In this document: positions 1 to 64,000 of the stretch, one piece after another
Position numbering within the stretch: position 1 is the first letter of the stretch
How the letters are laid out: each line of letters starts with the position of its first letter
Assembly (NCBI GenBank): GCA_007119965.1
Contig: SKOR01000034.1
Coordinates: forward strand, 1 to 64,000
Source: Syntrophomonadaceae bacterium
GTDB lineage: Bacteria; Bacillota; Dethiobacteria; DTU022
Direction of reading: 5' to 3'
Length of the DNA: 64,000 nt
The notes under the pieces: generated by a model
The model's input: the letters and a program-made list of their open reading frames with translations, nothing else
Told to the model about the DNA's origin: nothing
The model's database searches: none
Translations under genes and position numbers: made by a program

Positions 1-2
1 AC

Positions 3-1280
3 ATGAAAAACGGCCTGTTAAAAATAATGTTCCCTGGAGCAGTATTGATGGTTTTATTCCTTTCTATGACCGGGTGCACTTTCAGCCCTGGCGATGAAGG
101 CTCCGAAAAAACCCTTAAAGTGGGTGTGCTCGGCCCATTTTCCGGGCGCGCTGCAGGGGTTGGCGCAGAATTTACAGGGGCCGTTGAACTGGCCTTCGAG
201 CAGGTTGATTACACAATCGGTGACTACAATGTGGAAATTGTCTGGATTGATTCCCAGTCAGATCCGGAACGGGCAACCCGCGCTTATGAACACGCCGCCG
301 TAAATGAAAATATCGATGTCTGCATTCTAAATTACCACAGCTCAGTTGCCATTGCCGCCATGGACGTAGCGGCCAGGAATAAACTCCCCCACTTTTTCGG
401 TATTGGCGGAACTGAAATAATAAATGAAAAATTTGAATACGACCCGGTATACTACAGTTACTATATGGGCAAAACGTGGCCCAGCCCGGAAAAACTGACC
501 GGCGCTTATATCGAGGCCCTTGAGTATGCAGTTGACATTGGGGCCTGGGAGCCGCGCAACAACAGGGCGGCAATCTACGGAGAGAACACCGAGTGGGGAA
601 AGAGTTTCGGTTCGGCCATGGCCCTCGACTTCGAAAAGGCCGGTTGGGAGATAGTCGGTAAAAAGTATTTTACCACGGGCGCGATAAACCTTGAGCCTTT
701 AATGGGTGCCCTGCAGGATATGGACGCTTCCGTAATTGCCGGGAGTATAGCGACGGCCCCATCTCTGGCCGCCTTCATACAGCAAACCAGCGAAACAGGG
801 CTGGAGAGTGTCATTATTGCTGACGGCCTGGGCTGGGTTGGGGATTGGCATAGCATGACCGGCAGCTCATCTGACTATGTGCTGGACCAGGTTCCCGGTT
901 GGAATAATGAAAAAGCGGCACAGTTTGTGTCAGATTTTGATGAAAGGTACGGTTATAAGCCAAGCGCTTCCAGCGGGGGGCTGGTCTACGACAAGACTGC
1001 CTTTTTTATCAAGATCGCAAATGAAACCCTTGCAGAGCACGGCGAACTAAACCGTGAAACCTTTTACAGGTACGGTCAGGATTATGTCCTGACCGGCAGG
1101 ACATCTTTAAAAGGCGGAATAGTGATGGATGAATATAAATATACTCCCGATTCTGTTCCGGACCCGGTTGTCGGAGACGGTTACTTTATATTTCCCGTTG
1201 TTCAGTATTACCAGGGAGATCGGTCCGTAATCTGGCCTGCCGCCTGGAAAGACGCTGATTTCAAATCACCCGCGTATTGA
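3..1280 (+). CDS. ABC transporter substrate-binding lipoprotein, branched-chain amino acid (Leu/Ile/Val) binding type
   Basis: Lipobox signal (LSMTGC) followed by a periplasmic-binding type I pattern (LKVGVLGPFSGRAAGVGAEFTGAVELAFE...). Confidence 0.85.
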   Translation: MKNGLLKIMFPGAVLMVLFLSMTGCTFSPGDEGSEKTLKVGVLGPFSGRAAGVGAEFTGAVELAFEQVDYTIGDYNVEIVWIDSQSDPERATRAYEHAAVNENIDVCILNYHSSVAIAAMDVAARNKLPHFFGIGGTEIINEKFEYDPVYYSYYMGKTWPSPEKLTGAYIEALEYAVDIGAWEPRNNRAAIYGENTEWGKSFGSAMALDFEKAGWEIVGKKYFTTGAINLEPLMGALQDMDASVIAGSIATAPSLAAFIQQTSETGLESVIIADGLGWVGDWHSMTGSSSDYVLDQVPGWNNEKAAQFVSDFDERYGYKPSASSGGLVYDKTAFFIKIANETLAEHGELNRETFYRYGQDYVLTGRTSLKGGIVMDEYKYTPDSVPDPVVGDGYFIFPVVQYYQGDRSVIWPAAWKDADFKSPAY

Positions 1281-1327
1281 AAAGTGTCCCGGCCCGGCTG
1301 GACAAGCTTTTTAGATCAGCCCGCAGG

Positions 1328-3127
1328 CTATTTTACTTTTAAAACTGCCGTAAAAGCTTCCTGGGGAATTTCAACCCGGCCTATCTTTTTCATCTTCTTC
1401 TTACCTTCCTTCTGTTTCTCCAGGAGTTTCCGCTTCCGGGTAATATCCCCGCCATAAAGGTTTTCCGTAACATTTTTACGCATAGCCTTAATTGTTTCCC
1501 GGGCAATAATATTATTTTCAACAGCAGCCTGAACAGGAACGTCAAACATCTGCCTGGGGATGATCTCTTTGAGCTTTTCAGCCATTTCACGGCCCCTCTG
1601 GTAAGCCTTGTCGCGGTGAATAATAAATGAGAGGGCATCTACTTTTTCAGCGTTCACCAGGATGTCCATCAATACCAGGGCCGATTCCCTGTATCCGTGC
1701 ATAACGTAATCAAGGGAAGCGTAGCCCCGGGTGCGGGATTTGAGCAGGTCGAAAAAGTCGTAGATGATCTCGGCCAGGGGCAGGTAGTAAGAAAGCTTTA
1801 CCCTTCCCGATTCGAGGTACTCGGTATCACGGTATTCTCCTCTTTTCTCCTGGCAGAGCTCCATAACCGGCCCCACGAAGTCCCCGGTTAAGAAGATCGA
1901 GGCTTCCACGTAAGGTTCCTCAATGGACACACGGTCTTCTGTCGTGGGCATCAGGGCGGGGTTGTCCACCTCTATAACATCGCCGTTCTTCAGATGAACC
2001 CTGTAAACCACACTCGGGGCAGAAATGATCAGGTCCAGGCCGTATTCCCGTTCAAGCCTTTCCCGGACAATATCCATATGCAGCAGGCCCAGGAAACCGC
2101 AGCGGAAACCGAGCCCCAGGGCTGTTGATTTTTCCGGCTCGTAGCTGAGAGCGGAATCATTAAGTGTCAGACGCTCAATTGCCTCGCGCAGGGTTACAAA
2201 ATCGTTGCTGTCCTGGGGGAAAAGGCCGCAAAAAACCATTGAAACGACCTTGCGGTAGCCGGACAGGGCCTGCGGCGCAGGGTTATCGGCAGCAGTAACC
2301 GTATCACCCACCCGGGCATCCCCGACATTTTTGATCGAAGCGATCAGGTAACCCACCTCCCCGGCAGAAAGACTGTCAGCTGTTTCCATTGCCGGCCTGA
2401 AGACACCGGTTTCAACTACCTCGAAAACTTTCCCGGTATTCATAAACCTGATCCTCTCACCCTTGTGGATCCGGCCTTCGATTACCCGGATATAGGCAAT
2501 CACACCGCGGTATTTGTCGTAATGGGAATCGAAAACCAGAGCCCTGAGCGGCGCAGCAGGGTCACCTGCCACCGGTGAAGGCACCTTTTCAACAATTGCC
2601 TCGAGAACCTCTGCGATCCCAATCCCTTTTTTCGCCGATACAAGCAGGGCATCATCGGCATCGCTGCCGATGATATCGGCCAGCTCCAGCTTTACTTTAT
2701 CCGGATCGGCGCTGGCCATGTCGATTTTATTAATAACGGGAATTATCGCCAGGTCCTGCTCGAGGGCCAGGTAGATGTTGGCAAGGGTCTGCGCTTCAAT
2801 GCCCTGGACAGCGTCAACCACCAGGATGGCCCCTTCACAGGCCGCCAGGCTTCTCGACACTTCATAGGTAAAATCAACATGCCCGGGTGTATCAATCAGG
2901 TTCAAGATATATTCCTCACCGTCCATGGCCCGGTATTCCAGGCGAACAGCCTGCAGCTTGATGGTAATGCCCCGCTCCCTCTCCAGTTCCATCTGGTCCA
3001 GGACCTGTTCCTTCATCTGCCTGGCAGTCAATGTTCCGGTTGCCTCTAGCAACCGGTCGGCAAGGGTCGATTTGCCGTGGTCAATATGGGCGATAATACA
3101 AAAGTTTCTTATTCTTTCAGGTTTCAA
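1328..3127 (-). CDS. lepA: Elongation factor 4 (LepA) GTPase; likely TTG start at 3127
   Basis: [49 protein letters not shown] and C-terminal [37 protein letters not shown] lies upstream of TTG AAA CCT GAA; the ORF track extends further to an unlikely ATG. Confidence 0.96.
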
Positions 3128-3420
3128 CTGGTAAGCCTCCGTGTAATAAACTCTAAATGTTCCCGTTGAATTATAACACCCCGAAGGACAGCCCACAACA
3201 TGCCGTCTCATTACCGCCTGCCGGGCTCAAATAAATCGTAACCACCCAGCCAGCTATCCTGCAGGTACCCGGGCTGATGAAAACCGGGCCAACTGCAAAT
3301 GCTTGTCCTTACCTTCCGGGGCATTGAACTGTTTTCGAATAATTTAATGCAAACAGGATCATTAAGCTGCCATAATGATCTATAATAACTCAGATCAAAT
3401 TCAGATAGAGGTGAATAGTG

Positions 3421-3801
3421 ATGAGTATTATCGGCAACATCTTCTGGCTTATTCTCGGTGGGATTATCCTGGCCCTGTTTTGGGTTATTGCCGGCCTGCT
3501 GGTTTGCCTGACAATTATAGGCATTCCCTTCGGCCTGCAGTGTTTCAAGTTTGCAGGCTTTGTTCTCTGGCCCTTCGGCCGCAGGGTAGAAGTCGGAAAT
3601 TTCGGGGTAGGCAGCCTGATCGGCAATGTGCTCTGGATCCTGCTGCTGGGCTGGGAACTCTGTATTGCCCACCTGGTTGTCGGTGCCATCTTCTGCATAA
3701 CAATTATCGGTATCCCCTTTGGCCTCCAGCACTTCAAGCTGGCCATGCTGGCCATTTTACCTTTCGGCGCCAGGATCAGGAACCAGCGTGACCTTGTTTA
3801 A
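3421..3801 (+). CDS. YccF-domain small inner membrane protein with two internal repeats
   Basis: Duplicated motif: TIIGIPFGLQCFKFAGFVLWPFGRRV and TIIGIPFGLQHFKLAMLAILPFGARI. Confidence 0.85.
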   Translation: MSIIGNIFWLILGGIILALFWVIAGLLVCLTIIGIPFGLQCFKFAGFVLWPFGRRVEVGNFGVGSLIGNVLWILLLGWELCIAHLVVGAIFCITIIGIPFGLQHFKLAMLAILPFGARIRNQRDLV

Positions 3802-3971
3802 GATCGGTATACGGCAATAAGATAAAGCGGGGCGCACCAGGTGGAAAACGACTGAATAATAAAAAACTGCAGATCAACAGCCTGCAAATGGGATAATTCT
3901 CATAAATCAGGGCAAAAGAACGGGGGCTTGAACCGGGGCCGGATAAGTGGTATGATCTTTATTAGAGAGTA

Positions 3972-4066
3972 TGGATAAGGGGAGCTGGGTAGACCCGGCT
4001 GAGAAAGGACTGGACGCGTTCTGACCCTTAAACCTGATCTGGGTAATGCCAGCGGAGGGATATCAA
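3972..4066 (+). promoter_or_regulatory. TPP (THI-box) riboswitch
   Basis: Core GGGGAGCTGGGTAGACCCGGCTGAGAAAGG ... GACCCTTAAACCTGATCTGGGTAATGCCAGCGGAGGGA, directly upstream of thiamine transport genes. Confidence 0.95.
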
Positions 4067-4082
4067 CAGCAGTGCGTACTAG

Positions 4083-4115
4083 CTGTCGCCAACGTTGGCG
4101 GCAGTTTTTATTTTA
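4083..4115 (+). terminator. Intrinsic terminator / TPP riboswitch expression platform
   Basis: CTGTCGCCAAC/GTTGGCGGCAG stem (4083-4104) followed by TTTTTATTTTAT, between the aptamer and the first ORF. Confidence 0.8.
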
Positions 4116-4134
4116 TCCGGTAAGGAGGGTTAAT

Positions 4135-4425
4135 ATGCCGGCATGTAATGTAAGCCTGCAGGTTATTCCACTGGTTAAGGAAAATGAAGTTTACCCCGTC
4201 GTTGATCAGGTAATCGAATTTATTGCCGCCTCCGGCGTTAAGTATACCGTCGGCCCGATGGAGACAACCATGGAAGGGGAACTTGACCAGCTGCTGGAAA
4301 TTGTAAAACAAGCCCAGGAAATATGCAAAGAAGCGGGTGCTGAGAGAATCCTTTCGGTGATAAAGATTGACTACAGCACCGGGGGAGTGACCATTGATGA
4401 AAAAGTGGGCAAGTATAAAGTCTAA
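4135..4425 (+). CDS. MTH1187/YkoF-family (DUF77) thiamine-binding protein
   Basis: MPACNVSLQVIPLVKENEVYPVVDQVIEFIAASGVKYTVGPMETTMEGELDQLLEIVK; RBS AAGGAGGG; downstream of the TPP riboswitch. Confidence 0.8.
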   Translation: MPACNVSLQVIPLVKENEVYPVVDQVIEFIAASGVKYTVGPMETTMEGELDQLLEIVKQAQEICKEAGAERILSVIKIDYSTGGVTIDEKVGKYKV

Positions 4426-5176
4426 CTTACCGTCTGCCCTGCTTATAGCAGGAGTTCTGCTGTTGTGGGAGCTGGTGACCGGAGCGGCGGATCTGCCCGA
4501 GTTTATTTTGCCTGCTCCATCGACAATAGCGCTCTCCCTTGCGGCCAACTTTTATCTCTTGATCGGGCATGCCGGGGTTACCCTTACAGCGGTGCTGGGC
4601 GGGCTGGCATTAGCTATCCTGGTAGCGATGCTGCTGGCGATCGCCATGGACCGCTGGAAGCCCTTAAAACAGGCCCTTTACCCGCTGCTGGTCATATCCC
4701 AGGCGATCCCTATTTTTGCCCTGGCCCCGTTAATGCTGATCTGGTTTGGAGTAGGGCTGCTGCCCAAGGTGCTGATAGTAGCCCTGGTCTGTTTTTTTCC
4801 CCTGGCCGTTAACCTGATTGAAGGGTTTAACCAGGTTGATCCTGAGGCTATTAATTTAATGCAGACCATGCAGGCCGACCGCTGGATGATAATGCGCTCT
4901 GTCCAACTGCCCTCCGCCCTGCCCTATTTTTTCTCGGGCCTGAAAATTGCCGCCACTTACAGCGTGCTGGGGGCAATCATCGGGGAATGGCTGGGTGCAA
5001 GGGCCGGCCTGGGGATCTATATGCTCAGGGCCATGAACTCATTCCGCACCAGCGACGTTTTTGCCTCTATTATTGTCGTGATCATTTTGAGCCTGGCGTT
5101 TTTTAAGCTGGTTGAATTAAGCGCTTGGCTGGTTATGCCCTGGAAGAGAAAACCAAAAAACAGTACGGAGGATTGA
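4394..5176 (+). CDS. ABC transporter permease, thiamine/HMP precursor type (ThiX/SsuC-like)
   Basis: BPD permease signature (GAIIGEWLGARAGLGIYMLRAMNSFRTSDVFASI); position in a TPP-regulated operon. Confidence 0.85.
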   Translation: MMKKWASIKSNLPSALLIAGVLLLWELVTGAADLPEFILPAPSTIALSLAANFYLLIGHAGVTLTAVLGGLALAILVAMLLAIAMDRWKPLKQALYPLLVISQAIPIFALAPLMLIWFGVGLLPKVLIVALVCFFPLAVNLIEGFNQVDPEAINLMQTMQADRWMIMRSVQLPSALPYFFSGLKIAATYSVLGAIIGEWLGARAGLGIYMLRAMNSFRTSDVFASIIVVIILSLAFFKLVELSAWLVMPWKRKPKNSTED

Positions 5177-5182
5177 TTAGCC

Positions 5183-6181
5183 ATGTCTGAAAAGCTTAAA
5201 TTAAAAGGTGCTGTGTTGTTTTTCTCCATTCTGTCAATCATTTTTATGACAGTAATGGTAACAGGATGCGCTGCCGAAGACCCGGCTGACCCTGACCGGG
5301 TTACGCTGCTCCTGGACTGGACGCCCAACACTAACTACAGCGGTTTCTACGCTGCAATAGAAGAAGGCTTTTTTGAGGAAGAAGGCCTGGAAGTTGAAAT
5401 TATCGAAGCCCCCGGCAGCGTAAACCAGATGGTTGCCACAGGCCAGGCTGAATTCGGTATAAGCTATCAGGAAGAAGTCACTTTCGCCCGGCTGAGCGAT
5501 ATACCGGTCGTTTCGATCGCAGCTATAATCCAGCAAAACACTTCCGGTTTCGCCTCCCTGGCGGATCGCGGAATTGAAAGCCCTGCCGATTTTGAGGGTA
5601 AAAGCTACGGCGGATGGGGCTCTCCTGTGGAAGAGGCCACAATTCAGGCCCTGATGGATCACCATGACGCCGATTATGAAAAGGTTGACATCATCACTAC
5701 AGGAGAAGTTGATTCACTGATCGTGATCGAACGGGAAGCAGACTTTGCCTGGATCTATTACGGGTGGACAGGTATCGAGGCGGAACTGAAAGGGATGGAC
5801 CTGAACTTTATCGAACTGCGCGAGGAAGAGCCGGCCCTCGATTATTACACTCCCGTCCTGGTCACCGGTGAAAACCTGATCGCGGATAACCCCGAACTGA
5901 TCAAAAGGTTTATGCGCGCTGCGACGAGGGGTTATCAGCTGGCAATTGAAAACCCGGGCGAGGCTGCCCGCCACCTGCTTTTCCATGCCCCGGAGTTGGA
6001 TGAAGAGCTGGTTATGGCCAGCCAGGAGTGGCTGGCGGATAAATACCGGGCTGAAGCCGAAACGTGGGGTATCCAGGAACGGGAAACCTGGGAAGCATAC
6101 AGTCTCTGGCTCTATGAGAACGGCCTGATCGAAGAAGTGCCCGATCCGGATAACGCATTTACCAATGAATTCTTGAGGTGA
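5183..6181 (+). CDS. ABC transporter substrate-binding lipoprotein, NMT1/THI5-like (ThiY-like)
   Basis: Lipobox VTGC; VTLLLDWTPNTNYSGFYAAIEEGFFEEEGLEVEIIEAPGS typical of HMP/FAMP-binding proteins. Confidence 0.88.
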   Translation: MSEKLKLKGAVLFFSILSIIFMTVMVTGCAAEDPADPDRVTLLLDWTPNTNYSGFYAAIEEGFFEEEGLEVEIIEAPGSVNQMVATGQAEFGISYQEEVTFARLSDIPVVSIAAIIQQNTSGFASLADRGIESPADFEGKSYGGWGSPVEEATIQALMDHHDADYEKVDIITTGEVDSLIVIEREADFAWIYYGWTGIEAELKGMDLNFIELREEEPALDYYTPVLVTGENLIADNPELIKRFMRAATRGYQLAIENPGEAARHLLFHAPELDEELVMASQEWLADKYRAEAETWGIQERETWEAYSLWLYENGLIEEVPDPDNAFTNEFLR

Positions 6182-6939
6182 GACTGATCGATAAACTGCT
6201 CTTAGAGGGAATCAGTTCTACTTACTTTTCCGGGGAACAACGGCTACCCGTGCTGGACAATATTTCACTGCATGTTCAAGCGGGTGAATTTGTTACAGTC
6301 CTTGGACCGAGCGGCTCCGGAAAAAGCACCATCCTGAAAACTGCCGCCGGGCTGCTCAAGCCCGATCGGGGGCGAGTCCTGATCGGAGGGCATGAAACTA
6401 CAGGAACTCCACAGCTGGTCGGTTACATGCCCCAGCAGGATCTTCTGTTCCCCTGGAAAACTTTAAAACAGAATGCTGCCCTGCCGCTTCTGGCAGCAAA
6501 AAGTGGAACCGGAGAAGCCTATGCCCGTGTAGAAGAAATGCTGCCCGTTTTTGGTTTGGAAAGCTTTGCCGATTATTATCCCTTTCAACTTTCGGGAGGC
6601 ATGCGCCAGCGGGCAGCCCTGCTGCGGACCATGCTGATCGAAAGCAACCTGATGCTGCTTGACGAACCCTTTGCCTCCCTCGACGCCCTGACCAGGGAAA
6701 ACATGCAGGACTGGCTTCTTGATATCTGGGGGCGCTTTAAACGCTCCGTTCTCTTTGTTACCCACAGTATTGATGAAGCAATATACCTTTCTGACCGAAT
6801 TTATGTAATCAGCGAACGCCCGGGGAAAAATGCCCTGGAGCAGGATATAGAACTGCCCCGGCCCAGGACAAAATCAATCCTGGCCTCCAGAAATTTTGCT
6901 ACCTATAAGCAGGTTTTCATTAATGCCCTGGCCAGCTGA
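6178..6939 (+). CDS. ABC transporter ATP-binding protein (ThiZ-like)
   Basis: Walker A GPSGSGKST, signature LSGGMRQRAAL, Walker B LMLLDEPFASLD; GTG start overlapping the upstream stop. Confidence 0.88.
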   Translation: MRLIDKLLLEGISSTYFSGEQRLPVLDNISLHVQAGEFVTVLGPSGSGKSTILKTAAGLLKPDRGRVLIGGHETTGTPQLVGYMPQQDLLFPWKTLKQNAALPLLAAKSGTGEAYARVEEMLPVFGLESFADYYPFQLSGGMRQRAALLRTMLIESNLMLLDEPFASLDALTRENMQDWLLDIWGRFKRSVLFVTHSIDEAIYLSDRIYVISERPGKNALEQDIELPRPRTKSILASRNFATYKQVFINALAS

Positions 6940-7603
6940 AATCAGTTGCAGGGGGAGGGGCCTGGGTCTTGATAATCAGTAAGAGGCCCGATTTAAAGGT
7001 AATTTTAGCCTGCTCAGCAGTTAATTCATTGCTGAGGCCGCGGGTGGAAGCATAGGATAGGGACTCTCCGTTAAGAGCATACTTCAGACCCTCGGTAACA
7101 ATACCGCTGACCTCGTTGGTAAGGGCAAATAAAGAAATGTAAGCCCCCTTGCTGCCGGTTATGATGGCTTCTTTTCTTGCCATTATAATCTCCTGGCGCT
7201 CATCAATGATGCGGGCAGATATACCATTTCGAAGGGGAACATAAAGCAGCAGCGTATTGATAAAAGCGTGGTCATATCTTGCTCCGCCCAGGGCGCCGAT
7301 AATCAATATCTCGGCAGGCTTCAGTGAAACTGCATGGTCTAAAGCCAATTCGAGATCAGATTTATCTTTTTCTGCAGGGTGCCCGATCAACTGCGTATAA
7401 TTCTGATCGATTTTTTCCCGATCGGAAGGATGCAGTGAATCAAGATCGCCAATAATCGTATCCGGCTCTAATCCCAGGGCTAAAGCGTGACCCGTTCCGC
7501 CGTTGACGCAGAGAACAAAATCACTTTCTTCAACCAGGCCGTGGTAATAGCTTAAGTCTTTCAGGTCTCCGTTAGCAATGATCACAACACGTTTCAGAAG
7601 CAT
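6920..7603 (-). CDS. thiN: Thiamine pyrophosphokinase
   Basis: VNGGTGHALALGLEPDTIIGDLDSL, KDKSDLELALDHAV, GALGGARYDHAFIN. Confidence 0.9.
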   Translation of the reverse strand: MLLKRVVIIANGDLKDLSYYHGLVEESDFVLCVNGGTGHALALGLEPDTIIGDLDSLHPSDREKIDQNYTQLIGHPAEKDKSDLELALDHAVSLKPAEILIIGALGGARYDHAFINTLLLYVPLRNGISARIIDERQEIIMARKEAIITGSKGAYISLFALTNEVSGIVTEGLKYALNGESLSYASTRGLSNELTAEQAKITFKSGLLLIIKTQAPPPATDFSWPGH

Positions 7604-7633
7604 CTGCCAACCCTTCTTTCTTAAACTGCCAGG

Positions 7634-8809
7634 CTACAGGTCCCTGAAGAACAACTCCAGGCGCCGCAATCCTTCCGTCAGCGTCTCCATCGAACAGGCG
7701 TAGGAAAGGCGAATATACCCTTCGGCCCCGGGGCCAAAATCGATCCCCGGTGTAATCGCCACTCCTGCTTCCTCCAGGATACGCAGGGCAAAAGAGTAGG
7801 AATCTTTAGTGTGCTGCTTTACATTGGCCATCATATAAAATGCCCCGTCCGGCGGTTTTGCGGGGGCGATGCCAATTTTTTGAAGGGCCCCGTACAGGAA
7901 CAGGCGGCGTTCGTCATAATCGCTGAAGCGTTTTTCCAGGACTTCGGGCTTTTCCTGCAGGGCGGCTATCCCGGCCGCCTGGACAAAAGCACAGGCGCAG
8001 ATAAACAGGTTTTGCTGCAGTTTCCTGATGTTCCTGATCAGTTCCCGCGGGGCGATCAGGTAACCCAGCCGCCAACCGGTCATGATATTGCGCTTCGAAA
8101 ATCCGTTAATAACCACTGCCCGGTCTGTATACTCGAGGATTGAATGATCTTTTCCCGTGTAATTAATGCCATGGTAAACTTCATCGGAGACAATGTAAGG
8201 GCCCAGTTCGGCCAGGCCCCTTAATTCTTTTTCTCCTAAAACGGCACCGGTCGGGTTGGCTGGCGAATTGATCAGGATCCCCTTCACCTCCGGGCCCAGG
8301 TGTTTTTTAACCTCATCAGGCTGCAGCCTGAAGGCGTCTTCTTCCCTTGACGGGACATAGAGCGGTTCGGCGCCGATATAATTAATAAAGTTGGGGTAGC
8401 AGGCATAATAGGGGTCTGACATGATCATCCGGTCACCCTGATCAAGCAAAGCAGAAAAAGCAAGCAGCATCGCCGGCGATGAACCCGAAGTTACTATAAC
8501 CTGTTCGGGGTGAACATCAACACTGTAAACCCGCTTATAGTAGTTTGCAATAGCTTCCCTTAAATCGGGTTTGCCCAGGCTGTGTGTATAACCCGTATCG
8601 TTATTACGGATAGCCTCGATCACTGCCTCTTTAATGGCTGCAGGGGTTTCTCCTCCCGGTTCGCCGACTTCCATGTGAATTATGGATTTCCCCCCCGCTT
8701 CCATCTGCTGGGCTTTTTCCAATATTTCCATGGCCAGAAAAGGCTTGATCAGACCCATCCGGGCCGGCATAATCGTTTCTTCCAGGGAGTCCCGCTCCTT
8801 CATGCTCAT
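7634..8809 (-). CDS. PLP-dependent aminotransferase, class I/II
   Basis: NSPANPTGAVLGEKEL, YIVSDEVYHGINY, NGFSKRNIMTGWRLGYLIAP. Confidence 0.92.
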   Translation of the reverse strand: MSMKERDSLEETIMPARMGLIKPFLAMEILEKAQQMEAGGKSIIHMEVGEPGGETPAAIKEAVIEAIRNNDTGYTHSLGKPDLREAIANYYKRVYSVDVHPEQVIVTSGSSPAMLLAFSALLDQGDRMIMSDPYYACYPNFINYIGAEPLYVPSREEDAFRLQPDEVKKHLGPEVKGILINSPANPTGAVLGEKELRGLAELGPYIVSDEVYHGINYTGKDHSILEYTDRAVVINGFSKRNIMTGWRLGYLIAPRELIRNIRKLQQNLFICACAFVQAAGIAALQEKPEVLEKRFSDYDERRLFLYGALQKIGIAPAKPPDGAFYMMANVKQHTKDSYSFALRILEEAGVAITPGIDFGPGAEGYIRLSYACSMETLTEGLRRLELFFRDL

Positions 8810-8839
8810 TAGGCTGCCTCCTGCCAGGAATTCAAAATC

Positions 8840-9262
8840 TTAAAGCCTTCCTGCTTCCTTTTCTTTAATCAGTTCGGCACAGTATTCAATAATCTCCCTG
8901 CGGCGGACGATTCCAATAAATATCTCCTGGTCATCAACCACAGGCACAAAGTTCTGCCCGCTCGCTACGGTTAAAAGATCAACGATCCGCGCATCTATCC
9001 GCACCGGTCTGTTCGTGGCATGGGTGGCGATATCTTTTAACATAATTTTCTCCATACCATTGAGATCAAGACCCGGGCTGTTCTTTAATTTCCAGAGCAA
9101 GTCGCCTTCAGTAATCGTCCCTGCATAGCAGCCCTGTTCATCTACCAGTGGTACTGCAGCAAAACTGTGACGTTCCATTCTCTCTACTGCCTGGCGCATT
9201 GTTGTCCTCGGCGTCAGGCAGACAACTTCGCTTTTCGGCGTCAAAAAAAAAGCAACCTTCAT
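8840..9262 (-). CDS. CBS-domain pair protein
   Basis: Two CBS-like units (VVCLTPRTTMRQAVERMERHSFAAVPLVDEQGCYAGTITEGDLL; VRIDARIVDLLTVASGQNFVPVVDDQEIFIGIVRRREII). Confidence 0.85.
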   Translation of the reverse strand: MKVAFFLTPKSEVVCLTPRTTMRQAVERMERHSFAAVPLVDEQGCYAGTITEGDLLWKLKNSPGLDLNGMEKIMLKDIATHATNRPVRIDARIVDLLTVASGQNFVPVVDDQEIFIGIVRRREIIEYCAELIKEKEAGRL

Positions 9263-9268
9263 TTATAA

Positions 9269-9670
9269 TCAATACCCTTCTTCCTCATTGTCGATTATGC
9301 CGCCACTAACAATTCTAAACCCTGCCTTGCGATAAAGCCCGGTTAAACCAGGCTCAAATAAAATATTTACGGTTTTGATCTTGTCCTTTTTTAGTTGAAC
9401 AAGGATTAACTTCAATAATTTAAGGCCGATCCCTTTTCTTTGATACTGCGGATCAACCACCAGGTTACGGATGAAAGCATCATCTACGCCATCGCTGATC
9501 ACGTCTACGATGCCAACCAGCCTGTTTTCGTCAAAGCAGGCTGCGGTCAGATAAGTACAGCCAATAATTTTTTTCAGTGCCTCTTTCCTTGCATCCCAGC
9601 CAACCTCAGTCCGTAAAGCAGCAACAGCTTCTGCCTCAAGTTCCGGGTTTACTATGTACTGTAAGTTCAC
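9269..9670 (-). CDS. GNAT family N-acetyltransferase
   Basis: AFIRNLVVDPQYQRKGIGLKLLKLIL acetyl-CoA binding motif. Confidence 0.85.
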   Translation of the reverse strand: MNLQYIVNPELEAEAVAALRTEVGWDARKEALKKIIGCTYLTAACFDENRLVGIVDVISDGVDDAFIRNLVVDPQYQRKGIGLKLLKLILVQLKKDKIKTVNILFEPGLTGLYRKAGFRIVSGGIIDNEEEGY

Positions 9671-9737
9671 CGGCTCACCTCTCGCTCATTTTCCAATCGC
9701 TATTATATCATTCATTGCAACTTCCTGAAGGTTTATT

Positions 9738-9914
9738 TTACTCCTGCCGACGAACATAAATCAGGTAGAGGTAAACCATAAAACCGGCTACAATTAAAAA
9801 AAGGACCAGGCTGTACGGTTCTACCTGGATCCGTCCGGAAGTAATGATCAGGTACAAACCTGTTAATCCGACAGCAGCGATTACAATGGCATTAAGCCAC
9901 TTTTTCCAGTGCAT
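9738..9914 (-). CDS. Small two-TM membrane protein, 58 aa (not in the ORF track)
   Basis: Manual translation MHWKKWLNAIVIAAVGLTGLYLIITSGRIQVEPYSLVLFLIVAGFMVYLYLIYVRRQE; two hydrophobic segments and a K/R-rich C-terminus. Confidence 0.6.
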   Translation of the reverse strand: MHWKKWLNAIVIAAVGLTGLYLIITSGRIQVEPYSLVLFLIVAGFMVYLYLIYVRRQE

Positions 9915-9955
9915 TTCAAGGCCACCCCCATATCAGGTATGAAGCATTACTTAGG

Positions 9956-10705
9956 TCATGTAGTGCATAGTTTCTGCTGCAGATCGCCAAGGGCAGAACT
10001 GATACTTTTCCTGATCACTACGACCGCCTTTGGATCATAATCAGTAGGTTGATTGTTAATAATCGCTAAATTCTTCGCCAACCGGGGCAAATCTGCTACG
10101 GGGTAAACAACCAGGCTGCTGCCCACCACCAGCATGAAATCACATTCCATCTGAAGCTTGTGCTGAAGTTCAAAAAAGAAGATCGGCATCGGATCGCCGA
10201 AAAGGACAACATCCGGCCTGAGCACACTGTAGCAATTATGGCAAACCGGAGGGATTCGTTTCAATTCTACCTGGTGGACCAACTCCTCAAAAGGATATTT
10301 CTTTTTGCAGCCAAGGCAATAACCGGTTCTCAAGTGGCCATGCACTTCCCAGACATTCTTTGAACCGGCTTTAATATGCAGTCCATCGATGTTCTGGGTT
10401 ACAACACCCTTTATATAGCCGCCGGCTTCGAGCTCAGCCAGCACACGATGCCCCTGGTTCGGCTCGGCACTGGATATTTTGGCAAACCGGCTAAACCCTG
10501 CTTCATAAAAAAGGCGGGGGTTGTTCTCGAGGACATCGACTGAAGAAACTGCTATCGGGTCAACTTTTTCCCACAACCCTGTTCCGGGAGAGCGAAAATC
10601 AGGGACTCCGCTGTCGGTGCTGATCCCGGCCCCGGTCAAAGCATATACATTTTCATGGGTCTCGATCAGTTCAGCCAGCTGCTCAATCTGTCCATTGTAT
10701 TCCAT
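9956..10705 (-). CDS. Sir2-family NAD-dependent protein deacylase
   Basis: ALTGAGISTDSGVPDFRSPGTGLW, TQNIDGLHIKAGSKNVWEVHG, Zn Cys pairs CLGC...CHNC. Confidence 0.94.
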   Translation of the reverse strand: MEYNGQIEQLAELIETHENVYALTGAGISTDSGVPDFRSPGTGLWEKVDPIAVSSVDVLENNPRLFYEAGFSRFAKISSAEPNQGHRVLAELEAGGYIKGVVTQNIDGLHIKAGSKNVWEVHGHLRTGYCLGCKKKYPFEELVHQVELKRIPPVCHNCYSVLRPDVVLFGDPMPIFFFELQHKLQMECDFMLVVGSSLVVYPVADLPRLAKNLAIINNQPTDYDPKAVVVIRKSISSALGDLQQKLCTT

Positions 10706-10750
10706 AAATAAACCTCCCTGATCAGCGGTTTAATCTGTTTTAAAATATCC

Positions 10751-11461
10751 TTACTCCTTTACCCCGCTGCCCAGGGGACAGCAAAGGGAACTTTCCGAAA
10801 GGTCCTGAAGCCCGGGTGTTCCAACATCAATAATATCGTAAAAATCATCCCATGGCGAGTGCCTGAAATTGTACCGGCGGCAATATTCCAGCAGCCTGTC
10901 CCGGGCGCAGACATGATCGCCCCAGGATGCGCCAAACCGATCATTGCTGCCGTCCCCGATATAGATTACAGGCCGGCCCTCTTTTTTCATGGTAACGACA
11001 TGAAATGCTTTACAGTTGCCGCAGACATTACAAATACTATGGGCATGAGGGGTCTTTACTTCCAGGACGCCGACCGGGTTTAACTCCGTATCGTTGCGGT
11101 AAATATGGCTGACGCGATCTAACAAACCGTGCCTGCTGAGAATCGGTTCGATATAAAAGCCAAAACCGTCGCTGGCAATAATAACAGGGCTGTCCTGTTT
11201 GCGGGCATGCTCAAGAAAATTTTCAAAACCGGGCCGGATTACTGCCCACTCGAAAGATTTTGATAAGAGTAAGTCCATATCAGGGGGTAGGAGCTGCGCA
11301 GTGCGCCTCAGCCATTCACGAATCGGGATTTCCTTTCGCCGGTATACATGGTCTATTTCCTCATACCCTTCACCAGCGAGGCCTACTGCCAATTCATAAG
11401 AGATATCTACTGTGGTTATTGTTCCGTCAAAGTCTACAAGGTATGCAGGGTTAAGTGTCAT
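10751..11461 (-). CDS. HAD phosphatase, MtnX-like
   Basis: YLVDFDGTITTVD, VIIASDGFGFYIEPIL, IYIGDGSNDRFGA. Confidence 0.75.
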   Translation of the reverse strand: MTLNPAYLVDFDGTITTVDISYELAVGLAGEGYEEIDHVYRRKEIPIREWLRRTAQLLPPDMDLLLSKSFEWAVIRPGFENFLEHARKQDSPVIIASDGFGFYIEPILSRHGLLDRVSHIYRNDTELNPVGVLEVKTPHAHSICNVCGNCKAFHVVTMKKEGRPVIYIGDGSNDRFGASWGDHVCARDRLLEYCRRYNFRHSPWDDFYDIIDVGTPGLQDLSESSLCCPLGSGVKE

Positions 11462-11486
11462 AACCGCCTCCGATTCCAAGCTGCAA

Positions 11487-12140
11487 TTAGAAATAATCTG
11501 CCACATCAAGCGGCTCCCGGGCCAGTTCCTGCGCCCCGCTTTCCAATAATTCTTCCGCTGTCCTGAATCCCCATAAAGCCCCCAGAGGGTAGAAGCCGCC
11601 TGCGACGGCGGTTTGCATGTCTGTGCCTGTGTCGCCCAGGTAGATTATATCCCGCGGGTTTAATTTTAAGGTTTTTGCAATCTGCAGGGCGCCATACGGA
11701 TCAGGTTTGCGGGGCATACCGGCCCTTATGCCGCAAATCCCGACAAAGGACCAACCGGGCAGCAGGGTTTCAACGGTCAGAAGAGCAAATTCATGAGGCT
11801 TATTAGAAAATATCGCCTTGGGAACCTGCTTATTTTCCAGATAGCTGAGCAATTCGGGCACGCCGGGGTAAGGCCCTGTATTCTCAGCCCACCGGCGGCC
11901 GTATTCTTCTTTTACTTCCTGCACCACAGTTTCCAACTCTGCTTCTCCGGCAAAAAACCCTGCCGGGAAAGCCCGCTGAACCAGGATATCAATGCCGTCA
12001 CCGACAAAATAGCGGTAGGCATCCACATTATGTTCGCCAAACCCTTTTTGCCGGAGGACGGTATTAACTGACAGGGTTAAATCCTGCAGGGTATCAAGTA
12101 ATGTACCGTCGAGATCAAAAATAATTGCTTTATAATTCAC
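11487..12140 (-). CDS. HAD-family hydrolase, phosphoglycolate phosphatase-like
   Basis: IFDLDGTLLDTLQDL, AIFSNKPHEFA, IIYLGDTGTDMQTAVAGG. Confidence 0.85.
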   Translation of the reverse strand: MNYKAIIFDLDGTLLDTLQDLTLSVNTVLRQKGFGEHNVDAYRYFVGDGIDILVQRAFPAGFFAGEAELETVVQEVKEEYGRRWAENTGPYPGVPELLSYLENKQVPKAIFSNKPHEFALLTVETLLPGWSFVGICGIRAGMPRKPDPYGALQIAKTLKLNPRDIIYLGDTGTDMQTAVAGGFYPLGALWGFRTAEELLESGAQELAREPLDVADYF

Positions 12141-12161
12141 AAACTACTCTCCTTCCGGGAG

Positions 12162-13619
12162 TTAGCTCGTTTTGGTCCAGCGTCCAACCAGGGGCAGCAC
12201 CGATTCCGGAAAGTAGCGCCTGAAAATACGGTAGTAATAGAGCTCTTCCTTATTTCTTACCGGTACCGTAGCTTCCCCTGATTCCCTGGCATATTCTTCA
12301 TCGCTGATCTCTTCTTCTGCTATGGCAGTCAGCATATCCGAAGATCCGGAACCCTGGTCGAACTGCTGTTTCTCGCGCCAGGCCACCTTGGAACCTAATT
12401 CCGGCACAAATGCGCGTCTGAGGATCCACTTGTCAACCGGTTCATCTTCTTCCCGATCATGCAGCTTCCAGTCAAGGGGGAACTGCTGTACCAGGTCGAG
12501 CAGGGCCGGTTTAAGGAAAGGCACCCGGCAGTCAAGCCCGTGCGCGGAATTCATCCTGTCTACCCTCTGCAGGCCTGTTTTGCTTAAGTTCCTGAGAAAC
12601 CCTTCAATTTCATCAGTAATTTCCTGTTCAGAATCAAGCGTCTTTAAGTAACTGTACCCGGCAAAAATTTCGTCGGCCCCTTCACCTGTCAGCATTATTT
12701 TTCGGCCATCCTTCGCCGCAAAGCGGGCGGCAATATAGTTGGGAATTGATGAACGCACGTAAGCACAATCAAATGATTCAAGATGGAAAATAACCTTGGG
12801 CAGAACCCTGCGCATTTCATCGAGCTCATAAGTGTAGATGTGATGCCTGGCACCAATACGTTCGGCTACAATTTTGGCATATTCAATATCCTGGCTGCCC
12901 TCTACCCCGACAGTGTAAACATCGATCGGCTCAGATGAAATTTCGGAAGCCAGGGCGGCAACAACGCTGCTGTCAAGGCCTCCACTGAGATAAAAACCGA
13001 CATCCTGTTCGCCTTTAATGCGCTCTTCCACGGCAAGGTAAAGCAGGTGGCGCATTTTTTCTTCGGCTTCTTCCAGGGTCAGTTCCTTGTTCTCTTTAAT
13101 ACGGGGCACCTTGTAGTACCTGGTCCAACCATTCTTGTCGTCCAGGTAGCTGCCCGGGGGGGCTTCCTTAATCGGAACATCAAGATCGATCAGCGCTTTT
13201 ATTTCAGGAGCAATATAGAGGGTCCCATCTTTTTTTGCATAGTAAAGCGGTTTTACCCCGAACGGGTCCCTGGCTACCACGTGACTGCCTTCGTTATCAA
13301 AATAAGCGATGGCAAACTCGCCTTCAATGCTCTCAAAACAGGAAAGGCCTTCCTTATCAAACATATCGCAGAACCTGGTTTCGCCTTCACCGCCCTGCAA
13401 TACGGTCCCTTCCTCTTCAGAAAACACCATGTAACCGTCCAACGCTGCAGATAAATCACTTTCTTCTCCGGGTTCAGAACTGCTTAATACTGCCAAACCA
13501 TAGCCATCTTCATCGGCCTGCAGCCCTTTGCAAGTCCCCCTGAATTTAACGCTTTCTATAAGCGGTTCCATATCTGACCCTTCGCTCTTTTTGCCGAAAA
13601 TGGCAACTAAACCGGACAT
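12162..13619 (-). CDS. Asparagine synthetase (AsnB-like) with variant glutaminase N-terminus (Ser2)
   Basis: SGGLDSSVVAAL PP-loop, LTGEGADEIFAGYSYL, GLDCRVPFLKPALLD. The supported start gives MSGLVAIFGKK (GGAG RBS 9 nt upstream). Confidence 0.85.
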   Translation of the reverse strand: MSGLVAIFGKKSEGSDMEPLIESVKFRGTCKGLQADEDGYGLAVLSSSEPGEESDLSAALDGYMVFSEEEGTVLQGGEGETRFCDMFDKEGLSCFESIEGEFAIAYFDNEGSHVVARDPFGVKPLYYAKKDGTLYIAPEIKALIDLDVPIKEAPPGSYLDDKNGWTRYYKVPRIKENKELTLEEAEEKMRHLLYLAVEERIKGEQDVGFYLSGGLDSSVVAALASEISSEPIDVYTVGVEGSQDIEYAKIVAERIGARHHIYTYELDEMRRVLPKVIFHLESFDCAYVRSSIPNYIAARFAAKDGRKIMLTGEGADEIFAGYSYLKTLDSEQEITDEIEGFLRNLSKTGLQRVDRMNSAHGLDCRVPFLKPALLDLVQQFPLDWKLHDREEDEPVDKWILRRAFVPELGSKVAWREKQQFDQGSGSSDMLTAIAEEEISDEEYARESGEATVPVRNKEELYYYRIFRRYFPESVLPLVGRWTKTS

Positions 13620-14010
13620 CAAAGTCAACTCCTGTATTTTTTTTGTCTCCTCATTTGCCTGGGAAACTATATTAGTATTATAGCATATTTGGGGGGACGT
13701 GTAAAAACGCTGCAGCGGGCCAGGGCCCATTTTAGAGGTTTTTCAGCTCATCAGGTAAGCTTCCGGATTAACCGATCCGGGCAGGCCGGAAAATATAACC
13801 GGAAGCATTAAGCCAGGGTGGAAGGCGGTTTTTTAAAAGAAGGAACGGCTTCGCTTACAGCGCCCTGAAGATCCTGATTCCTTTGGAGACGCGAGCAGAT
13901 GCAAAAGTGCCTTTTTGTCATGACTGAATTTATAAGCTGATCAGATAAAACAATATTACCCTTATGATCAGTTTTTGCTCACAATTATCTCCTGAAGAAC
14001 GGGCCGGCAG

Positions 14011-14664
14011 CTATTCTTCCGGCTCCTTATAATAAAGTGCACCGACAGGGCAAACATCGACACACACGGTGCACTCTTTGCAGATTGACTCGGCAAGGGG
14101 AAGATCCTGAAAGGTGGTTACTACCCGGTTGATACCCCGCTTGGCAAACCCGATCACCCCGATTTTATTTTCCCTGCGGTCAGCCCAGACACACTGGCCG
14201 CAGAGCACGCAGCGACTGCGGTTAAAAGCGAATTCTTCAGGGCTGTCATCAGTTTCATAATTCCTGGCCACCGGCGTAAATCTTTTCTGGCGCAGCTTGA
14301 GGCCCCGTTCTTTTGCTATTGTTTGCAGGGCACAGTTACGGTTGGCGGGACACTCGCGGCATTTCAGGTCGTGGTCGGAAAGGAGCAGTTCAAAAGCGGT
14401 TTTAACCAGGCGGTCCACACGGGAGCTCCTGGTTTTTACAACCATGCCGTCTTCAACCGTTTTAGTGCAGGATGTAACAGGGTTGGGCACACCTTCTATT
14501 TCAACAAAGCAGAGCCGACAGGATGCATTGGGTCTTTTTTCCGCCTCGATCGCGCAGAGGTGGGGGATAAATATATCATTTTCCAGGGCAGCCCAGAGCA
14601 GTTTTTGGCCGGGGCGGGCTTTTACTTCACGATCATCTATGGTGATTTTTACGTGTTCGTTCAT
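14011..14664 (-). CDS. NuoG/HydA N-terminal-like Fe-S protein ([2Fe-2S] plus ferredoxin domain), no H-cluster domain
   Basis: [2Fe-2S] Cys pattern (CAIEAEKRPNASCRLCFVEIEG), HDLKCRECPANRNC, CVLCGQCVWAD..., CKECTVCVDVCPVGAL. Confidence 0.85.
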   Translation of the reverse strand: MNEHVKITIDDREVKARPGQKLLWAALENDIFIPHLCAIEAEKRPNASCRLCFVEIEGVPNPVTSCTKTVEDGMVVKTRSSRVDRLVKTAFELLLSDHDLKCRECPANRNCALQTIAKERGLKLRQKRFTPVARNYETDDSPEEFAFNRSRCVLCGQCVWADRRENKIGVIGFAKRGINRVVTTFQDLPLAESICKECTVCVDVCPVGALYYKEPEE

Positions 14665-16571
14665 TTTGCTTTTTTCTCCTTTTCAGGCGGCAGTACAGGC
14701 GGCGAAAGTTTTACTATCGCGTTGTATTCAGGCGGGCAGGCCTTCAGGCAGTTGTCGCACTTAACGCATTTTTCCTGGTCTATTTCTTTTAGCCCGTCAT
14801 CCCTGGTGAATATCGCTTCAGTAGGACAGCTTCCCACGCATACATTACAGAGTTTACTGCACTTGGGAGGCTCGATATAGTAAAGGATTAAATCGCGGCA
14901 GACCAGGGCCGGGCAGCGCCCTTCTTCAAGATGAGCCTTATATTCTTCATAGAAATACTCCAGGGTGGTTAAGACAGGGTTAGGAGCTGTCTTACCGAGG
15001 TTGCAGAGCGAGCCGTCGCGAACATCTTCGGCCAGTTCTTTTAAGAGGCCGAGAGTTTCAGCATCACCCTCACCCCTTGTTATGTCATTCAGGATATCGA
15101 GCATATGCTTCGTGCCCAGGCGGCAGAAAGTACACTTGCCGCACGACTCATGCTGGGTAAATTCTAAAAAGTAGCGGGCTACGGCTGCCATGCAATCATC
15201 TTCATCCATCACAACCAGGCCCCCCGACCCCATAATCGCCCCTGCGTCATGGAGGGAATCGAAGTCGATCGGGACATCAAGCGCCGATTCAGGCAGGCAG
15301 CCGCCGGAAGGTCCGCCGATTTGAACTGCCTTGAACTCCTTATCGTTCGGCAAACCGTCGCCTACATCGTAGATTAACTGGCGCAGGGTTGTGCCCATGG
15401 GCACTTCCACCAGGCCTGTATTGGTTACTTTGCCAACCAGTGAAAAAACCGCTGTGCCGGGGCTCTCTTCGGTGCCGATCCCCTTGAACCAGTCAGCGCC
15501 CCGGTTGATGATGAAGGGCACGTAGGCAAAAGTTTTGACGTTGTTCAGGATTGTCGGTTTGCCGCGAAAACCCTGGCTGGCCAGACGCGGCGGCCTGCTC
15601 TCGGGCATACCCATTTTCCCCTCCATCGAGTTAACCAGGGCTGTCGCTTCCCCACAGACAAAAGCTCCCGAACCCTGGAAGATCTCGAGATCGAAATCGA
15701 ACTCAGAACCAAGAATCGAATTGCCAAGCAGGCCTTTAGCCCGGGCCTGATCGATTGCTTCCTGGACGTGCCCGACAGCCCGCGGGTATTCAGCCCGAAT
15801 GTAAAGGTAGCCTTTTTGAGCTCCAATAGCGTAAGCACAGAGGATCATCCCTTCGATAACCAGGTGGGGATCCGATTCTAATATACTGCGGTCCATAAAA
15901 GCCCCGGGGTCTCCTTCATCAGCGTTGCAGATCACATACTTTTCCTCTGCGCCGCCATTCATACAGGCCTCCCATTTAATCCCGGCGGGGAACCCGGCCC
16001 CGCCCCGGCCCCTCAGGTTAGCCGCCTTTACCTCTTCTAAAACCTGGTGCGGTTCGCCGGTTAACGCTTTTGCCATTGCGCTGTAGCCGTCACGGGCTAT
16101 GTAGCCTTTTATATCCCTGGCATCGATATACCCGCATTTTTCAAGAATCAGTTTTTTCTCGTACACACCTCGCGGAAAATCCTCGAAGGTCGGGAAGACG
16201 TCATTGCGCTCCAGGGCAGCCAGGGCATACTCGTATGAAGGGTCATCCCCATCCAGGAAGTCTTCCACCAGGCGATGAACCAGGCCGTCATCGAGGTAGC
16301 CGTAACAGACGGGCGGGTAACCGGGCTTGGCTATAACCGCCAGCGGCTCGGCGTAGCAATGGCCCATGCAGCCAACTTCTATAACATCAACATCAAGACT
16401 TTTTTCCTTAATTTCGCGGTTAAAATCCTCTTTTATCTTCAGGGCCCCGGCTGATACACCGCAGGTAGCCGTTCCAACCAGCACCCGGGCCCTGTTTTCT
16501 TTCGACTCAATCTCTGCCCTGGCTTCTTTAAGCATTTTATTGTATAGTTCCAACGGGTTTGAACCGCTCAC
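14661..16571 (-). CDS. NuoF/HydB-like NADH-binding flavin Fe-S subunit
   Basis: LRGRGGAGFPAGIKWEA, CNADEGDPGAFMDRSILE, GSGAFVCGEATALVNSMEGKMGMPE, ESCGKCTFCRLGT, C-terminal 2x[4Fe-4S]. Confidence 0.93.
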   Translation of the reverse strand: MSGSNPLELYNKMLKEARAEIESKENRARVLVGTATCGVSAGALKIKEDFNREIKEKSLDVDVIEVGCMGHCYAEPLAVIAKPGYPPVCYGYLDDGLVHRLVEDFLDGDDPSYEYALAALERNDVFPTFEDFPRGVYEKKLILEKCGYIDARDIKGYIARDGYSAMAKALTGEPHQVLEEVKAANLRGRGGAGFPAGIKWEACMNGGAEEKYVICNADEGDPGAFMDRSILESDPHLVIEGMILCAYAIGAQKGYLYIRAEYPRAVGHVQEAIDQARAKGLLGNSILGSEFDFDLEIFQGSGAFVCGEATALVNSMEGKMGMPESRPPRLASQGFRGKPTILNNVKTFAYVPFIINRGADWFKGIGTEESPGTAVFSLVGKVTNTGLVEVPMGTTLRQLIYDVGDGLPNDKEFKAVQIGGPSGGCLPESALDVPIDFDSLHDAGAIMGSGGLVVMDEDDCMAAVARYFLEFTQHESCGKCTFCRLGTKHMLDILNDITRGEGDAETLGLLKELAEDVRDGSLCNLGKTAPNPVLTTLEYFYEEYKAHLEEGRCPALVCRDLILYYIEPPKCSKLCNVCVGSCPTEAIFTRDDGLKEIDQEKCVKCDNCLKACPPEYNAIVKLSPPVLPPEKEKKAK

Positions 16572-17107
16572 TTTTGCTCACCTTCTTCTTTTTCCGCATC
16601 CCGGCTTTCTTTGGCTTTGCCGCTTTCACCTTCCAGGGCAAGCATAATTCCATCTACCCTGGTCGGCGTTACCTTGCCTTCCACTTCATTATCTACCACT
16701 ACGACCGGGGCCATGGTACAGCAGCCGACACAGGCTACCCGTTCCAGGCTGTAGCGGCGGTCGGGGCTGGTCTCGCCCTCCCTGATTTCCATCCGCCGTT
16801 CGAAAGACTCCAGGGTAATATCCCCGCCAACCATATAGCAGGCTGTCCCTAGGCAGACTTTTACCTGGTGATCCCCCGGGGGGTTGAGACGAAACTGGTT
16901 ATAGAACGTAGCCAGGCCGTACACATCTGCACCCGACACACCTGTACCTTCAGCAATTTTTTCCATGGCCAGGGCGGGGAGGTAACCCAGCTTAGCCTGG
17001 ACTTTCTGTAAAATGGGAATCAAGTCTTCGCTTTTCTTAGAACTTTCAATGAGGACTTCTTTAACACAGTCAAGGATTTGTTCCTTTTCACCTTCCAGCA
17101 GCTGCAA
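16568..17107 (-). CDS. NuoE/HydC-like [2Fe-2S] subunit
   Basis: LPALAMEKIAEGTGVSGADVYGLATFYNQFRLNPPG...VCLGTACYMVGG...CVGCC. Confidence 0.92.
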   Translation of the reverse strand: MQLLEGEKEQILDCVKEVLIESSKKSEDLIPILQKVQAKLGYLPALAMEKIAEGTGVSGADVYGLATFYNQFRLNPPGDHQVKVCLGTACYMVGGDITLESFERRMEIREGETSPDRRYSLERVACVGCCTMAPVVVVDNEVEGKVTPTRVDGIMLALEGESGKAKESRDAEKEEGEQK

Positions 17108-17309
17108 CGACTACATCTCCTTCGCGATCAGCATTTCAGTCCAACGTTAATAATTATAACCTTTTTTATTTTTTTTTGCACCTTCCATCCCCCGGCAGAA
17201 AGGTTATGAACTACCGGGTTACCCGCACCCTATTATTGCACACCGCAGTGCAATAATTTCGGGCAAAGTTCTGGCCGGGGGCAAGGCGGAAACGGCCGGG
17301 GCCCTGCTG

Positions 17310-18116
17310 TTAGAGAAAGAAGTAAAGGGTAATGGCAAGAATAAAGAGGTAGACGGCAAAATAAACCAGCCTGCCTTTTTTCAGGAAGTCGATCAGCCAG
17401 GCGATTCCAAGCCAGGAAAAAACAAAGGTGGTTATAAATGAAACTGCCAGCGGCCCCCAACCGAGCCCGGCAAAAAACCCCCCCCCGATGTCGCCGATCG
17501 CAAGCACGGATGAGCCGAGGATAACCGGAATGGCCAGGATGAAAGAGTAGCGGACCGCCGTGTCGCGGGATAACCCGGCAAACAGGGCGACAATCAGGGT
17601 TGAGCCGGAGCGGGAAACACCCGGTAAAATTGCTATGCTCTGGCCGAGCCCGACGATTATTGCATCCCTCAGGGTCATTTCCTTTTCGGTCCGGCTGCCG
17701 TAACGATGAAACCTTTCAATTATTACCAGGAATACCCCTGTAAGCGCCAGGGCGCCTGCCATGAAGGCCGGGGACTTCATCACATCGGCAACTACGTTTT
17801 TCAAAGCGACTCCGAGTACACCGGTAATGATCGTTGCCACGATAATATAGATACCGAAACGGAAACTGACCAGGTTCTCTGCCGACCGATCTGTGCGGTA
17901 GGCAAAAAACCCGCTGATAATTACGGCCAGATCTCTGCGGAAATAGACGGCTACTGCAAGGATCGAAGCCAAATGTAAAAATATTTCAAAGGAAAGACCG
18001 GGAAAATCATAGCCCAGCAGTAGTTCAGTAATAATGATATGCGCAGTACTGGAAATCGGCAGGAATTCGGAAATACCCTGCACTATGCCGAAAAGTATGG
18101 CTTCTGGATAGGTCAT
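17310..18116 (-). CDS. uppP: Undecaprenyl-diphosphatase (UppP/BacA)
   Basis: GIVQGISEFLPISSTAHIII, LPGVSRSGSTLIVALFAGLSR. Confidence 0.94.
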   Translation of the reverse strand: MTYPEAILFGIVQGISEFLPISSTAHIIITELLLGYDFPGLSFEIFLHLASILAVAVYFRRDLAVIISGFFAYRTDRSAENLVSFRFGIYIIVATIITGVLGVALKNVVADVMKSPAFMAGALALTGVFLVIIERFHRYGSRTEKEMTLRDAIIVGLGQSIAILPGVSRSGSTLIVALFAGLSRDTAVRYSFILAIPVILGSSVLAIGDIGGGFFAGLGWGPLAVSFITTFVFSWLGIAWLIDFLKKGRLVYFAVYLFILAITLYFFL

Positions 18117-18325
18117 AGTTACTCCTTCGGGGCCTGAGAAATGCTGTGCTGCAGTTTAAGAAAAGGCCGCATGGTTTGATTTTACTGCAATCCCGTCTCA
18201 CAATCACTTCAGGCTTCTGTAAGTATAACTGTAATAGGATCTGCTTAGCTAACCTGCAGGTCTCCGGCCAGGAGCGAAACAGTTACTTGTCTTTCCTCCG
18301 CAGGCAGTGGAAACGGTTGCCCGGC

Positions 18326-19441
18326 TCAGGCAACCCGGTAAATCAGCTCTTCCCTGTAGCCGGTTACAATTTTGATATAACCGCGGAGAGCCCGGTTTAC
18401 TTCTTCATCACCGGTATCGACCAGCAGGTGTCCGTAATCGAGAGAAAGCACTTTTTCGCTGGTTGCGGCAACGATAATATTTTCTTTGCCCACCTCGTTG
18501 ATTACAGCAGCGCTAATCTGCTGGTTACCGCGGCCGAAGATATAACCCTGGCCGCCGATTACGGTGACGATAATTTTAGCCTTCCGTCCCTTGATCAGTT
18601 TGATAATCTGCTGTTCGTTGGCATCGGCAGCGAGCAGTTTGCCGTTCAAAACAAGATCAACCCCGAGAAGCGTGTTTTCAAGCCCTAACTTTTTCATAAC
18701 CGGACCGGTTGTCGAACCCGGCCCTACTATATAGACGACATCCTGCTCCATATTTTCGACAACCTGTTCGGCTATTGCTTCGAGGACAGATTCTTCGGAG
18801 CCTGCCCCGCCGATCTTCAGGTGCTGCATCAGGTCTCCCGCACAGGGGACCTGCAGGTAACCATACAGGCGGGCAGAAAGACGCCCTTCGCGAAAAGCTT
18901 CTTCGTCGATATCCATTACCTCGGCCCTGCGCAGGGGCAGGCTGCCTTCCTGAAGAAAGAGGCGGGCTAGTTCGCCCGCGTTGCGCGGCGTAGTTGCATA
19001 GACGGCCGAGTGGATCTTCACCCCTGCGGGGATGCCGATTACCGGGATAGTCTTTTTATCTTCAAGCACATGGTAGATATTTCGCGCAGTGCCATCGCCG
19101 CCGGCAAAAAGAATCAGGTCAACTCCCATGCCGGACATCTGCCGGGCGGCCTCTTCAGTGTCTTCAGCCGTACTCGGTATGCTGATCCCATCGACCAGGT
19201 GCGGCTCAAAGCCGCACCTGCGGGCTATATCTTCGCCCATCTCCCCGGGACAGGTTACCAATGTCAACTCTTCTTTAAGCGCGGCCAGTACCTTTAGGGC
19301 GTGAGCTGCTTTATCCGCCGACTCCGGGCGGGCGCCCAAAGACCTCGCTTTTTCAATAATTTCCGGGCCGTCGGTCCCTTTAAGGCCAACCTTTCCACCC
19401 ATCCCGGCCACGGGGTTGACAATCAACCCTAATTTTTTCAT
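18326..19441 (-). CDS. ATP-NAD kinase family protein, AcoX-like
   Basis: LGLIVNPVAGMGGKVGLKGTDG, LILFAGGDGTARNIY, GIPAGVKIHSAVYATTPRNAG. Confidence 0.85.
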   Translation of the reverse strand: MKKLGLIVNPVAGMGGKVGLKGTDGPEIIEKARSLGARPESADKAAHALKVLAALKEELTLVTCPGEMGEDIARRCGFEPHLVDGISIPSTAEDTEEAARQMSGMGVDLILFAGGDGTARNIYHVLEDKKTIPVIGIPAGVKIHSAVYATTPRNAGELARLFLQEGSLPLRRAEVMDIDEEAFREGRLSARLYGYLQVPCAGDLMQHLKIGGAGSEESVLEAIAEQVVENMEQDVVYIVGPGSTTGPVMKKLGLENTLLGVDLVLNGKLLAADANEQQIIKLIKGRKAKIIVTVIGGQGYIFGRGNQQISAAVINEVGKENIIVAATSEKVLSLDYGHLLVDTGDEEVNRALRGYIKIVTGYREELIYRVA

Positions 19442-20853
19442 CGCCTTGTCAGGTGCAGGGCTGCTTTATTGATACCCATTGCCGCTTCCCAGACCGATTC
19501 ACCAAGCGTCGGATGAGGGTGAATCAACTCAGCCATTTCAGCAGCTGTAACTCCTTTGGCCACGGCCATGGTCCCTTCCTGAATCAGATCGGAAGCATGG
19601 GGCCCAAGGATATGCATGCCAATTATTTTATCATTTTCACCGGCGGTAATAATTTTTACAGCACCTTCTTTTTCGTTCTGGGTAGCCGCCTTGCCGTTCG
19701 CGGAGAAAGGAAACTTGCCGGTTTTAATATTTTCGCAACCTTTTTCTTTGGCCTCTTCCTCGCTCAAGCCGACACAGGAGAGTTCCGGATCTGTAAAGAG
19801 GCATACCGGAACAGCGCTGCCGTCGAAGTGGGCTGCAATACCGGCAATGTTTTCAGCAGCAACAATCCCCTGGTGGTAAGCGGTATGGGCGAGATAGTAA
19901 TTCGGGTAGGTAGCATCTCCGACCGCATAAATGTTGGGGGCCGATGTCTCCATCTTACTATTAACCCTGATCCCGTTACTTTCATATTCCACGCCCAGGG
20001 CTTCGAGGTTCTGCCCGCCAAAGGCTGCTTTACGGCCTACGGCCAGCAGGAGGCTTTCCGCTTGAACAATTTCCCGGCCCTTGCGGGTATTCACCGTCAG
20101 TTTGTAACCGTCTTCTACCTTTTCGATAACCTCAATCGGAGAATTCATCATGATGTTGAGGCCGCTTTTGCGCATGTAAGTGGAAAGACGGCGGACCATT
20201 TCAAGATCCATCCTGCGCAGCAGCCTTTCACTGCGATGGACAATAGTTACTTTAACTCCCAGGCCCATAAAAATTGAAGCCATTTCCAGGGCGATAACCC
20301 CGCCGCCGATCACTGCCATCGTTTCGGGCAGTTCTTCCAGGGCCAAAGCTTCCCTGGAGGTAATAATCCCCGGCAGGTCGATCCCTTTAGTCGGCGGATA
20401 TATTTCTTCGCTTCCCGTGGCTAAAATGACATTTTCGGTTTCTAGTATCGTTTCTTCACCGCTGGCCGACTTTATTGTGACCTGCTGGGCACTGAGGGCC
20501 CGGGCGTCACCGTAGTAAACGTCAACGTTCTTATTTTCCATCAGTTCGCTGATATGACCAACCAGTTCGCTGACCACATCTTTCTTTTTCTGCTGAAGCC
20601 GGGGGTAATCAAATTCCATTTCTTTAATGTTAAAACCAAATTCACCAGCATCCTGCAGGCGGCGGTAAAAAGCGGCGCCGTGGGTTAAAACCTTGGTCGG
20701 AATACAACCGTGGTTAAGGCAAATTCCACCCAGGGCTTCTTTCTCGATTACGGCAGTTTTCAAACCGAGGGAGCCGGCCCGTAAAGCGGCAAGGTACCCA
20801 CCGGGGCCCCCGCCGATAATTACAACTTTGTATTTTTCACTCATCGTTACCAC
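19438..20853 (-). CDS. lpdA: Dihydrolipoyl dehydrogenase
   Basis: GGICLNHGCIPTK redox motif, VIIGGGPGGYLAALRAGSLG, YAVGDATYPNYYLAHTAYHQG, HPHPTLGESV. Confidence 0.95.
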   Translation of the reverse strand: MVTMSEKYKVVIIGGGPGGYLAALRAGSLGLKTAVIEKEALGGICLNHGCIPTKVLTHGAAFYRRLQDAGEFGFNIKEMEFDYPRLQQKKKDVVSELVGHISELMENKNVDVYYGDARALSAQQVTIKSASGEETILETENVILATGSEEIYPPTKGIDLPGIITSREALALEELPETMAVIGGGVIALEMASIFMGLGVKVTIVHRSERLLRRMDLEMVRRLSTYMRKSGLNIMMNSPIEVIEKVEDGYKLTVNTRKGREIVQAESLLLAVGRKAAFGGQNLEALGVEYESNGIRVNSKMETSAPNIYAVGDATYPNYYLAHTAYHQGIVAAENIAGIAAHFDGSAVPVCLFTDPELSCVGLSEEEAKEKGCENIKTGKFPFSANGKAATQNEKEGAVKIITAGENDKIIGMHILGPHASDLIQEGTMAVAKGVTAAEMAELIHPHPTLGESVWEAAMGINKAALHLTRR

Positions 20854-20873
20854 TCCTTTTGCCTGTCAAGTTT

Positions 20874-21626
20874 TTATTTTATCATTCCACTAACGCTGGT
20901 AAATACTGCCGGGATAACCATTGAAAAGCCTTTGACCAGGGCGCGGGTCATCCGATCGTAACTTATATCATAGCCCAGGTCGTGCAGCCCGGCCGCTTTT
21001 TCTCCAAGTTCAACCTGTTTTTTGCCTTCAGCGTGGCGGTAATCTTTTTTCAAAACCTTGTTGTAAAGATCTGCGGGCAGATTAAACATAATCGCCCCAT
21101 GCTGCAAAACTATTCCGTCCCGGCGCAATTGGGCGCTGCCGACCACTTTTTTCCGGTCTACCCGGACCTCGTAGGCTGACGGTGTATCAAAGCAGGAACC
21201 GGGAGCCAGCCCTCCCTGTCCTTTTTCTTCCGGGGTAATCGAGGCCAGAATATTGAGCAGGTTAAAGGCAGTTACGATACCGCGGCTGATAGCGCGATAT
21301 GCATCCATTACCCCACCGTTGTTAATAAAAGGGTGTACTTCGGGCACGATAATGCTGTAAGTCAGCTCATGGTGGTGAAGAACCGCCCGCCCCCCGGTCG
21401 GGCGGCGGACAACGTCAACGCCAAGTTCAGAACAGGCTTTTAAATCAACAACTTCATTTTCATCCTGGAAATAGCCCAGTGAAACAGCAGGGGGAGACCA
21501 GCGATAAAGGCGCAGGGTCGGCGGGCATTCTCCAGTAGAAACTTCTTCCATAAGTTCGAGATCTTTTTCCATGTTATCTTTCCCGGGCAGGGGAGGATCG
21601 AGAATCAACCGCCACTGGTAACGCAT
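20874..21626 (-). CDS. LipM-like octanoyltransferase / lipoate-protein ligase A family
   Basis: RRPTGGRAVLHHHELTYSIIVPE, GSCFDTPSAYEVRVDRKKVVGSAQLRRDGIVLQHGAIMF with the LipM-type catalytic Cys. Confidence 0.85.
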   Translation of the reverse strand: MRYQWRLILDPPLPGKDNMEKDLELMEEVSTGECPPTLRLYRWSPPAVSLGYFQDENEVVDLKACSELGVDVVRRPTGGRAVLHHHELTYSIIVPEVHPFINNGGVMDAYRAISRGIVTAFNLLNILASITPEEKGQGGLAPGSCFDTPSAYEVRVDRKKVVGSAQLRRDGIVLQHGAIMFNLPADLYNKVLKKDYRHAEGKKQVELGEKAAGLHDLGYDISYDRMTRALVKGFSMVIPAVFTSVSGMIK

Positions 21627-22628
21627 TTAAAACCTGCCCCTTTCCAGTTGATCCGCTGCACTTTTTTGCAGCGAACCTAACAGTTCGCCGATTACTGATT
21701 CCGATTCTTCCTTGGTTAGGGGACGGTGGTAATTATAGATCGTCCTGCCGGGCCGTTCGTTGTAATAAGGCCGGTTACAGTCAGGACAACCGCTGGTATT
21801 AAACGCAGCGCTGCCCGGCAAAGTATTCATCAAGTTTTTTTCAGTCAGGCCGAACGAAACAAGGCGCCCGTTGTCAAATTTAAACGATTTCAGCTGCGCA
21901 GCCTGACTGCGCAGCAGGTAATAACCGGCCTGGACCCGGCGGTAGGAATCAACAGGCGGCGGCTCTTTCACTTCCATCGCTGTCCCCCTGAGGGGGACGA
22001 AAGCAAAAAGGGCAGTTGTTACTCCCGCCTTCTCCAGCCTGTCTATTAAAAATAAAGCTTCCTCTTCGGTTTCACCGAGGCCGCAGATCAGGTGGGTACT
22101 TATTTTTCCCGGTAATTTTCCGGCACAGCGCAGCAACAGGTCAAGGCGGTCCTGCTGGGATCCGCCCTTGATCTCTTCGTAGGCAGCGGGATTAATGACG
22201 TCGAGAGAAACACTGAGCCTTTCCACTCCCGCATTAACCAGGGCAGCTGCCTCATTCTCATCACTGAGCCAGGCTGAAAGAGAAAGCGGCAGAGCGGAGG
22301 CTCCCTTTAAACGCTTCACAATTTTTTGCAGGGGCTTAATACCATCAGTATGCCTGACCGACTGGAGGCAGATCCGCCTGATGCCTTCGGCTTCGGCATG
22401 AGCAAGTTTTTTTTCAACTTCGTCCCAGGAGTACCCGGGCCAGTTAACTCGGCCAAGCCGGTTTAGTACTTCATTGCTTTCTGCCCCCTGCGGACAAAAA
22501 GAACACTTCATCAGACAATGCTGTCCGGAAAGCAGGTAAGCAGTGGTCGGGTAAGCATCCATGCGGTTGGAGGACAGGCCCATGCAGGCGGCTGTCCCGG
22601 CTGAAAGACGGATCATAGGGAACAGCAC
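21627..22628 (-). CDS. Radical SAM protein, candidate LipS-type lipoyl synthase component
   Basis: CLMKCSFC (CX3CX2C) radical-SAM motif; C-terminal SGCPDCNRP Cys pair; lies between the LipM-like gene and the gcv genes. Confidence 0.72.
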   Translation of the reverse strand: MLFPMIRLSAGTAACMGLSSNRMDAYPTTAYLLSGQHCLMKCSFCPQGAESNEVLNRLGRVNWPGYSWDEVEKKLAHAEAEGIRRICLQSVRHTDGIKPLQKIVKRLKGASALPLSLSAWLSDENEAAALVNAGVERLSVSLDVINPAAYEEIKGGSQQDRLDLLLRCAGKLPGKISTHLICGLGETEEEALFLIDRLEKAGVTTALFAFVPLRGTAMEVKEPPPVDSYRRVQAGYYLLRSQAAQLKSFKFDNGRLVSFGLTEKNLMNTLPGSAAFNTSGCPDCNRPYYNERPGRTIYNYHRPLTKEESESVIGELLGSLQKSAADQLERGRF

Positions 22629-23539
22629 TCCTCAGAAATAGATATTTCCAGGCCTAAATCTTCCGCTTTGCGGCGGGCAGCAGGCGCAGGTAAAACAATT
22701 TTATTAACCCCCGCCCTGAGGGCAAGACTGTCCACTGCTTCACGGTAACGCCCACCGGGCCGCATGCAGCCCAAATAAAGAGGTGTGCGGGGGAACATCA
22801 GGCGGGCTGTTGCTATAAACCGGGCCACCTCCCCGGGTGGCGGAGCCTCGCAGTCACTAAACGCAGTCCCTTCGGTAGGGCGAAAGATAATCAGGCTGAT
22901 CGCTTCAACGGCCTCTTTCCTGAGCAGGCGCAGGGCATCATACTCGCCCCTGATCGCGCCTGCGTTAAGGCCGATGCAAATATGCGGGATAACACTGGTA
23001 TATTTCTGCAGGTAGCGGTATGAAGCGAGGTAATCATCAACTGTAGCCGATAAACCGTAAACAGCGGCAATTGTTTCATTATCGCCCAAAAAATCAAAGG
23101 AAATCACCCTGGCTATTTCTGCCAGACGCCTGGCCTCTTCTTCTGTTACCAGGCCGGTATGCAGGTTTAAAGAACCGCGGGCAGCCAGTTCTTCCAGCTC
23201 CGCCCACTTTTCCAAAAGAGGCACCTTGCCCTGCGCATCGGAACCGCCCGAGACGAGATAGCTTCTCTCCCGGCCCCTTTTATTGCTGAGCGCTTTCTCC
23301 AGGGAAACCATTTTCTGCAGGTAAACGCCGTTACAATGAGCACAGTTCAATGAGCAGTCGGTTCCGGTAACGCTTACCGAAAGAGTGCGGTTGGGGGCGG
23401 AAAACTCTATCCGCATTGGGAAAAAAGCCTGCCGGGCTTCCCAGGCCTGTTCAAGTAACTTATCTAAAACAATATCTGTTTGCACCATACCATCCTCCGG
23501 GTAAACGTGTGGCCGCACTTTAAAAATTAAACCGACCAC
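22613..23539 (-). CDS. Radical SAM protein, candidate partner LipS-type lipoyl synthase component
   Basis: CSLNCAHC (CX3CX2C) motif; YLGCMRPGGRYREAVD; C-terminal EECCSL; overlaps the downstream radical-SAM gene by 16 nt. Confidence 0.72.
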   Translation of the reverse strand: MVGLIFKVRPHVYPEDGMVQTDIVLDKLLEQAWEARQAFFPMRIEFSAPNRTLSVSVTGTDCSLNCAHCNGVYLQKMVSLEKALSNKRGRERSYLVSGGSDAQGKVPLLEKWAELEELAARGSLNLHTGLVTEEEARRLAEIARVISFDFLGDNETIAAVYGLSATVDDYLASYRYLQKYTSVIPHICIGLNAGAIRGEYDALRLLRKEAVEAISLIIFRPTEGTAFSDCEAPPPGEVARFIATARLMFPRTPLYLGCMRPGGRYREAVDSLALRAGVNKIVLPAPAARRKAEDLGLEISISEECCSL

Positions 23540-23847
23540 AACTATAATTATAAGCCAAAGAATAAAACAGGGGAAGCAGCAAAGGCAAAATCCTTTCCTG
23601 CTGCCCCCTGGTAGTTGGTCAGGCGTTGCAGAACGGAGGTTGAAAGAAGCAGAATTAACCTAACCTCCCGGGCAGAACACCCGCCCTTGCAATTTCAGGT
23701 TCCACCTTTCAACTGTCAACGCCGCTATGCAACCTGCCTTAGATTCTCACTTCAGGCCTTCGCTAACTGCTGCAGAGCCTTGCCCTGCCGCTAATTCTGA
23801 GCTTAACCTCCTGCCCGAAAAGGCAGATATTTCTCAGTTTACCCGGG

Positions 23848-25317
23848 TTACCCTTTATCCTTTTCCCAGCGCATCACAGGACTGCGGGCGGCGCGGACTT
23901 CATCAAGACGCCCGACGACCGTATTGTAAGGGCCGTGTGCTACTTTTTCCGCATCCTGATCAATATCCCTGGAGATCTGCTCCATTACCGCAGCAAAAGC
24001 GTCGAGAGTCTCTTTCGCTTCCGTGTCGGTCGGCTCGATCATCAGCGCCTCTTCGACAATCAGGGGGAAGTAAACTGTCGGCGGATGGAAATTGCGGTCA
24101 AGCAGGGCCTTGGCAATATCGCCCGCTCCCGCGCCTTTTTTCTTCTCAGGCCGGGCTGAAACGACAAATTCGTGCTTGCAAATCCGATCGTAGGGCACAT
24201 GGTAAGTCTTCTTCAGAAGGCTCATCAGGTAGTTGGCGTTAATTACGGCATCTGTTGAAGCCTGTTTCAACCCCCCGGCACCCATCATACGCATATAGGT
24301 ATATGCCTTGACCGCTACACCGAAGTTGCCGTAGAAAGAGTGAACCTTGCCGATGCTGTCCGGCAGGTCGTAATTGAAGAAGTACTCATCGCCTTTTTTA
24401 TCAACCAGCGGGACCGGGAGGTAGGGCGTTAACCTTTCCTTAACTCCGACCGGGCCTCCACCGGGTCCTCCTCCACCATGCGGTGTGGCAAGGGTTTTAT
24501 GGATATTAAGGTGGACAACGTCAAAACCCATATCTCCGGGGCGGGCATAACCCATTATGGCGTTTAAGTTTGCACCATCGTAGTAAAGCAGGCCGCCAGC
24601 TTCGTGAACAGCTTTGGCCATGGGCATGATTTCTTCTTCGAACAGACCGAGCGTGCTCGGGTTGGTCAGCATCAGGGCGGCAGTTGTATCGTCAACAGCT
24701 TCCTTCAAGGCTTCCAGGTCAACCAGGCCGCGGTCGTCGCAGGGCACCTGGACAACCTCGTAACCGGCCATACTGACTGTAGCTGGATTGGTGCCGTGAG
24801 CCGAAAGGGGGATTAAGACCTTGTTGCGTTTGTGGTCTCCCCTGCTGCGGTGATATGCCTGGATAACCATCAGGCCGGTCAGCTCACCGTGGGCTCCTGC
24901 AGCCGGCTGCATGGTAAAACGATCCATGGCGGTAAGTTCTTTTAAACCTTCTTCCATATTGTAAAGCAGCTCCAGGGCGCCCTGGGTTGTTTCCGGCGGC
25001 TGGCAGGGATGCATAAAAGCAAACCCGGGCAGGGCCGCAACTTCTTCATTGGTTTTCGGGTTATATTTCATGGTACATGAACCGAGCGGGTAAAACCCTG
25101 TGTCGACACCGAAGTTGCGGGTCGAAAGCTCGGTAAAGTGGCGGATAATCTCCACTTCAGACAGTTCGGGCAGTTCAAGTGGCTCGCTGCGCTGCATTTT
25201 TTTTGGCAGCAGCTCATCTACCGGTTTTTCAGGAACATCGCAGGACGGCAGGGAGTACCCCTGGCGGCCGGAACGGCCCATTTCAAAGATCAGGGCTTTT
25301 GATTTTCTCATTTCCAT
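23848..25317 (-). CDS. gcvPB: Glycine dehydrogenase (decarboxylating) subunit 2
   Basis: [26 protein letters not shown]-lysine motif; [13 protein letters not shown]. Confidence 0.96.
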
Positions 25318-26657
25318 CCCTCCAGTTCCCGGACCAGGGTATCAATTTCTTCACGGGTCCGTTTTTCAGTTACGGCAAAAAGCATTACGTTATTTAGCTC
25401 CGGGTAGAAAGGAGCCAGATCAACGCCGCCAAGGATATCTTTCTCCAGCAGCTTCCTGTTCAGCTCGGCAGGATCGCCGGGAACAGTAACAGCAAATTCC
25501 TTGAATGCCGGGCCGGGAAAAGCGTTCTCGAACCCTTTAAGGGCAGTTATACTTTCACGGGTATAAGCTGCTTTCTGCAAACACTGCTCGGCAACTTCAC
25601 GCATACCCTGCGGGCCCATAGCCGCCATGTAAACAGCAGCGCCCAGGGCGACAAGGGCTTCGTTGCTGCAGATATTGGAAGCCGCTTTTTCACGCCGGAT
25701 ATGCTGCTCCCTGGTCTGCAGGGTTAAGACATATCCACGATTTCCTTCGCTGTCGACAGTTTCGCCGGCAATGCGGCCGGGCAGCTGGCGCACAAATTTG
25801 CTGCGCGAAGCCATAATCCCCAGCAACGGGCCGCCAAATGATGCAGGCACACCGAGCCCCTGGCCTTCGCCGACAACTATATCGGCGCCGTATTCGGCAG
25901 GAGGCTGCAGAAGAGGCAGCGAAAGCGGATCGGCCGATATAACCAGGACTGCCTTGTGGTTATGAACCATGTCGGCTACGCCGCCGATCTCTTCAACCAG
26001 CCCGAAGAAGTTAGGCTGCTGTAAAATAACTGAAGCCACATCGTCACCGAGCATTTTTTCGAGCTCGCCGGTGTCAGTGCAGCCGTCCCTGAGGGGTATC
26101 TCTTCTAATTCGAGGCCCCTGCTGTGGAAGTAATTCTTCAGAACTGCACGGTAAAACGGGCTGACCGAACGCGAAACCAGAGCCTTCGAGCGCCTGGTGG
26201 CCCCGCAGCCCATCACTGCTCCCTCGGCTACAGCCGTGCCCCCGTCGTACATTGAAGCATTGGCTACATCCATGCCGGTCAGCTGGCAGATCATGGTCTG
26301 GTATTCAAATATCGCCTGCAGCACTCCCTGGCTGATTTCAGGCTGGTAGGGAGTATAGCAGGTGTAAAATTCGCTCCTGCCCGTGATATGTTTGATCACG
26401 GAAGGAATAAAATGATCATAAACCCCTGCGCCCATAAAAGATACGCAATTATGGAAATGCTTATTCTTCGAAGCAAGCGAGCTGAGGTGCTTTATCGCCT
26501 CAGATTCCGCCAGCGCCGGAGGCAGTTCCAATTCCCGCTGCAGGCGGACCTCTTTCGGAATATCACTGAAAAGGTCTTCAACAGATTTGACGCCGATTGC
26601 AGCAAGCATCTCGTTCCGATCTTGATCGGTCAGGGGAAGGTAATGTTTGCCACCCAT
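25308..26657 (-). CDS. gcvPA: Glycine dehydrogenase (decarboxylating) subunit 1
   Basis: [46 protein letters not shown]. Confidence 0.96.
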
Positions 26658-26660
26658 AGG

Positions 26661-27062
26661 CTACTCTTCATCCTCCTCGACAACAAATTTTTCATAAGCA
26701 GGCTTATCCATCAATTGATCCATCTGGCTTTCATCCTTAAGCTCAATTTTATAAACCCAGCCTTCGCCGTATGGATCGGAGTTGATTACTTCAGGCTGAT
26801 CCAGTAACTCTTCATTTACCTCTACAACGCTGCCGTCCGCGGGAGCATACAGGTCGGCTACCGCTTTTACCGATTCAATTACCGCAGAACCTTTGCCTGC
26901 CTCAACTTCAGTTCCCACATCAGGCAGTTCGACAAAAACAATTTCACCCAGTTTGTCCTGGGCATAGTCGGACAACCCGACTACGGCAGTATTGCCTTCC
27001 TGGCGAGCCCATTCATGCTTCCTGGTGTATTTAACACCGTCAATAATATTGTACTTCATCAT
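26661..27062 (-). CDS. gcvH: Glycine cleavage system H protein
   Basis: YTRKHEWARQEGNTAVVGLSDYAQDKLGEIVFVELP ... AVIESVKAVADLYAP lipoyl-lysine site. Confidence 0.97.
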   Translation of the reverse strand: MMKYNIIDGVKYTRKHEWARQEGNTAVVGLSDYAQDKLGEIVFVELPDVGTEVEAGKGSAVIESVKAVADLYAPADGSVVEVNEELLDQPEVINSDPYGEGWVYKIELKDESQMDQLMDKPAYEKFVVEEDEE

Positions 27063-28162
27063 TTTTTCCTCCTGTAAAATGGCAGTTTTATAATCCGGGC
27101 CCGGTATGACCGGGTGCGAATCATTAATTCCACTTCTTCAACCTGATCGGCTGCTTTGGGATCCAAAAACGCCATGGCAATAAACTTGTCCAGCGTCGGT
27201 GAATATGAACCACTGCTGACCCAGCCGATCTCGAAATCGCCGGATTTAACAGGGTACCCTTCGCGAGGCACACCGCGTTCGAGCATTTCAAGGCCGTAAA
27301 GCATCCTGTTCATCCCTTTTTCTTTCTGCTTCTTCAGGGCTGACCGGCCGTTAAAATCAACTTCCTTGTCGAGAGCGACAAAGCGGTCCAGGCGGGCCTG
27401 CAGGGGAGTCAACTCTTTGCTGAGTTCGTGCCCGTAGAGAGGCATCGATGCTTCCAGCCTCAGGACATCCCTGGAACCCAGTCCGGCAGGGTTTAATTCG
27501 TGTTTTTGCCCTGTATCCCAGACTGCGTCCCACAGGACTTCTGCCCCGTCATTCTTACAGTAGACTTCAAAACCGTCTTCTCCTGTATAGCCTGTACGGG
27601 AAACCAGACAGTCAACACCAGCCACCTTAACTTCAGGCAGGAAATGATAGTTCTTCATTTCTTTAAGCGGTGCATCGGTCAAAGGCTGTAGTATTGCCTC
27701 GCTGTTCGGGCCCTGAAGGGCTATCTGGGCATACTCGGGGGAAAGATTTTGCAGTCTTACATCGCCAAAAACATTTTCCTGGAACCAGGCATAGTCTTTA
27801 TCGGTGTTAGCCGCGTTAACTACCAGGAAAAAGTTTTCACCACTGATCCGGTAAACCAGGATATCATCAACAACGCCGCCGTCGGGGTAACAAACCGGGC
27901 TGTATATTATGGCATTATCTTTGAGCCTGGAAATATCATTGACCAGAATTTTTTGCAGGAATGCTTCAGCATCTTTGCCTTCAACGCTCACTTCCCCCAT
28001 GTGTGAAACGTCGAAGATGGTTGCTCTCCTGCGGGTATCATGGACTTCTTCAACCAACCCTTTCGGATACTGCACCGGAAGGAGCCAACCGCTGTAATCG
28101 ACAATTTTACCTTTTAATGCAACATGTTTTTCGTAGAACGGTGTTTTTTTTGCTTCGCTCAT
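27059..28162 (-). CDS. gcvT: Glycine cleavage system aminomethyltransferase (T protein)
   Basis: FDVSHMGEVSVEGKDAEAFLQKIL, SRTGYTGEDGFEVYC, LGSRDVLRLEASMPLYGHEL. Confidence 0.97.
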   Translation of the reverse strand: MSEAKKTPFYEKHVALKGKIVDYSGWLLPVQYPKGLVEEVHDTRRRATIFDVSHMGEVSVEGKDAEAFLQKILVNDISRLKDNAIIYSPVCYPDGGVVDDILVYRISGENFFLVVNAANTDKDYAWFQENVFGDVRLQNLSPEYAQIALQGPNSEAILQPLTDAPLKEMKNYHFLPEVKVAGVDCLVSRTGYTGEDGFEVYCKNDGAEVLWDAVWDTGQKHELNPAGLGSRDVLRLEASMPLYGHELSKELTPLQARLDRFVALDKEVDFNGRSALKKQKEKGMNRMLYGLEMLERGVPREGYPVKSGDFEIGWVSSGSYSPTLDKFIAMAFLDPKAADQVEEVELMIRTRSYRARIIKLPFYRRKK

Positions 28163-28219
28163 CAGCTTACCATCCTCCTTTCTTAAAAAATTTGAGTTAC
28201 TTAAGCTATAAATACAAAA

Positions 28220-28253
28220 GGACAGAGAAAGCCCTGCGGCTTATGCTCTGTCC
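28220..28253 (-). terminator. Terminator hairpin in the glycine riboswitch expression platform
   Basis: Minus strand GGACAGAG...CTCTGTCC with an inner AAGCC/GGCTT stem, followed by TTTTGT. Confidence 0.7.
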
Positions 28254-28432
28254 TTGATACCTGAGAGATTGCTCCCCTATACTATTAAGAGGCTTTCCCC
28301 GTCGGTGCCCCGCGGATACGGGTACTCTCCAGAGATGCGTCCCCCGATGGTACTGCAGCCTGAGAGTTTCCTCTTCGCCTGCCAGGCGTTGAGTTGCTCC
28401 TTCGGCGTCCTTAATTAAGGATCTCTCCCACA
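28245..28432 (-). promoter_or_regulatory. Tandem glycine riboswitch (gcvT element)
   Basis: Minus strand has two aptamer-like units: GTGGGAGAGATC...GAAACTCTCAGGC...ACGGGGGACG-like and CTCTGGAGAGTACC...AGCAATCTCTCAGGTA. Immediately upstream of gcvT. Confidence 0.92.
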
Positions 28433-28708
28433 GGGTTCATACGCAATATTTACTTTTTCTTATATTTTTCCTTTCTTCACAACACTGCAAATTCCTTCTC
28501 TATGAGAAAAAAAAATCAAAAAAATGGCACGTGACGGGGGTGCGGGGTACCTGTCGCCAGTTTTTCAGCCGATCAACCAAAATAAACACTGTTTTATAAA
28601 GTAAAAAATGATCTATTTACTCTGCCATATTCAGTTGTTGCTGTCTGCCGAAGAAACCTGCCAGCGTTGCGGCACTCCGCGTGCCAGGTCCCCCGCCAAC
28701 CCTGAACG

Positions 28709-29083
28709 CTACTCTTTGCTATTAATTGCACAGGGCCGTGTGCCCTTCGGAACAATACATATAAAATCAAACCGGCCGCCGGGGCAGATAAAGTGATGCT
28801 CTTCGCCGGGGGCAACCAGGACGGCGCTGCCGGGTTGAAGCTCTACATCCTTCTCCGCTGTATGAAAGATTCCTTTCCCCTTTATGACGAATACCTGGTG
28901 CTCCCATTCATGGCTGTGCCACTCGGTAGCAATCTCACCGGATAAAGAAAAGTAGCGCATTTCAAAGTTTGGAGCACCTTCCGGTTCGCCCAGCAGCCAG
29001 CGTACCGTAGCCCGCCCTTTTGCTTTAAGCGGCCCGGGGGTTATGTCAATTTCTTCGGTCTTATCAAGATCTGTCATATACAT
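28709..29083 (-). CDS. Cupin-domain protein
   Basis: EWHSHEWEHQVFVIKGKGIFHTAEKDVELQPGSAVLVAPGEEHHF; RBS GGAGGT before the ATG at 29083. Confidence 0.85.
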   Translation of the reverse strand: MYMTDLDKTEEIDITPGPLKAKGRATVRWLLGEPEGAPNFEMRYFSLSGEIATEWHSHEWEHQVFVIKGKGIFHTAEKDVELQPGSAVLVAPGEEHHFICPGGRFDFICIVPKGTRPCAINSKE

Positions 29084-29099
29084 AATGCAACCTCCGCTT

Positions 29100-29960
29100 C
29101 TATAAATTATAAACGAACTCGCGCCCGGCAAATTGAGCTAAACTGCCTGGGCTGCGTCCAAGCAGCCTGCCCAGGACAAAAGGACTGCCGCTTAAACCGT
29201 AAAGGCTGTAATAGAGAAACATTTTTTCCAGTGTATCCAGTTCATATGGCTGCAGGCCATTTTTTAAGGATCGGCTTCGCCAGTGATCAAGATTTATCTC
29301 TTCAGCCTTCACCTTGCACCCGAGGACATCCCCGATAATCGAGGCGGTTTCATGCTGTGTAATCGCTTCAATACCAACAATTTCGTAGACAGCATTTTTA
29401 TGCCCGGCCTCAGTTAAAACTACTGCGGCTGCTTCGCCCAAATCGACAAGATCAACAAGGCTTAAGGCCGTTTGGGGAGGATAAGGAACCCTGTAAAATC
29501 CCTCTCTGACTATTGCTTCCCGGGCGGCAAGTATATTTTGCATGTACGGCGCCGGCTGCAGAATAGTAAAATTAAGCCCTGATTCGAAGATCATCTCTTC
29601 GACACGCATCTTTTTCCAGTGATGGGGCATCTTTTCTGTTTGGGGGTGGAGGACCGAATGATAAACAAAGTGACCGAGCTTGTATTCGCGGGCGATATCT
29701 ATCGCCAGGCGCCCAATTTCAATTTCTTCCGGATGCATATTAGGGCAGATATGGTAAACTGCCCGAACCCCCTGCACCGCTTTGCGTAAGCCTGCAGGAT
29801 CGGTCAGATCGCCAATTACAGCTTCTTCAGCGCCCTGCCTTTCCAGCTCACGAACCTGCTCTTCGCTGCGCAGAAAAACCCGCACCTTCTGTCCGCGGGC
29901 AGCCAGGGCCTTGAGCACAGCCCTGCCGGTTTTGCCTGCCGCCCCTGTCAACAGGATCAT
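29100..29960 (-). CDS. NmrA-like / atypical SDR NAD(P)-binding protein
   Basis: MILLTGAAGKTGRAVLKALAARGQKVRVFLRS. Confidence 0.85.
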   Translation of the reverse strand: MILLTGAAGKTGRAVLKALAARGQKVRVFLRSEEQVRELERQGAEEAVIGDLTDPAGLRKAVQGVRAVYHICPNMHPEEIEIGRLAIDIAREYKLGHFVYHSVLHPQTEKMPHHWKKMRVEEMIFESGLNFTILQPAPYMQNILAAREAIVREGFYRVPYPPQTALSLVDLVDLGEAAAVVLTEAGHKNAVYEIVGIEAITQHETASIIGDVLGCKVKAEEINLDHWRSRSLKNGLQPYELDTLEKMFLYYSLYGLSGSPFVLGRLLGRSPGSLAQFAGREFVYNL

Positions 29961-30301
29961 ATATCCGCCCTCCGCATATTTTGTTTAAATTTACTGTTAT
30001 TTTAAGCTTACTACAATTGATACCAAACCTCAACAGAAAAAGCTGACCTCGGAAACTATTTTTTCCCTGGGGGATAAGCCTCTTTAAAAGGAGAACCACG
30101 GGTAAGATATGAGCGATCAAAACCATGGTGTAACCTCTGACAAACTCTGATATAATGGGATTGAAAATATTGGCTTTTACTTTCCCGGAATTACAACCTG
30201 ATCGGACAGGGTACCGGGAGCAGGCGACCCTGTAAACAATGCTTAACACTGGAAGCCAGTAAAGAAAGTTTTTTTTCGTACAAAAACAGGGGGTGATTGC
30301 T

Positions 30302-31480
30302 ATGTATTTTGAAAAGGTAATTGTTGGAATTCCCCGCGAAATTATGCCGGGAGAAAAAAGAGTGGCCGCTGTTCCCGATACAGTCGGTAAAATGGTAGCC
30401 TCGCAGGCCGAGGTTCTGATTGAATCGGGTGCCGGCAAAGGCGCTTACATAGACGACGGGGACTACAGCGAAAAAGGCGCGGAAATAGTCGCCGATGTCC
30501 GAGAGATCTATAACCGGGCCAATGTGATTTTAAAAGTTAAAGAGCCTCGCCATCATGAGGGACTGGACAGGCATGAAGCAGAACTGTTCCCGGAAAACAG
30601 CATGCTGATCAGTTTCCTGCATCCGGCTCACCCTTTTAACCACGAAGGGTTAAAAATCCTGGCCCGCAGGGGAATCACAAGTTATACCCTTGACGGAATT
30701 CCTCGAATTTCAAGGGCCCAGCAAATGGATTCTTTAACTTCTATGAGTACTGTAGCCGGTTACAAGTCTGTTATATTTGCCGCCAACCACCTGGGCCGTT
30801 TTATTCCGATGATGCCCACCTCCTTCGGGATCATCCAGCCGGCCCAATTCCTGGTTATCGGTACCGGAGTGGCCGGTCTGCAGGCTATTGCCACGGCCAA
30901 AAGGCTGGGAGCAAAAGTAAAAACCTTGGATATACGGCCGGAAGCCAATGAACAGGCGCGCAGCCTGGGGGCAGAAAATATAGATTTTGACGTGCCACAG
31001 GATCTGGCTGTCGGAGAAGGAGGTTACGCCCGCCGCCTGCCTGAAGAATGGTATGAGCGTGAAAAAGAGCTGCTTATTCCTCACATCGAGCAAAGTGACG
31101 CCGTTATCCTGGCCGCTTTAATCCCCGGTGAAGTAGCCCCGGTAATTGTCGATGAAAATATGGTGACCAGTATGAAAAAGGGGTCTGTTATCATTGATAT
31201 TTCAGCTGACCAGGGCGGCAACTGCTCACTTACACGCTGCGGCGAAGAATATAATTATGAAGGCATCACCATCAGCGGGATCCTGAATGTTCCTGCCACC
31301 CTTCCCGTAGATGCTACTAACATGTTTGCTCAGAGCACCTTCAATTTCCTGGATTATGTAGTTAAGGACGGTGCAGTTAAAACCGATACCGGAGACGAGA
31401 TTATCGGGGCAACGCTGGTTACCCATGAAGGCAAAATCGTTCACAGCGGCGCCCTCAGGGCCATGGAACAGGAAAAATAA
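30302..31480 (+). CDS. pntAA: NAD(P) transhydrogenase alpha subunit, domain I
   Basis: GIPREIMPGEKRVAAVPDTV, RAQQMDSLTSMSTVAGYKSV, VIGTGVAGLQAIATAKRLGAKV. Confidence 0.92.
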   Translation: MYFEKVIVGIPREIMPGEKRVAAVPDTVGKMVASQAEVLIESGAGKGAYIDDGDYSEKGAEIVADVREIYNRANVILKVKEPRHHEGLDRHEAELFPENSMLISFLHPAHPFNHEGLKILARRGITSYTLDGIPRISRAQQMDSLTSMSTVAGYKSVIFAANHLGRFIPMMPTSFGIIQPAQFLVIGTGVAGLQAIATAKRLGAKVKTLDIRPEANEQARSLGAENIDFDVPQDLAVGEGGYARRLPEEWYEREKELLIPHIEQSDAVILAALIPGEVAPVIVDENMVTSMKKGSVIIDISADQGGNCSLTRCGEEYNYEGITISGILNVPATLPVDATNMFAQSTFNFLDYVVKDGAVKTDTGDEIIGATLVTHEGKIVHSGALRAMEQEK

Positions 31481-31513
31481 CTATCACAGCGCTTTAAGGA
31501 GTTGAACCGGTAA

Positions 31514-31819
31514 ATGCTTTATGCCATGTTTATTATTTTAATTGCAGCGGCTCTCCTGGGCTACAGGGTTATATCTGCAGTTCCCCCGCTGCTTCACACT
31601 CCCCTGATGTCCGGCATGAATGCCCTCTCCGGGGTCACGGTAATCGGTGCCCTGGCTGTTTTTGCGACCGTTCCCCGGGGAGCCGAAGGCTGGGCCGCAG
31701 CTGCCCTGATCCTGGCCATGATTAACGTAGTGGGCGGTTTTTGGGTTACCGAACGGATGCTGCGCATGTTCAAGGGTAAAAAGCGCGAGAGTGAGGTGCA
31801 GGAAATACCATGGCAGTAA
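31514..31819 (+). CDS. pntAB: NAD(P) transhydrogenase alpha-2 subunit
   Basis: VISAVPPLLHTPLMSGMNALSGVTVIGAL, VVGGFWVTERMLRMF. Confidence 0.93.
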   Translation: MLYAMFIILIAAALLGYRVISAVPPLLHTPLMSGMNALSGVTVIGALAVFATVPRGAEGWAAAALILAMINVVGGFWVTERMLRMFKGKKRESEVQEIPWQ

Positions 31820-33318
31820 CAATCGCTTTAGCAGTATTGATCGTGGCCGGTTTCCTGGCCGGCATACGCCTGATGCAATCTCCCGGCACCGCTCTCTGGG
31901 GCAACCGCCTGGGTGCACTCTCCATGCTTACCGCTATTATATGGACATTTATCGCCACAGAACAGGGTTCGACCTCTTCAGCCCTGCTTTATATTGCTAT
32001 CGGAGGCCTGGCCGGCCTGATCCTGGGTCAGTCGGTAAAGATGATCCACATGCCCCAGACCGTAGCCCTTTTGAACGGGTTTGGTGGGGCCGCTTCGGCA
32101 CTTGTAGTTTGGGCCGCTGTCCTGATCTATTCAGGCGATGGGGCTGAACTGCTTTTTTGGGGCACCTCGGGAATCGCCCTGGGCATTGGAGCCTTAACTT
32201 TCAGCGGAAGTATAATTGCCGTTTTAAAACTGCAGGGTCTGGCTTTCCGCAGGCCGATCCAGCTTCCCTGGCACGGCCATTTTTTACGAATTGCCATTTT
32301 AGCCGCTGCCCTGTTGATTATCTTCAACATCAGTACTGACGGCCTGCACTTCGCCCTGTTTATTCCTATTATCGCCCTGCTGGGGCTTCTGGCCGGTTTC
32401 CTGATGACCCTGCGAATTGGCGGAGCAGATATGCCGATTGTTATTTCCCTGCTTAATTCTTTCTCCGGGATTGCCGCCTCCATTGCCGGCCTGGCAGTGG
32501 GAAATATTATCCTTGCGGGCACAGGAGCTTTAGTTGGTGTGGCCGGTATGATTTTAACCCGCATTATGTGCAGGGCCATGAACCGCAACCTGATGTCGGT
32601 ACTGACCGGCTTCATCCCCGGTTCACACCAGAAAGGTGCCCCATCGGAAAAAAACAAACAGGCAGGTGACGCAGAGCCACCGGAGGATAGTCCTGCCGAA
32701 GAAGACAAGACCGGTACAAAAAACGGGCGCGAGGCGCCAGGGGAAGAAACCGCCACAGCTAAAACTGGCGGCGCCGAAGAGCCAGGCACAGCAAAAAGCC
32801 CGGAAGATGATCTGCAGGGGGCTCTTAAACAGGCAGAGCGTATCATTATCGTGCCCGGCTACGGCATGGCTGTTGCCCAGGCCCAAAATGCCCTCCGGCA
32901 GCTGGTAGATGCTCTCGAAGCACAGGGCAGCGAAGTTAAGTTTGCTATCCACCCGGTTGCGGGACGTATGCCGGGGCATATGAACGTTCTGCTGGCAGAA
33001 GCGGGCATTGACTATGAAAAACTAATGGATTTAGATGCTATCAATCCCCAGTTTGAACATGCCGACCTGGTGATTATCGTCGGGGCATGTGATGTGGTCA
33101 ACCCGGCAGCCAATGCTGCCGAAGGCACTCCTATTTCCGGAATGCCCATCCTGAATGCTGAAAAAGCCAGGCATGTCATTGTTTGTAATCTGGACGAAAA
33201 ACCGGGTTATTCGGGTGTGGACAACACCCTTTACGATCAGCCCCATGTGACGACCCTCTGGGGCGACGCTGCGGATACGGTGCCCCGCTTAACCGCCATG
33301 CTCGAGAAAGACAGTTAA
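31810..33318 (+). CDS. pntB: NAD(P) transhydrogenase beta subunit, with long hydrophilic linker and variant domain III
   Basis: Membrane domain (IGGADMPIVISLLNSFSGIAASIAG) and domain III VPGYGMAVAQAQ, FAIHPVAGRMPGHMNVLLAEA. Confidence 0.92.
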   Translation: MAVTIALAVLIVAGFLAGIRLMQSPGTALWGNRLGALSMLTAIIWTFIATEQGSTSSALLYIAIGGLAGLILGQSVKMIHMPQTVALLNGFGGAASALVVWAAVLIYSGDGAELLFWGTSGIALGIGALTFSGSIIAVLKLQGLAFRRPIQLPWHGHFLRIAILAAALLIIFNISTDGLHFALFIPIIALLGLLAGFLMTLRIGGADMPIVISLLNSFSGIAASIAGLAVGNIILAGTGALVGVAGMILTRIMCRAMNRNLMSVLTGFIPGSHQKGAPSEKNKQAGDAEPPEDSPAEEDKTGTKNGREAPGEETATAKTGGAEEPGTAKSPEDDLQGALKQAERIIIVPGYGMAVAQAQNALRQLVDALEAQGSEVKFAIHPVAGRMPGHMNVLLAEAGIDYEKLMDLDAINPQFEHADLVIIVGACDVVNPAANAAEGTPISGMPILNAEKARHVIVCNLDEKPGYSGVDNTLYDQPHVTTLWGDAADTVPRLTAMLEKDS

Positions 33319-33362
33319 GCTATACAGCAGGGCAAATAATCCTGTTAAATTTAAATCCGCAT

Positions 33363-33413
33363 AGATAGACAAGCGTGTCCGGGATGGCAGAATCCCGGGC
33401 ACGCTTATCTATT
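33363..33413 (+). terminator. Strong intrinsic terminator after the pnt operon
   Basis: ATAGACAAGCGTGTCCGGGAT / ATCCCGGGCACGCTTATCTAT stem followed by a T-rich tract. Confidence 0.8.
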
Positions 33414-34274
33414 TTACTGTCTTACTAGTATATTATTGGCCACTAACCTCAAGCGTCCGTCCGAAGGCCTGTTTAAAACTCTGCCTTCATGGATCATCGC
33501 CGAACTGCCGCCCCCATCGAGGTTATAAGCATTGACCGCCCCACGCTCAATAAATAAGTCGCTTAAGCCGTTAATCGTAATGCCCGCGCTCCAACCGGCC
33601 TGCCGCCCGTCAATTACTATAAACAAAAAAGAACCGCAATCAAGTTGACCAACGGCTGTCCGGGGATGGCGATTTTCGCACTCGATATGCTGAGGCTCAC
33701 CTTCCACCACCAGGGCCGGGCCAAATGAGACGCCATAGGCCGGATTCATGTCCCTCAATGCATCATAACTATCCACCCAACCGCCGATCAGATTGTTTTC
33801 ACCATCGAAGCCGATAAAAATATCCCAGTTGTTATTAGTAGGCTTGAAACTGCCCTTAAGCTGACTATCAATTACTGTGTTGCCTATCGGTTCCCTCCCG
33901 ACATAACCTCCCCCATTTACTGCGAATACGGCCCTGTTGCGCTCAAAAGCTTTAAGGGTAGACTCCCTTCGATCGGTAACTATCATCGAACCGGGGTTTT
34001 TAACTACCGCCTCGTAGCCCCTGTAATCGCTTCCGATTATCTCGGTTATAATTATTTCGGTTTCCAGGCTCTCAACAACTTCAGGTTGCTTGCTTTCAGC
34101 AGCTTCAGGATTAACGATTACAGCATCAACCGATACTTTCGTTTCAAGTACTTCAAGCTTTTCTTTGCCTGCTGCAGTTTCAGTCTGCAAATCAACTGAA
34201 ATATTAGTCGCTGCCTTGTAGTTAAATGTTACATACAGTAAAGGCAGCAGCAAAACCCAGATAATTATCTTCAT
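33414..34274 (-). CDS. Phosphodiester glycosidase family (NAGPA-like, DUF2233) secreted/membrane-anchored protein
   Basis: AVNGGGYVGREPIGNTVIDSQLKGS, LFIERGAVNAYNLDGGGSSAMIHEGRVLN; N-terminal hydrophobic segment. Confidence 0.83.
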   Translation of the reverse strand: MKIIIWVLLLPLLYVTFNYKAATNISVDLQTETAAGKEKLEVLETKVSVDAVIVNPEAAESKQPEVVESLETEIIITEIIGSDYRGYEAVVKNPGSMIVTDRRESTLKAFERNRAVFAVNGGGYVGREPIGNTVIDSQLKGSFKPTNNNWDIFIGFDGENNLIGGWVDSYDALRDMNPAYGVSFGPALVVEGEPQHIECENRHPRTAVGQLDCGSFLFIVIDGRQAGWSAGITINGLSDLFIERGAVNAYNLDGGGSSAMIHEGRVLNRPSDGRLRLVANNILVRQ

Positions 34275-34509
34275 AACCGGCCCCTTTAAGAAATAAATTT
34301 ATTTGCTCTTCTTGCAGTTTTTTTTCCTGATAGTGTTCGCAAATAATAATCTTTCCCGAAGCTTCTGCTGTTGTTAACAATAGAACCTGGAATATATGTT
34401 TTGCTTCCTGAGGGGGTTTTCACTTTTATTCCAAAATATACCTCCTTCCGGAAAGCATGCTTGATGATTATACACGGTCAAATGCAGCGTGACAACAGAA
34501 AGGCATATA

Positions 34510-34556
34510 AAATAAGTTAACAAAAAGAAGCCTGTCTTCTTTTTGTTAACTTATTT
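34510..34556. terminator. 21-bp perfect hairpin, probable terminator of the 34.6-35.8 kb minus-strand genes
   Basis: AAATAAGTTAACAAAAAGAAG-CCTGT-CTTCTTTTTGTTAACTTATTT. Confidence 0.7.
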
Positions 34557-34587
34557 ATAAGGGGTGGGGCGCGGAGCAGCACGCTGG

Positions 34588-34989
34588 TCAGAAAGTTGCT
34601 TTGCCGTAGAAAAACCCAATCAGTGAAAGCAGGGCCGATAAAGTGGAGCCCCAGACAAGATCAATCACGGTCACCTTGAGAGGCCAGCCCTTCAGCGTAG
34701 CCAGGTTGGTCAGATCATACGTAGCGTAACAGATGAAACCGAAGAAAGCGCCGGTCCACAAAGCGTAAAACCAGCTTTCCTGCCCGAGCGACGGGTAAAT
34801 CACAAAGAAAATCAGACCGGCTATGAATAGAAGGTAAAATACAACAGCAGCCGGCCAGTTAACCTTTTCACTCATCAAAAAACCGAGCTGATCACGGTAA
34901 AACTTTTTGGCCACCAGCCCCAGCCAGATCATATCAATTACAAGAAATGCGCCTAACACCACAAGGTAAAGCAGTATAAAGTTCAACAT
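34588..34989 (-). CDS. DUF2177-family membrane protein
   Basis: FLVIDMIWLGLVAKKFYRDQLGFLM...GFICYATYDLTNLATLKGWPLKVTVIDLVWG. Confidence 0.85.
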   Translation of the reverse strand: MLNFILLYLVVLGAFLVIDMIWLGLVAKKFYRDQLGFLMSEKVNWPAAVVFYLLFIAGLIFFVIYPSLGQESWFYALWTGAFFGFICYATYDLTNLATLKGWPLKVTVIDLVWGSTLSALLSLIGFFYGKATF

Positions 34990-35007
34990 ACCTCAGCCCC
35001 TTCAGGG

Positions 35008-35781
35008 TTATTTTTTTTTCGGAAACCAGGGAAAAAATTTGCTGGTAACTTTAGCATATTCCCGGAATTCAGGGTTGTCCTTATATTTTTTCTCCAGCAT
35101 CGGCACCCCGGAAACATAGAGCAGTAAAAATGTAATGGCCAGGGGGCTGATTATGGCGCTCCAACCGAAAGGAACTGAAAGTGATAACAGGAAAATTCCC
35201 CACCACATGGTAGCTTCCCCAAAGTAATTAGGATGCCTTGAATATTTCCATAGGCCAACATTTATAATCCGACCCTTGTTGGCAGGATCTTTCTTAAACT
35301 CGGCCATCTGCTTATCTCCAACCGATTCAAAATAGAAACCGACAAGCCAGACCAGCAGGCCGAGGTAATCAAGGGCATTTAAGCCGGGTTCAGGGTTGGC
35401 ATTTACCAGGATAATCGGGTAGCCGATGACCAGCATTAGAAAACCCTGCAGCATGAAAACCTGTAAAAAAGCCCGGGGCACCAACCAACGGCCCCACTCC
35501 CTGCGCCACCTGGCATAGCGAAAATCCTCCGGCTTGCCCCAGTTGCGCCTGACGATGTAATAAGTCAGCCTGCCACCCCATATGGTGACCAGCAGGAGAA
35601 GAAGTAAATTTCTTTCCGCGTAAGCTCCCTGGATAAAGAGTGTGGCCAGGGCTACTACAATAAACCCGGCTCCCCAGCCCATGTCAACGATAGAATTGTT
35701 ACGAATAAGCTGGGCCACAAGGAAAAACAGGAAAAAATATATGAATACCACGATTGCTGCCTGAACCATCAAGTCAGTCAT
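35008..35781 (-). CDS. DUF1295 / steroid-reductase-like membrane protein
   Basis: [68 protein letters not shown] before the ATG at 35781. Confidence 0.87.
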
Positions 35782-36036
35782 TATTTCACCTCTTCCGATA
35801 AATGGTAACATAAAACTGCTTTGCAAACGCTAACCGCCTGGCCATGAAGCAATTTGGGGGATCAGGTTTAATTATCAATTCCGCGGCCCCTCGGTCAATA
35901 CCTTTAATACAACTGCAGCCGACCTGAGAAATTGCAAACAGGGATGCCGTCTGCCCGTAAAACCTATAGTCAAGCGCTATCTATATATTTTAATATTATG
36001 TGTTGCCATTGTAAAGGGGCAAAAACGGGTTGACGG

Positions 36037-37533
36037 TCAAACAGGCAGCAGTACTCGGAAAGTGCTGCCCCTTTCGGGTACACTTTCAACTTCTATTCTG
36101 CCGCCGTGCAGTTCCGCCAGCTGTCTGGCAATAGCCAAACCAAGTCCCGAACCCTTGTTGCTACGGCGGCGGGATTTATCTACCTTGTAAAAACGATCAA
36201 AGATTGAGGACAGCTCATCGGCGTGAATACCGCAGCCTGTATCCCGTACTTCCATAACCAGTTGAGAGCCGTCCCGGCAGACTTTAAGCCTGACCTCACC
36301 CCCCGGGGGGGTAAATTCTATTGCGTTTTCCAACAGGTTGACCAGGACTTCATGCAGGCGGTGCCGGTCGCCCCTGAAAACGGGCAGAGGTGGCTCCAGA
36401 TCGAGGATCATTTTAATCTCCTTTGCGTCACCATGCGGCGCTACGCTTTCAAAACTCCAACGGGCCAGACTTTCAACCGAAACCTCTTCCTTTTCGAGGA
36501 ACACCTGCCCGCTCTCCAGGTGTGAAAGGACTAGCAGATCGTCGACCAGCCTGCTCAGGTGAACCGAGTTCTCCAGGATCACCTTCAAGTATTTTTCTTT
36601 TTCCGATTCATCGATCAAACCATCCAGCATCAGTTCGGAAAAACCACGAACAGAAGCAAGGGGCGCTTTCAGCTCGTGCGAAACATTGGCCACCAGGTTG
36701 CGGCGCAATTTCTCCAGGCGCTTCTGTTCCTCCAGTGTTTTTTCCACCTGCTCAACTGAGTAGTTGAAAGTTTTCACCAGTCCTCCTATTTCATCATCCG
36801 ATTCTTCATCTATTTTACCCCGGAAGTTACCTCCAGCCATATCCAAGACGGCGCGGTTTATTTTTTGTAAGGGGCGGGTCAGTGTTTTGGACAGGGAGAA
36901 TGCGATAATGGCTGCAATAAGCACCCCGATAGCCCCTGAATAAAGCATGAGGCGGCTGATTTGAGCAATTGTTTCTTCAATTCCCCTGAGCGGGACGCTA
37001 AGGGTCACGGCGCCGATTACCAGGGGTTCCTCATAATCACTGCGGGATCCGGACTCTGTCTCATAGTCACCCCGCATAACCGGGGCGGCAACCAGGACCC
37101 TCTGTAAAACCGGGCCGTATACCTTCTTGACCAGCATATTCCCCTTAAATACATGATCAATCTCCCTCTCCTCCAGACCTACGCCGTCGTCAAACCCTTT
37201 ATAATGCACATCAGGGTCTTTTTCGGGATCAAATGTATATACAAAAAGGCGGTTGTAGTTTAATACCCTGATTTTTGCATCAAGGGAGTAAGCGAGGGTT
37301 TCTGCCGTTTTCTTAACTGCTTCCAGATCATCATTGGCCAGGTCTTCACCGATCAGGTAAGCGGTGTCGCGGGCCTGGCCGACCACTTCCAATTCCCTGG
37401 CGCTAAAAAAATAATTTTCGATCAGGTAGGTCAGAAAAAAACCGATTATCGCCAGGCTCAGGGCCACAACCACCAGGTGCGAAAGCATCAGCTTGCCAAA
37501 AAGGCTGCTCGGTTTCCGGGGTAGTTTAATCAC
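36037..37533 (-). CDS. Membrane sensor histidine kinase (HAMP-HisKA-HATPase)
   Basis: [75 protein letters not shown]. Confidence 0.94.
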
Positions 37534-38227
37534 TTTCTCTCACCTCAAGCTTATAACCGATTCCCCACACAGTTTGAATGTAACTATTGTGAGGATCTAA
37601 GCGGGACATTTTAGAACGGATCCTCTTAATATGTTCATCAACAGTCCGGGTTATTGCCACAGAATCTTTAAAACCCCAAACCTCTTTCAGCATCTCTTCA
37701 CGGGTCAGGGAATTCCCCGTATGTCTGGCCAGTAAAGCCAGCAGGGCCATTTCCTTAGGAGTCAAATCAAATTCTTTGCCCTTAATTCTGACAGTATGGT
37801 TGTCAGGATCGATAAGCAGGTCACCGCACCTTAATTCGCGGGAGGTTATATTGTAGTCATCAGAACGCCTGATCAGGGCCTTAACCCTGGCCACCAATTC
37901 ACGGGGGCTGAAAGGTTTAGTTACATAATCATCCGCGCCCAACTCCAGGCCCAGGACACGATCAACCTCTTCTCCGCGGGCCGTCAACATGATAATGGGC
38001 AACCCTTTAAGACTGCTGTTCCTGATCTGGCGGCATATTTCCCACCCGTCTGTTTCCGGAAGCATAATATCGAGGAGCAAAGCGGCATAATCACCGTTCA
38101 GGGCTTTATCAAGCCCTTCAGCGCCTTCGAATGAAGAATCGACTATAAACCCTTCTGCTTCCAGGGCAATACGAACCAGTTCACAAACATGTTCATCGTC
38201 GTCAACAATCAGGATCCGTTCAGCCAT
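37526..38227 (-). CDS. OmpR/PhoB-family response regulator
   Basis: ILIVDDDEHVCELV, LLLDIMLPETDG, LTARGEEVDRVLGLELGADDYVTKPFSPRELVARVKAL, winged-helix C-terminus. Confidence 0.95.
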   Translation of the reverse strand: MAERILIVDDDEHVCELVRIALEAEGFIVDSSFEGAEGLDKALNGDYAALLLDIMLPETDGWEICRQIRNSSLKGLPIIMLTARGEEVDRVLGLELGADDYVTKPFSPRELVARVKALIRRSDDYNITSRELRCGDLLIDPDNHTVRIKGKEFDLTPKEMALLALLARHTGNSLTREEMLKEVWGFKDSVAITRTVDEHIKRIRSKMSRLDPHNSYIQTVWGIGYKLEVRESD

Positions 38228-38332
38228 AACTAACCACCTTCCTACCCTTACTTTTTCGAATAATTATAGCAAATTCCTGTTTATATTATTAAAAATCAAT
38301 AAACGCAAACATATTTAACCGGCCAAAAAGTA

Positions 38333-38360
38333 ACGGGCATGGCCTGAAGACCATGCCCGT
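38333..38360. terminator. Hairpin terminator between the small lipoprotein ORF and the response regulator gene
   Basis: ACGGGCATGG-CCTGAAGA-CCATGCCCGT, with a T-rich flank on both strands. Confidence 0.65.
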
Positions 38361-38447
38361 CAATCTTTTTCCAACTGATTATTCTTTACTGTGTCATTTA
38401 AGCCGTTAGAACCGATTATGCTTCATCAGCTTAGGAGAGCCGGAATT

Positions 38448-38570
38448 CTAGTATTCCGTATCTTCCATGGGTTCTTCAAAATCCAGATCTTCATCTGCTT
38501 CACAACCCACCATCGCTACAGCACCCAGCAGAAAGAGGGTGATGAATAAAAATGCAAGTGCCTTTTTCAT
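38448..38570 (-). CDS. Small putative lipoprotein, 40 aa (not in the ORF track)
   Basis: Manual translation MKKALAFLFITLFLLGAVAMVGCEADEDLDFEEPMEDTEY; lipobox-like VGC; strong RBS AAGGAGGT. Confidence 0.7.
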   Translation of the reverse strand: MKKALAFLFITLFLLGAVAMVGCEADEDLDFEEPMEDTEY

Positions 38571-38808
38571 TATCCGATACCTCCTTATAATAAAGGTTAC
38601 TTTTTCTCTTCTCTAAAATACCTGCCCATCCTGCCAAAACAGGTTTAATTTACACACTATTTACAATGTTTACAAATTGTTTACACCTTTTCCCCCTTAA
38701 CCTGCAGAATAATAATTATTACCCCTTGTTAGCAAGGACTCAATCTGTTAATATGGTCATCAGTTTGGATTTTCATTAATTTAAACGCATCTGAAATGGG
38801 AGGTTTTT

Positions 38809-39693
38809 ATGAGTTACCTGGGCAAGAAAAGCAAAAACTTAAGTGCGCCCCGCAAGTTTGGTTATGCAGCTGCTGCGGTTATTATACTGTTTGGTTTTGT
38901 GATGATTACATTCCTGGCCGCCTGCGATGGCGAAACAGGGACGGTTCAGGCTGACGAAGTGGTAGCTACCGTCAACAGCGAGGAAATCTACAGGGATGAT
39001 TTTGAACAGGCCCTTGAACAGGAAAAAATGCAGTACGAGATGCAGGGGATGGATTTGGATAGTGAAGAGATGGCAGATACTTTAAGAGAACTTGAACAGC
39101 ATGTTCTCGATAATTACTTCATCATCCCCACCCTTATAAAGCAAAAAGCTGAAGAAGAAGGGATAACCGTTAGCGATGAAGAGGTTGAAGCGCGCTACCA
39201 GGAATACGCTGAATCTTTCGGGGGAGAAGAAGCACTGCTGGAGCAAATGGAAGCTGTAAACATGAGCCGCGAAGATATAGACGAGGACATTGCAACTGAA
39301 TTATCCATCCAGAATTACCTGGATTACTACATGGATAGTTACCTCGAAGAAAACCCTGAAGAAAAAGTCTTTAAAGATGATATTGAATTGACAACGGCAG
39401 AACTGGAGGAATACTACCAGCAGCTGCGCAGCGAGTTCACCGAAATCCGTGAAATGATAGATGAAGACGACCCGGAAATGCCGCTTGAGCAAATTGAGTT
39501 TTACTACGAACAATTAATTGAACAGTACGGCGATATCCTGGAGGAAGATGACTTTGAAGCAGTCAAGCCTCGGCTGGAAGAAGAAATAAAAGAAGAAATG
39601 GCAGCGCAAATGAAGGAAGAAAAAGTGCAGCGCGTCCTTTCAGAGCATATTGCAGAGTTACAGGAAAACAGCGATATTGAAAAGAATATCTAA
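38809..39693 (+). CDS. SurA/PrsA N-terminal-domain lipoprotein (chaperone-like; no PPIase domain seen)
   Basis: Lipobox LAAC; VVATVNSEEIYRDDFEQALEQEKMQYE; KAEEEGITVSDEEVEARYQEY; highly acidic. Confidence 0.75.
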   Translation: MSYLGKKSKNLSAPRKFGYAAAAVIILFGFVMITFLAACDGETGTVQADEVVATVNSEEIYRDDFEQALEQEKMQYEMQGMDLDSEEMADTLRELEQHVLDNYFIIPTLIKQKAEEEGITVSDEEVEARYQEYAESFGGEEALLEQMEAVNMSREDIDEDIATELSIQNYLDYYMDSYLEENPEEKVFKDDIELTTAELEEYYQQLRSEFTEIREMIDEDDPEMPLEQIEFYYEQLIEQYGDILEEDDFEAVKPRLEEEIKEEMAAQMKEEKVQRVLSEHIAELQENSDIEKNI

Positions 39694-39740
39694 CTTAACT
39701 ACAAGCTGTCTTCCACGAATCAATCAAACATAAGAACGCT

Positions 39741-39780
39741 AAAGCCCGGGGCAAAACATCCGCTCCCGGGCTTTTATTTT
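39741..39780. terminator. Bidirectional terminator between convergent genes
   Basis: AAAGCCCGGG-(14 nt)-CCCGGGCTTT followed by TATTTT. Confidence 0.8.
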
Positions 39781-39800
39781 TTGCATGCTTAAAGGTGTCA

Positions 39801-41051
39801 TTAATGATAGCCGAACATCAAGGTGATCAGGAAGCCGGCAGCCATCACCACGGCCAGCATCGGCAGGGTTAATGCCATAAACTTTGTGGTATCGACGCCA
39901 TAATACTCCCTGGTTAATGAAAAACATGGATGAGCTGGAGAAATGATATGCCCGGCAGTGGAGCCGGCATAGAGAAATGCAAGGTAAGCAGGGTAAACAG
40001 CTGCGCCGGCCGGGATAAGAGGCATGAATAAAGGAAAGAGAATAACCACACTGGCAGAGTTATCGCCGGTCAGCATTCCGACCAGGAAAGAAATCACAGC
40101 GATCAGGACAATCACAGGCAGTCCCATCTCTAAGACCACATTGGTCATATCTGTAATTACCCCGGTCTGCGATAACATCTCTTTGTAAATCATAATTCCC
40201 ACAATAACCAGCGCCACAGAAAATTTTATGCCCGGCAGCAGCATGGTACGCAGGCGAAAGATCAGCTCTCGGCCCCTGCCTTTTGCCGGCAGATAATTGA
40301 AAAGAGCAAGAATAATACCGGCCAATAAAGCAAAGGGAAAGTATACATTGAAAAAAACCACCAGGATTAGAATCAGTATAAGCGGCAGGATACTCTTAAA
40401 AAGCAGGCCCATCCTGGGCCAGGTAAAACCGGGCCCGCTGGATTTTGTTGAACCCGAGTAATCTCTGAACAACAAGAAGAACCCGAAAACAGTGCCGATT
40501 ACCGTCAGGGGCAGGTTATGAATAAAGAAACGGCTCAAGCTGACGCCTGAAAGCTCGGAAGCGATAATTAAGCTGGGAAAGAGCGGAAACATAAAATAGA
40601 GGACATGCCTGAACCAGTTATTGATAACCGCCTGGCGAACCGGGGAGGCCTTGAGCCGGCTGCCCGCTTCGGCACACAGGGGTGCAGAAAGAATAGCCCC
40701 TCCAGGCACAGTCAGCATTCCTATCATCATCGGCATAGCGACTGCAATAATCCGGATGTCTGTTACCAGGGCATTTAGGTTTAGAATGATTTCTTCCAGG
40801 GCACCTGTTGCCTTGAGTATGTGCCCCAACACCCCCAGCAGCAGGATGCTGATGATCAGCATAATAGTTACGCTATTCCAAAGGCCGTTAATTACTACTT
40901 CCAGAAAGCCGGAAATGTTAAGCCTGGCCAGCAGGCCTAAAGCAATAGCCCCGATCAGCATAGTCAGACCGGTATTCAGCTTTCTGTATATGCAGATTAG
41001 GATTGCCACAATAGAACCGCTCAGAGCAATAAACCAGGGCATCGTTGTCAC
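39801..41051 (-). CDS. DUF401-family membrane protein
   Basis: Multi-TM protein with GMLTVPGGAILSAPLCAEAG and AGSTAGHIISPAHPCFSLTREYYGVD. Confidence 0.78.
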   Translation of the reverse strand: MTTMPWFIALSGSIVAILICIYRKLNTGLTMLIGAIALGLLARLNISGFLEVVINGLWNSVTIMLIISILLLGVLGHILKATGALEEIILNLNALVTDIRIIAVAMPMMIGMLTVPGGAILSAPLCAEAGSRLKASPVRQAVINNWFRHVLYFMFPLFPSLIIASELSGVSLSRFFIHNLPLTVIGTVFGFFLLFRDYSGSTKSSGPGFTWPRMGLLFKSILPLILILILVVFFNVYFPFALLAGIILALFNYLPAKGRGRELIFRLRTMLLPGIKFSVALVIVGIMIYKEMLSQTGVITDMTNVVLEMGLPVIVLIAVISFLVGMLTGDNSASVVILFPLFMPLIPAGAAVYPAYLAFLYAGSTAGHIISPAHPCFSLTREYYGVDTTKFMALTLPMLAVVMAAGFLITLMFGYH

Positions 41052-41362
41052 CTTTGACAGTTGTTTTAATCTTTAATTTTGATAAGGTTTTAATTAACCC
41101 TTCAGGCTTATAATCATAACCCAGAAAAAATATATGTGCAATTATCCTAACCCCGGTGCTTTTAAAAAAAATCATCTATCTGTTAACATCTCCGGGGGGA
41201 CCTGGAGCTTCCGACAGCTGACAGAAAAAAGCAGGCAGCGATCAGGAAGCCCCCCGGAAATTAGATTCGGAATAACCCGGGCTGCTGAAGCTTTAGCAAA
41301 TGAAGCCGAAGTCAGCCTGGCGCATCATCAGTTTTGAGAAGGGGCAGTATTTTCCTTCCAAA

Positions 41363-42766
41363 TTATCCCTCCGACACTTCATCCCGCAATTCCATCAGGA
41401 CCTGCTGCTCGGGATAAAAACGGAAAATAATGAAACTGCCTGCAGCCGCAAGTGAAACTACCAGGGCGCTTAACTGGACACCCAGCGGTCCGGCAATATC
41501 TTTACCAAAAACGGAGAGCAGGTAAGCAAAAACAACCCCTGCTAAAGCGATAGTCAGCTTAAGCGGGATTGCCCGGGCACCGAAGAACATCGCTTCCCGA
41601 CGCTGCCCGGTTTTGTAATAATCGGCCCGGGCCAGGTCTGCTATTGTCGGATTGATCAGGATAGTTAAAACAGCGAGCGGAAACCCGGCCAGGAAAAACA
41701 TGGCCAGGCTGATGTAATAATAAATACCAGTCATATTAAAAGAAAACAGAAAAATTATCAGCCCGCTTACAGAAAGGCTGAGCACCCCCGTGGTAATTAT
41801 CTTTTTCTTACCTGCTTTTTTGGCAGCTATGTTAACCAGCGGAAAGCTGAGTAAGGCTCCCCCGATTGTCAATCCGGCTAAAACGATCATGAAGCGCTCA
41901 TCTCTCTCAAAAAGGACTACAGCGTAATAGATTAAGCCCAGGGTAACCAGGTTCATGGCAAATTGTAAAAACATCTCCCCACCCAGGAATATACGAAAAG
42001 GTTTAATACTAAAGGTATGGCGCAGTGAACTCCACGTTCCTATTTGCGGTGCCACAGCGGGTATACAATGCAGCTTTTCTTTAAAACCGAGTGTTGCCGC
42101 ATAAAGTATAATCACTGCAATTACGGTAAAAATCATAACAGAATTGCGGTAGGCTGCGCGCAGGCCTAATCCTGCATCCTGCAGGCTGCCGGCCAGCAGG
42201 GGGAAAATCATAGCAACCAGGACCATGCCCAGCAGGCCAAAAAATGCAATCATCGTGGAAAGATTAATCCGCAGGGCATTGTTATGCCCCAATTCAGGAA
42301 GCAAAGCCAGGTATGGGTTAACATAGGAGGTAAAGGCCAGGTAAAAAATAGCCATAAATATGGCTAGCCAGAGCCCGTTGAACAGCGATACCCCGGTTAA
42401 ATCAGGGGGTTGAAAAACAAGCAATGTTGAAAGAGCCAGGGGCAGGCCACCGATAATTAAAAACAGTTTGCGGCGCCCCAGGCCGGAGCGGTTGTTGTCA
42501 CTAAGCGAAGCTACGACCGGATCGGCAAAACCGTCGAACACGCGCCCGATGAGCAGGGCGGCGCCCAGTACTGTCACAAGCCCCAGATAAGTGCGATCAG
42601 GAACCAGGTTAGGCAGATTGAACTCTTTCGGAGGCAGGTAGTAGAAAGGCATGTAAAGCAGGATCAACCGCTCGAGCATGGTAAACGCTGCGCTTCCCGA
42701 CGAATAGAGCAGCTGCCCGGCAAGTGGCAGCGAAACTGCACTTGTCTGCTTCATGAATTCCTCCAA
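41363..42766 (-). CDS. MFS/GPH-family transporter (MelB-like)
   Basis: GRVFDGFADPVVASLSDNNRSGLGRRKLFLIIGGLPLALS. Confidence 0.82.
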   Translation of the reverse strand: MEEFMKQTSAVSLPLAGQLLYSSGSAAFTMLERLILLYMPFYYLPPKEFNLPNLVPDRTYLGLVTVLGAALLIGRVFDGFADPVVASLSDNNRSGLGRRKLFLIIGGLPLALSTLLVFQPPDLTGVSLFNGLWLAIFMAIFYLAFTSYVNPYLALLPELGHNNALRINLSTMIAFFGLLGMVLVAMIFPLLAGSLQDAGLGLRAAYRNSVMIFTVIAVIILYAATLGFKEKLHCIPAVAPQIGTWSSLRHTFSIKPFRIFLGGEMFLQFAMNLVTLGLIYYAVVLFERDERFMIVLAGLTIGGALLSFPLVNIAAKKAGKKKIITTGVLSLSVSGLIIFLFSFNMTGIYYYISLAMFFLAGFPLAVLTILINPTIADLARADYYKTGQRREAMFFGARAIPLKLTIALAGVVFAYLLSVFGKDIAGPLGVQLSALVVSLAAAGSFIIFRFYPEQQVLMELRDEVSEG

Positions 42767-43080
42767 CTTTGCTAATTTTAAGAATTAAAAACAGCGACCA
42801 TAACTATAAACAGCTGCCTTCCCTGCTAAACAACAGCATCCGCAGCTTCACCTATCCAATAGGATCGGCCAAAATAACATATTGTTATTTTATCACTTTT
42901 TTAAGCTCAACACTTAACCTGTGCTTAAACCGGGATCAGAATAACCGGCTTAACCAGCCGGCTATTCTGAGCAAGCTTATATTGTTCAGTCAGGACAAAC
43001 CAGGATTCAGGTCTTTTTCACTTTTGCTGCCGGATGGCTGGGCATTAACAAAAGCGGTCAAATATCCCGGATGGTCTATC

Positions 43081-43953
43081 TTACTTTTTACTGTAATCAT
43101 AAAAACCTTTGCCGGTTTTTTGGCCCCATTCCCTCCGGACATACTTCTCTACAACTGTCGGAGAAGGCTTATCTGCAGGGTCTCCTGTTTCCCGGTAACG
43201 CTCTATCATTACATGATAAGTAAGATCAATCCCGGTCAGATCCTGCAGTTTGAAAGGCCCCATTGGATGCCCCAGGGCGTTAACCACTGCACTGTCTATA
43301 TCTTCGGCAGAAGCCACACCCTGATCAAGCAGGTAAAGTGCCTCATTATTGATGGCCGAAAGAATCCGGTTGACCAGGAACCCATAAATTTCTTTTTGCA
43401 GTTCCACCGGCTCTTTGCCCAGCCGGCGGGACAACTCCATCGCCAGACCGGCGGTCTCTTCCGATGTGTGCGGGCCCTTAACAACTTCTACGCACTTCAT
43501 CACCAGGGCAGGGTTGAAAAAGTGCATGTTGCAAACTTTATCGGCGCGGTTGGTCACATCGGCCACCATGGAGCTGACAATAAATGAACTGTTAGTGGCC
43601 AGCACTGCATGCGGCGGGGCAACCTGATCAAGTTCAGCAAAAATCTTCCTTTTAAGCTCGAGTTTTTCCGTAACAGCCTCTATAACAAAATCGGCATCTT
43701 CAGCGGCTTCTTTCAAACCAGTTGTAAATTCAAGGTTTTCCCCGGCCTGCCGGGCCTGCTCCTCGGTTAACTTCCCCTTGGCCACCCGGCCAGGCAGATA
43801 TTTATCGGCGAACTCCCGGGCTTTCCTTAACTGCTCCTCACTGACATCTGAACACTTGACCTCGTAACCCCTGAGAGCTGCCAGTATAGATATCTGGTGG
43901 CCCATATTGCCCGCACCCACTACACAGATCTTCTTGATATCATCAATTTTCAT
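43081..43953 (-). CDS. 3-hydroxyacyl-CoA / 3-hydroxybutyryl-CoA dehydrogenase
   Basis: CVVGAGNMGHQISILAALRGYEVKCSDVS, ATNSSFIVSSMVADVTNRADKVCNMHFFNPALVMKCVEVVKG. Confidence 0.93.
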   Translation of the reverse strand: MKIDDIKKICVVGAGNMGHQISILAALRGYEVKCSDVSEEQLRKAREFADKYLPGRVAKGKLTEEQARQAGENLEFTTGLKEAAEDADFVIEAVTEKLELKRKIFAELDQVAPPHAVLATNSSFIVSSMVADVTNRADKVCNMHFFNPALVMKCVEVVKGPHTSEETAGLAMELSRRLGKEPVELQKEIYGFLVNRILSAINNEALYLLDQGVASAEDIDSAVVNALGHPMGPFKLQDLTGIDLTYHVMIERYRETGDPADKPSPTVVEKYVRREWGQKTGKGFYDYSKK

Positions 43954-44098
43954 AAATATACCTACCTCCTGTTTATTATAATGATCAGGTTAAAGGTAAA
44001 GGCGGCTGTGATTTTATGGTTCGCCATGATCATGGCCCGGCTGAACAATCCGGCAGTGAAACATCTCTGCACTCCAACGCTGCCGGGTAACAGAACGG

Positions 44099-45730
44099 CT
44101 ACGATTTCTTATGCTTATCCTCTTCCTCTTTTACAAGCTCTCGTCGCAAAATCTTTCCTATAGCGCTCCTGGGCAGTTCCCGGCGGAATTCCAACTGACG
44201 GGGCACTTTGTACCTGGCCAGCCTTTCCCTGCAAAATTCAAGGATTTCTTCTTCTGTTGCCTCGGCCCCCTCTTTTACCACTACATATGCCTTAAGGATT
44301 TCTCCATAATAAGCATCGGTGACTCCCGCAGTAACCGCATCAGCTATTTTAGGATGTTCGTAAAGCACTTCATCAACTTCCCGCGGGTATACATTATAGC
44401 CGCTGGTTAAAACCATGTCCTTCTTGCGGTCTACGATATAGAAATAACCGTCTTCGTCCATTTTTGCTATATCACCGGTATACAGCCAGCCATCCCGAAG
44501 GGTTTCAGCTGTTTCTTCAGGACGGTTCCAGTAACCCTTCATTACCTGCGGCCCTTTTATGATCAACTCACCTTCTTCACCGGGAGACAGTTCCCTGGTT
44601 CCCTTTTCCATATCCACGATCTTACAGTCGGTATCCGGGTATGGTATACCTATACTGCCCGCCTTGCGCTTCCCCCTGAAAGGATTAGAGTGAGTAACCG
44701 GCGAGGCTTCCGACAAGCCGAAGCCTTCCAGCAGTTTTGAACCGGTGCGCTGCTCAAAGATTTTCATGGTTTCCAAGGGCATGGGGGCTGCCCCGCTGTT
44801 ACATACTTCGACGGCATCGATGTTATATTTATCAGCGTCGGGGTGGTTGGCTATAGCCGTATAGATGGTCGGTACGGCAGGGAAAAGAGCGGGACGGTAC
44901 TGTTTGATCATTTCCAAAATCAGGTCAACATCAAAACGGGGGATCAAAACCTGTCCGGACGGAAGAGTTAACCCTGTATTCATAGCGCAGGTCATCCCAT
45001 AAGAGTGGAAAAAGGGAAGAATAGCCACACCATAAACTTGATTAACCTGTTCCCCGAAATTTTCATCCAGCCACTCCCTGATCCATTCTTTTATCTGAAA
45101 TACATTGCTTACCAGGTTAAAATGCGTCAGCATAGCTGCCTTTGGTATACCGGTAGTCCCACCGGTGTATTGAAAAACTGCAACATCCTCAATGGGGTTT
45201 ATCTTCTCCACCGACAAACCCGGCGCAGATTTTTCCAGCAGTTCTTCAAAATAGTAGTTGTCCCCCTCCACGTCCATCCACATCAGGCGGGCAACTATTA
45301 CGCTTTCTACTTTCACCCTGTCGCGCACATCCTGAAAAGAATTGAACACTAGGTCTGCCCCGATAAAAACCCTGGCTTCCGAATCATTTAAAATAATTTC
45401 CAATTCCCGCGGCGTATAAAGAGGATTAACCTGAACAACAATTGCACCTAGCTTCATGCAGGCATAGTAAGCATATACATACTGGGGACAGTTGGGGAGC
45501 ATAAGCGCTACCCGGTCACCTTTTTTAACGCCCAGGCCGGCCAGGGCAGAAGCCGTGCGGTCAATCTTTTCATGCATCTCCCTGAAAGATATTTCGCTGC
45601 CCATAAATACCAGCGCTATCAGATCAGGGTAGTCCCCGGTACAACATACCAGGTAATCGTAGAGTGATATCTCCGGGTACTCTAAATTCCGGCGAACCGG
45701 GTAATTCTCTAGCCATAGCTTCTTACTCAC
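44099..45730 (-). CDS. Long-chain acyl-CoA ligase (FadD-like)
   Basis: YTGGTTGIPKAAMLTH, GFGLSEASPVTH, YTGDIAKMDEDGYFYIVDRKKDMVLTSGYNVYPREVDEVL, LPRSAIGKILRREL. Confidence 0.92.
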   Translation of the reverse strand: MSKKLWLENYPVRRNLEYPEISLYDYLVCCTGDYPDLIALVFMGSEISFREMHEKIDRTASALAGLGVKKGDRVALMLPNCPQYVYAYYACMKLGAIVVQVNPLYTPRELEIILNDSEARVFIGADLVFNSFQDVRDRVKVESVIVARLMWMDVEGDNYYFEELLEKSAPGLSVEKINPIEDVAVFQYTGGTTGIPKAAMLTHFNLVSNVFQIKEWIREWLDENFGEQVNQVYGVAILPFFHSYGMTCAMNTGLTLPSGQVLIPRFDVDLILEMIKQYRPALFPAVPTIYTAIANHPDADKYNIDAVEVCNSGAAPMPLETMKIFEQRTGSKLLEGFGLSEASPVTHSNPFRGKRKAGSIGIPYPDTDCKIVDMEKGTRELSPGEEGELIIKGPQVMKGYWNRPEETAETLRDGWLYTGDIAKMDEDGYFYIVDRKKDMVLTSGYNVYPREVDEVLYEHPKIADAVTAGVTDAYYGEILKAYVVVKEGAEATEEEILEFCRERLARYKVPRQLEFRRELPRSAIGKILRRELVKEEEDKHKKS

Positions 45731-46039
45731 TTTGCATCCCCCCCATTATAATTTTTGCAGCAGGGCCGCTATCAACTCAGGTTAATCTTTTTAACAGACT
45801 TGCTTTTCTGCCCTCCTCCCAAGCATCAGGAAAGCGATCCGGAAACATAGTTAAACTATTCTGTTATTTCAATAATATCATACTTTTTACCGGAGGACTA
45901 AAATTGTATGAAAATACAACCGGGGAACGGGAAACAACTTCCCGTTCCCCGGATAATCTGCCAATTACTGGCATATTATCTGAAGCAAGCCCCTGCTCTC
46001 TAACTCTTACGCCTCCGGCAGCCCGGGCGTCACTGCTAT

Positions 46040-47272
46040 CTACGAATAATTCTCCGGGATAAACCTGCGAAAAGCGACTGTACCCATTAATCCGAAGAGC
46101 AGGATTGCGACGCCGGCAATGATAAAAGAATAGGACAGGCCCAGGTTTTCAGTAATGGCGCCGAACAGGATCGGCGTTACAAGGTGCGACATGGTCCAGA
46201 AGTTTGTAGTAAAAGCCATCGCGGAACCCCGGTTTTCTTCTGTGCTGTATTTGCTGGTCAGGCTTTGAAACAGAATGCTCGATATACCCGAACCGAGCCC
46301 GGTAAATATAATAATCACAGCCAGTATTTCGGCTGCCTCGAACATCTGTGTGATAATCAGGGTAACGCCAACCAAAACCATGCTGACAGTATATGAAATG
46401 GTTAAACTGATCCGATCTAAAAACCTGGCGATTACCAGCCCGGCAAAAATAGTCCCAACCGCTTTCAAAGAGGTGATTACCCCGATAATGCCTTCCTGGA
46501 TACCCAGGGAATCTAAATAGACCGGGTAGAATGAACCAACCAGGCTGAGCGGAAGAGCAGCCGTAAAAGCGCATATGCCTGCCAGGTAGAGCGGCTTATG
46601 CCTCGCTACCCTGCCTATATTTTTAAATCCGGCACTGATAGTTTCCCTCGATTTCGAACGGGTCAGATCGGGCAAAATAAAACATAAACAAAAGCTGACC
46701 GTGCCGATAATTACCAGGCAGGTAAAGGCCATAGAGAACCCAAACCACTGTGTTAAATAACCGGCCATAACAAGGCCCAGGATCGCCCCAAAAGCAGTTG
46801 CTCCTTCAAATAAGCCGAATACTTTATTTAACCGGCCCTTAACTTCCGGCAGCTTCGAAAGGTAGGTCTGTGCAGTACTCCAGAACAAACCGCGGGATAT
46901 ACTCAGTAAAATTTGCGCGACATAGAGGTACACAAGAGTTTCACTGCTCATGAAAACGATTCCGGCAAGAGCAATGGCCAGAAAACTGGCCATGAGAATT
47001 CTTTTTTCGCCGAAGTAATTGTTTATTATACCCCCGATAACCCGAATCCCTAACTGCAGGATAACGGGCAGGGATATTAAAAATGCAAGGCTCAAAGGAG
47101 GCATCTGCAGGGTGATCGCATACAGCGGAACGAGAAGGACGGCCATTTGCATAGCTATACTGTAAATAATTCCGGCAACGAGAATTATATACAGGTTTGC
47201 CGGCGATACGATCGGGTAACTAACTTCTTTGGCTGCATTAAGCTGCTTGGTCGGCTTTTGGGCATTTTTCAT
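46040..47272 (-). CDS. MFS transporter
   Basis: 12-TM-like hydrophobic pattern; GIRVIGGIINNYFGEKRILMASFLAIALAGI. Confidence 0.85.
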   Translation of the reverse strand: MKNAQKPTKQLNAAKEVSYPIVSPANLYIILVAGIIYSIAMQMAVLLVPLYAITLQMPPLSLAFLISLPVILQLGIRVIGGIINNYFGEKRILMASFLAIALAGIVFMSSETLVYLYVAQILLSISRGLFWSTAQTYLSKLPEVKGRLNKVFGLFEGATAFGAILGLVMAGYLTQWFGFSMAFTCLVIIGTVSFCLCFILPDLTRSKSRETISAGFKNIGRVARHKPLYLAGICAFTAALPLSLVGSFYPVYLDSLGIQEGIIGVITSLKAVGTIFAGLVIARFLDRISLTISYTVSMVLVGVTLIITQMFEAAEILAVIIIFTGLGSGISSILFQSLTSKYSTEENRGSAMAFTTNFWTMSHLVTPILFGAITENLGLSYSFIIAGVAILLFGLMGTVAFRRFIPENYS

Positions 47273-47524
47273 AGATGTTAATAGGACCTCTCTTGTTCGA
47301 TATTTTTACTCAGGATCTGGATATGTAGCTGCTGCAGTTAAAATACAGGGGCCAATCCAGGCATATCTCTAACCTTTGTCACGATAGATTCTTCCACTTC
47401 GACCCCGGTTTTACCTTCTCAAAACCCGGTCCGGTGACGCCCTCTGATATAAAGTTAATATTTATTCAAGATTGACATAATTGTCTGCAGTGGATATACT
47501 ATACGTGTAATAAACATATTTGTA

Positions 47525-47615
47525 GAGCCCAATTGATAATGGCAAACCTGCCGAAAGGCAGGGGCGCAAAGCCAAGGGTCTAAAGTTTGCAAAAACTATG
47601 ACAGCCTAGCTTCCA
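47525..47615 (+). promoter_or_regulatory. Cyclic-di-GMP-I (GEMM-I) riboswitch aptamer
   Basis: GATAATGGCAAACCTGCC-GAAA-GGCAGGGGCGCAAAGCCAAGGGTCTAAAG...CTATGACAGCC matches the GEMM-I consensus: GCAAACC, GAAA tetraloop, CGCAAAGCCA-GGG-CTAA, TATGA-AGCC. Confidence 0.9.
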
Positions 47616-47631
47616 AAATGGGCTATTTTTG
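47603..47631 (+). terminator. Riboswitch expression-platform terminator
   Basis: AGCCTA-GCTTCCAAAA-TGGGCT followed by ATTTTTG. TGGGCT can alternatively pair with AGCCCA at 47526-47531. Confidence 0.65.
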
Positions 47632-47688
47632 TATCCAGTCAACAGGTTACAAAGAGACTTTCTTTCGGTAAAAAAATAAATGGTTATT

Positions 47689-47832
47689 ATGAAACGAGTG
47701 ATGTTGATTATGGCAATTAAGAGCATGGCCAGAAGCGGTGGCTGTGCCGGGAAACAACTCCGTTTACGGGCAGGAGAAGTTGTTTGTGCAGCAAATGAGC
47801 TTCGGGCAGTTAAAAATTATATTACCGCATAA
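47689..47832 (+). CDS. Possible 47-aa leader ORF between the riboswitch and the MORN gene
   Basis: MKRVMLIMAIKSMARSGGCAGKQLRLRAGEVVCAANELRAVKNYITA; no convincing RBS. Confidence 0.25.
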   Translation: MKRVMLIMAIKSMARSGGCAGKQLRLRAGEVVCAANELRAVKNYITA

Positions 47833-47858
47833 ATACAGCGTTGGAAAGGAGGATAATC

Positions 47859-49427
47859 ATGAGCACAGGAGTTTACTTGTTTCCGGAAGGGCGAAAACAC
47901 CCTAATGAGTGGAACGATGGCAAAAAAGACAGCCAGGGAACAAAGATGTATGCCGACGGAAGCAAGTATGAAGGTGACTTCAAGGCCGGTCTGAAGCATG
48001 GCCGGGGAACAATGAGTTATGCCGACGGAAGAAAATACATCGGTGAATGGGAAAATGATAAACCCTGCGGTCAGGGCATGATCATATGGCCGGATGGAAG
48101 TAAGTATGAAGGCCAGTATAAAAGCGGGAAAAGAAATGGCCAGGGGACATGGACACAAAAGGATGGCGCAAAATACGTAGGTGGCTGGGAAGACGACCGG
48201 CCCGATGGCCAGGGAATTATCTCATGGCCAGATGGAAGAAAATATGTTGGTGAATGGAAAAATGGCAAGAGAAACGGCCAGGGAATTATGACGTTCCTGG
48301 AAGATGGCAGGTATGTTGGCAAACACCTTGGTGAATGGAAAAATGGCAAGAGAAATGGCCAGGGAACTATGATTTATGCCAATAGCACCAAGTTTTTTTG
48401 TGAGTGGAAAGATGGCCGGAGATGCGCCGAACAGTTGTGGTTGCAATCGGAAAACAGCGAACAGGATAGTGCATTAAGTAGCGACCAGCCAAACGAGCTG
48501 GGAATAGTAACCTGGCAAAACGGCCGAAGGTATGCAGGCGAATGGAAAGACGGCAAGAAACACGGCGAAGGTGTAATGATCTACGCTGATGGGAAAAAAT
48601 ATATCGGCGAATGGAAAGAAGACAGGATCCACGGCCAGGGCATTATGCTCTATGCAAACGGCCTTAAATATATCGGCGAAAGATATGAGGGCAAGAGGCA
48701 CGGCCAGGGCACCATGTTTTATGCAGACGGAAGTATATTTATCGGTGCCTGGAAAGAAGACAAGACAGACGGTCCGGGAACAATGATTTCTGCAGATGGA
48801 AACAAGGTTACCGGTGAATGGAAAGACAATGAGATTCAGCCCCGTTTTGTCGCGGCATCACCCGCGGAAGAGGTACAGAAACCTGTAGAAGCGATAGAGA
48901 AAGCCCTGCAGCCTGAAGTCCCCATCGCATCAACTGAACCGCAGCAGCCCGCCGGAGAAGAAAAAATTACGGTAGACGTAAAGTATATTACCCCGCAAAC
49001 CGGGCTATCCGCCACCGGCACCGGGAAAGAGGAACAGGCAGCTGAAGAAAAGGTCGCTGCCCCGCAGGCCACTGTTTCCGCTGCTTCCGCCGAAAAACAG
49101 GAACAGCCAGCCGAAGAAAGCGGTCATTCGCTGCAAAACCAGGCTGCGGCTGCAGCGCCGGCAGAAACAGGGGATCTTGTTGAAGGTAGGGGCAACCAGG
49201 CCGAAACTGCGAACCTGGCAGATACAAAACAGGATATCGCCACCGAAGAAGATTATTCTCCTGAACTGGAACTAAAACAGGAAATTGCAGCACTCAAGGA
49301 GCGGCTTGATGAAAAGGAGCAAAAACAGGAAAAATCGCCAGTCAAGCTATTATGGATCTGGAATATTGCCCTTACCACCCTGCTGTTAACAGCCGTACTA
49401 TCCATTTGGTTAATTTTCTTGAGATAA
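47859..49427 (+). CDS. MORN-repeat protein with acidic/Ala-Pro-Glu linker, coiled-coil and C-terminal TM anchor
   Basis: About 12 MORN units (e.g. YADGRKYIGEWENDKPCGQG, WPDGRKYVGEWKNGKRNGQG), then a disordered linker and ...LLWIWNIALTTLLLTAVLSIWLIFLR. RBS AAAGGAGG. Confidence 0.93.
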   Translation: MSTGVYLFPEGRKHPNEWNDGKKDSQGTKMYADGSKYEGDFKAGLKHGRGTMSYADGRKYIGEWENDKPCGQGMIIWPDGSKYEGQYKSGKRNGQGTWTQKDGAKYVGGWEDDRPDGQGIISWPDGRKYVGEWKNGKRNGQGIMTFLEDGRYVGKHLGEWKNGKRNGQGTMIYANSTKFFCEWKDGRRCAEQLWLQSENSEQDSALSSDQPNELGIVTWQNGRRYAGEWKDGKKHGEGVMIYADGKKYIGEWKEDRIHGQGIMLYANGLKYIGERYEGKRHGQGTMFYADGSIFIGAWKEDKTDGPGTMISADGNKVTGEWKDNEIQPRFVAASPAEEVQKPVEAIEKALQPEVPIASTEPQQPAGEEKITVDVKYITPQTGLSATGTGKEEQAAEEKVAAPQATVSAASAEKQEQPAEESGHSLQNQAAAAAPAETGDLVEGRGNQAETANLADTKQDIATEEDYSPELELKQEIAALKERLDEKEQKQEKSPVKLLWIWNIALTTLLLTAVLSIWLIFLR

Positions 49428-49624
49428 GCACGGCCAGGAACAGAAAAATAAGTGGGCAGCGAAGCTAAACCTGCCCTGAAGTAAGTAAGCATGCGGTCAT
49501 ATACATTAAAGTTGACCTGCCGGTTAAGATAAATCAGCTGTTCGGGCTGCTATAAAAGCTGCATGCATAAATATATCTACGAACTTACTTCCCTCAATCG
49601 TTGATGCATAGGAGGAAACTGGAG

Positions 49625-51340
49625 ATGTCAAAGCAGATGTGGCTGAAAAATTACCCGGTCCAGTGGAACCTGGAATACCCGGAGATTTCACTTTACCGTT
49701 ATTTAAAAGAGAAAACAGCTAAATACAGTGACTTAATTGCCATGATTTTCATGGGAAAAGAGATCACCTTTCAAAAGATGCATGAGAATATCGACAGGTT
49801 TGCCGCCGCCCTGATTGACCTCGGAGTTAAAAAAGGTGACCGGGTAGCGTTAATCATGCCCAACTGTCCCGAATACGTCTATACATACTACGCATGTATG
49901 AAGATAGGTGCAGTTGAAGTGCAGATAGATCCTCTCTACATGCCTGCCGAAGTGGAATTTGCCCTCAAAGACTCCGGGGCAAAAATTGTTGTTGTGGCAG
50001 ATGTGGTTATCGAATCTTTCCAGGCGGTGCGGGAGAATATTACCGCAGGACACGTGATTGTTAACAGGCTCAGCGGGGAATTGCAGCGGCACGAAGAGAA
50101 CCTCTGGTTTGACGAACTTCTGGAAAAATACCCTCCTGAATCTCCCGAAGCAGAGATATCTCCAAAAGACGACATCGCCGTTCTCCAGTACACCGGCGGA
50201 ACAACAGGGATCCCGAAAGCAGCGATGCTGACCCACTACAACCTGATCTGCAATGTTGTTCAGAAAAGGGAATGGTTTTCTGATTGGTTCGAAACCAGGT
50301 ATAGCAACGGCATAACCCAACAGTACGGCCTGGCGATCATGCCATTTTTCCATGCAACAGGCATGACTGCAGTCATGAACTTCGGCCTGACCACCCCTTT
50401 TGGCCTGCTCCTGTCATCACATTTCAGTGTAAAAGCAACCCTGGAACTGATCGACCGTTATTGCCCTGTTTTTTTTATGGGGGTTCCCACTATATTCACC
50501 ACTATCGCTAACCATCCTGATGCCGGCAATCACAACCTGAAAGCGGTTGATATATGGCGCACAGGCGGAGCGCCGATGCCCATTGATGTTATAGAACGCT
50601 TAGAAACCCATAACGGCCTCAAAATTATCGAGGGTTACGGTCTTACCGAGGCTTCGCCGACCACGCATGCCAACCCCTTCAGGGGGATCCGCAAGTTTGG
50701 CAGCATCGGCTTGCCATTTCCGGATACCGATTGCCGCATCGTCGACCTGGAAAATGGAACGAAGGATCTGCCGGCAGGCGTGGAAGGCGAATTAATTATC
50801 AAGGGTCCCCAGGTAATGAAAGGTTACTGGAACCGCCCTGATGAAACAGCTGAAACCCTGCGTGACGGTTGGCTCTATACAGGAGATATAGCCAAAATGG
50901 ATGATGGCGGATACTTTTATATCGTCGGCCGGAAGAAAGACATGATTATAACAGGAGGGCTTAACGTCTTCCCGGGCGAAGTAGACGAGGTCTTTTTCCA
51001 CCATCCGAAAGTTGCCGAGGCTTTAAGTACCGGGATTGCCGACGAATACTATGGCGAAGCGATAAAAACCTACGTCGTGCTCAAAGACGGGGAAAGCTCC
51101 ACAGAAGAGGAACTGCTTGATTACTGCGCCCTGAAACTTGCTGTATACAAGCTGCCGCGGGTTATTGAATTCCGCAGCCAGCTTCCCAAGAGCAATGTGG
51201 GCAAACCCCTGAGGCGAGTCCTGGTAGAAGAAAAAAACAATAAGGAGGCGGCCGGAAAGGAAAGTAAAGTTACCAAGTTTCCGGATTGGGAAGAAGACAT
51301 CTTTAACGAGGAAGATTTTATGGATGCCTTTGATCTTTAA
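49625..51340 (+). CDS. Acyl-CoA ligase (FadD-like), paralog of 44099..45730, with acidic C-terminal tail
   Basis: YTGGTTGIPKAAMLTH, GYGLTEASPTTH, YTGDIAKMDDGGYFYIVGRKKDMIITGGLNVFPGEVDEVF, LPKSNVGKPLRRVL; tail FPDWEEDIFNEEDFMDAFDL. Confidence 0.9.
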   Translation: MSKQMWLKNYPVQWNLEYPEISLYRYLKEKTAKYSDLIAMIFMGKEITFQKMHENIDRFAAALIDLGVKKGDRVALIMPNCPEYVYTYYACMKIGAVEVQIDPLYMPAEVEFALKDSGAKIVVVADVVIESFQAVRENITAGHVIVNRLSGELQRHEENLWFDELLEKYPPESPEAEISPKDDIAVLQYTGGTTGIPKAAMLTHYNLICNVVQKREWFSDWFETRYSNGITQQYGLAIMPFFHATGMTAVMNFGLTTPFGLLLSSHFSVKATLELIDRYCPVFFMGVPTIFTTIANHPDAGNHNLKAVDIWRTGGAPMPIDVIERLETHNGLKIIEGYGLTEASPTTHANPFRGIRKFGSIGLPFPDTDCRIVDLENGTKDLPAGVEGELIIKGPQVMKGYWNRPDETAETLRDGWLYTGDIAKMDDGGYFYIVGRKKDMIITGGLNVFPGEVDEVFFHHPKVAEALSTGIADEYYGEAIKTYVVLKDGESSTEEELLDYCALKLAVYKLPRVIEFRSQLPKSNVGKPLRRVLVEEKNNKEAAGKESKVTKFPDWEEDIFNEEDFMDAFDL

Positions 51341-51418
51341 GCTGCGTTCATGCCCTGCTGAATACCGGTTACCGGTTTGAGCCGCAGCTCATTATGAAAA
51401 CAAGAAAGGATGAGAAAC

Positions 51419-51793
51419 ATGAGTACACTGATTGACGGCTTTAACGCAATAATTGAAGACCTCAAAACAGACCTGGGCGAAGGGTTTGTAGCGAGCGACA
51501 TATGGCATAGCAGGGACGCCCATTCTCTGGCCGGATATAATTCGCAGCCCAAAGCGGTTGCCCTTTTCAACGAAGTTACCCGCACCCTTGATAAAACACT
51601 GGCCGGCTCAGAATACCCGGCACTGGGCGATTATTACATGGTTCACCTGGAAAACGGACTCCTGGTGGTAGTATCAAAAACTGGCGACTATCAACTCGGA
51701 ATGCTGGTCGACCTTTCAAAAACAACCATGGGGATTCTGATGAGCGTGGTTTTACCGAAATTATTGAAAAACCTGAAGGAAACTGCCCAATAG
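51419..51793 (+). CDS. Small protein, paralog 1 of 3 in tandem; Roadblock/LC7-like layout predicted
   Basis: DLGEGFVASDIW...LDKTLAGSEYPALGDYYMVHLENGLLVVVSK...VDLSKTTMGILMSVVLPKLLKNL. Confidence 0.7.
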   Translation: MSTLIDGFNAIIEDLKTDLGEGFVASDIWHSRDAHSLAGYNSQPKAVALFNEVTRTLDKTLAGSEYPALGDYYMVHLENGLLVVVSKTGDYQLGMLVDLSKTTMGILMSVVLPKLLKNLKETAQ

Positions 51794-51892
51794 GTTTTTG
51801 CACGGGGCAGAGAAGCTTAAATGCAATGGGCCGCCCGTGAGGCAACTATTAAAAAACAATGTTAAATATCTTTATCTTGAGGATGATTTAAT

Positions 51893-52426
51893 TTGGATAC
51901 AGACCGTGATAAATTACAATCAACATTTGAAAGTCTCAGCAAAGACCTGGGGGATGGTTTTGTCGCTTCCGAAATCTGGGCGATAGAAGACGGCCAACCC
52001 GTGATTAAAAACCACCGGTATAACAACAACCCCCACGTAGCTCCCCTTTTTAATAAAGTGACGCAGATGCTCTACAAAACACTGGAAAAATCTGATTACC
52101 CCGGACTTGGCAATTATTACCTGATAAGCCTTGACAACCAGCATTTGGCCGTTGTGCTCACAATAGGCAAGTTGCAGCAGTTCGTTTTAATCAACCTTCA
52201 AAAAACACCGATCGGTTTATTAATGAGCGTTGCGCTGCCTAATTTGTTGAGTATCCTGGCAAATGATGAAGCTGGTGTTGAAGACCCTGCCGGACACAAG
52301 CCCGAAGATAACTTTCCGGAAACAGGCAAAACAGACAGTCCGGGCCGGAAGTCCAGCCTGCGGGAAATATTCAGTGCCTTAACCGGCGGCATGTATTACC
52401 CGGATAAACCTGATCAACGGGCATGA
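51893..52426 (+). CDS. Small protein, paralog 2 of 3 in tandem (TTG start); C-terminal extension
   Basis: DLGDGFVASEIW...LYKTLEKSDYPGLGNYYLISLDNQHLAVVLTIGKLQQFVLINLQKTPIGLLMSVALPNLLSIL. Confidence 0.7.
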   Translation: MDTDRDKLQSTFESLSKDLGDGFVASEIWAIEDGQPVIKNHRYNNNPHVAPLFNKVTQMLYKTLEKSDYPGLGNYYLISLDNQHLAVVLTIGKLQQFVLINLQKTPIGLLMSVALPNLLSILANDEAGVEDPAGHKPEDNFPETGKTDSPGRKSSLREIFSALTGGMYYPDKPDQRA

Positions 52427-52549
52427 CAGCTGAACAGTTTTTAAAGTAAATTATTCCCGTTACCGGCTTGCAATGTGAGCCCCTGCTGCCAACTAAGAAA
52501 TAAACTGTTCAGGACAGGGGCTTCTGGCGGCAGAAAGGTGGTGATTCAT

Positions 52550-52993
52550 ATGCGTATTACGCTGGAAAATATGAAGAAGGTTATTAACGGTCTCAGGGAA
52601 GACCTCGGGGAAGGTTTTGTCTTCACCGATATATGGAGTACCAGCACTGATAAGTCAGTCGCTTTTCACCACCAGCACCAGTACGGTGCAAAACCCAAGC
52701 ACTTAAAAGTTTTCGGAGAAATCACCCGGATACTGGACAAGACTCTACATGAATCGGATTATCCCGCCCTCGGCGACTTCTACTTAATCAACCTTGCCGA
52801 CAATCACGTTGCCGTAGTTCTCAATTACAGCCCTTCCAGGCCCGGAAAAAGCTCTCTAACACCAAAACGCACTTCTGCCAGTTACCCGGACGCAGATGGA
52901 TACCAACAGTTCGTCCTTGTGGATCTTTCAAAAACTACCATGGGCGTACTGATGAGCATTGCTCTGCCCAATATGCTCGGGAACCTGGAGTAA
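52550..52993 (+). CDS. Small protein, paralog 3 of 3 in tandem; loop insertion
   Basis: DLGEGFVFTDIW...LDKTLHESDYPALGDFYLINLADNHVAVVLNY...YQQFVLVDLSKTTMGVLMSIALPNMLGNL. Confidence 0.72.
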   Translation: MRITLENMKKVINGLREDLGEGFVFTDIWSTSTDKSVAFHHQHQYGAKPKHLKVFGEITRILDKTLHESDYPALGDFYLINLADNHVAVVLNYSPSRPGKSSLTPKRTSASYPDADGYQQFVLVDLSKTTMGVLMSIALPNMLGNLE

Positions 52994-53037
52994 AGTTGAC
53001 AGGTTATAGCAATGACTAACACCGGCGCCGCAGCCTG

Positions 53038-54435
53038 TTAACTCTCCAGAGAACCAAACAGGGTGTTAAAAGACTCGGCAAGTGTAGGGTGAGCAAACAT
53101 GCCGTCACGGAGCACCGTATAGGGCAGGCCGCCCAGCATGGCTACCTGGAGTGCCGCCATCAATTCGCCTCCCTCAATTCCCAGGACAGCTGCACCAAGG
53201 ATTTGCCCGGTCTTATGATCAACAACTGCTTTCATTAAACCCCGCGTTTCATCCGTTTCAATCGCCCGTGCTACCCAACTCATCGGTATCTTTGCCACCC
53301 GGTAATCATAACCGCGTTCCTGTGCCTGTTTTTCTGTGATCCCGACACGCCCCAGCTGAGGGTCGGTAAAAACCACGTAAGGTAAAAGCCTGCCGGAAAC
53401 ACCCGCATTACCGCCTTCGAGGAGGTTCTTTAAAAGCACCTTGTGATCATCATACGAGACATGTGTAAAAGCAGGCCCACCGTTCACATCCCCGATCGCA
53501 AATATACCGGGGACAGAAGTTTCCAATTGATCGTTTACAGGAATAAAGCCCCGCTCATCGACAGAGATACCGGCAGCTTCCGGGTCCAGGATAGTAGTAT
53601 TCGGAACCCGCCCCACGGCAACAAGGAGATGGCTTCCCTGCACAACCTTCTCTTCCCCGTCCCCTTTAATTTTCAGGACAATTTTCTTCCTATCCGGCAC
53701 ATCAATTCCGGCAGTATCTGCATTGAGCAGCACTTCTACGCCTTCCTGTCTTAGAATGGAAGTAACTTCTTCCGCTATATCCTGATCTTCTGACGTCAGC
53801 AGCTGGCTCCCTCTCTGTACAATCGTTACCCTGCTGCCGAACCGGCGGAACATCTGGCTGAATTCCAGGCCAACATATCCCCCGCCGATAATCAGAAGAT
53901 GTTCCGGTATGCCCTCAACTTCCATGATCGAGGTTGAGTCGAGGGCGCCGGCCTTGTCAATTCCAGGGATGGGAGGCATGGATGGGCTGGCCCCGGTGTC
54001 GATTATTATTTTATCAGCCCGGATATATTCTTTCCCGCCACTTAACATTTCCACTTCAAGCTGTTTCTCCCCCACAAAACGGGCATTGCCCTCTATCAGG
54101 GATAACCCTGCGGTTGAAGTCAGCTTTTTGCGACTTCCGCTTCGGAAACTTTGAACCATATCATTTTTACGTTTGAGCACTTTCGAAAAATCTACAGAAC
54201 CGGATGAGGAGTTTACCCCATAATCCTTAGCCCTGTTAACCAGGTAAGCAATCCTGGCCGAAGCGATCATCGTCTTGGTCGGGGTACAGCCCTTGTTAAT
54301 GCACGACCCCCCGACGTGCTCGCGTTCGACCATGGCAACCTGCCAGCCGGCGCTGGCCAGGGCCATTGCCAGCGGGTTTCCACCCTGCCCGGACCCTACA
54401 ACTATTGCATCAAACTGTTTAAACTGAGGACTCAT
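53038..54435 (-). CDS. FAD-dependent pyridine nucleotide-disulfide oxidoreductase (MerA/Lpd-like class I)
   Basis: VVGSGQGGNPLAMALASAGWQVAMVEREHVGGSCINKGCTPTKTMIASA, FAIGDVNGGPAFTHVSYDD, FAHPTLAESFNTLF. Confidence 0.9.
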   Translation of the reverse strand: MSPQFKQFDAIVVGSGQGGNPLAMALASAGWQVAMVEREHVGGSCINKGCTPTKTMIASARIAYLVNRAKDYGVNSSSGSVDFSKVLKRKNDMVQSFRSGSRKKLTSTAGLSLIEGNARFVGEKQLEVEMLSGGKEYIRADKIIIDTGASPSMPPIPGIDKAGALDSTSIMEVEGIPEHLLIIGGGYVGLEFSQMFRRFGSRVTIVQRGSQLLTSEDQDIAEEVTSILRQEGVEVLLNADTAGIDVPDRKKIVLKIKGDGEEKVVQGSHLLVAVGRVPNTTILDPEAAGISVDERGFIPVNDQLETSVPGIFAIGDVNGGPAFTHVSYDDHKVLLKNLLEGGNAGVSGRLLPYVVFTDPQLGRVGITEKQAQERGYDYRVAKIPMSWVARAIETDETRGLMKAVVDHKTGQILGAAVLGIEGGELMAALQVAMLGGLPYTVLRDGMFAHPTLAESFNTLFGSLES

Positions 54436-54550
54436 TTCCAAATACAATCTCCCTTCTGAAATACAAACCGAAGAATGTGGTTGCTCTTTTCTGCTTATTC
54501 AATCATATCATTGGATTTACCCATAGGTCAAAACCGTCACCAGGTGTATC

Positions 54551-54619
54551 GGGGACGGTTCGAGCTTTCCTTAAAGCACAGCTTTAAGACCGAAGGGAAG
54601 TCGGTGGAACTGTCCCTGC
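54551..54619. repeat. Nested imperfect inverted repeat (REP/MITE-like)
   Basis: Outer arms GGGGACGGTTCGA and TGGAACTGTCCCTGC; inner CTTAAAGC-ACA-GCTTTAAG. Confidence 0.45.
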
Positions 54620-54685
54620 GGCATAGCGGGCAGGCCAGAACTGTAACAAACTACTGATTGATTCAATGTAGATAGATTGTGACTC

Positions 54686-54747
54686 GGTTTGACTTGTAAC
54701 AGCGAAAGGGTTGCCTGCAGTATATTACCGGGCAACCCTTTCTTTAT
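54686..54747. terminator. Hairpin terminator
   Basis: AAAGGGTTGCC ... GGCAACCCTTT followed by CTTTATT. Confidence 0.65.
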
Positions 54748-54804
54748 TGACTTTATTAATGATTTTGCTTGATTAAACAGCTATTACTGTCTATAAAATT
54801 TACC

Positions 54805-56418
54805 CTATGCTTCTTTTTTATCCTTAGACCAGAAGAACATGGGCATATCAGTCATATCCTTGTTGTCAGAGCTTAACATCGGTTTGGGCGGATCGCTCTT
54901 CTGGGTCCTGAGCGATACAATAACCAGGGTAACCGTAGCAACAAGGGCTGCCGGTATTGTAGCAAAGAATAAAGCATCCCAGATACCTTCATCTATCCAG
55001 TACCAAACTTCAAAGTCTACCATGTACCAATTGGCTTCGATAGTAAATGGCAGGGCAATGAAAAATATGGTGATCCACGTTACGATGCCGGCAAAGAAAG
55101 AAGTAATTGCCCCTTTTGTATTAGCCTTTTTCCAGAACAGTCCAAAAAGGAAAGCGGGGATTGTTGTGGGAAGCCCTATCGCGCCGGCAAATACAATCAG
55201 TTTATAGAGTGATGGGAATACAATGGCAATTACCATGCAGATCAAAGCTGTCACGGGAATAAAAAAGCGAACTGCATTGAGTGTATCCTTATTTGTCGCC
55301 TGTGGTTTGAAGTAGCGGTAAATATTATGCCCCAGCATGGTTGCATTGGTCAACACGCTGTTACCGGAGGTAGATAAAATTGCCCCGGCAATCATGATAA
55401 TGAAGACTACAGCAAACCAATCAGGCATAAAGTACTGCGCTGCCCAAACCAGGACATGTTCGTTTTCTGCAGGACTGGCAATCCTGAACCCGTAGGTGAA
55501 AGCGGCAATACCGATCATAACCGGAATCAGGGCAATCGAGAGGTAAAGCAGTCCTGCGGTAATGAAACCTCCGGCTGCTGTCTTGGCAGTTTTAGCTGAG
55601 AGGCCGCGCTGCAAAAGGATCGCGCAGCCCAGGTCTCCCAGTCCAACACCCAGCCAGGCCGCTATGTAGGATATGATACCAAACCACCCCACATAGTAAA
55701 GAAATCCCCGGGCATCCGGAAGGGGCCAAAGTGAGAAGGGTGGAATTCCATCCCAAACCCTGGCATTGGTAACGAAATAATCCCAGCCCCCAATCCCGTT
55801 AATTACAGCCGGGAACATGACCACCAGGGCACCAATGATCAATACCACGTTAAAGGTATCAACCCTGGCCAGGGCGCTCATCCCGCCGCTGTATGTAACC
55901 AGTATAATAGCGGCAACTCCTATCATAACCGAAACGGGATAGCTAAACCCGGTGGTCAGGTGAACAATAACACCTGCTGCCACAAGCTGACCCGATATCC
56001 AGGACATGGTGCCGATAATCTGTATAATCATGCCGAGGATGGTCATAAAACGGCCGTAACGTCTCTCAAAAAAATCAAAACTGGAAGTATAACCGGCCTG
56101 GCGCATGCGGTAAACAACAAAAATACCGCTAAGCACCAGGGTCAAAGCGGGAGCCCAGGGGTCATAAATAGTACCCTGGAAACCAAACATGTAGGCATAA
56201 CCGGCGGCACCTAGAATAGCCCCGGCACAAAGCCAGGTTGCTGCGGTGGAACCTACAATGTAGATAAAGGAAAGATTCCTTCCCCCGATTACGTGATCGT
56301 CACACTCTTCGATGTCACGGTAAAAATAGAACCCGACGCCAATAATTACAATAATGTAAGCAGCCAGGCCCAGGTAAATCCAATTTGCCACGTGGCCAAA
56401 CATTGCTCCATCTTCCAC
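54805..56418 (-). CDS. Sodium:solute symporter family (SSS) protein
   Basis: Multi-TM protein; TYSGGMSALARVDTFNVVLIIGALVVMFPAVINGIGGWDYF; GAILSTSGNSVLTNATML. Confidence 0.9.
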   Translation of the reverse strand: MEDGAMFGHVANWIYLGLAAYIIVIIGVGFYFYRDIEECDDHVIGGRNLSFIYIVGSTAATWLCAGAILGAAGYAYMFGFQGTIYDPWAPALTLVLSGIFVVYRMRQAGYTSSFDFFERRYGRFMTILGMIIQIIGTMSWISGQLVAAGVIVHLTTGFSYPVSVMIGVAAIILVTYSGGMSALARVDTFNVVLIIGALVVMFPAVINGIGGWDYFVTNARVWDGIPPFSLWPLPDARGFLYYVGWFGIISYIAAWLGVGLGDLGCAILLQRGLSAKTAKTAAGGFITAGLLYLSIALIPVMIGIAAFTYGFRIASPAENEHVLVWAAQYFMPDWFAVVFIIMIAGAILSTSGNSVLTNATMLGHNIYRYFKPQATNKDTLNAVRFFIPVTALICMVIAIVFPSLYKLIVFAGAIGLPTTIPAFLFGLFWKKANTKGAITSFFAGIVTWITIFFIALPFTIEANWYMVDFEVWYWIDEGIWDALFFATIPAALVATVTLVIVSLRTQKSDPPKPMLSSDNKDMTDMPMFFWSKDKKEA

Positions 56419-56585
56419 GTAAAAACCTCCCTTTTGAATATATTATTCTGTTGTTGGACTATATTGCAATTTTTATACCAAAGTGAAGTTAAAAATCATC
56501 AAACCAGTAGTTTTAAAGTAATAATATATTAAAAGTGCTTGATCTTATCCCTGCTTTTTAAAAACTACCAGTCCGCTGTGAAACA

Positions 56586-56615
56586 AAGCGGAGGGCTAAA
56601 ATTAGCCCTCCGCTT
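56586..56615. terminator. Hairpin terminator for the 56.6-57.3 kb lipoprotein gene
   Basis: Perfect AAGCGGAGGGCTAA-AA-TTAGCCCTCCGCTT. Confidence 0.7.
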
Positions 56616-56638
56616 AGAAGGATAGACAAGATTAGCTT

Positions 56639-57277
56639 TTAGTAAAGCTCTTCATACTGTTCCAGTTCGGGTACTGGATAATCAACCCCGAGCAGGAAGG
56701 AAATTTCACCGTCGCTGTTAAAGATTGGTGAGAAGCCTGATTTCTGCAGCCCTTCACCGTACTCATCCATCCAGGCATCTTCAGCTACTGTAGGCTGGCC
56801 GGTGGCAAATGCTTCCACTGTCCACGGCTCTTTTTCGTATTCATAGCCGTAGGGATCCATATCTTCAGGTTCCAAACCGTCAACGATAATCTCGTTATAG
56901 TCTCCACCGCCATCGATGAAGCTGTATACGTAAGTTGAACCGGTTTCTACTCTCATGTCATAGAGTATTTCCCACAGCTCCAGGTGTTCCGGCCCCTGGC
57001 GGTTACCATTGGCCACAACAACATCGTGCAGGTCGCCGTAATAACCGTCTTCGGCATTCAGCCGTTCACCCAGTTCGGTTACGATGGCCAGGATATTCTC
57101 CATTGCCGCAACGTTTTCCGGGATAGCCATTGGGTCAAATTCTTCAGCATCATCTGCAGGTTCTTCGGCTACATCGTCATCAGGCGGCGCTACATCATCA
57201 GCAGGTGCGTCATCGCCACAGCCGACGACCAGGCCTAAAGCAAGAACTAAAACTAACAACAATAAAACTTTTTTCAT
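56639..57277 (-). CDS. Lipoprotein with a standalone Cache/PDC-like sensor domain
   Basis: Lipobox VVGC, acidic linker, then TYVYSFIDGGGDYNEIIVDGLEPEDMDPYGYEYEKEPWTVEAFATGQPTVAEDAWMDEYGEGLQKSGFSPIFNSDGEISFLLGVDYPV. Confidence 0.7.
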   Translation of the reverse strand: MKKVLLLLVLVLALGLVVGCGDDAPADDVAPPDDDVAEEPADDAEEFDPMAIPENVAAMENILAIVTELGERLNAEDGYYGDLHDVVVANGNRQGPEHLELWEILYDMRVETGSTYVYSFIDGGGDYNEIIVDGLEPEDMDPYGYEYEKEPWTVEAFATGQPTVAEDAWMDEYGEGLQKSGFSPIFNSDGEISFLLGVDYPVPELEQYEELY

Positions 57278-57838
57278 CTTTAAATCCCCCTTATATTTGA
57301 GTTTGCTTAAAACAACCCAACAAGTTAAGAATAGCGGACAATTCTTCTGTCCTGTCAACCTACCCCCCTTAATCTGAGATGTTAATTAAAGCATATAAGT
57401 ATAACACGCAACTGTTATGCCAAAACTGGTTGATTTGACCCTGACAGACAAAAAAATGCTTTGCTGAATTGCTGCACAGGGTTGTTTAAGCTAATAATAA
57501 CAGGGGAAAATAAAACCCCTTAAATTTTATTAACAATTACAATATTTTCTTTCCTGTTTGCTTGACTGGCTAAAATTAAACAACTTGCTTTTTATTTCGT
57601 ATAATACTTTACCCTGATCAGGCAAATCATTATATCATAACTGAGCTTTTGTAAGATTTGATTCTCATATATGCGAAACTGCTTTTCGCGAACAAATTCC
57701 CCGCAGGAACAATCAAACAAAATGCTTCCGGCTATAATCTGAAATCTTCATTTCAACAGCCCTTTTCATCCCAATTGTTGGCATCATTATTGCAATATAA
57801 TTAATTAGCGTAAAAAAATAATAAAGTGAGGTTTTGTT

Positions 57839-59068
57839 ATGACAGGTAAAAAAAAGATCCTGATCCTGGGCGTAGGCGCCCAGGGTTCTACTGTTGCAAA
57901 ATTTATGGATGCCGAAAACACAGTCTCTGAAATAATCTGTGCCGATTATGATGAGAAAGCAGTTAACTACCTTGTTGATAACCTGGGGAAAGGCAGGGGC
58001 ACTTTTGTTGACGCCAACAAGGCTGAAAGCATTGCCAAGGCAGCTGAAGGTGTTGACCTGATAGTAAACGCTCTTCCCGCCCAGTTCGGGTTTAACGTTT
58101 TCGATGCCGCATTAAAAGTCAAAACAAACTACCAGGACTTTACGGCACCGGACGTACCCGGTATTGACTGGGTAAAAAGCATAAAAAATATGTATACCGA
58201 AATTGGCGCGCGTTTCAAAGCGATTGACCGAACTGCTTTGATAGCAACCGGTTCGGCCCCGGGCTTAATAAATGTTGCCGCCCGCGATGCCATGCGTTAC
58301 CTTGACAGTTGTAAAACAATCTATATGCTGGTTTACGAAGGAGTTAAGGCAAAGCGTTTCCTTCCCTTCTGGTGGTCAGTAGAAACAGCTTACACCGATA
58401 TGGTCGATGATGCCTACTGCTTTGAAGATGGAAAAATTGTTGTAACTGAACCTTTCAGCCGTCCGGTCTATGAAAAGTTCAAGCATATTGATGAAGAAAT
58501 AAAGCTGATTGAACATGCTCACGATGAACCTGTAATTATGGGCATTAACGCTGAGCAGTTCTTTAAAGGTGCCAAAAACATCTACTTCAAGTATGGCGGA
58601 TTTGGTGTTGAGTTTGCCGAGACCCTTTACAAGATGGGAATGCTTGACAAGAAACCGGTAGAAGTTGACGGCTGCAAGGTTGTTCCCTTAAACCTGGCGA
58701 TCAAGATCACCCCACCGGCGCCAAAGTACAGGGAAGAAATCCAGGAAATTATTGATGAGGGATTGGAATCGGATACCGGGGCAATGGTGATCAAGGCCTT
58801 CGGAGAAAAAGATGGAGAAAAAGTCCTGGTTGAAACATATGTCGATGCTCCCGGCTTTGTCGATTCTTTCGAAAGATCAGGCCTTACGGCAGAAATGTAT
58901 CTCACCGGCCAGGGGGGAGCTCTTTTTACCAAGATGTTCGCCGATGACAAGATTGAGCAAAAGGGACTGATCTCCTCTGATATGTTAACCATAGAGCAGG
59001 TAGATTACTACCTGGAACATGCTGCAAAGCTGGATATAACATTAGATACTGAAGTTAAAAAAATCTAG
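57839..59068 (+). CDS. Saccharopine dehydrogenase-like NAD(P)-binding protein (copy 1)
   Basis: ILILGVGAQGSTVAKFMDAENTVSEIICADYDEKAV; GSAPGLINVAARDAMRYLDSC. Confidence 0.85.
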   Translation: MTGKKKILILGVGAQGSTVAKFMDAENTVSEIICADYDEKAVNYLVDNLGKGRGTFVDANKAESIAKAAEGVDLIVNALPAQFGFNVFDAALKVKTNYQDFTAPDVPGIDWVKSIKNMYTEIGARFKAIDRTALIATGSAPGLINVAARDAMRYLDSCKTIYMLVYEGVKAKRFLPFWWSVETAYTDMVDDAYCFEDGKIVVTEPFSRPVYEKFKHIDEEIKLIEHAHDEPVIMGINAEQFFKGAKNIYFKYGGFGVEFAETLYKMGMLDKKPVEVDGCKVVPLNLAIKITPPAPKYREEIQEIIDEGLESDTGAMVIKAFGEKDGEKVLVETYVDAPGFVDSFERSGLTAEMYLTGQGGALFTKMFADDKIEQKGLISSDMLTIEQVDYYLEHAAKLDITLDTEVKKI

Positions 59069-59291
59069 CAGCTACTGCCTTCCCCGCTGCCTCAGTCCAT
59101 TTGCAGCAATACTTTGTCACCGATGGCCAGAGTGGCCGGGAGAAAAGCAAATTTCTATGCTTGAAGCCTCCTGCTTGCTGCAAGGTGCTGGAACGATAGG
59201 TGATGATATGACTGAACATTTCTAACAGAATATTGATTTACTATTTAAGGAAAAAGAATTCCAAAAATACATGTAATGGGAGAGTGGCATA

Positions 59292-60509
59292 ATGAAAACA
59301 GTACTGATCATGGGCGTTGGCGCCCAGGGCAGCACCATAGCCAAGCGCCTTGATGAAGAAGCAGTTGTCTCCGAGATCAGGTGCGCTGACTACGACGACA
59401 AAGCAATAGCTGAAGCGGCCGGACCGTTGAAAAAGGCCGCTGGCTTTAAAGTTGACGCGAACAATGTCGAAGAAATAGTCAAGGCGGCAGAGGGGGCTGA
59501 CCTGATTGTTAACGGCCTGGACCCGAATTATAACATGAACGTCATGGACGCCGCTTTAGCAGTCGGCGCTAATTACCAGGACATGGCATCGGGGCCGGTC
59601 AGCGACATCGGTTTTGTTGAAGCGATCGAGCGCTGCCTTAAACGGGATCCGGAATTTGAAGCGAAGGGGCTGACCGCCCTGATCAATACCGGTTCCGCTC
59701 CCGGTATAGCCAATGTTATAGCCCGGGATTCTGTTGAACTACTGGACAGCTGCGATTCCATCGAGATACTTGTCTACGATGGGATCTGGACGAAAAAGTT
59801 CATTCCTTTCTGGTGGTCGCCGAAAACCGCTTTCGGAGATATGGCGGCAGAACCGATCCGCTTTGAAAACGGGAAATTTCGCCGCACAAAACCGTTCGAC
59901 TACCCGGGCATGGAAGATTTCCAGGGACTCGGAAAGCGCCGCATGACAGACCATCAACATGAAGAGCCGGTAACGATGGGATTGCTGGCCGATAAGGTTT
60001 TCAAAGGGGTCAGAGACGTTACCTTCCGATACGGTGGGCCGGCCCTGGAACTGGCTGAAGGCCTCTATAAAATGGGGCTGCTCTCCGAAAAGCCGATTAA
60101 GGTAAAAGGCGTGGAGGTTGTCCCCATGGATGTTGTATCGGAACTTACCCCGCCTGCTCCCAAGTACGCCGAAGAGATCCAGGAAGTTTTAAATATAGGA
60201 CTGGAGCAGGAGGAAGGTGTTTTCCTGGTGCGGCTCAAGGGCAATATAGACAGTAAAATAGTAGAGATAGAAAACTATGTTAACGCTCCCGGGCTGACAG
60301 AATCGTTTGCCCTGGCCGGGTTAACCCACGAATCTTATTACACCGGGCAAGGGGCTTATATTTTTACCAAGATGCTTTTAAACGACATTGTCATGCGCAA
60401 AGGCCTTTTCCCACCGGAAGTGCTGGAGCAGGAAGAAAGGAATTATTACCTGAAAGAAGCAGAGAAACTGAAGATCACCGTCGATCGCACCGTAAAAACG
60501 CGATTATGA
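59292..60509 (+). CDS. Saccharopine dehydrogenase-like NAD(P)-binding protein (copy 2)
   Basis: VLIMGVGAQGSTIAKRLDEEAVVSEIRCADYDDKAI; GSAPGIANVIARDSVELLDSC; collinear with copy 1. Confidence 0.85.
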   Translation: MKTVLIMGVGAQGSTIAKRLDEEAVVSEIRCADYDDKAIAEAAGPLKKAAGFKVDANNVEEIVKAAEGADLIVNGLDPNYNMNVMDAALAVGANYQDMASGPVSDIGFVEAIERCLKRDPEFEAKGLTALINTGSAPGIANVIARDSVELLDSCDSIEILVYDGIWTKKFIPFWWSPKTAFGDMAAEPIRFENGKFRRTKPFDYPGMEDFQGLGKRRMTDHQHEEPVTMGLLADKVFKGVRDVTFRYGGPALELAEGLYKMGLLSEKPIKVKGVEVVPMDVVSELTPPAPKYAEEIQEVLNIGLEQEEGVFLVRLKGNIDSKIVEIENYVNAPGLTESFALAGLTHESYYTGQGAYIFTKMLLNDIVMRKGLFPPEVLEQEERNYYLKEAEKLKITVDRTVKTRL

Positions 60510-60778
60510 GCTGCTTAAATTTTCGAATTAATCTCACATTAACGCTGGTTAAGCTTTTTTCTTGAATCAGGGGCCTGCCTTACATGATTCTCTTGTGCGG
60601 GTTTAATCCCTAATTTTTTAAAGTCACCTTATAAGCCGGTTAAGCAGTGTAAACTGTCACTATAGGAGCGGCAGCAGGACGAAGCATATAGTTTAATCAA
60701 TATTTATAGCAATACGGGCTGCCCATATATTCCTATAAAATAGAACCCGGGAGCCTTGTTTCTTATTTATGAGAATAA

Positions 60779-60824
60779 AAGTTCCCACCCCTTCTACTAA
60801 TATAATACGAAGGGGTGGGAACTT
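60779..60824. terminator. 16-bp perfect hairpin, terminator-like
   Basis: AAGTTCCCACCCCTTC-(14 nt)-GAAGGGGTGGGAACTT. Confidence 0.65.
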
Positions 60825-61300
60825 AATCTTCGGCAAATCCGCACATCCTGCGCAACTGGTTGTTACGTAAAAACTCTCTTCCCAGGCTTTCTACCGAGCT
60901 ATGCCGGAAAATCAACCTGCAGAACTAATCCAGCCATTTTTCTGACATCGAATGGGGTCAGTATGGACCGCCTGACATTGAGCATAGAGCAAAGACCTTG
61001 TTTAATCAACCTGCCCTGGCGCAAAGAAAGAATACTAACCTTTACAGGGCTTATGTATCAGGGGTTGTCAGATAACGTAAATGGCTCTGCGTAAAAATTA
61101 AAACCGAAAACCAACAACCCACCCGGTAAACGCACTAGATACCTGCAACCCTACTGCCTGTTCACCGGTACCGTAGAAGTGTTTGACGGTTAAATGGTGC
61201 TGAGTCCAATTGAAAAATTCTCTGCCTATCGGCGGTTAAGGTCTATCGTAAGCAACATAAGTTCTGTCAAACACATCGAAAACACCTGAGACTTCTTTAA

Positions 61301-61417
61301 TTAATTCGCCCTTCTGGGTCCTGTCTGTTTTTCTGGCGGCGGTGATGCTGGCACAATAACTTTTTTATCAGCCTTCTTCTTCTTTTGTTCGCGTTTCTTA
61401 GGGCTCTTGTCTCCCAT
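61301..61417 (-). CDS. Small basic protein, 38 aa (not in the ORF track)
   Basis: Manual translation MGDKSPKKREQKKKKADKKVIVPASPPPEKQTGPRRAN; RBS GGAGGTG; resembles MGDrSPK-type small basic bacterial proteins. Confidence 0.65.
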   Translation of the reverse strand: MGDKSPKKREQKKKKADKKVIVPASPPPEKQTGPRRAN

Positions 61418-61636
61418 ATCAGGCACCTCCAATCCCGGCATTTCCTGAACCTTATTGAGCCGGGCTTAACAGCTCAACATCGGTCACAGGATATGCGTTA
61501 ACAATTACCGTATTAGAATGATCATTTTTTGATTAACCGAACCTGTTGGTTATTGCCCCGGCAATATTATGCTCCGCTTTTGCGCTGATCACCGCACCTG
61601 TGTTACGATTACTCTGGAGAAATTTATAGCTGGGGT

Positions 61637-63007
61637 ATGAATTATACCATGAAAAATATATCCACGCTAAAAAAAGAGATCTTTTCTGCTGCGCTGTTTC
61701 CCCTCTACCTGGTAAACTTTATCGGCGTGCTTGGTTTTAGCATGGTTATTCCCTTTCTATATATCTTAGTTCAAAGACTCGGCGGAAGCCCGGTGATCTA
61801 CGGTCTTATATCCGCCAGCTACCCCCTTTTCCAACTGGTTGGCGCCCCTCTGCTGGGCCGCTGGTCAGACCGGATCGGCCGCAAGAAGGTCTTAATAGTC
61901 AGCCAGGCGGGCACATTCATCGCATGGGCTGCCCTGCTTTCTGCGCTCTATCTGCCGCACACCTTTAAATATGCTTATGATTCACCAGCTTTTGGCCTTT
62001 TCGTACTGACCCTTCCGCTAGTAGTTATATTTTTCTCCCGCGCTTTTGACGGCCTTACCGGGGGCAACGTTGCTGTTGCAAACGCCTTCCTTGCTGACCT
62101 GACTCCTGCTGCAGGACGCAGTAAAAACTACGGTCGTCTGTCTATTTCCAGTAATTTGGGCTTTGTGATCGGCCCGGCGCTGGCCGGCCTCCTGGGCGGC
62201 ACGGTATACAGGGAAGCACTGCCAATTTTTGCTGCTCTAGTTATTTCCGCAATCGCGATCCTGGTGATCGCTTATTTCCTTCCTGAAAAGCCCCCTAAAA
62301 AACCTGCCGCTGTTGAACAATTTCCTGTAAAGGTTCATGGCAAAAAAATGTTTTCCATCTTTCGAATTGAGGGTGTTTTGGGCCTGTTTATAATGTACTT
62401 TTTTATATTTTTTGCTTTTAATACTTACTATACCGCTTTTCCGGTGCACGTTGTGGAAGAGTTTAGATGGGATATCAGCGCAATCGGGTACTTTTTCTCA
62501 GTGCTCAGCCTGTTGATGATTCTCGTGCAGGGGCCGCTGCTCCAGTCCCTGTCCGGCAAAACAGCTGAAACAACCCTTGTCCTGCTCGGAAGTTTCCTGC
62601 TGATCTTCAATTTCGGTTTGCTGGTTCTTAATGCTGAGTGGGGTGTTTATTCATCGATGTTTCTGTTCGCCCTCGGAAATGGTCTGATGTGGCCTTCTTT
62701 CCTTTCCCTGTTGTCCCAAAAAGGCACAGAAAAAAACCAGGGCCAGATTCAGGGTACCGCAGGAGCCTTCGGCAGCCTCGCCAGCATCGCCGGTTTAATC
62801 GTCGGTGGCGCTGTTTACGCTCAACTGGGCGCCAATATTTTTTCGCTTTCCGTTCTGTCTATTCTAATCGTTACTCTGTATTTCCTGGCCTCCGGCCGGC
62901 AAAAGAAGACAAGTACAGGTAGCGAGTCCCAGCCAAAGTATTGCTCACTTCTCCCGTGCAGCATATTCCTGCATAACAATAAAACCGGCAAGCAAAAAAA
63001 CAGATAA
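61637..63007 (+). CDS. MFS transporter (TetA/multidrug-like)
   Basis: GAPLLGRWSDRIGRKKVLIVSQAGTFIAW; 12-TM pattern. Confidence 0.88.
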   Translation: MNYTMKNISTLKKEIFSAALFPLYLVNFIGVLGFSMVIPFLYILVQRLGGSPVIYGLISASYPLFQLVGAPLLGRWSDRIGRKKVLIVSQAGTFIAWAALLSALYLPHTFKYAYDSPAFGLFVLTLPLVVIFFSRAFDGLTGGNVAVANAFLADLTPAAGRSKNYGRLSISSNLGFVIGPALAGLLGGTVYREALPIFAALVISAIAILVIAYFLPEKPPKKPAAVEQFPVKVHGKKMFSIFRIEGVLGLFIMYFFIFFAFNTYYTAFPVHVVEEFRWDISAIGYFFSVLSLLMILVQGPLLQSLSGKTAETTLVLLGSFLLIFNFGLLVLNAEWGVYSSMFLFALGNGLMWPSFLSLLSQKGTEKNQGQIQGTAGAFGSLASIAGLIVGGAVYAQLGANIFSLSVLSILIVTLYFLASGRQKKTSTGSESQPKYCSLLPCSIFLHNNKTGKQKNR

Positions 63008-63084
63008 ATGGCGGGCTTCCCTTTTAGGTTTTCGGTTAAATGCAATCAATTAAACAGCTTTTTAATCGATTAATAGCACTACTT

Positions 63085-63714
63085 CTATTTCAGGGGTACG
63101 AAACGGCATTTGCCCAGGTTCTCTTTTTCAAACCCGTGTTCACGACTGGTTAATCTTAGCAGTTCCTGTTCCCTGGGGCCACCTACCGGGGCAACCAGGC
63201 GGCCACCCGTGACAAGCTGTTCCAGCAGGGGGGGAGGCACTTCCCGGACTGCAGCAGTAATAATAATACCTTCAAATGGCGCTTCCTCCGGCCACCCGTC
63301 TGCTCCATCGCCAATTTTGTAGAAAATGTTATCATAGCCGATATAATCGAGCACTTCCCTGGCTTTTTCCTGCAGCCGCGGGATCCTCTCTATCGTAAAG
63401 ACTGCCCCGGCCATTTCAGCGAGAATTGCTGATTGGTAACCCGATCCGGTGCCAACTTCGAGCACTTTTTCCCCGCCAGCCAGGTCCAGTGCCCCTGTCA
63501 TCAGGGCGACTATGTACGGTTGCGATATGGTCTGACCTTTACCGATCGGAAGAGGATAATCGCCGTAAGACCTGCCCCTGTCAGCTTCACCTACAAAAAG
63601 ATGGCGAGGAACATTGTCTAGAGCTTGCAGGACCTTTTCATTGTCAAACCCCCGCCCCCGGATCTGCTCCCGGATCATCTTGTCCCGCAACCTGTCAAAT
63701 TCCAGTTCATCCAT
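63085..63714 (-). CDS. pcm: Protein-L-isoaspartate O-methyltransferase
   Basis: MIREQIRGRGFDNEKVLQALDNVPRHLFV, PIGKGQTISQPYIVALMT, VLEVGTGSGYQSAILAEM. Confidence 0.94.
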   Translation of the reverse strand: MDELEFDRLRDKMIREQIRGRGFDNEKVLQALDNVPRHLFVGEADRGRSYGDYPLPIGKGQTISQPYIVALMTGALDLAGGEKVLEVGTGSGYQSAILAEMAGAVFTIERIPRLQEKAREVLDYIGYDNIFYKIGDGADGWPEEAPFEGIIITAAVREVPPPLLEQLVTGGRLVAPVGGPREQELLRLTSREHGFEKENLGKCRFVPLK

Positions 63715-64000
63715 CAAGCATCCCTGCCTTTTTAATCACATTCTTTAACGGTAGCCGGTCAGTAAGTTTGAGCCTGCCTATATTATATCAAAGATTTTCG
63801 GCAGGTTAAGGCCCCTGCCCGGACCCTGATTGTAAGTTTGAAGGCAGACAGTACTGTGAAAGTAATATATCGGTTCCAAGTCGGCAATAATTGCCTGCCA
63901 TTTGTAAACCGGCCGGATGTTCTATAAAATATAAATATAAGAACCAAACCACCCGGATTTCGTCTGTATATTCCGGATGCGACTGCGGCCTAACCTGATT

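Follow-up and report, generated by a model that had tools for sequence, protein, structure and literature searches.

A predicted Roadblock-fold protein family in a MORN-ligase operon with a predicted c-di-GMP riboswitch leader in an uncultured Bacillota bacterium

The window analyzed here is a stretch of 64,000 nucleotides from a draft genome of 120 contigs (G000; completeness, 96.6%), whose host is an uncultured Bacillota bacterium that probably uses fatty acids. The first-pass annotation had reported three tandem paralogs at positions 51419 to 52993, and this is confirmed: paralogs A, B, and C are adjacent, mutually homologous genes on the plus strand. They are the distal genes of an operon in which the genes of a MORN-repeat protein and then of an acyl-CoA ligase precede them on the same strand. 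The features of the operon are as follows.

47472-47500, plus strand: sigma-70 type promoter, TTGACA-17-TATACT, with AAGATTGACATAAT common to most orthologous operons
47526-47630, plus strand: extended aptamer closing stem (47526-47531 pairs with 47619-47624), then U5 (47626-47630)
47531-47617, plus strand: c-di-GMP-I riboswitch aptamer (RF01051; 88.9 bits, the gathering threshold being 35), shortly after the promoter
47859-49427, plus strand: MORN-repeat protein with 11 stretches above threshold; its long linker is variable, and a single transmembrane segment lies at the C terminus
49625-51340, plus strand: long-chain acyl-CoA ligase (AMP-binding enzyme), upstream of A
51278-51337, plus strand: acidic C-terminal tail of the ligase with aromatic residues, FPDWEEDIFNEEDFMDAFDL, found in MORN-operon ligases only
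51419-51793, plus strand: paralog A, ATG start, 124 amino acids, core only; predicted Roadblock fold
51893-52426, plus strand: paralog B, TTG start behind GAGG, 177 amino acids; predicted Roadblock fold
52550-52993, plus strand: paralog C, ATG start behind AGGTGG, 147 amino acids; putative Roadblock fold, from homology to A

All three paralogs have ribosome-binding sites and are separated by spacers of about 100 bases. Pairwise identity to A is 46 to 48%, 39 columns are invariant across the aligned cores, and a search of the genome with A retrieves B (E value of 7e-27) and C (4e-18) far above chance. The three shared motifs quoted in the first-pass annotation are found in A, B, and C as written, and both of the distinguishing features that it described are present, namely, a C-terminal tail on the second paralog and a loop insertion in the third. 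The tail of B is flexible and carries a short end helix (SSLREIFSA); a helix-like motif at this position is retained in several B-type proteins. The insertion of C is placed between strands 4 and 5, and its length varies within the C lineage: L066 and L056 have a short form, to which L069 and L068 add about 20 residues. G000 also has a fourth family copy (67% identity to A), which is located on a different contig, upstream of a xanthine/uracil permease gene. Because changes between orthologues are predominantly synonymous (dN/dS of about 0.05 to 0.12 where computable, with dS near saturation), A, B, and C are real genes.

Pfam and NCBIfam (E ≤ 10), the PDB sequences, PHROGs, and PADLOC gave no match to the family proteins, in agreement with the earlier description of the family as unrecognized. 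Judged by these searches, the proteins form a family that is new to the sequence databases. An origin in phages, plasmids, or defense systems was rejected, since phage and plasmid sequences, PHROGs, and PADLOC were all searched without a match. By profile search, about 46 members exist in 11 of the 43 genomes (5 of 18 genera) of the same family-rank group, and the remaining 55 genomes of the class yielded none; about 400 genomes spread across the phylum gave weak partial matches only (E ≥ 0.01), none of them credible. The named relatives that carry the family are metagenome-assembled genomes labeled Syntrophomonadaceae or Bacillota. An identical 4268-base contig (L044 and L045) occurs in bins labeled Limnochordia and Hyphomicrobiales and is probably misbinned.

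In the phylogenetic tree, the C lineage forms one clade (support of 100/100; eight rows from seven genomes in four genera), the B lineage has a support of 98/89 (ten rows), and the remaining sequences are A-like, with further subtypes. Since C and B are separate lineages, the trio is not the product of a recent local triplication; on this phylogeny, the A, B, and C subtypes are best described as old orthologous lineages rather than recent copies. The two clades thus lend support to the suggestion, made from the window alone, that the paralogs are specialized rather than redundant.

Paralog A was modeled by AlphaFold2 from 18 natural sequences. The model (pLDDT, 88.9; pTM, 0.81) shows the order H-E-E-H-E-E-E-H, with predicted helices at residues 3 to 22, 44 to 61, and 104 to 123 and predicted strands at residues 23 to 30, 36 to 40, 72 to 76, 81 to 88, and 91 to 98. 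A Foldseek search of the PDB with this model returned 125 matches at E ≤ 0.001, with TM scores of up to 0.77; the best 50 of these 125 are all Roadblock proteins or Roadblock-like C-terminal domains of Rag GTPases, and MglB, LAMTOR/Ragulator chains, and an Asgard Roadblock protein are among the matches listed. The model of B has the same core plus the flexible tail and the short terminal helix, and its Roadblock-type PDB matches resemble those of A, with lower scores. The Roadblock-like secondary structure, assigned by eye in the first-pass annotation, is therefore borne out for A and B by AlphaFold and Foldseek, and a Roadblock fold is strongly supported for them at the level of structure prediction, with C a putative further case by homology to A. 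A viral structure library gave one match, which was unconvincing (E value of 5e-4; TM of 0.40).

Sequence comparison gave a different picture. The Robl_LC7 profile (PF03259) matched 0 of 18 family members at E ≤ 10, found no genome of the family-rank group above the cutoff, and hit none of 200 genomes from the phylum; plasmids gave a single match. An hhalign comparison of the family with MglB yielded a probability of 0.3%, a thin test in that the MglB alignment consisted of two sequences, one of which was checked against PDB entries 1j3w and 3t1r. As sequence kinship to Robl_LC7 is not demonstrable, we call this a Roadblock-fold family and not a member of PF03259. Roadblock domains are dimeric platforms whose dimerization is mediated by the central helix (PMC10933270), and the corresponding helix is well conserved across the family.

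The ligase encoded upstream of A contains the AMP-binding (E value of 2e-89) and AMP-binding_C (7e-15) domains and reached no NCBIfam cutoff. It is the most constant neighbor of A. The gene order MORN-ligase-A is present in the window, L061, L064, L071, and L072 and also in L051, where the A copy is broken; an intact family gene thus exists in five of the seven MORN-ligase operons found. In the seventh, L137, the order is MORN-ligase-BCCT, the interval from ligase to BCCT lacking a family gene; in L058 and L060, ligase and A occur together without an adjacent MORN gene. The broken A-type gene of L051 (5402-5758) contains an internal stop, and an intact pair of A and C genes is found on a different contig of that genome (L059). 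MORN repeats are protein-protein modules that bind proteins (PMC7725318). All six MORN proteins that were scored have a single hydrophobic or transmembrane segment at the extreme C terminus, and the L137 protein has a similar C-terminal stretch; a single-repeat MORN profile, at the limit used, did not detect the MORN gene of the window itself.

A comparison of 30 ligases from the same 11 genomes revealed the acidic aromatic tail (e.g., DWEED-IFNEEDFMDAFD) in 7 of 7 MORN-operon ligases versus 0 of 23 others, the seven related operons representing few independent events. The tailless ligases include two that adjoin family genes in loci without a MORN gene (L105 and L106). The tail therefore tracks the MORN gene more closely than the Roadblock genes, and the ligase may dock on the MORN protein alone. 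Its co-occurrence with the MORN gene makes this tail a ready hypothesis for a docking site.

It is strongly supported that the operon leader carries a c-di-GMP-I riboswitch, as predicted from the aptamer match. Such a riboswitch leads all seven MORN-ligase operons (window, L051, L061, L064, L071, L072, and L137), and three more family genes (in L050, L052, and L054) lie behind one. Counts of riboswitches near family genes partly reflect how the loci were selected, whereas the seven of seven for the MORN operons does not. In leaders of the window type, a U-tract follows the closing stem without a gap. The closing stem covaries in six related leaders; for instance, its letters differ between the window (AGCCCA/UGGGCU) and L137 (AACCCA/UGGGUU) with pairing kept. 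It is possible that this stem, together with U5, serves as the terminator of an OFF switch. In L072, L052, and L054, an ordinary terminator hairpin is found downstream instead, and both layouts suggest termination upon c-di-GMP binding. The class I c-di-GMP switches of C. difficile act as OFF switches (PMC6200980).

Three c-di-GMP-I riboswitches exist within 6 kb in L072 (207-9358), where the MORN operon lies between an upstream PilB-type ATPase gene and the genes of a sigma factor and a pilin-like protein, each of the latter two having its own riboswitch. Other RNA elements were recorded: a tandem glycine riboswitch (28246-28440, minus strand) and a TPP riboswitch (3968-4077, plus strand) in the window and a match to the Rfam PYLIS_2 family (43.3 bits) at 11742-11841 in L055, a hint of pyrrolysine use in that genome.

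c-di-GMP is a second messenger governing bacterial surface life, and the riboswitch links it to a fatty-acid-activating enzyme in a lineage with relatives named Syntrophomonadaceae. Our literature searches found no report linking Roadblock proteins and MglA with c-di-GMP riboswitches, nor any linking MORN proteins and acyl-CoA synthetases with them. The MORN-ligase operon with its predicted c-di-GMP control is the more interesting part of the finding.

Other family genes have varied neighbors: transporters of the xanthine permease, BCCT, SNF, and CitMHS types, a 3-hydroxyacyl-CoA dehydrogenase, a sensor kinase, and a Cache-type sensor. Because many of them adjoin such unrelated transporters and sensors, the ligase cannot be the sole partner of the family. 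In L057 (9269-10489), a B-type Roadblock core is fused to an unrecognized domain that looks nucleotidyltransferase-like by eye (GGLGIRH...KRPYKGIDFV), and a near-identical free-standing copy of this domain lies 3 kb away (5589-6347). Near the MORN operon, the minus strand of the window (41363-45730) encodes an MFS_2 transporter, a 3-hydroxyacyl-CoA dehydrogenase, and a second, tailless ligase; in L056 and L066, this transporter and dehydrogenase also occur, downstream of B-type family genes. Carnitine catabolism was considered because BCCT and a dehydrogenase occur among the neighbors of family genes; that dehydrogenase scored best as a 3-hydroxybutyryl/3-hydroxyacyl-CoA dehydrogenase and BCCT as a glycine-betaine transporter, both below the curated equivalog or subfamily cutoffs, so this function is not claimed.

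We tentatively favor, as an explanation that falls somewhat short of probable, a GTPase-independent Roadblock platform, controlled by c-di-GMP, that helps to keep the acyl-CoA ligase at the membrane. A, B, and C would be lineage-specific Roadblock-fold adaptors that probably pair through the central helix into homo- and heterodimers, in the manner of Roadblock proteins; such dimers would serve as a small platform in the cytoplasm that has no Ras-like GTPase. With its C terminus in the membrane, the MORN scaffold would supply the anchor and a protein-protein surface, and, jointly with the dimers, it may retain the ligase on the cytoplasmic side of the membrane, where incoming fatty acids would be activated. 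The best candidate for a docking peptide is the acidic tail of the ligase, and its binding site would sooner be on the MORN protein than on the Roadblock dimers. The tail of B and the loop of C might recruit different partners. The riboswitch would set transcription of the operon, which is most likely off at high c-di-GMP. A wider version, possible but on the unlikely side, is a Ragulator-like bacterial platform without any GTPase, in which Roadblock dimers and the MORN scaffold would bring enzymes and transporters in general to the membrane and c-di-GMP would time the assembly. If a divergent Roadblock-fold family does work without a GTPase, it would reveal what the platform does by itself.

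Among the other explanations, it is unlikely, though it survives best, that the paralogs are ligand-sensing subunits that respond to a bound acyl-CoA, solute, or nucleotide by modulating the neighboring enzyme or transporter. The fold belongs within the broad roadblock/longin/profilin group, and varied transporters and a Cache-type sensor beside family members are what one would expect of regulatory subunits; however, the proteins are without a known ligand-binding signature, and the listed structural matches are to dimeric scaffolds rather than to sensors.

Roadblock proteins have been described almost exclusively as partners of GTPases or dynein. The paralogs might be orthodox regulators of a small GTPase that escaped detection, the reason being either the draft state of the genome (96.6% complete, 120 contigs) or an unusual kind of GTPase. 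An MglA-like partner elsewhere in the genome had been envisaged in the first-pass annotation, and most studied bacterial Roadblock proteins are indeed MglA coupled (PMC4316618). Searches of the draft G000 genome with two Pfam models detected no MglA-like GTPase, the Ras-family matches being IF2, Era, and LepA. Across the 11 family-carrying genomes, all drafts, the Roc model found only frames of 563 to 712 amino acids, the size of IF2, which is what the frame in G000 is. The same Ras-like searches gave matches in most control genomes, and no small GTPase was seen among the examined neighbors of family genes. A missed GTPase is thus improbable. About equally improbable is the idea that the c-di-GMP switch ties the module to surface life, with the Roadblock proteins aiding polarity or pilus function and the ligase a passenger. 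The PilB-type ATPase gene and the riboswitch-led sigma factor and pilin-like genes flanking the L072 operon would fit this idea, and MglB acts in Myxococcus polarity and pilus control (PMC9481161), but adjacent pilus genes were found in L072 only, and it is the ligase that most constantly accompanies A. Most doubtful is that the paralogs simply raise the dosage of a single protein and that tail and loop have drifted neutrally: the tandem arrangement and the differing C loop lengths among relatives would suit this, but the three types are separate clades retained across genera, a conserved helix-like motif ends the B tail, and the genes are under purifying selection.

The favored platform can be set beside several known systems. 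The Streptomyces conservons, with CvnB, are likewise multicopy bacterial Roadblock loci, but their gene sets include a histidine kinase and a small GTPase (PMC4316618), and no such GTPase was detected here. Orphan MglB homologues are likewise Roadblock proteins without a coupled GTPase gene (328 recognized by sequence in 2014, none then characterized [PMC4316618]); they match MglB by sequence, whereas the A/B/C family does not. MglB itself (Roadblock/LC7, PF03259; partner, MglA) shares with A the predicted fold, the order of elements, and the small single-domain size (Foldseek E value of about 1e-5; TM of about 0.7) but differs in its 11 to 12% identity, in the lack of a profile match, and in that no MglA was detected nearby or elsewhere in this genome. 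The leader has the full aptamer of the c-di-GMP-I (GEMM) class at 88.9 bits, with a closing stem that leads directly to the U-tract rather than to a separate terminator hairpin. LAMTOR/Ragulator, a eukaryotic scaffold of Roadblock heterodimers, has a lipidated LAMTOR1 and works with Rag GTPases, whereas here there are a MORN protein, no Rag GTPases, and heterodimers that are putative. Ragulator chains are nevertheless among the top Foldseek matches, and, if our model is right, the two systems would have in common several Roadblock paralogs combined with a membrane-anchored scaffold subunit.
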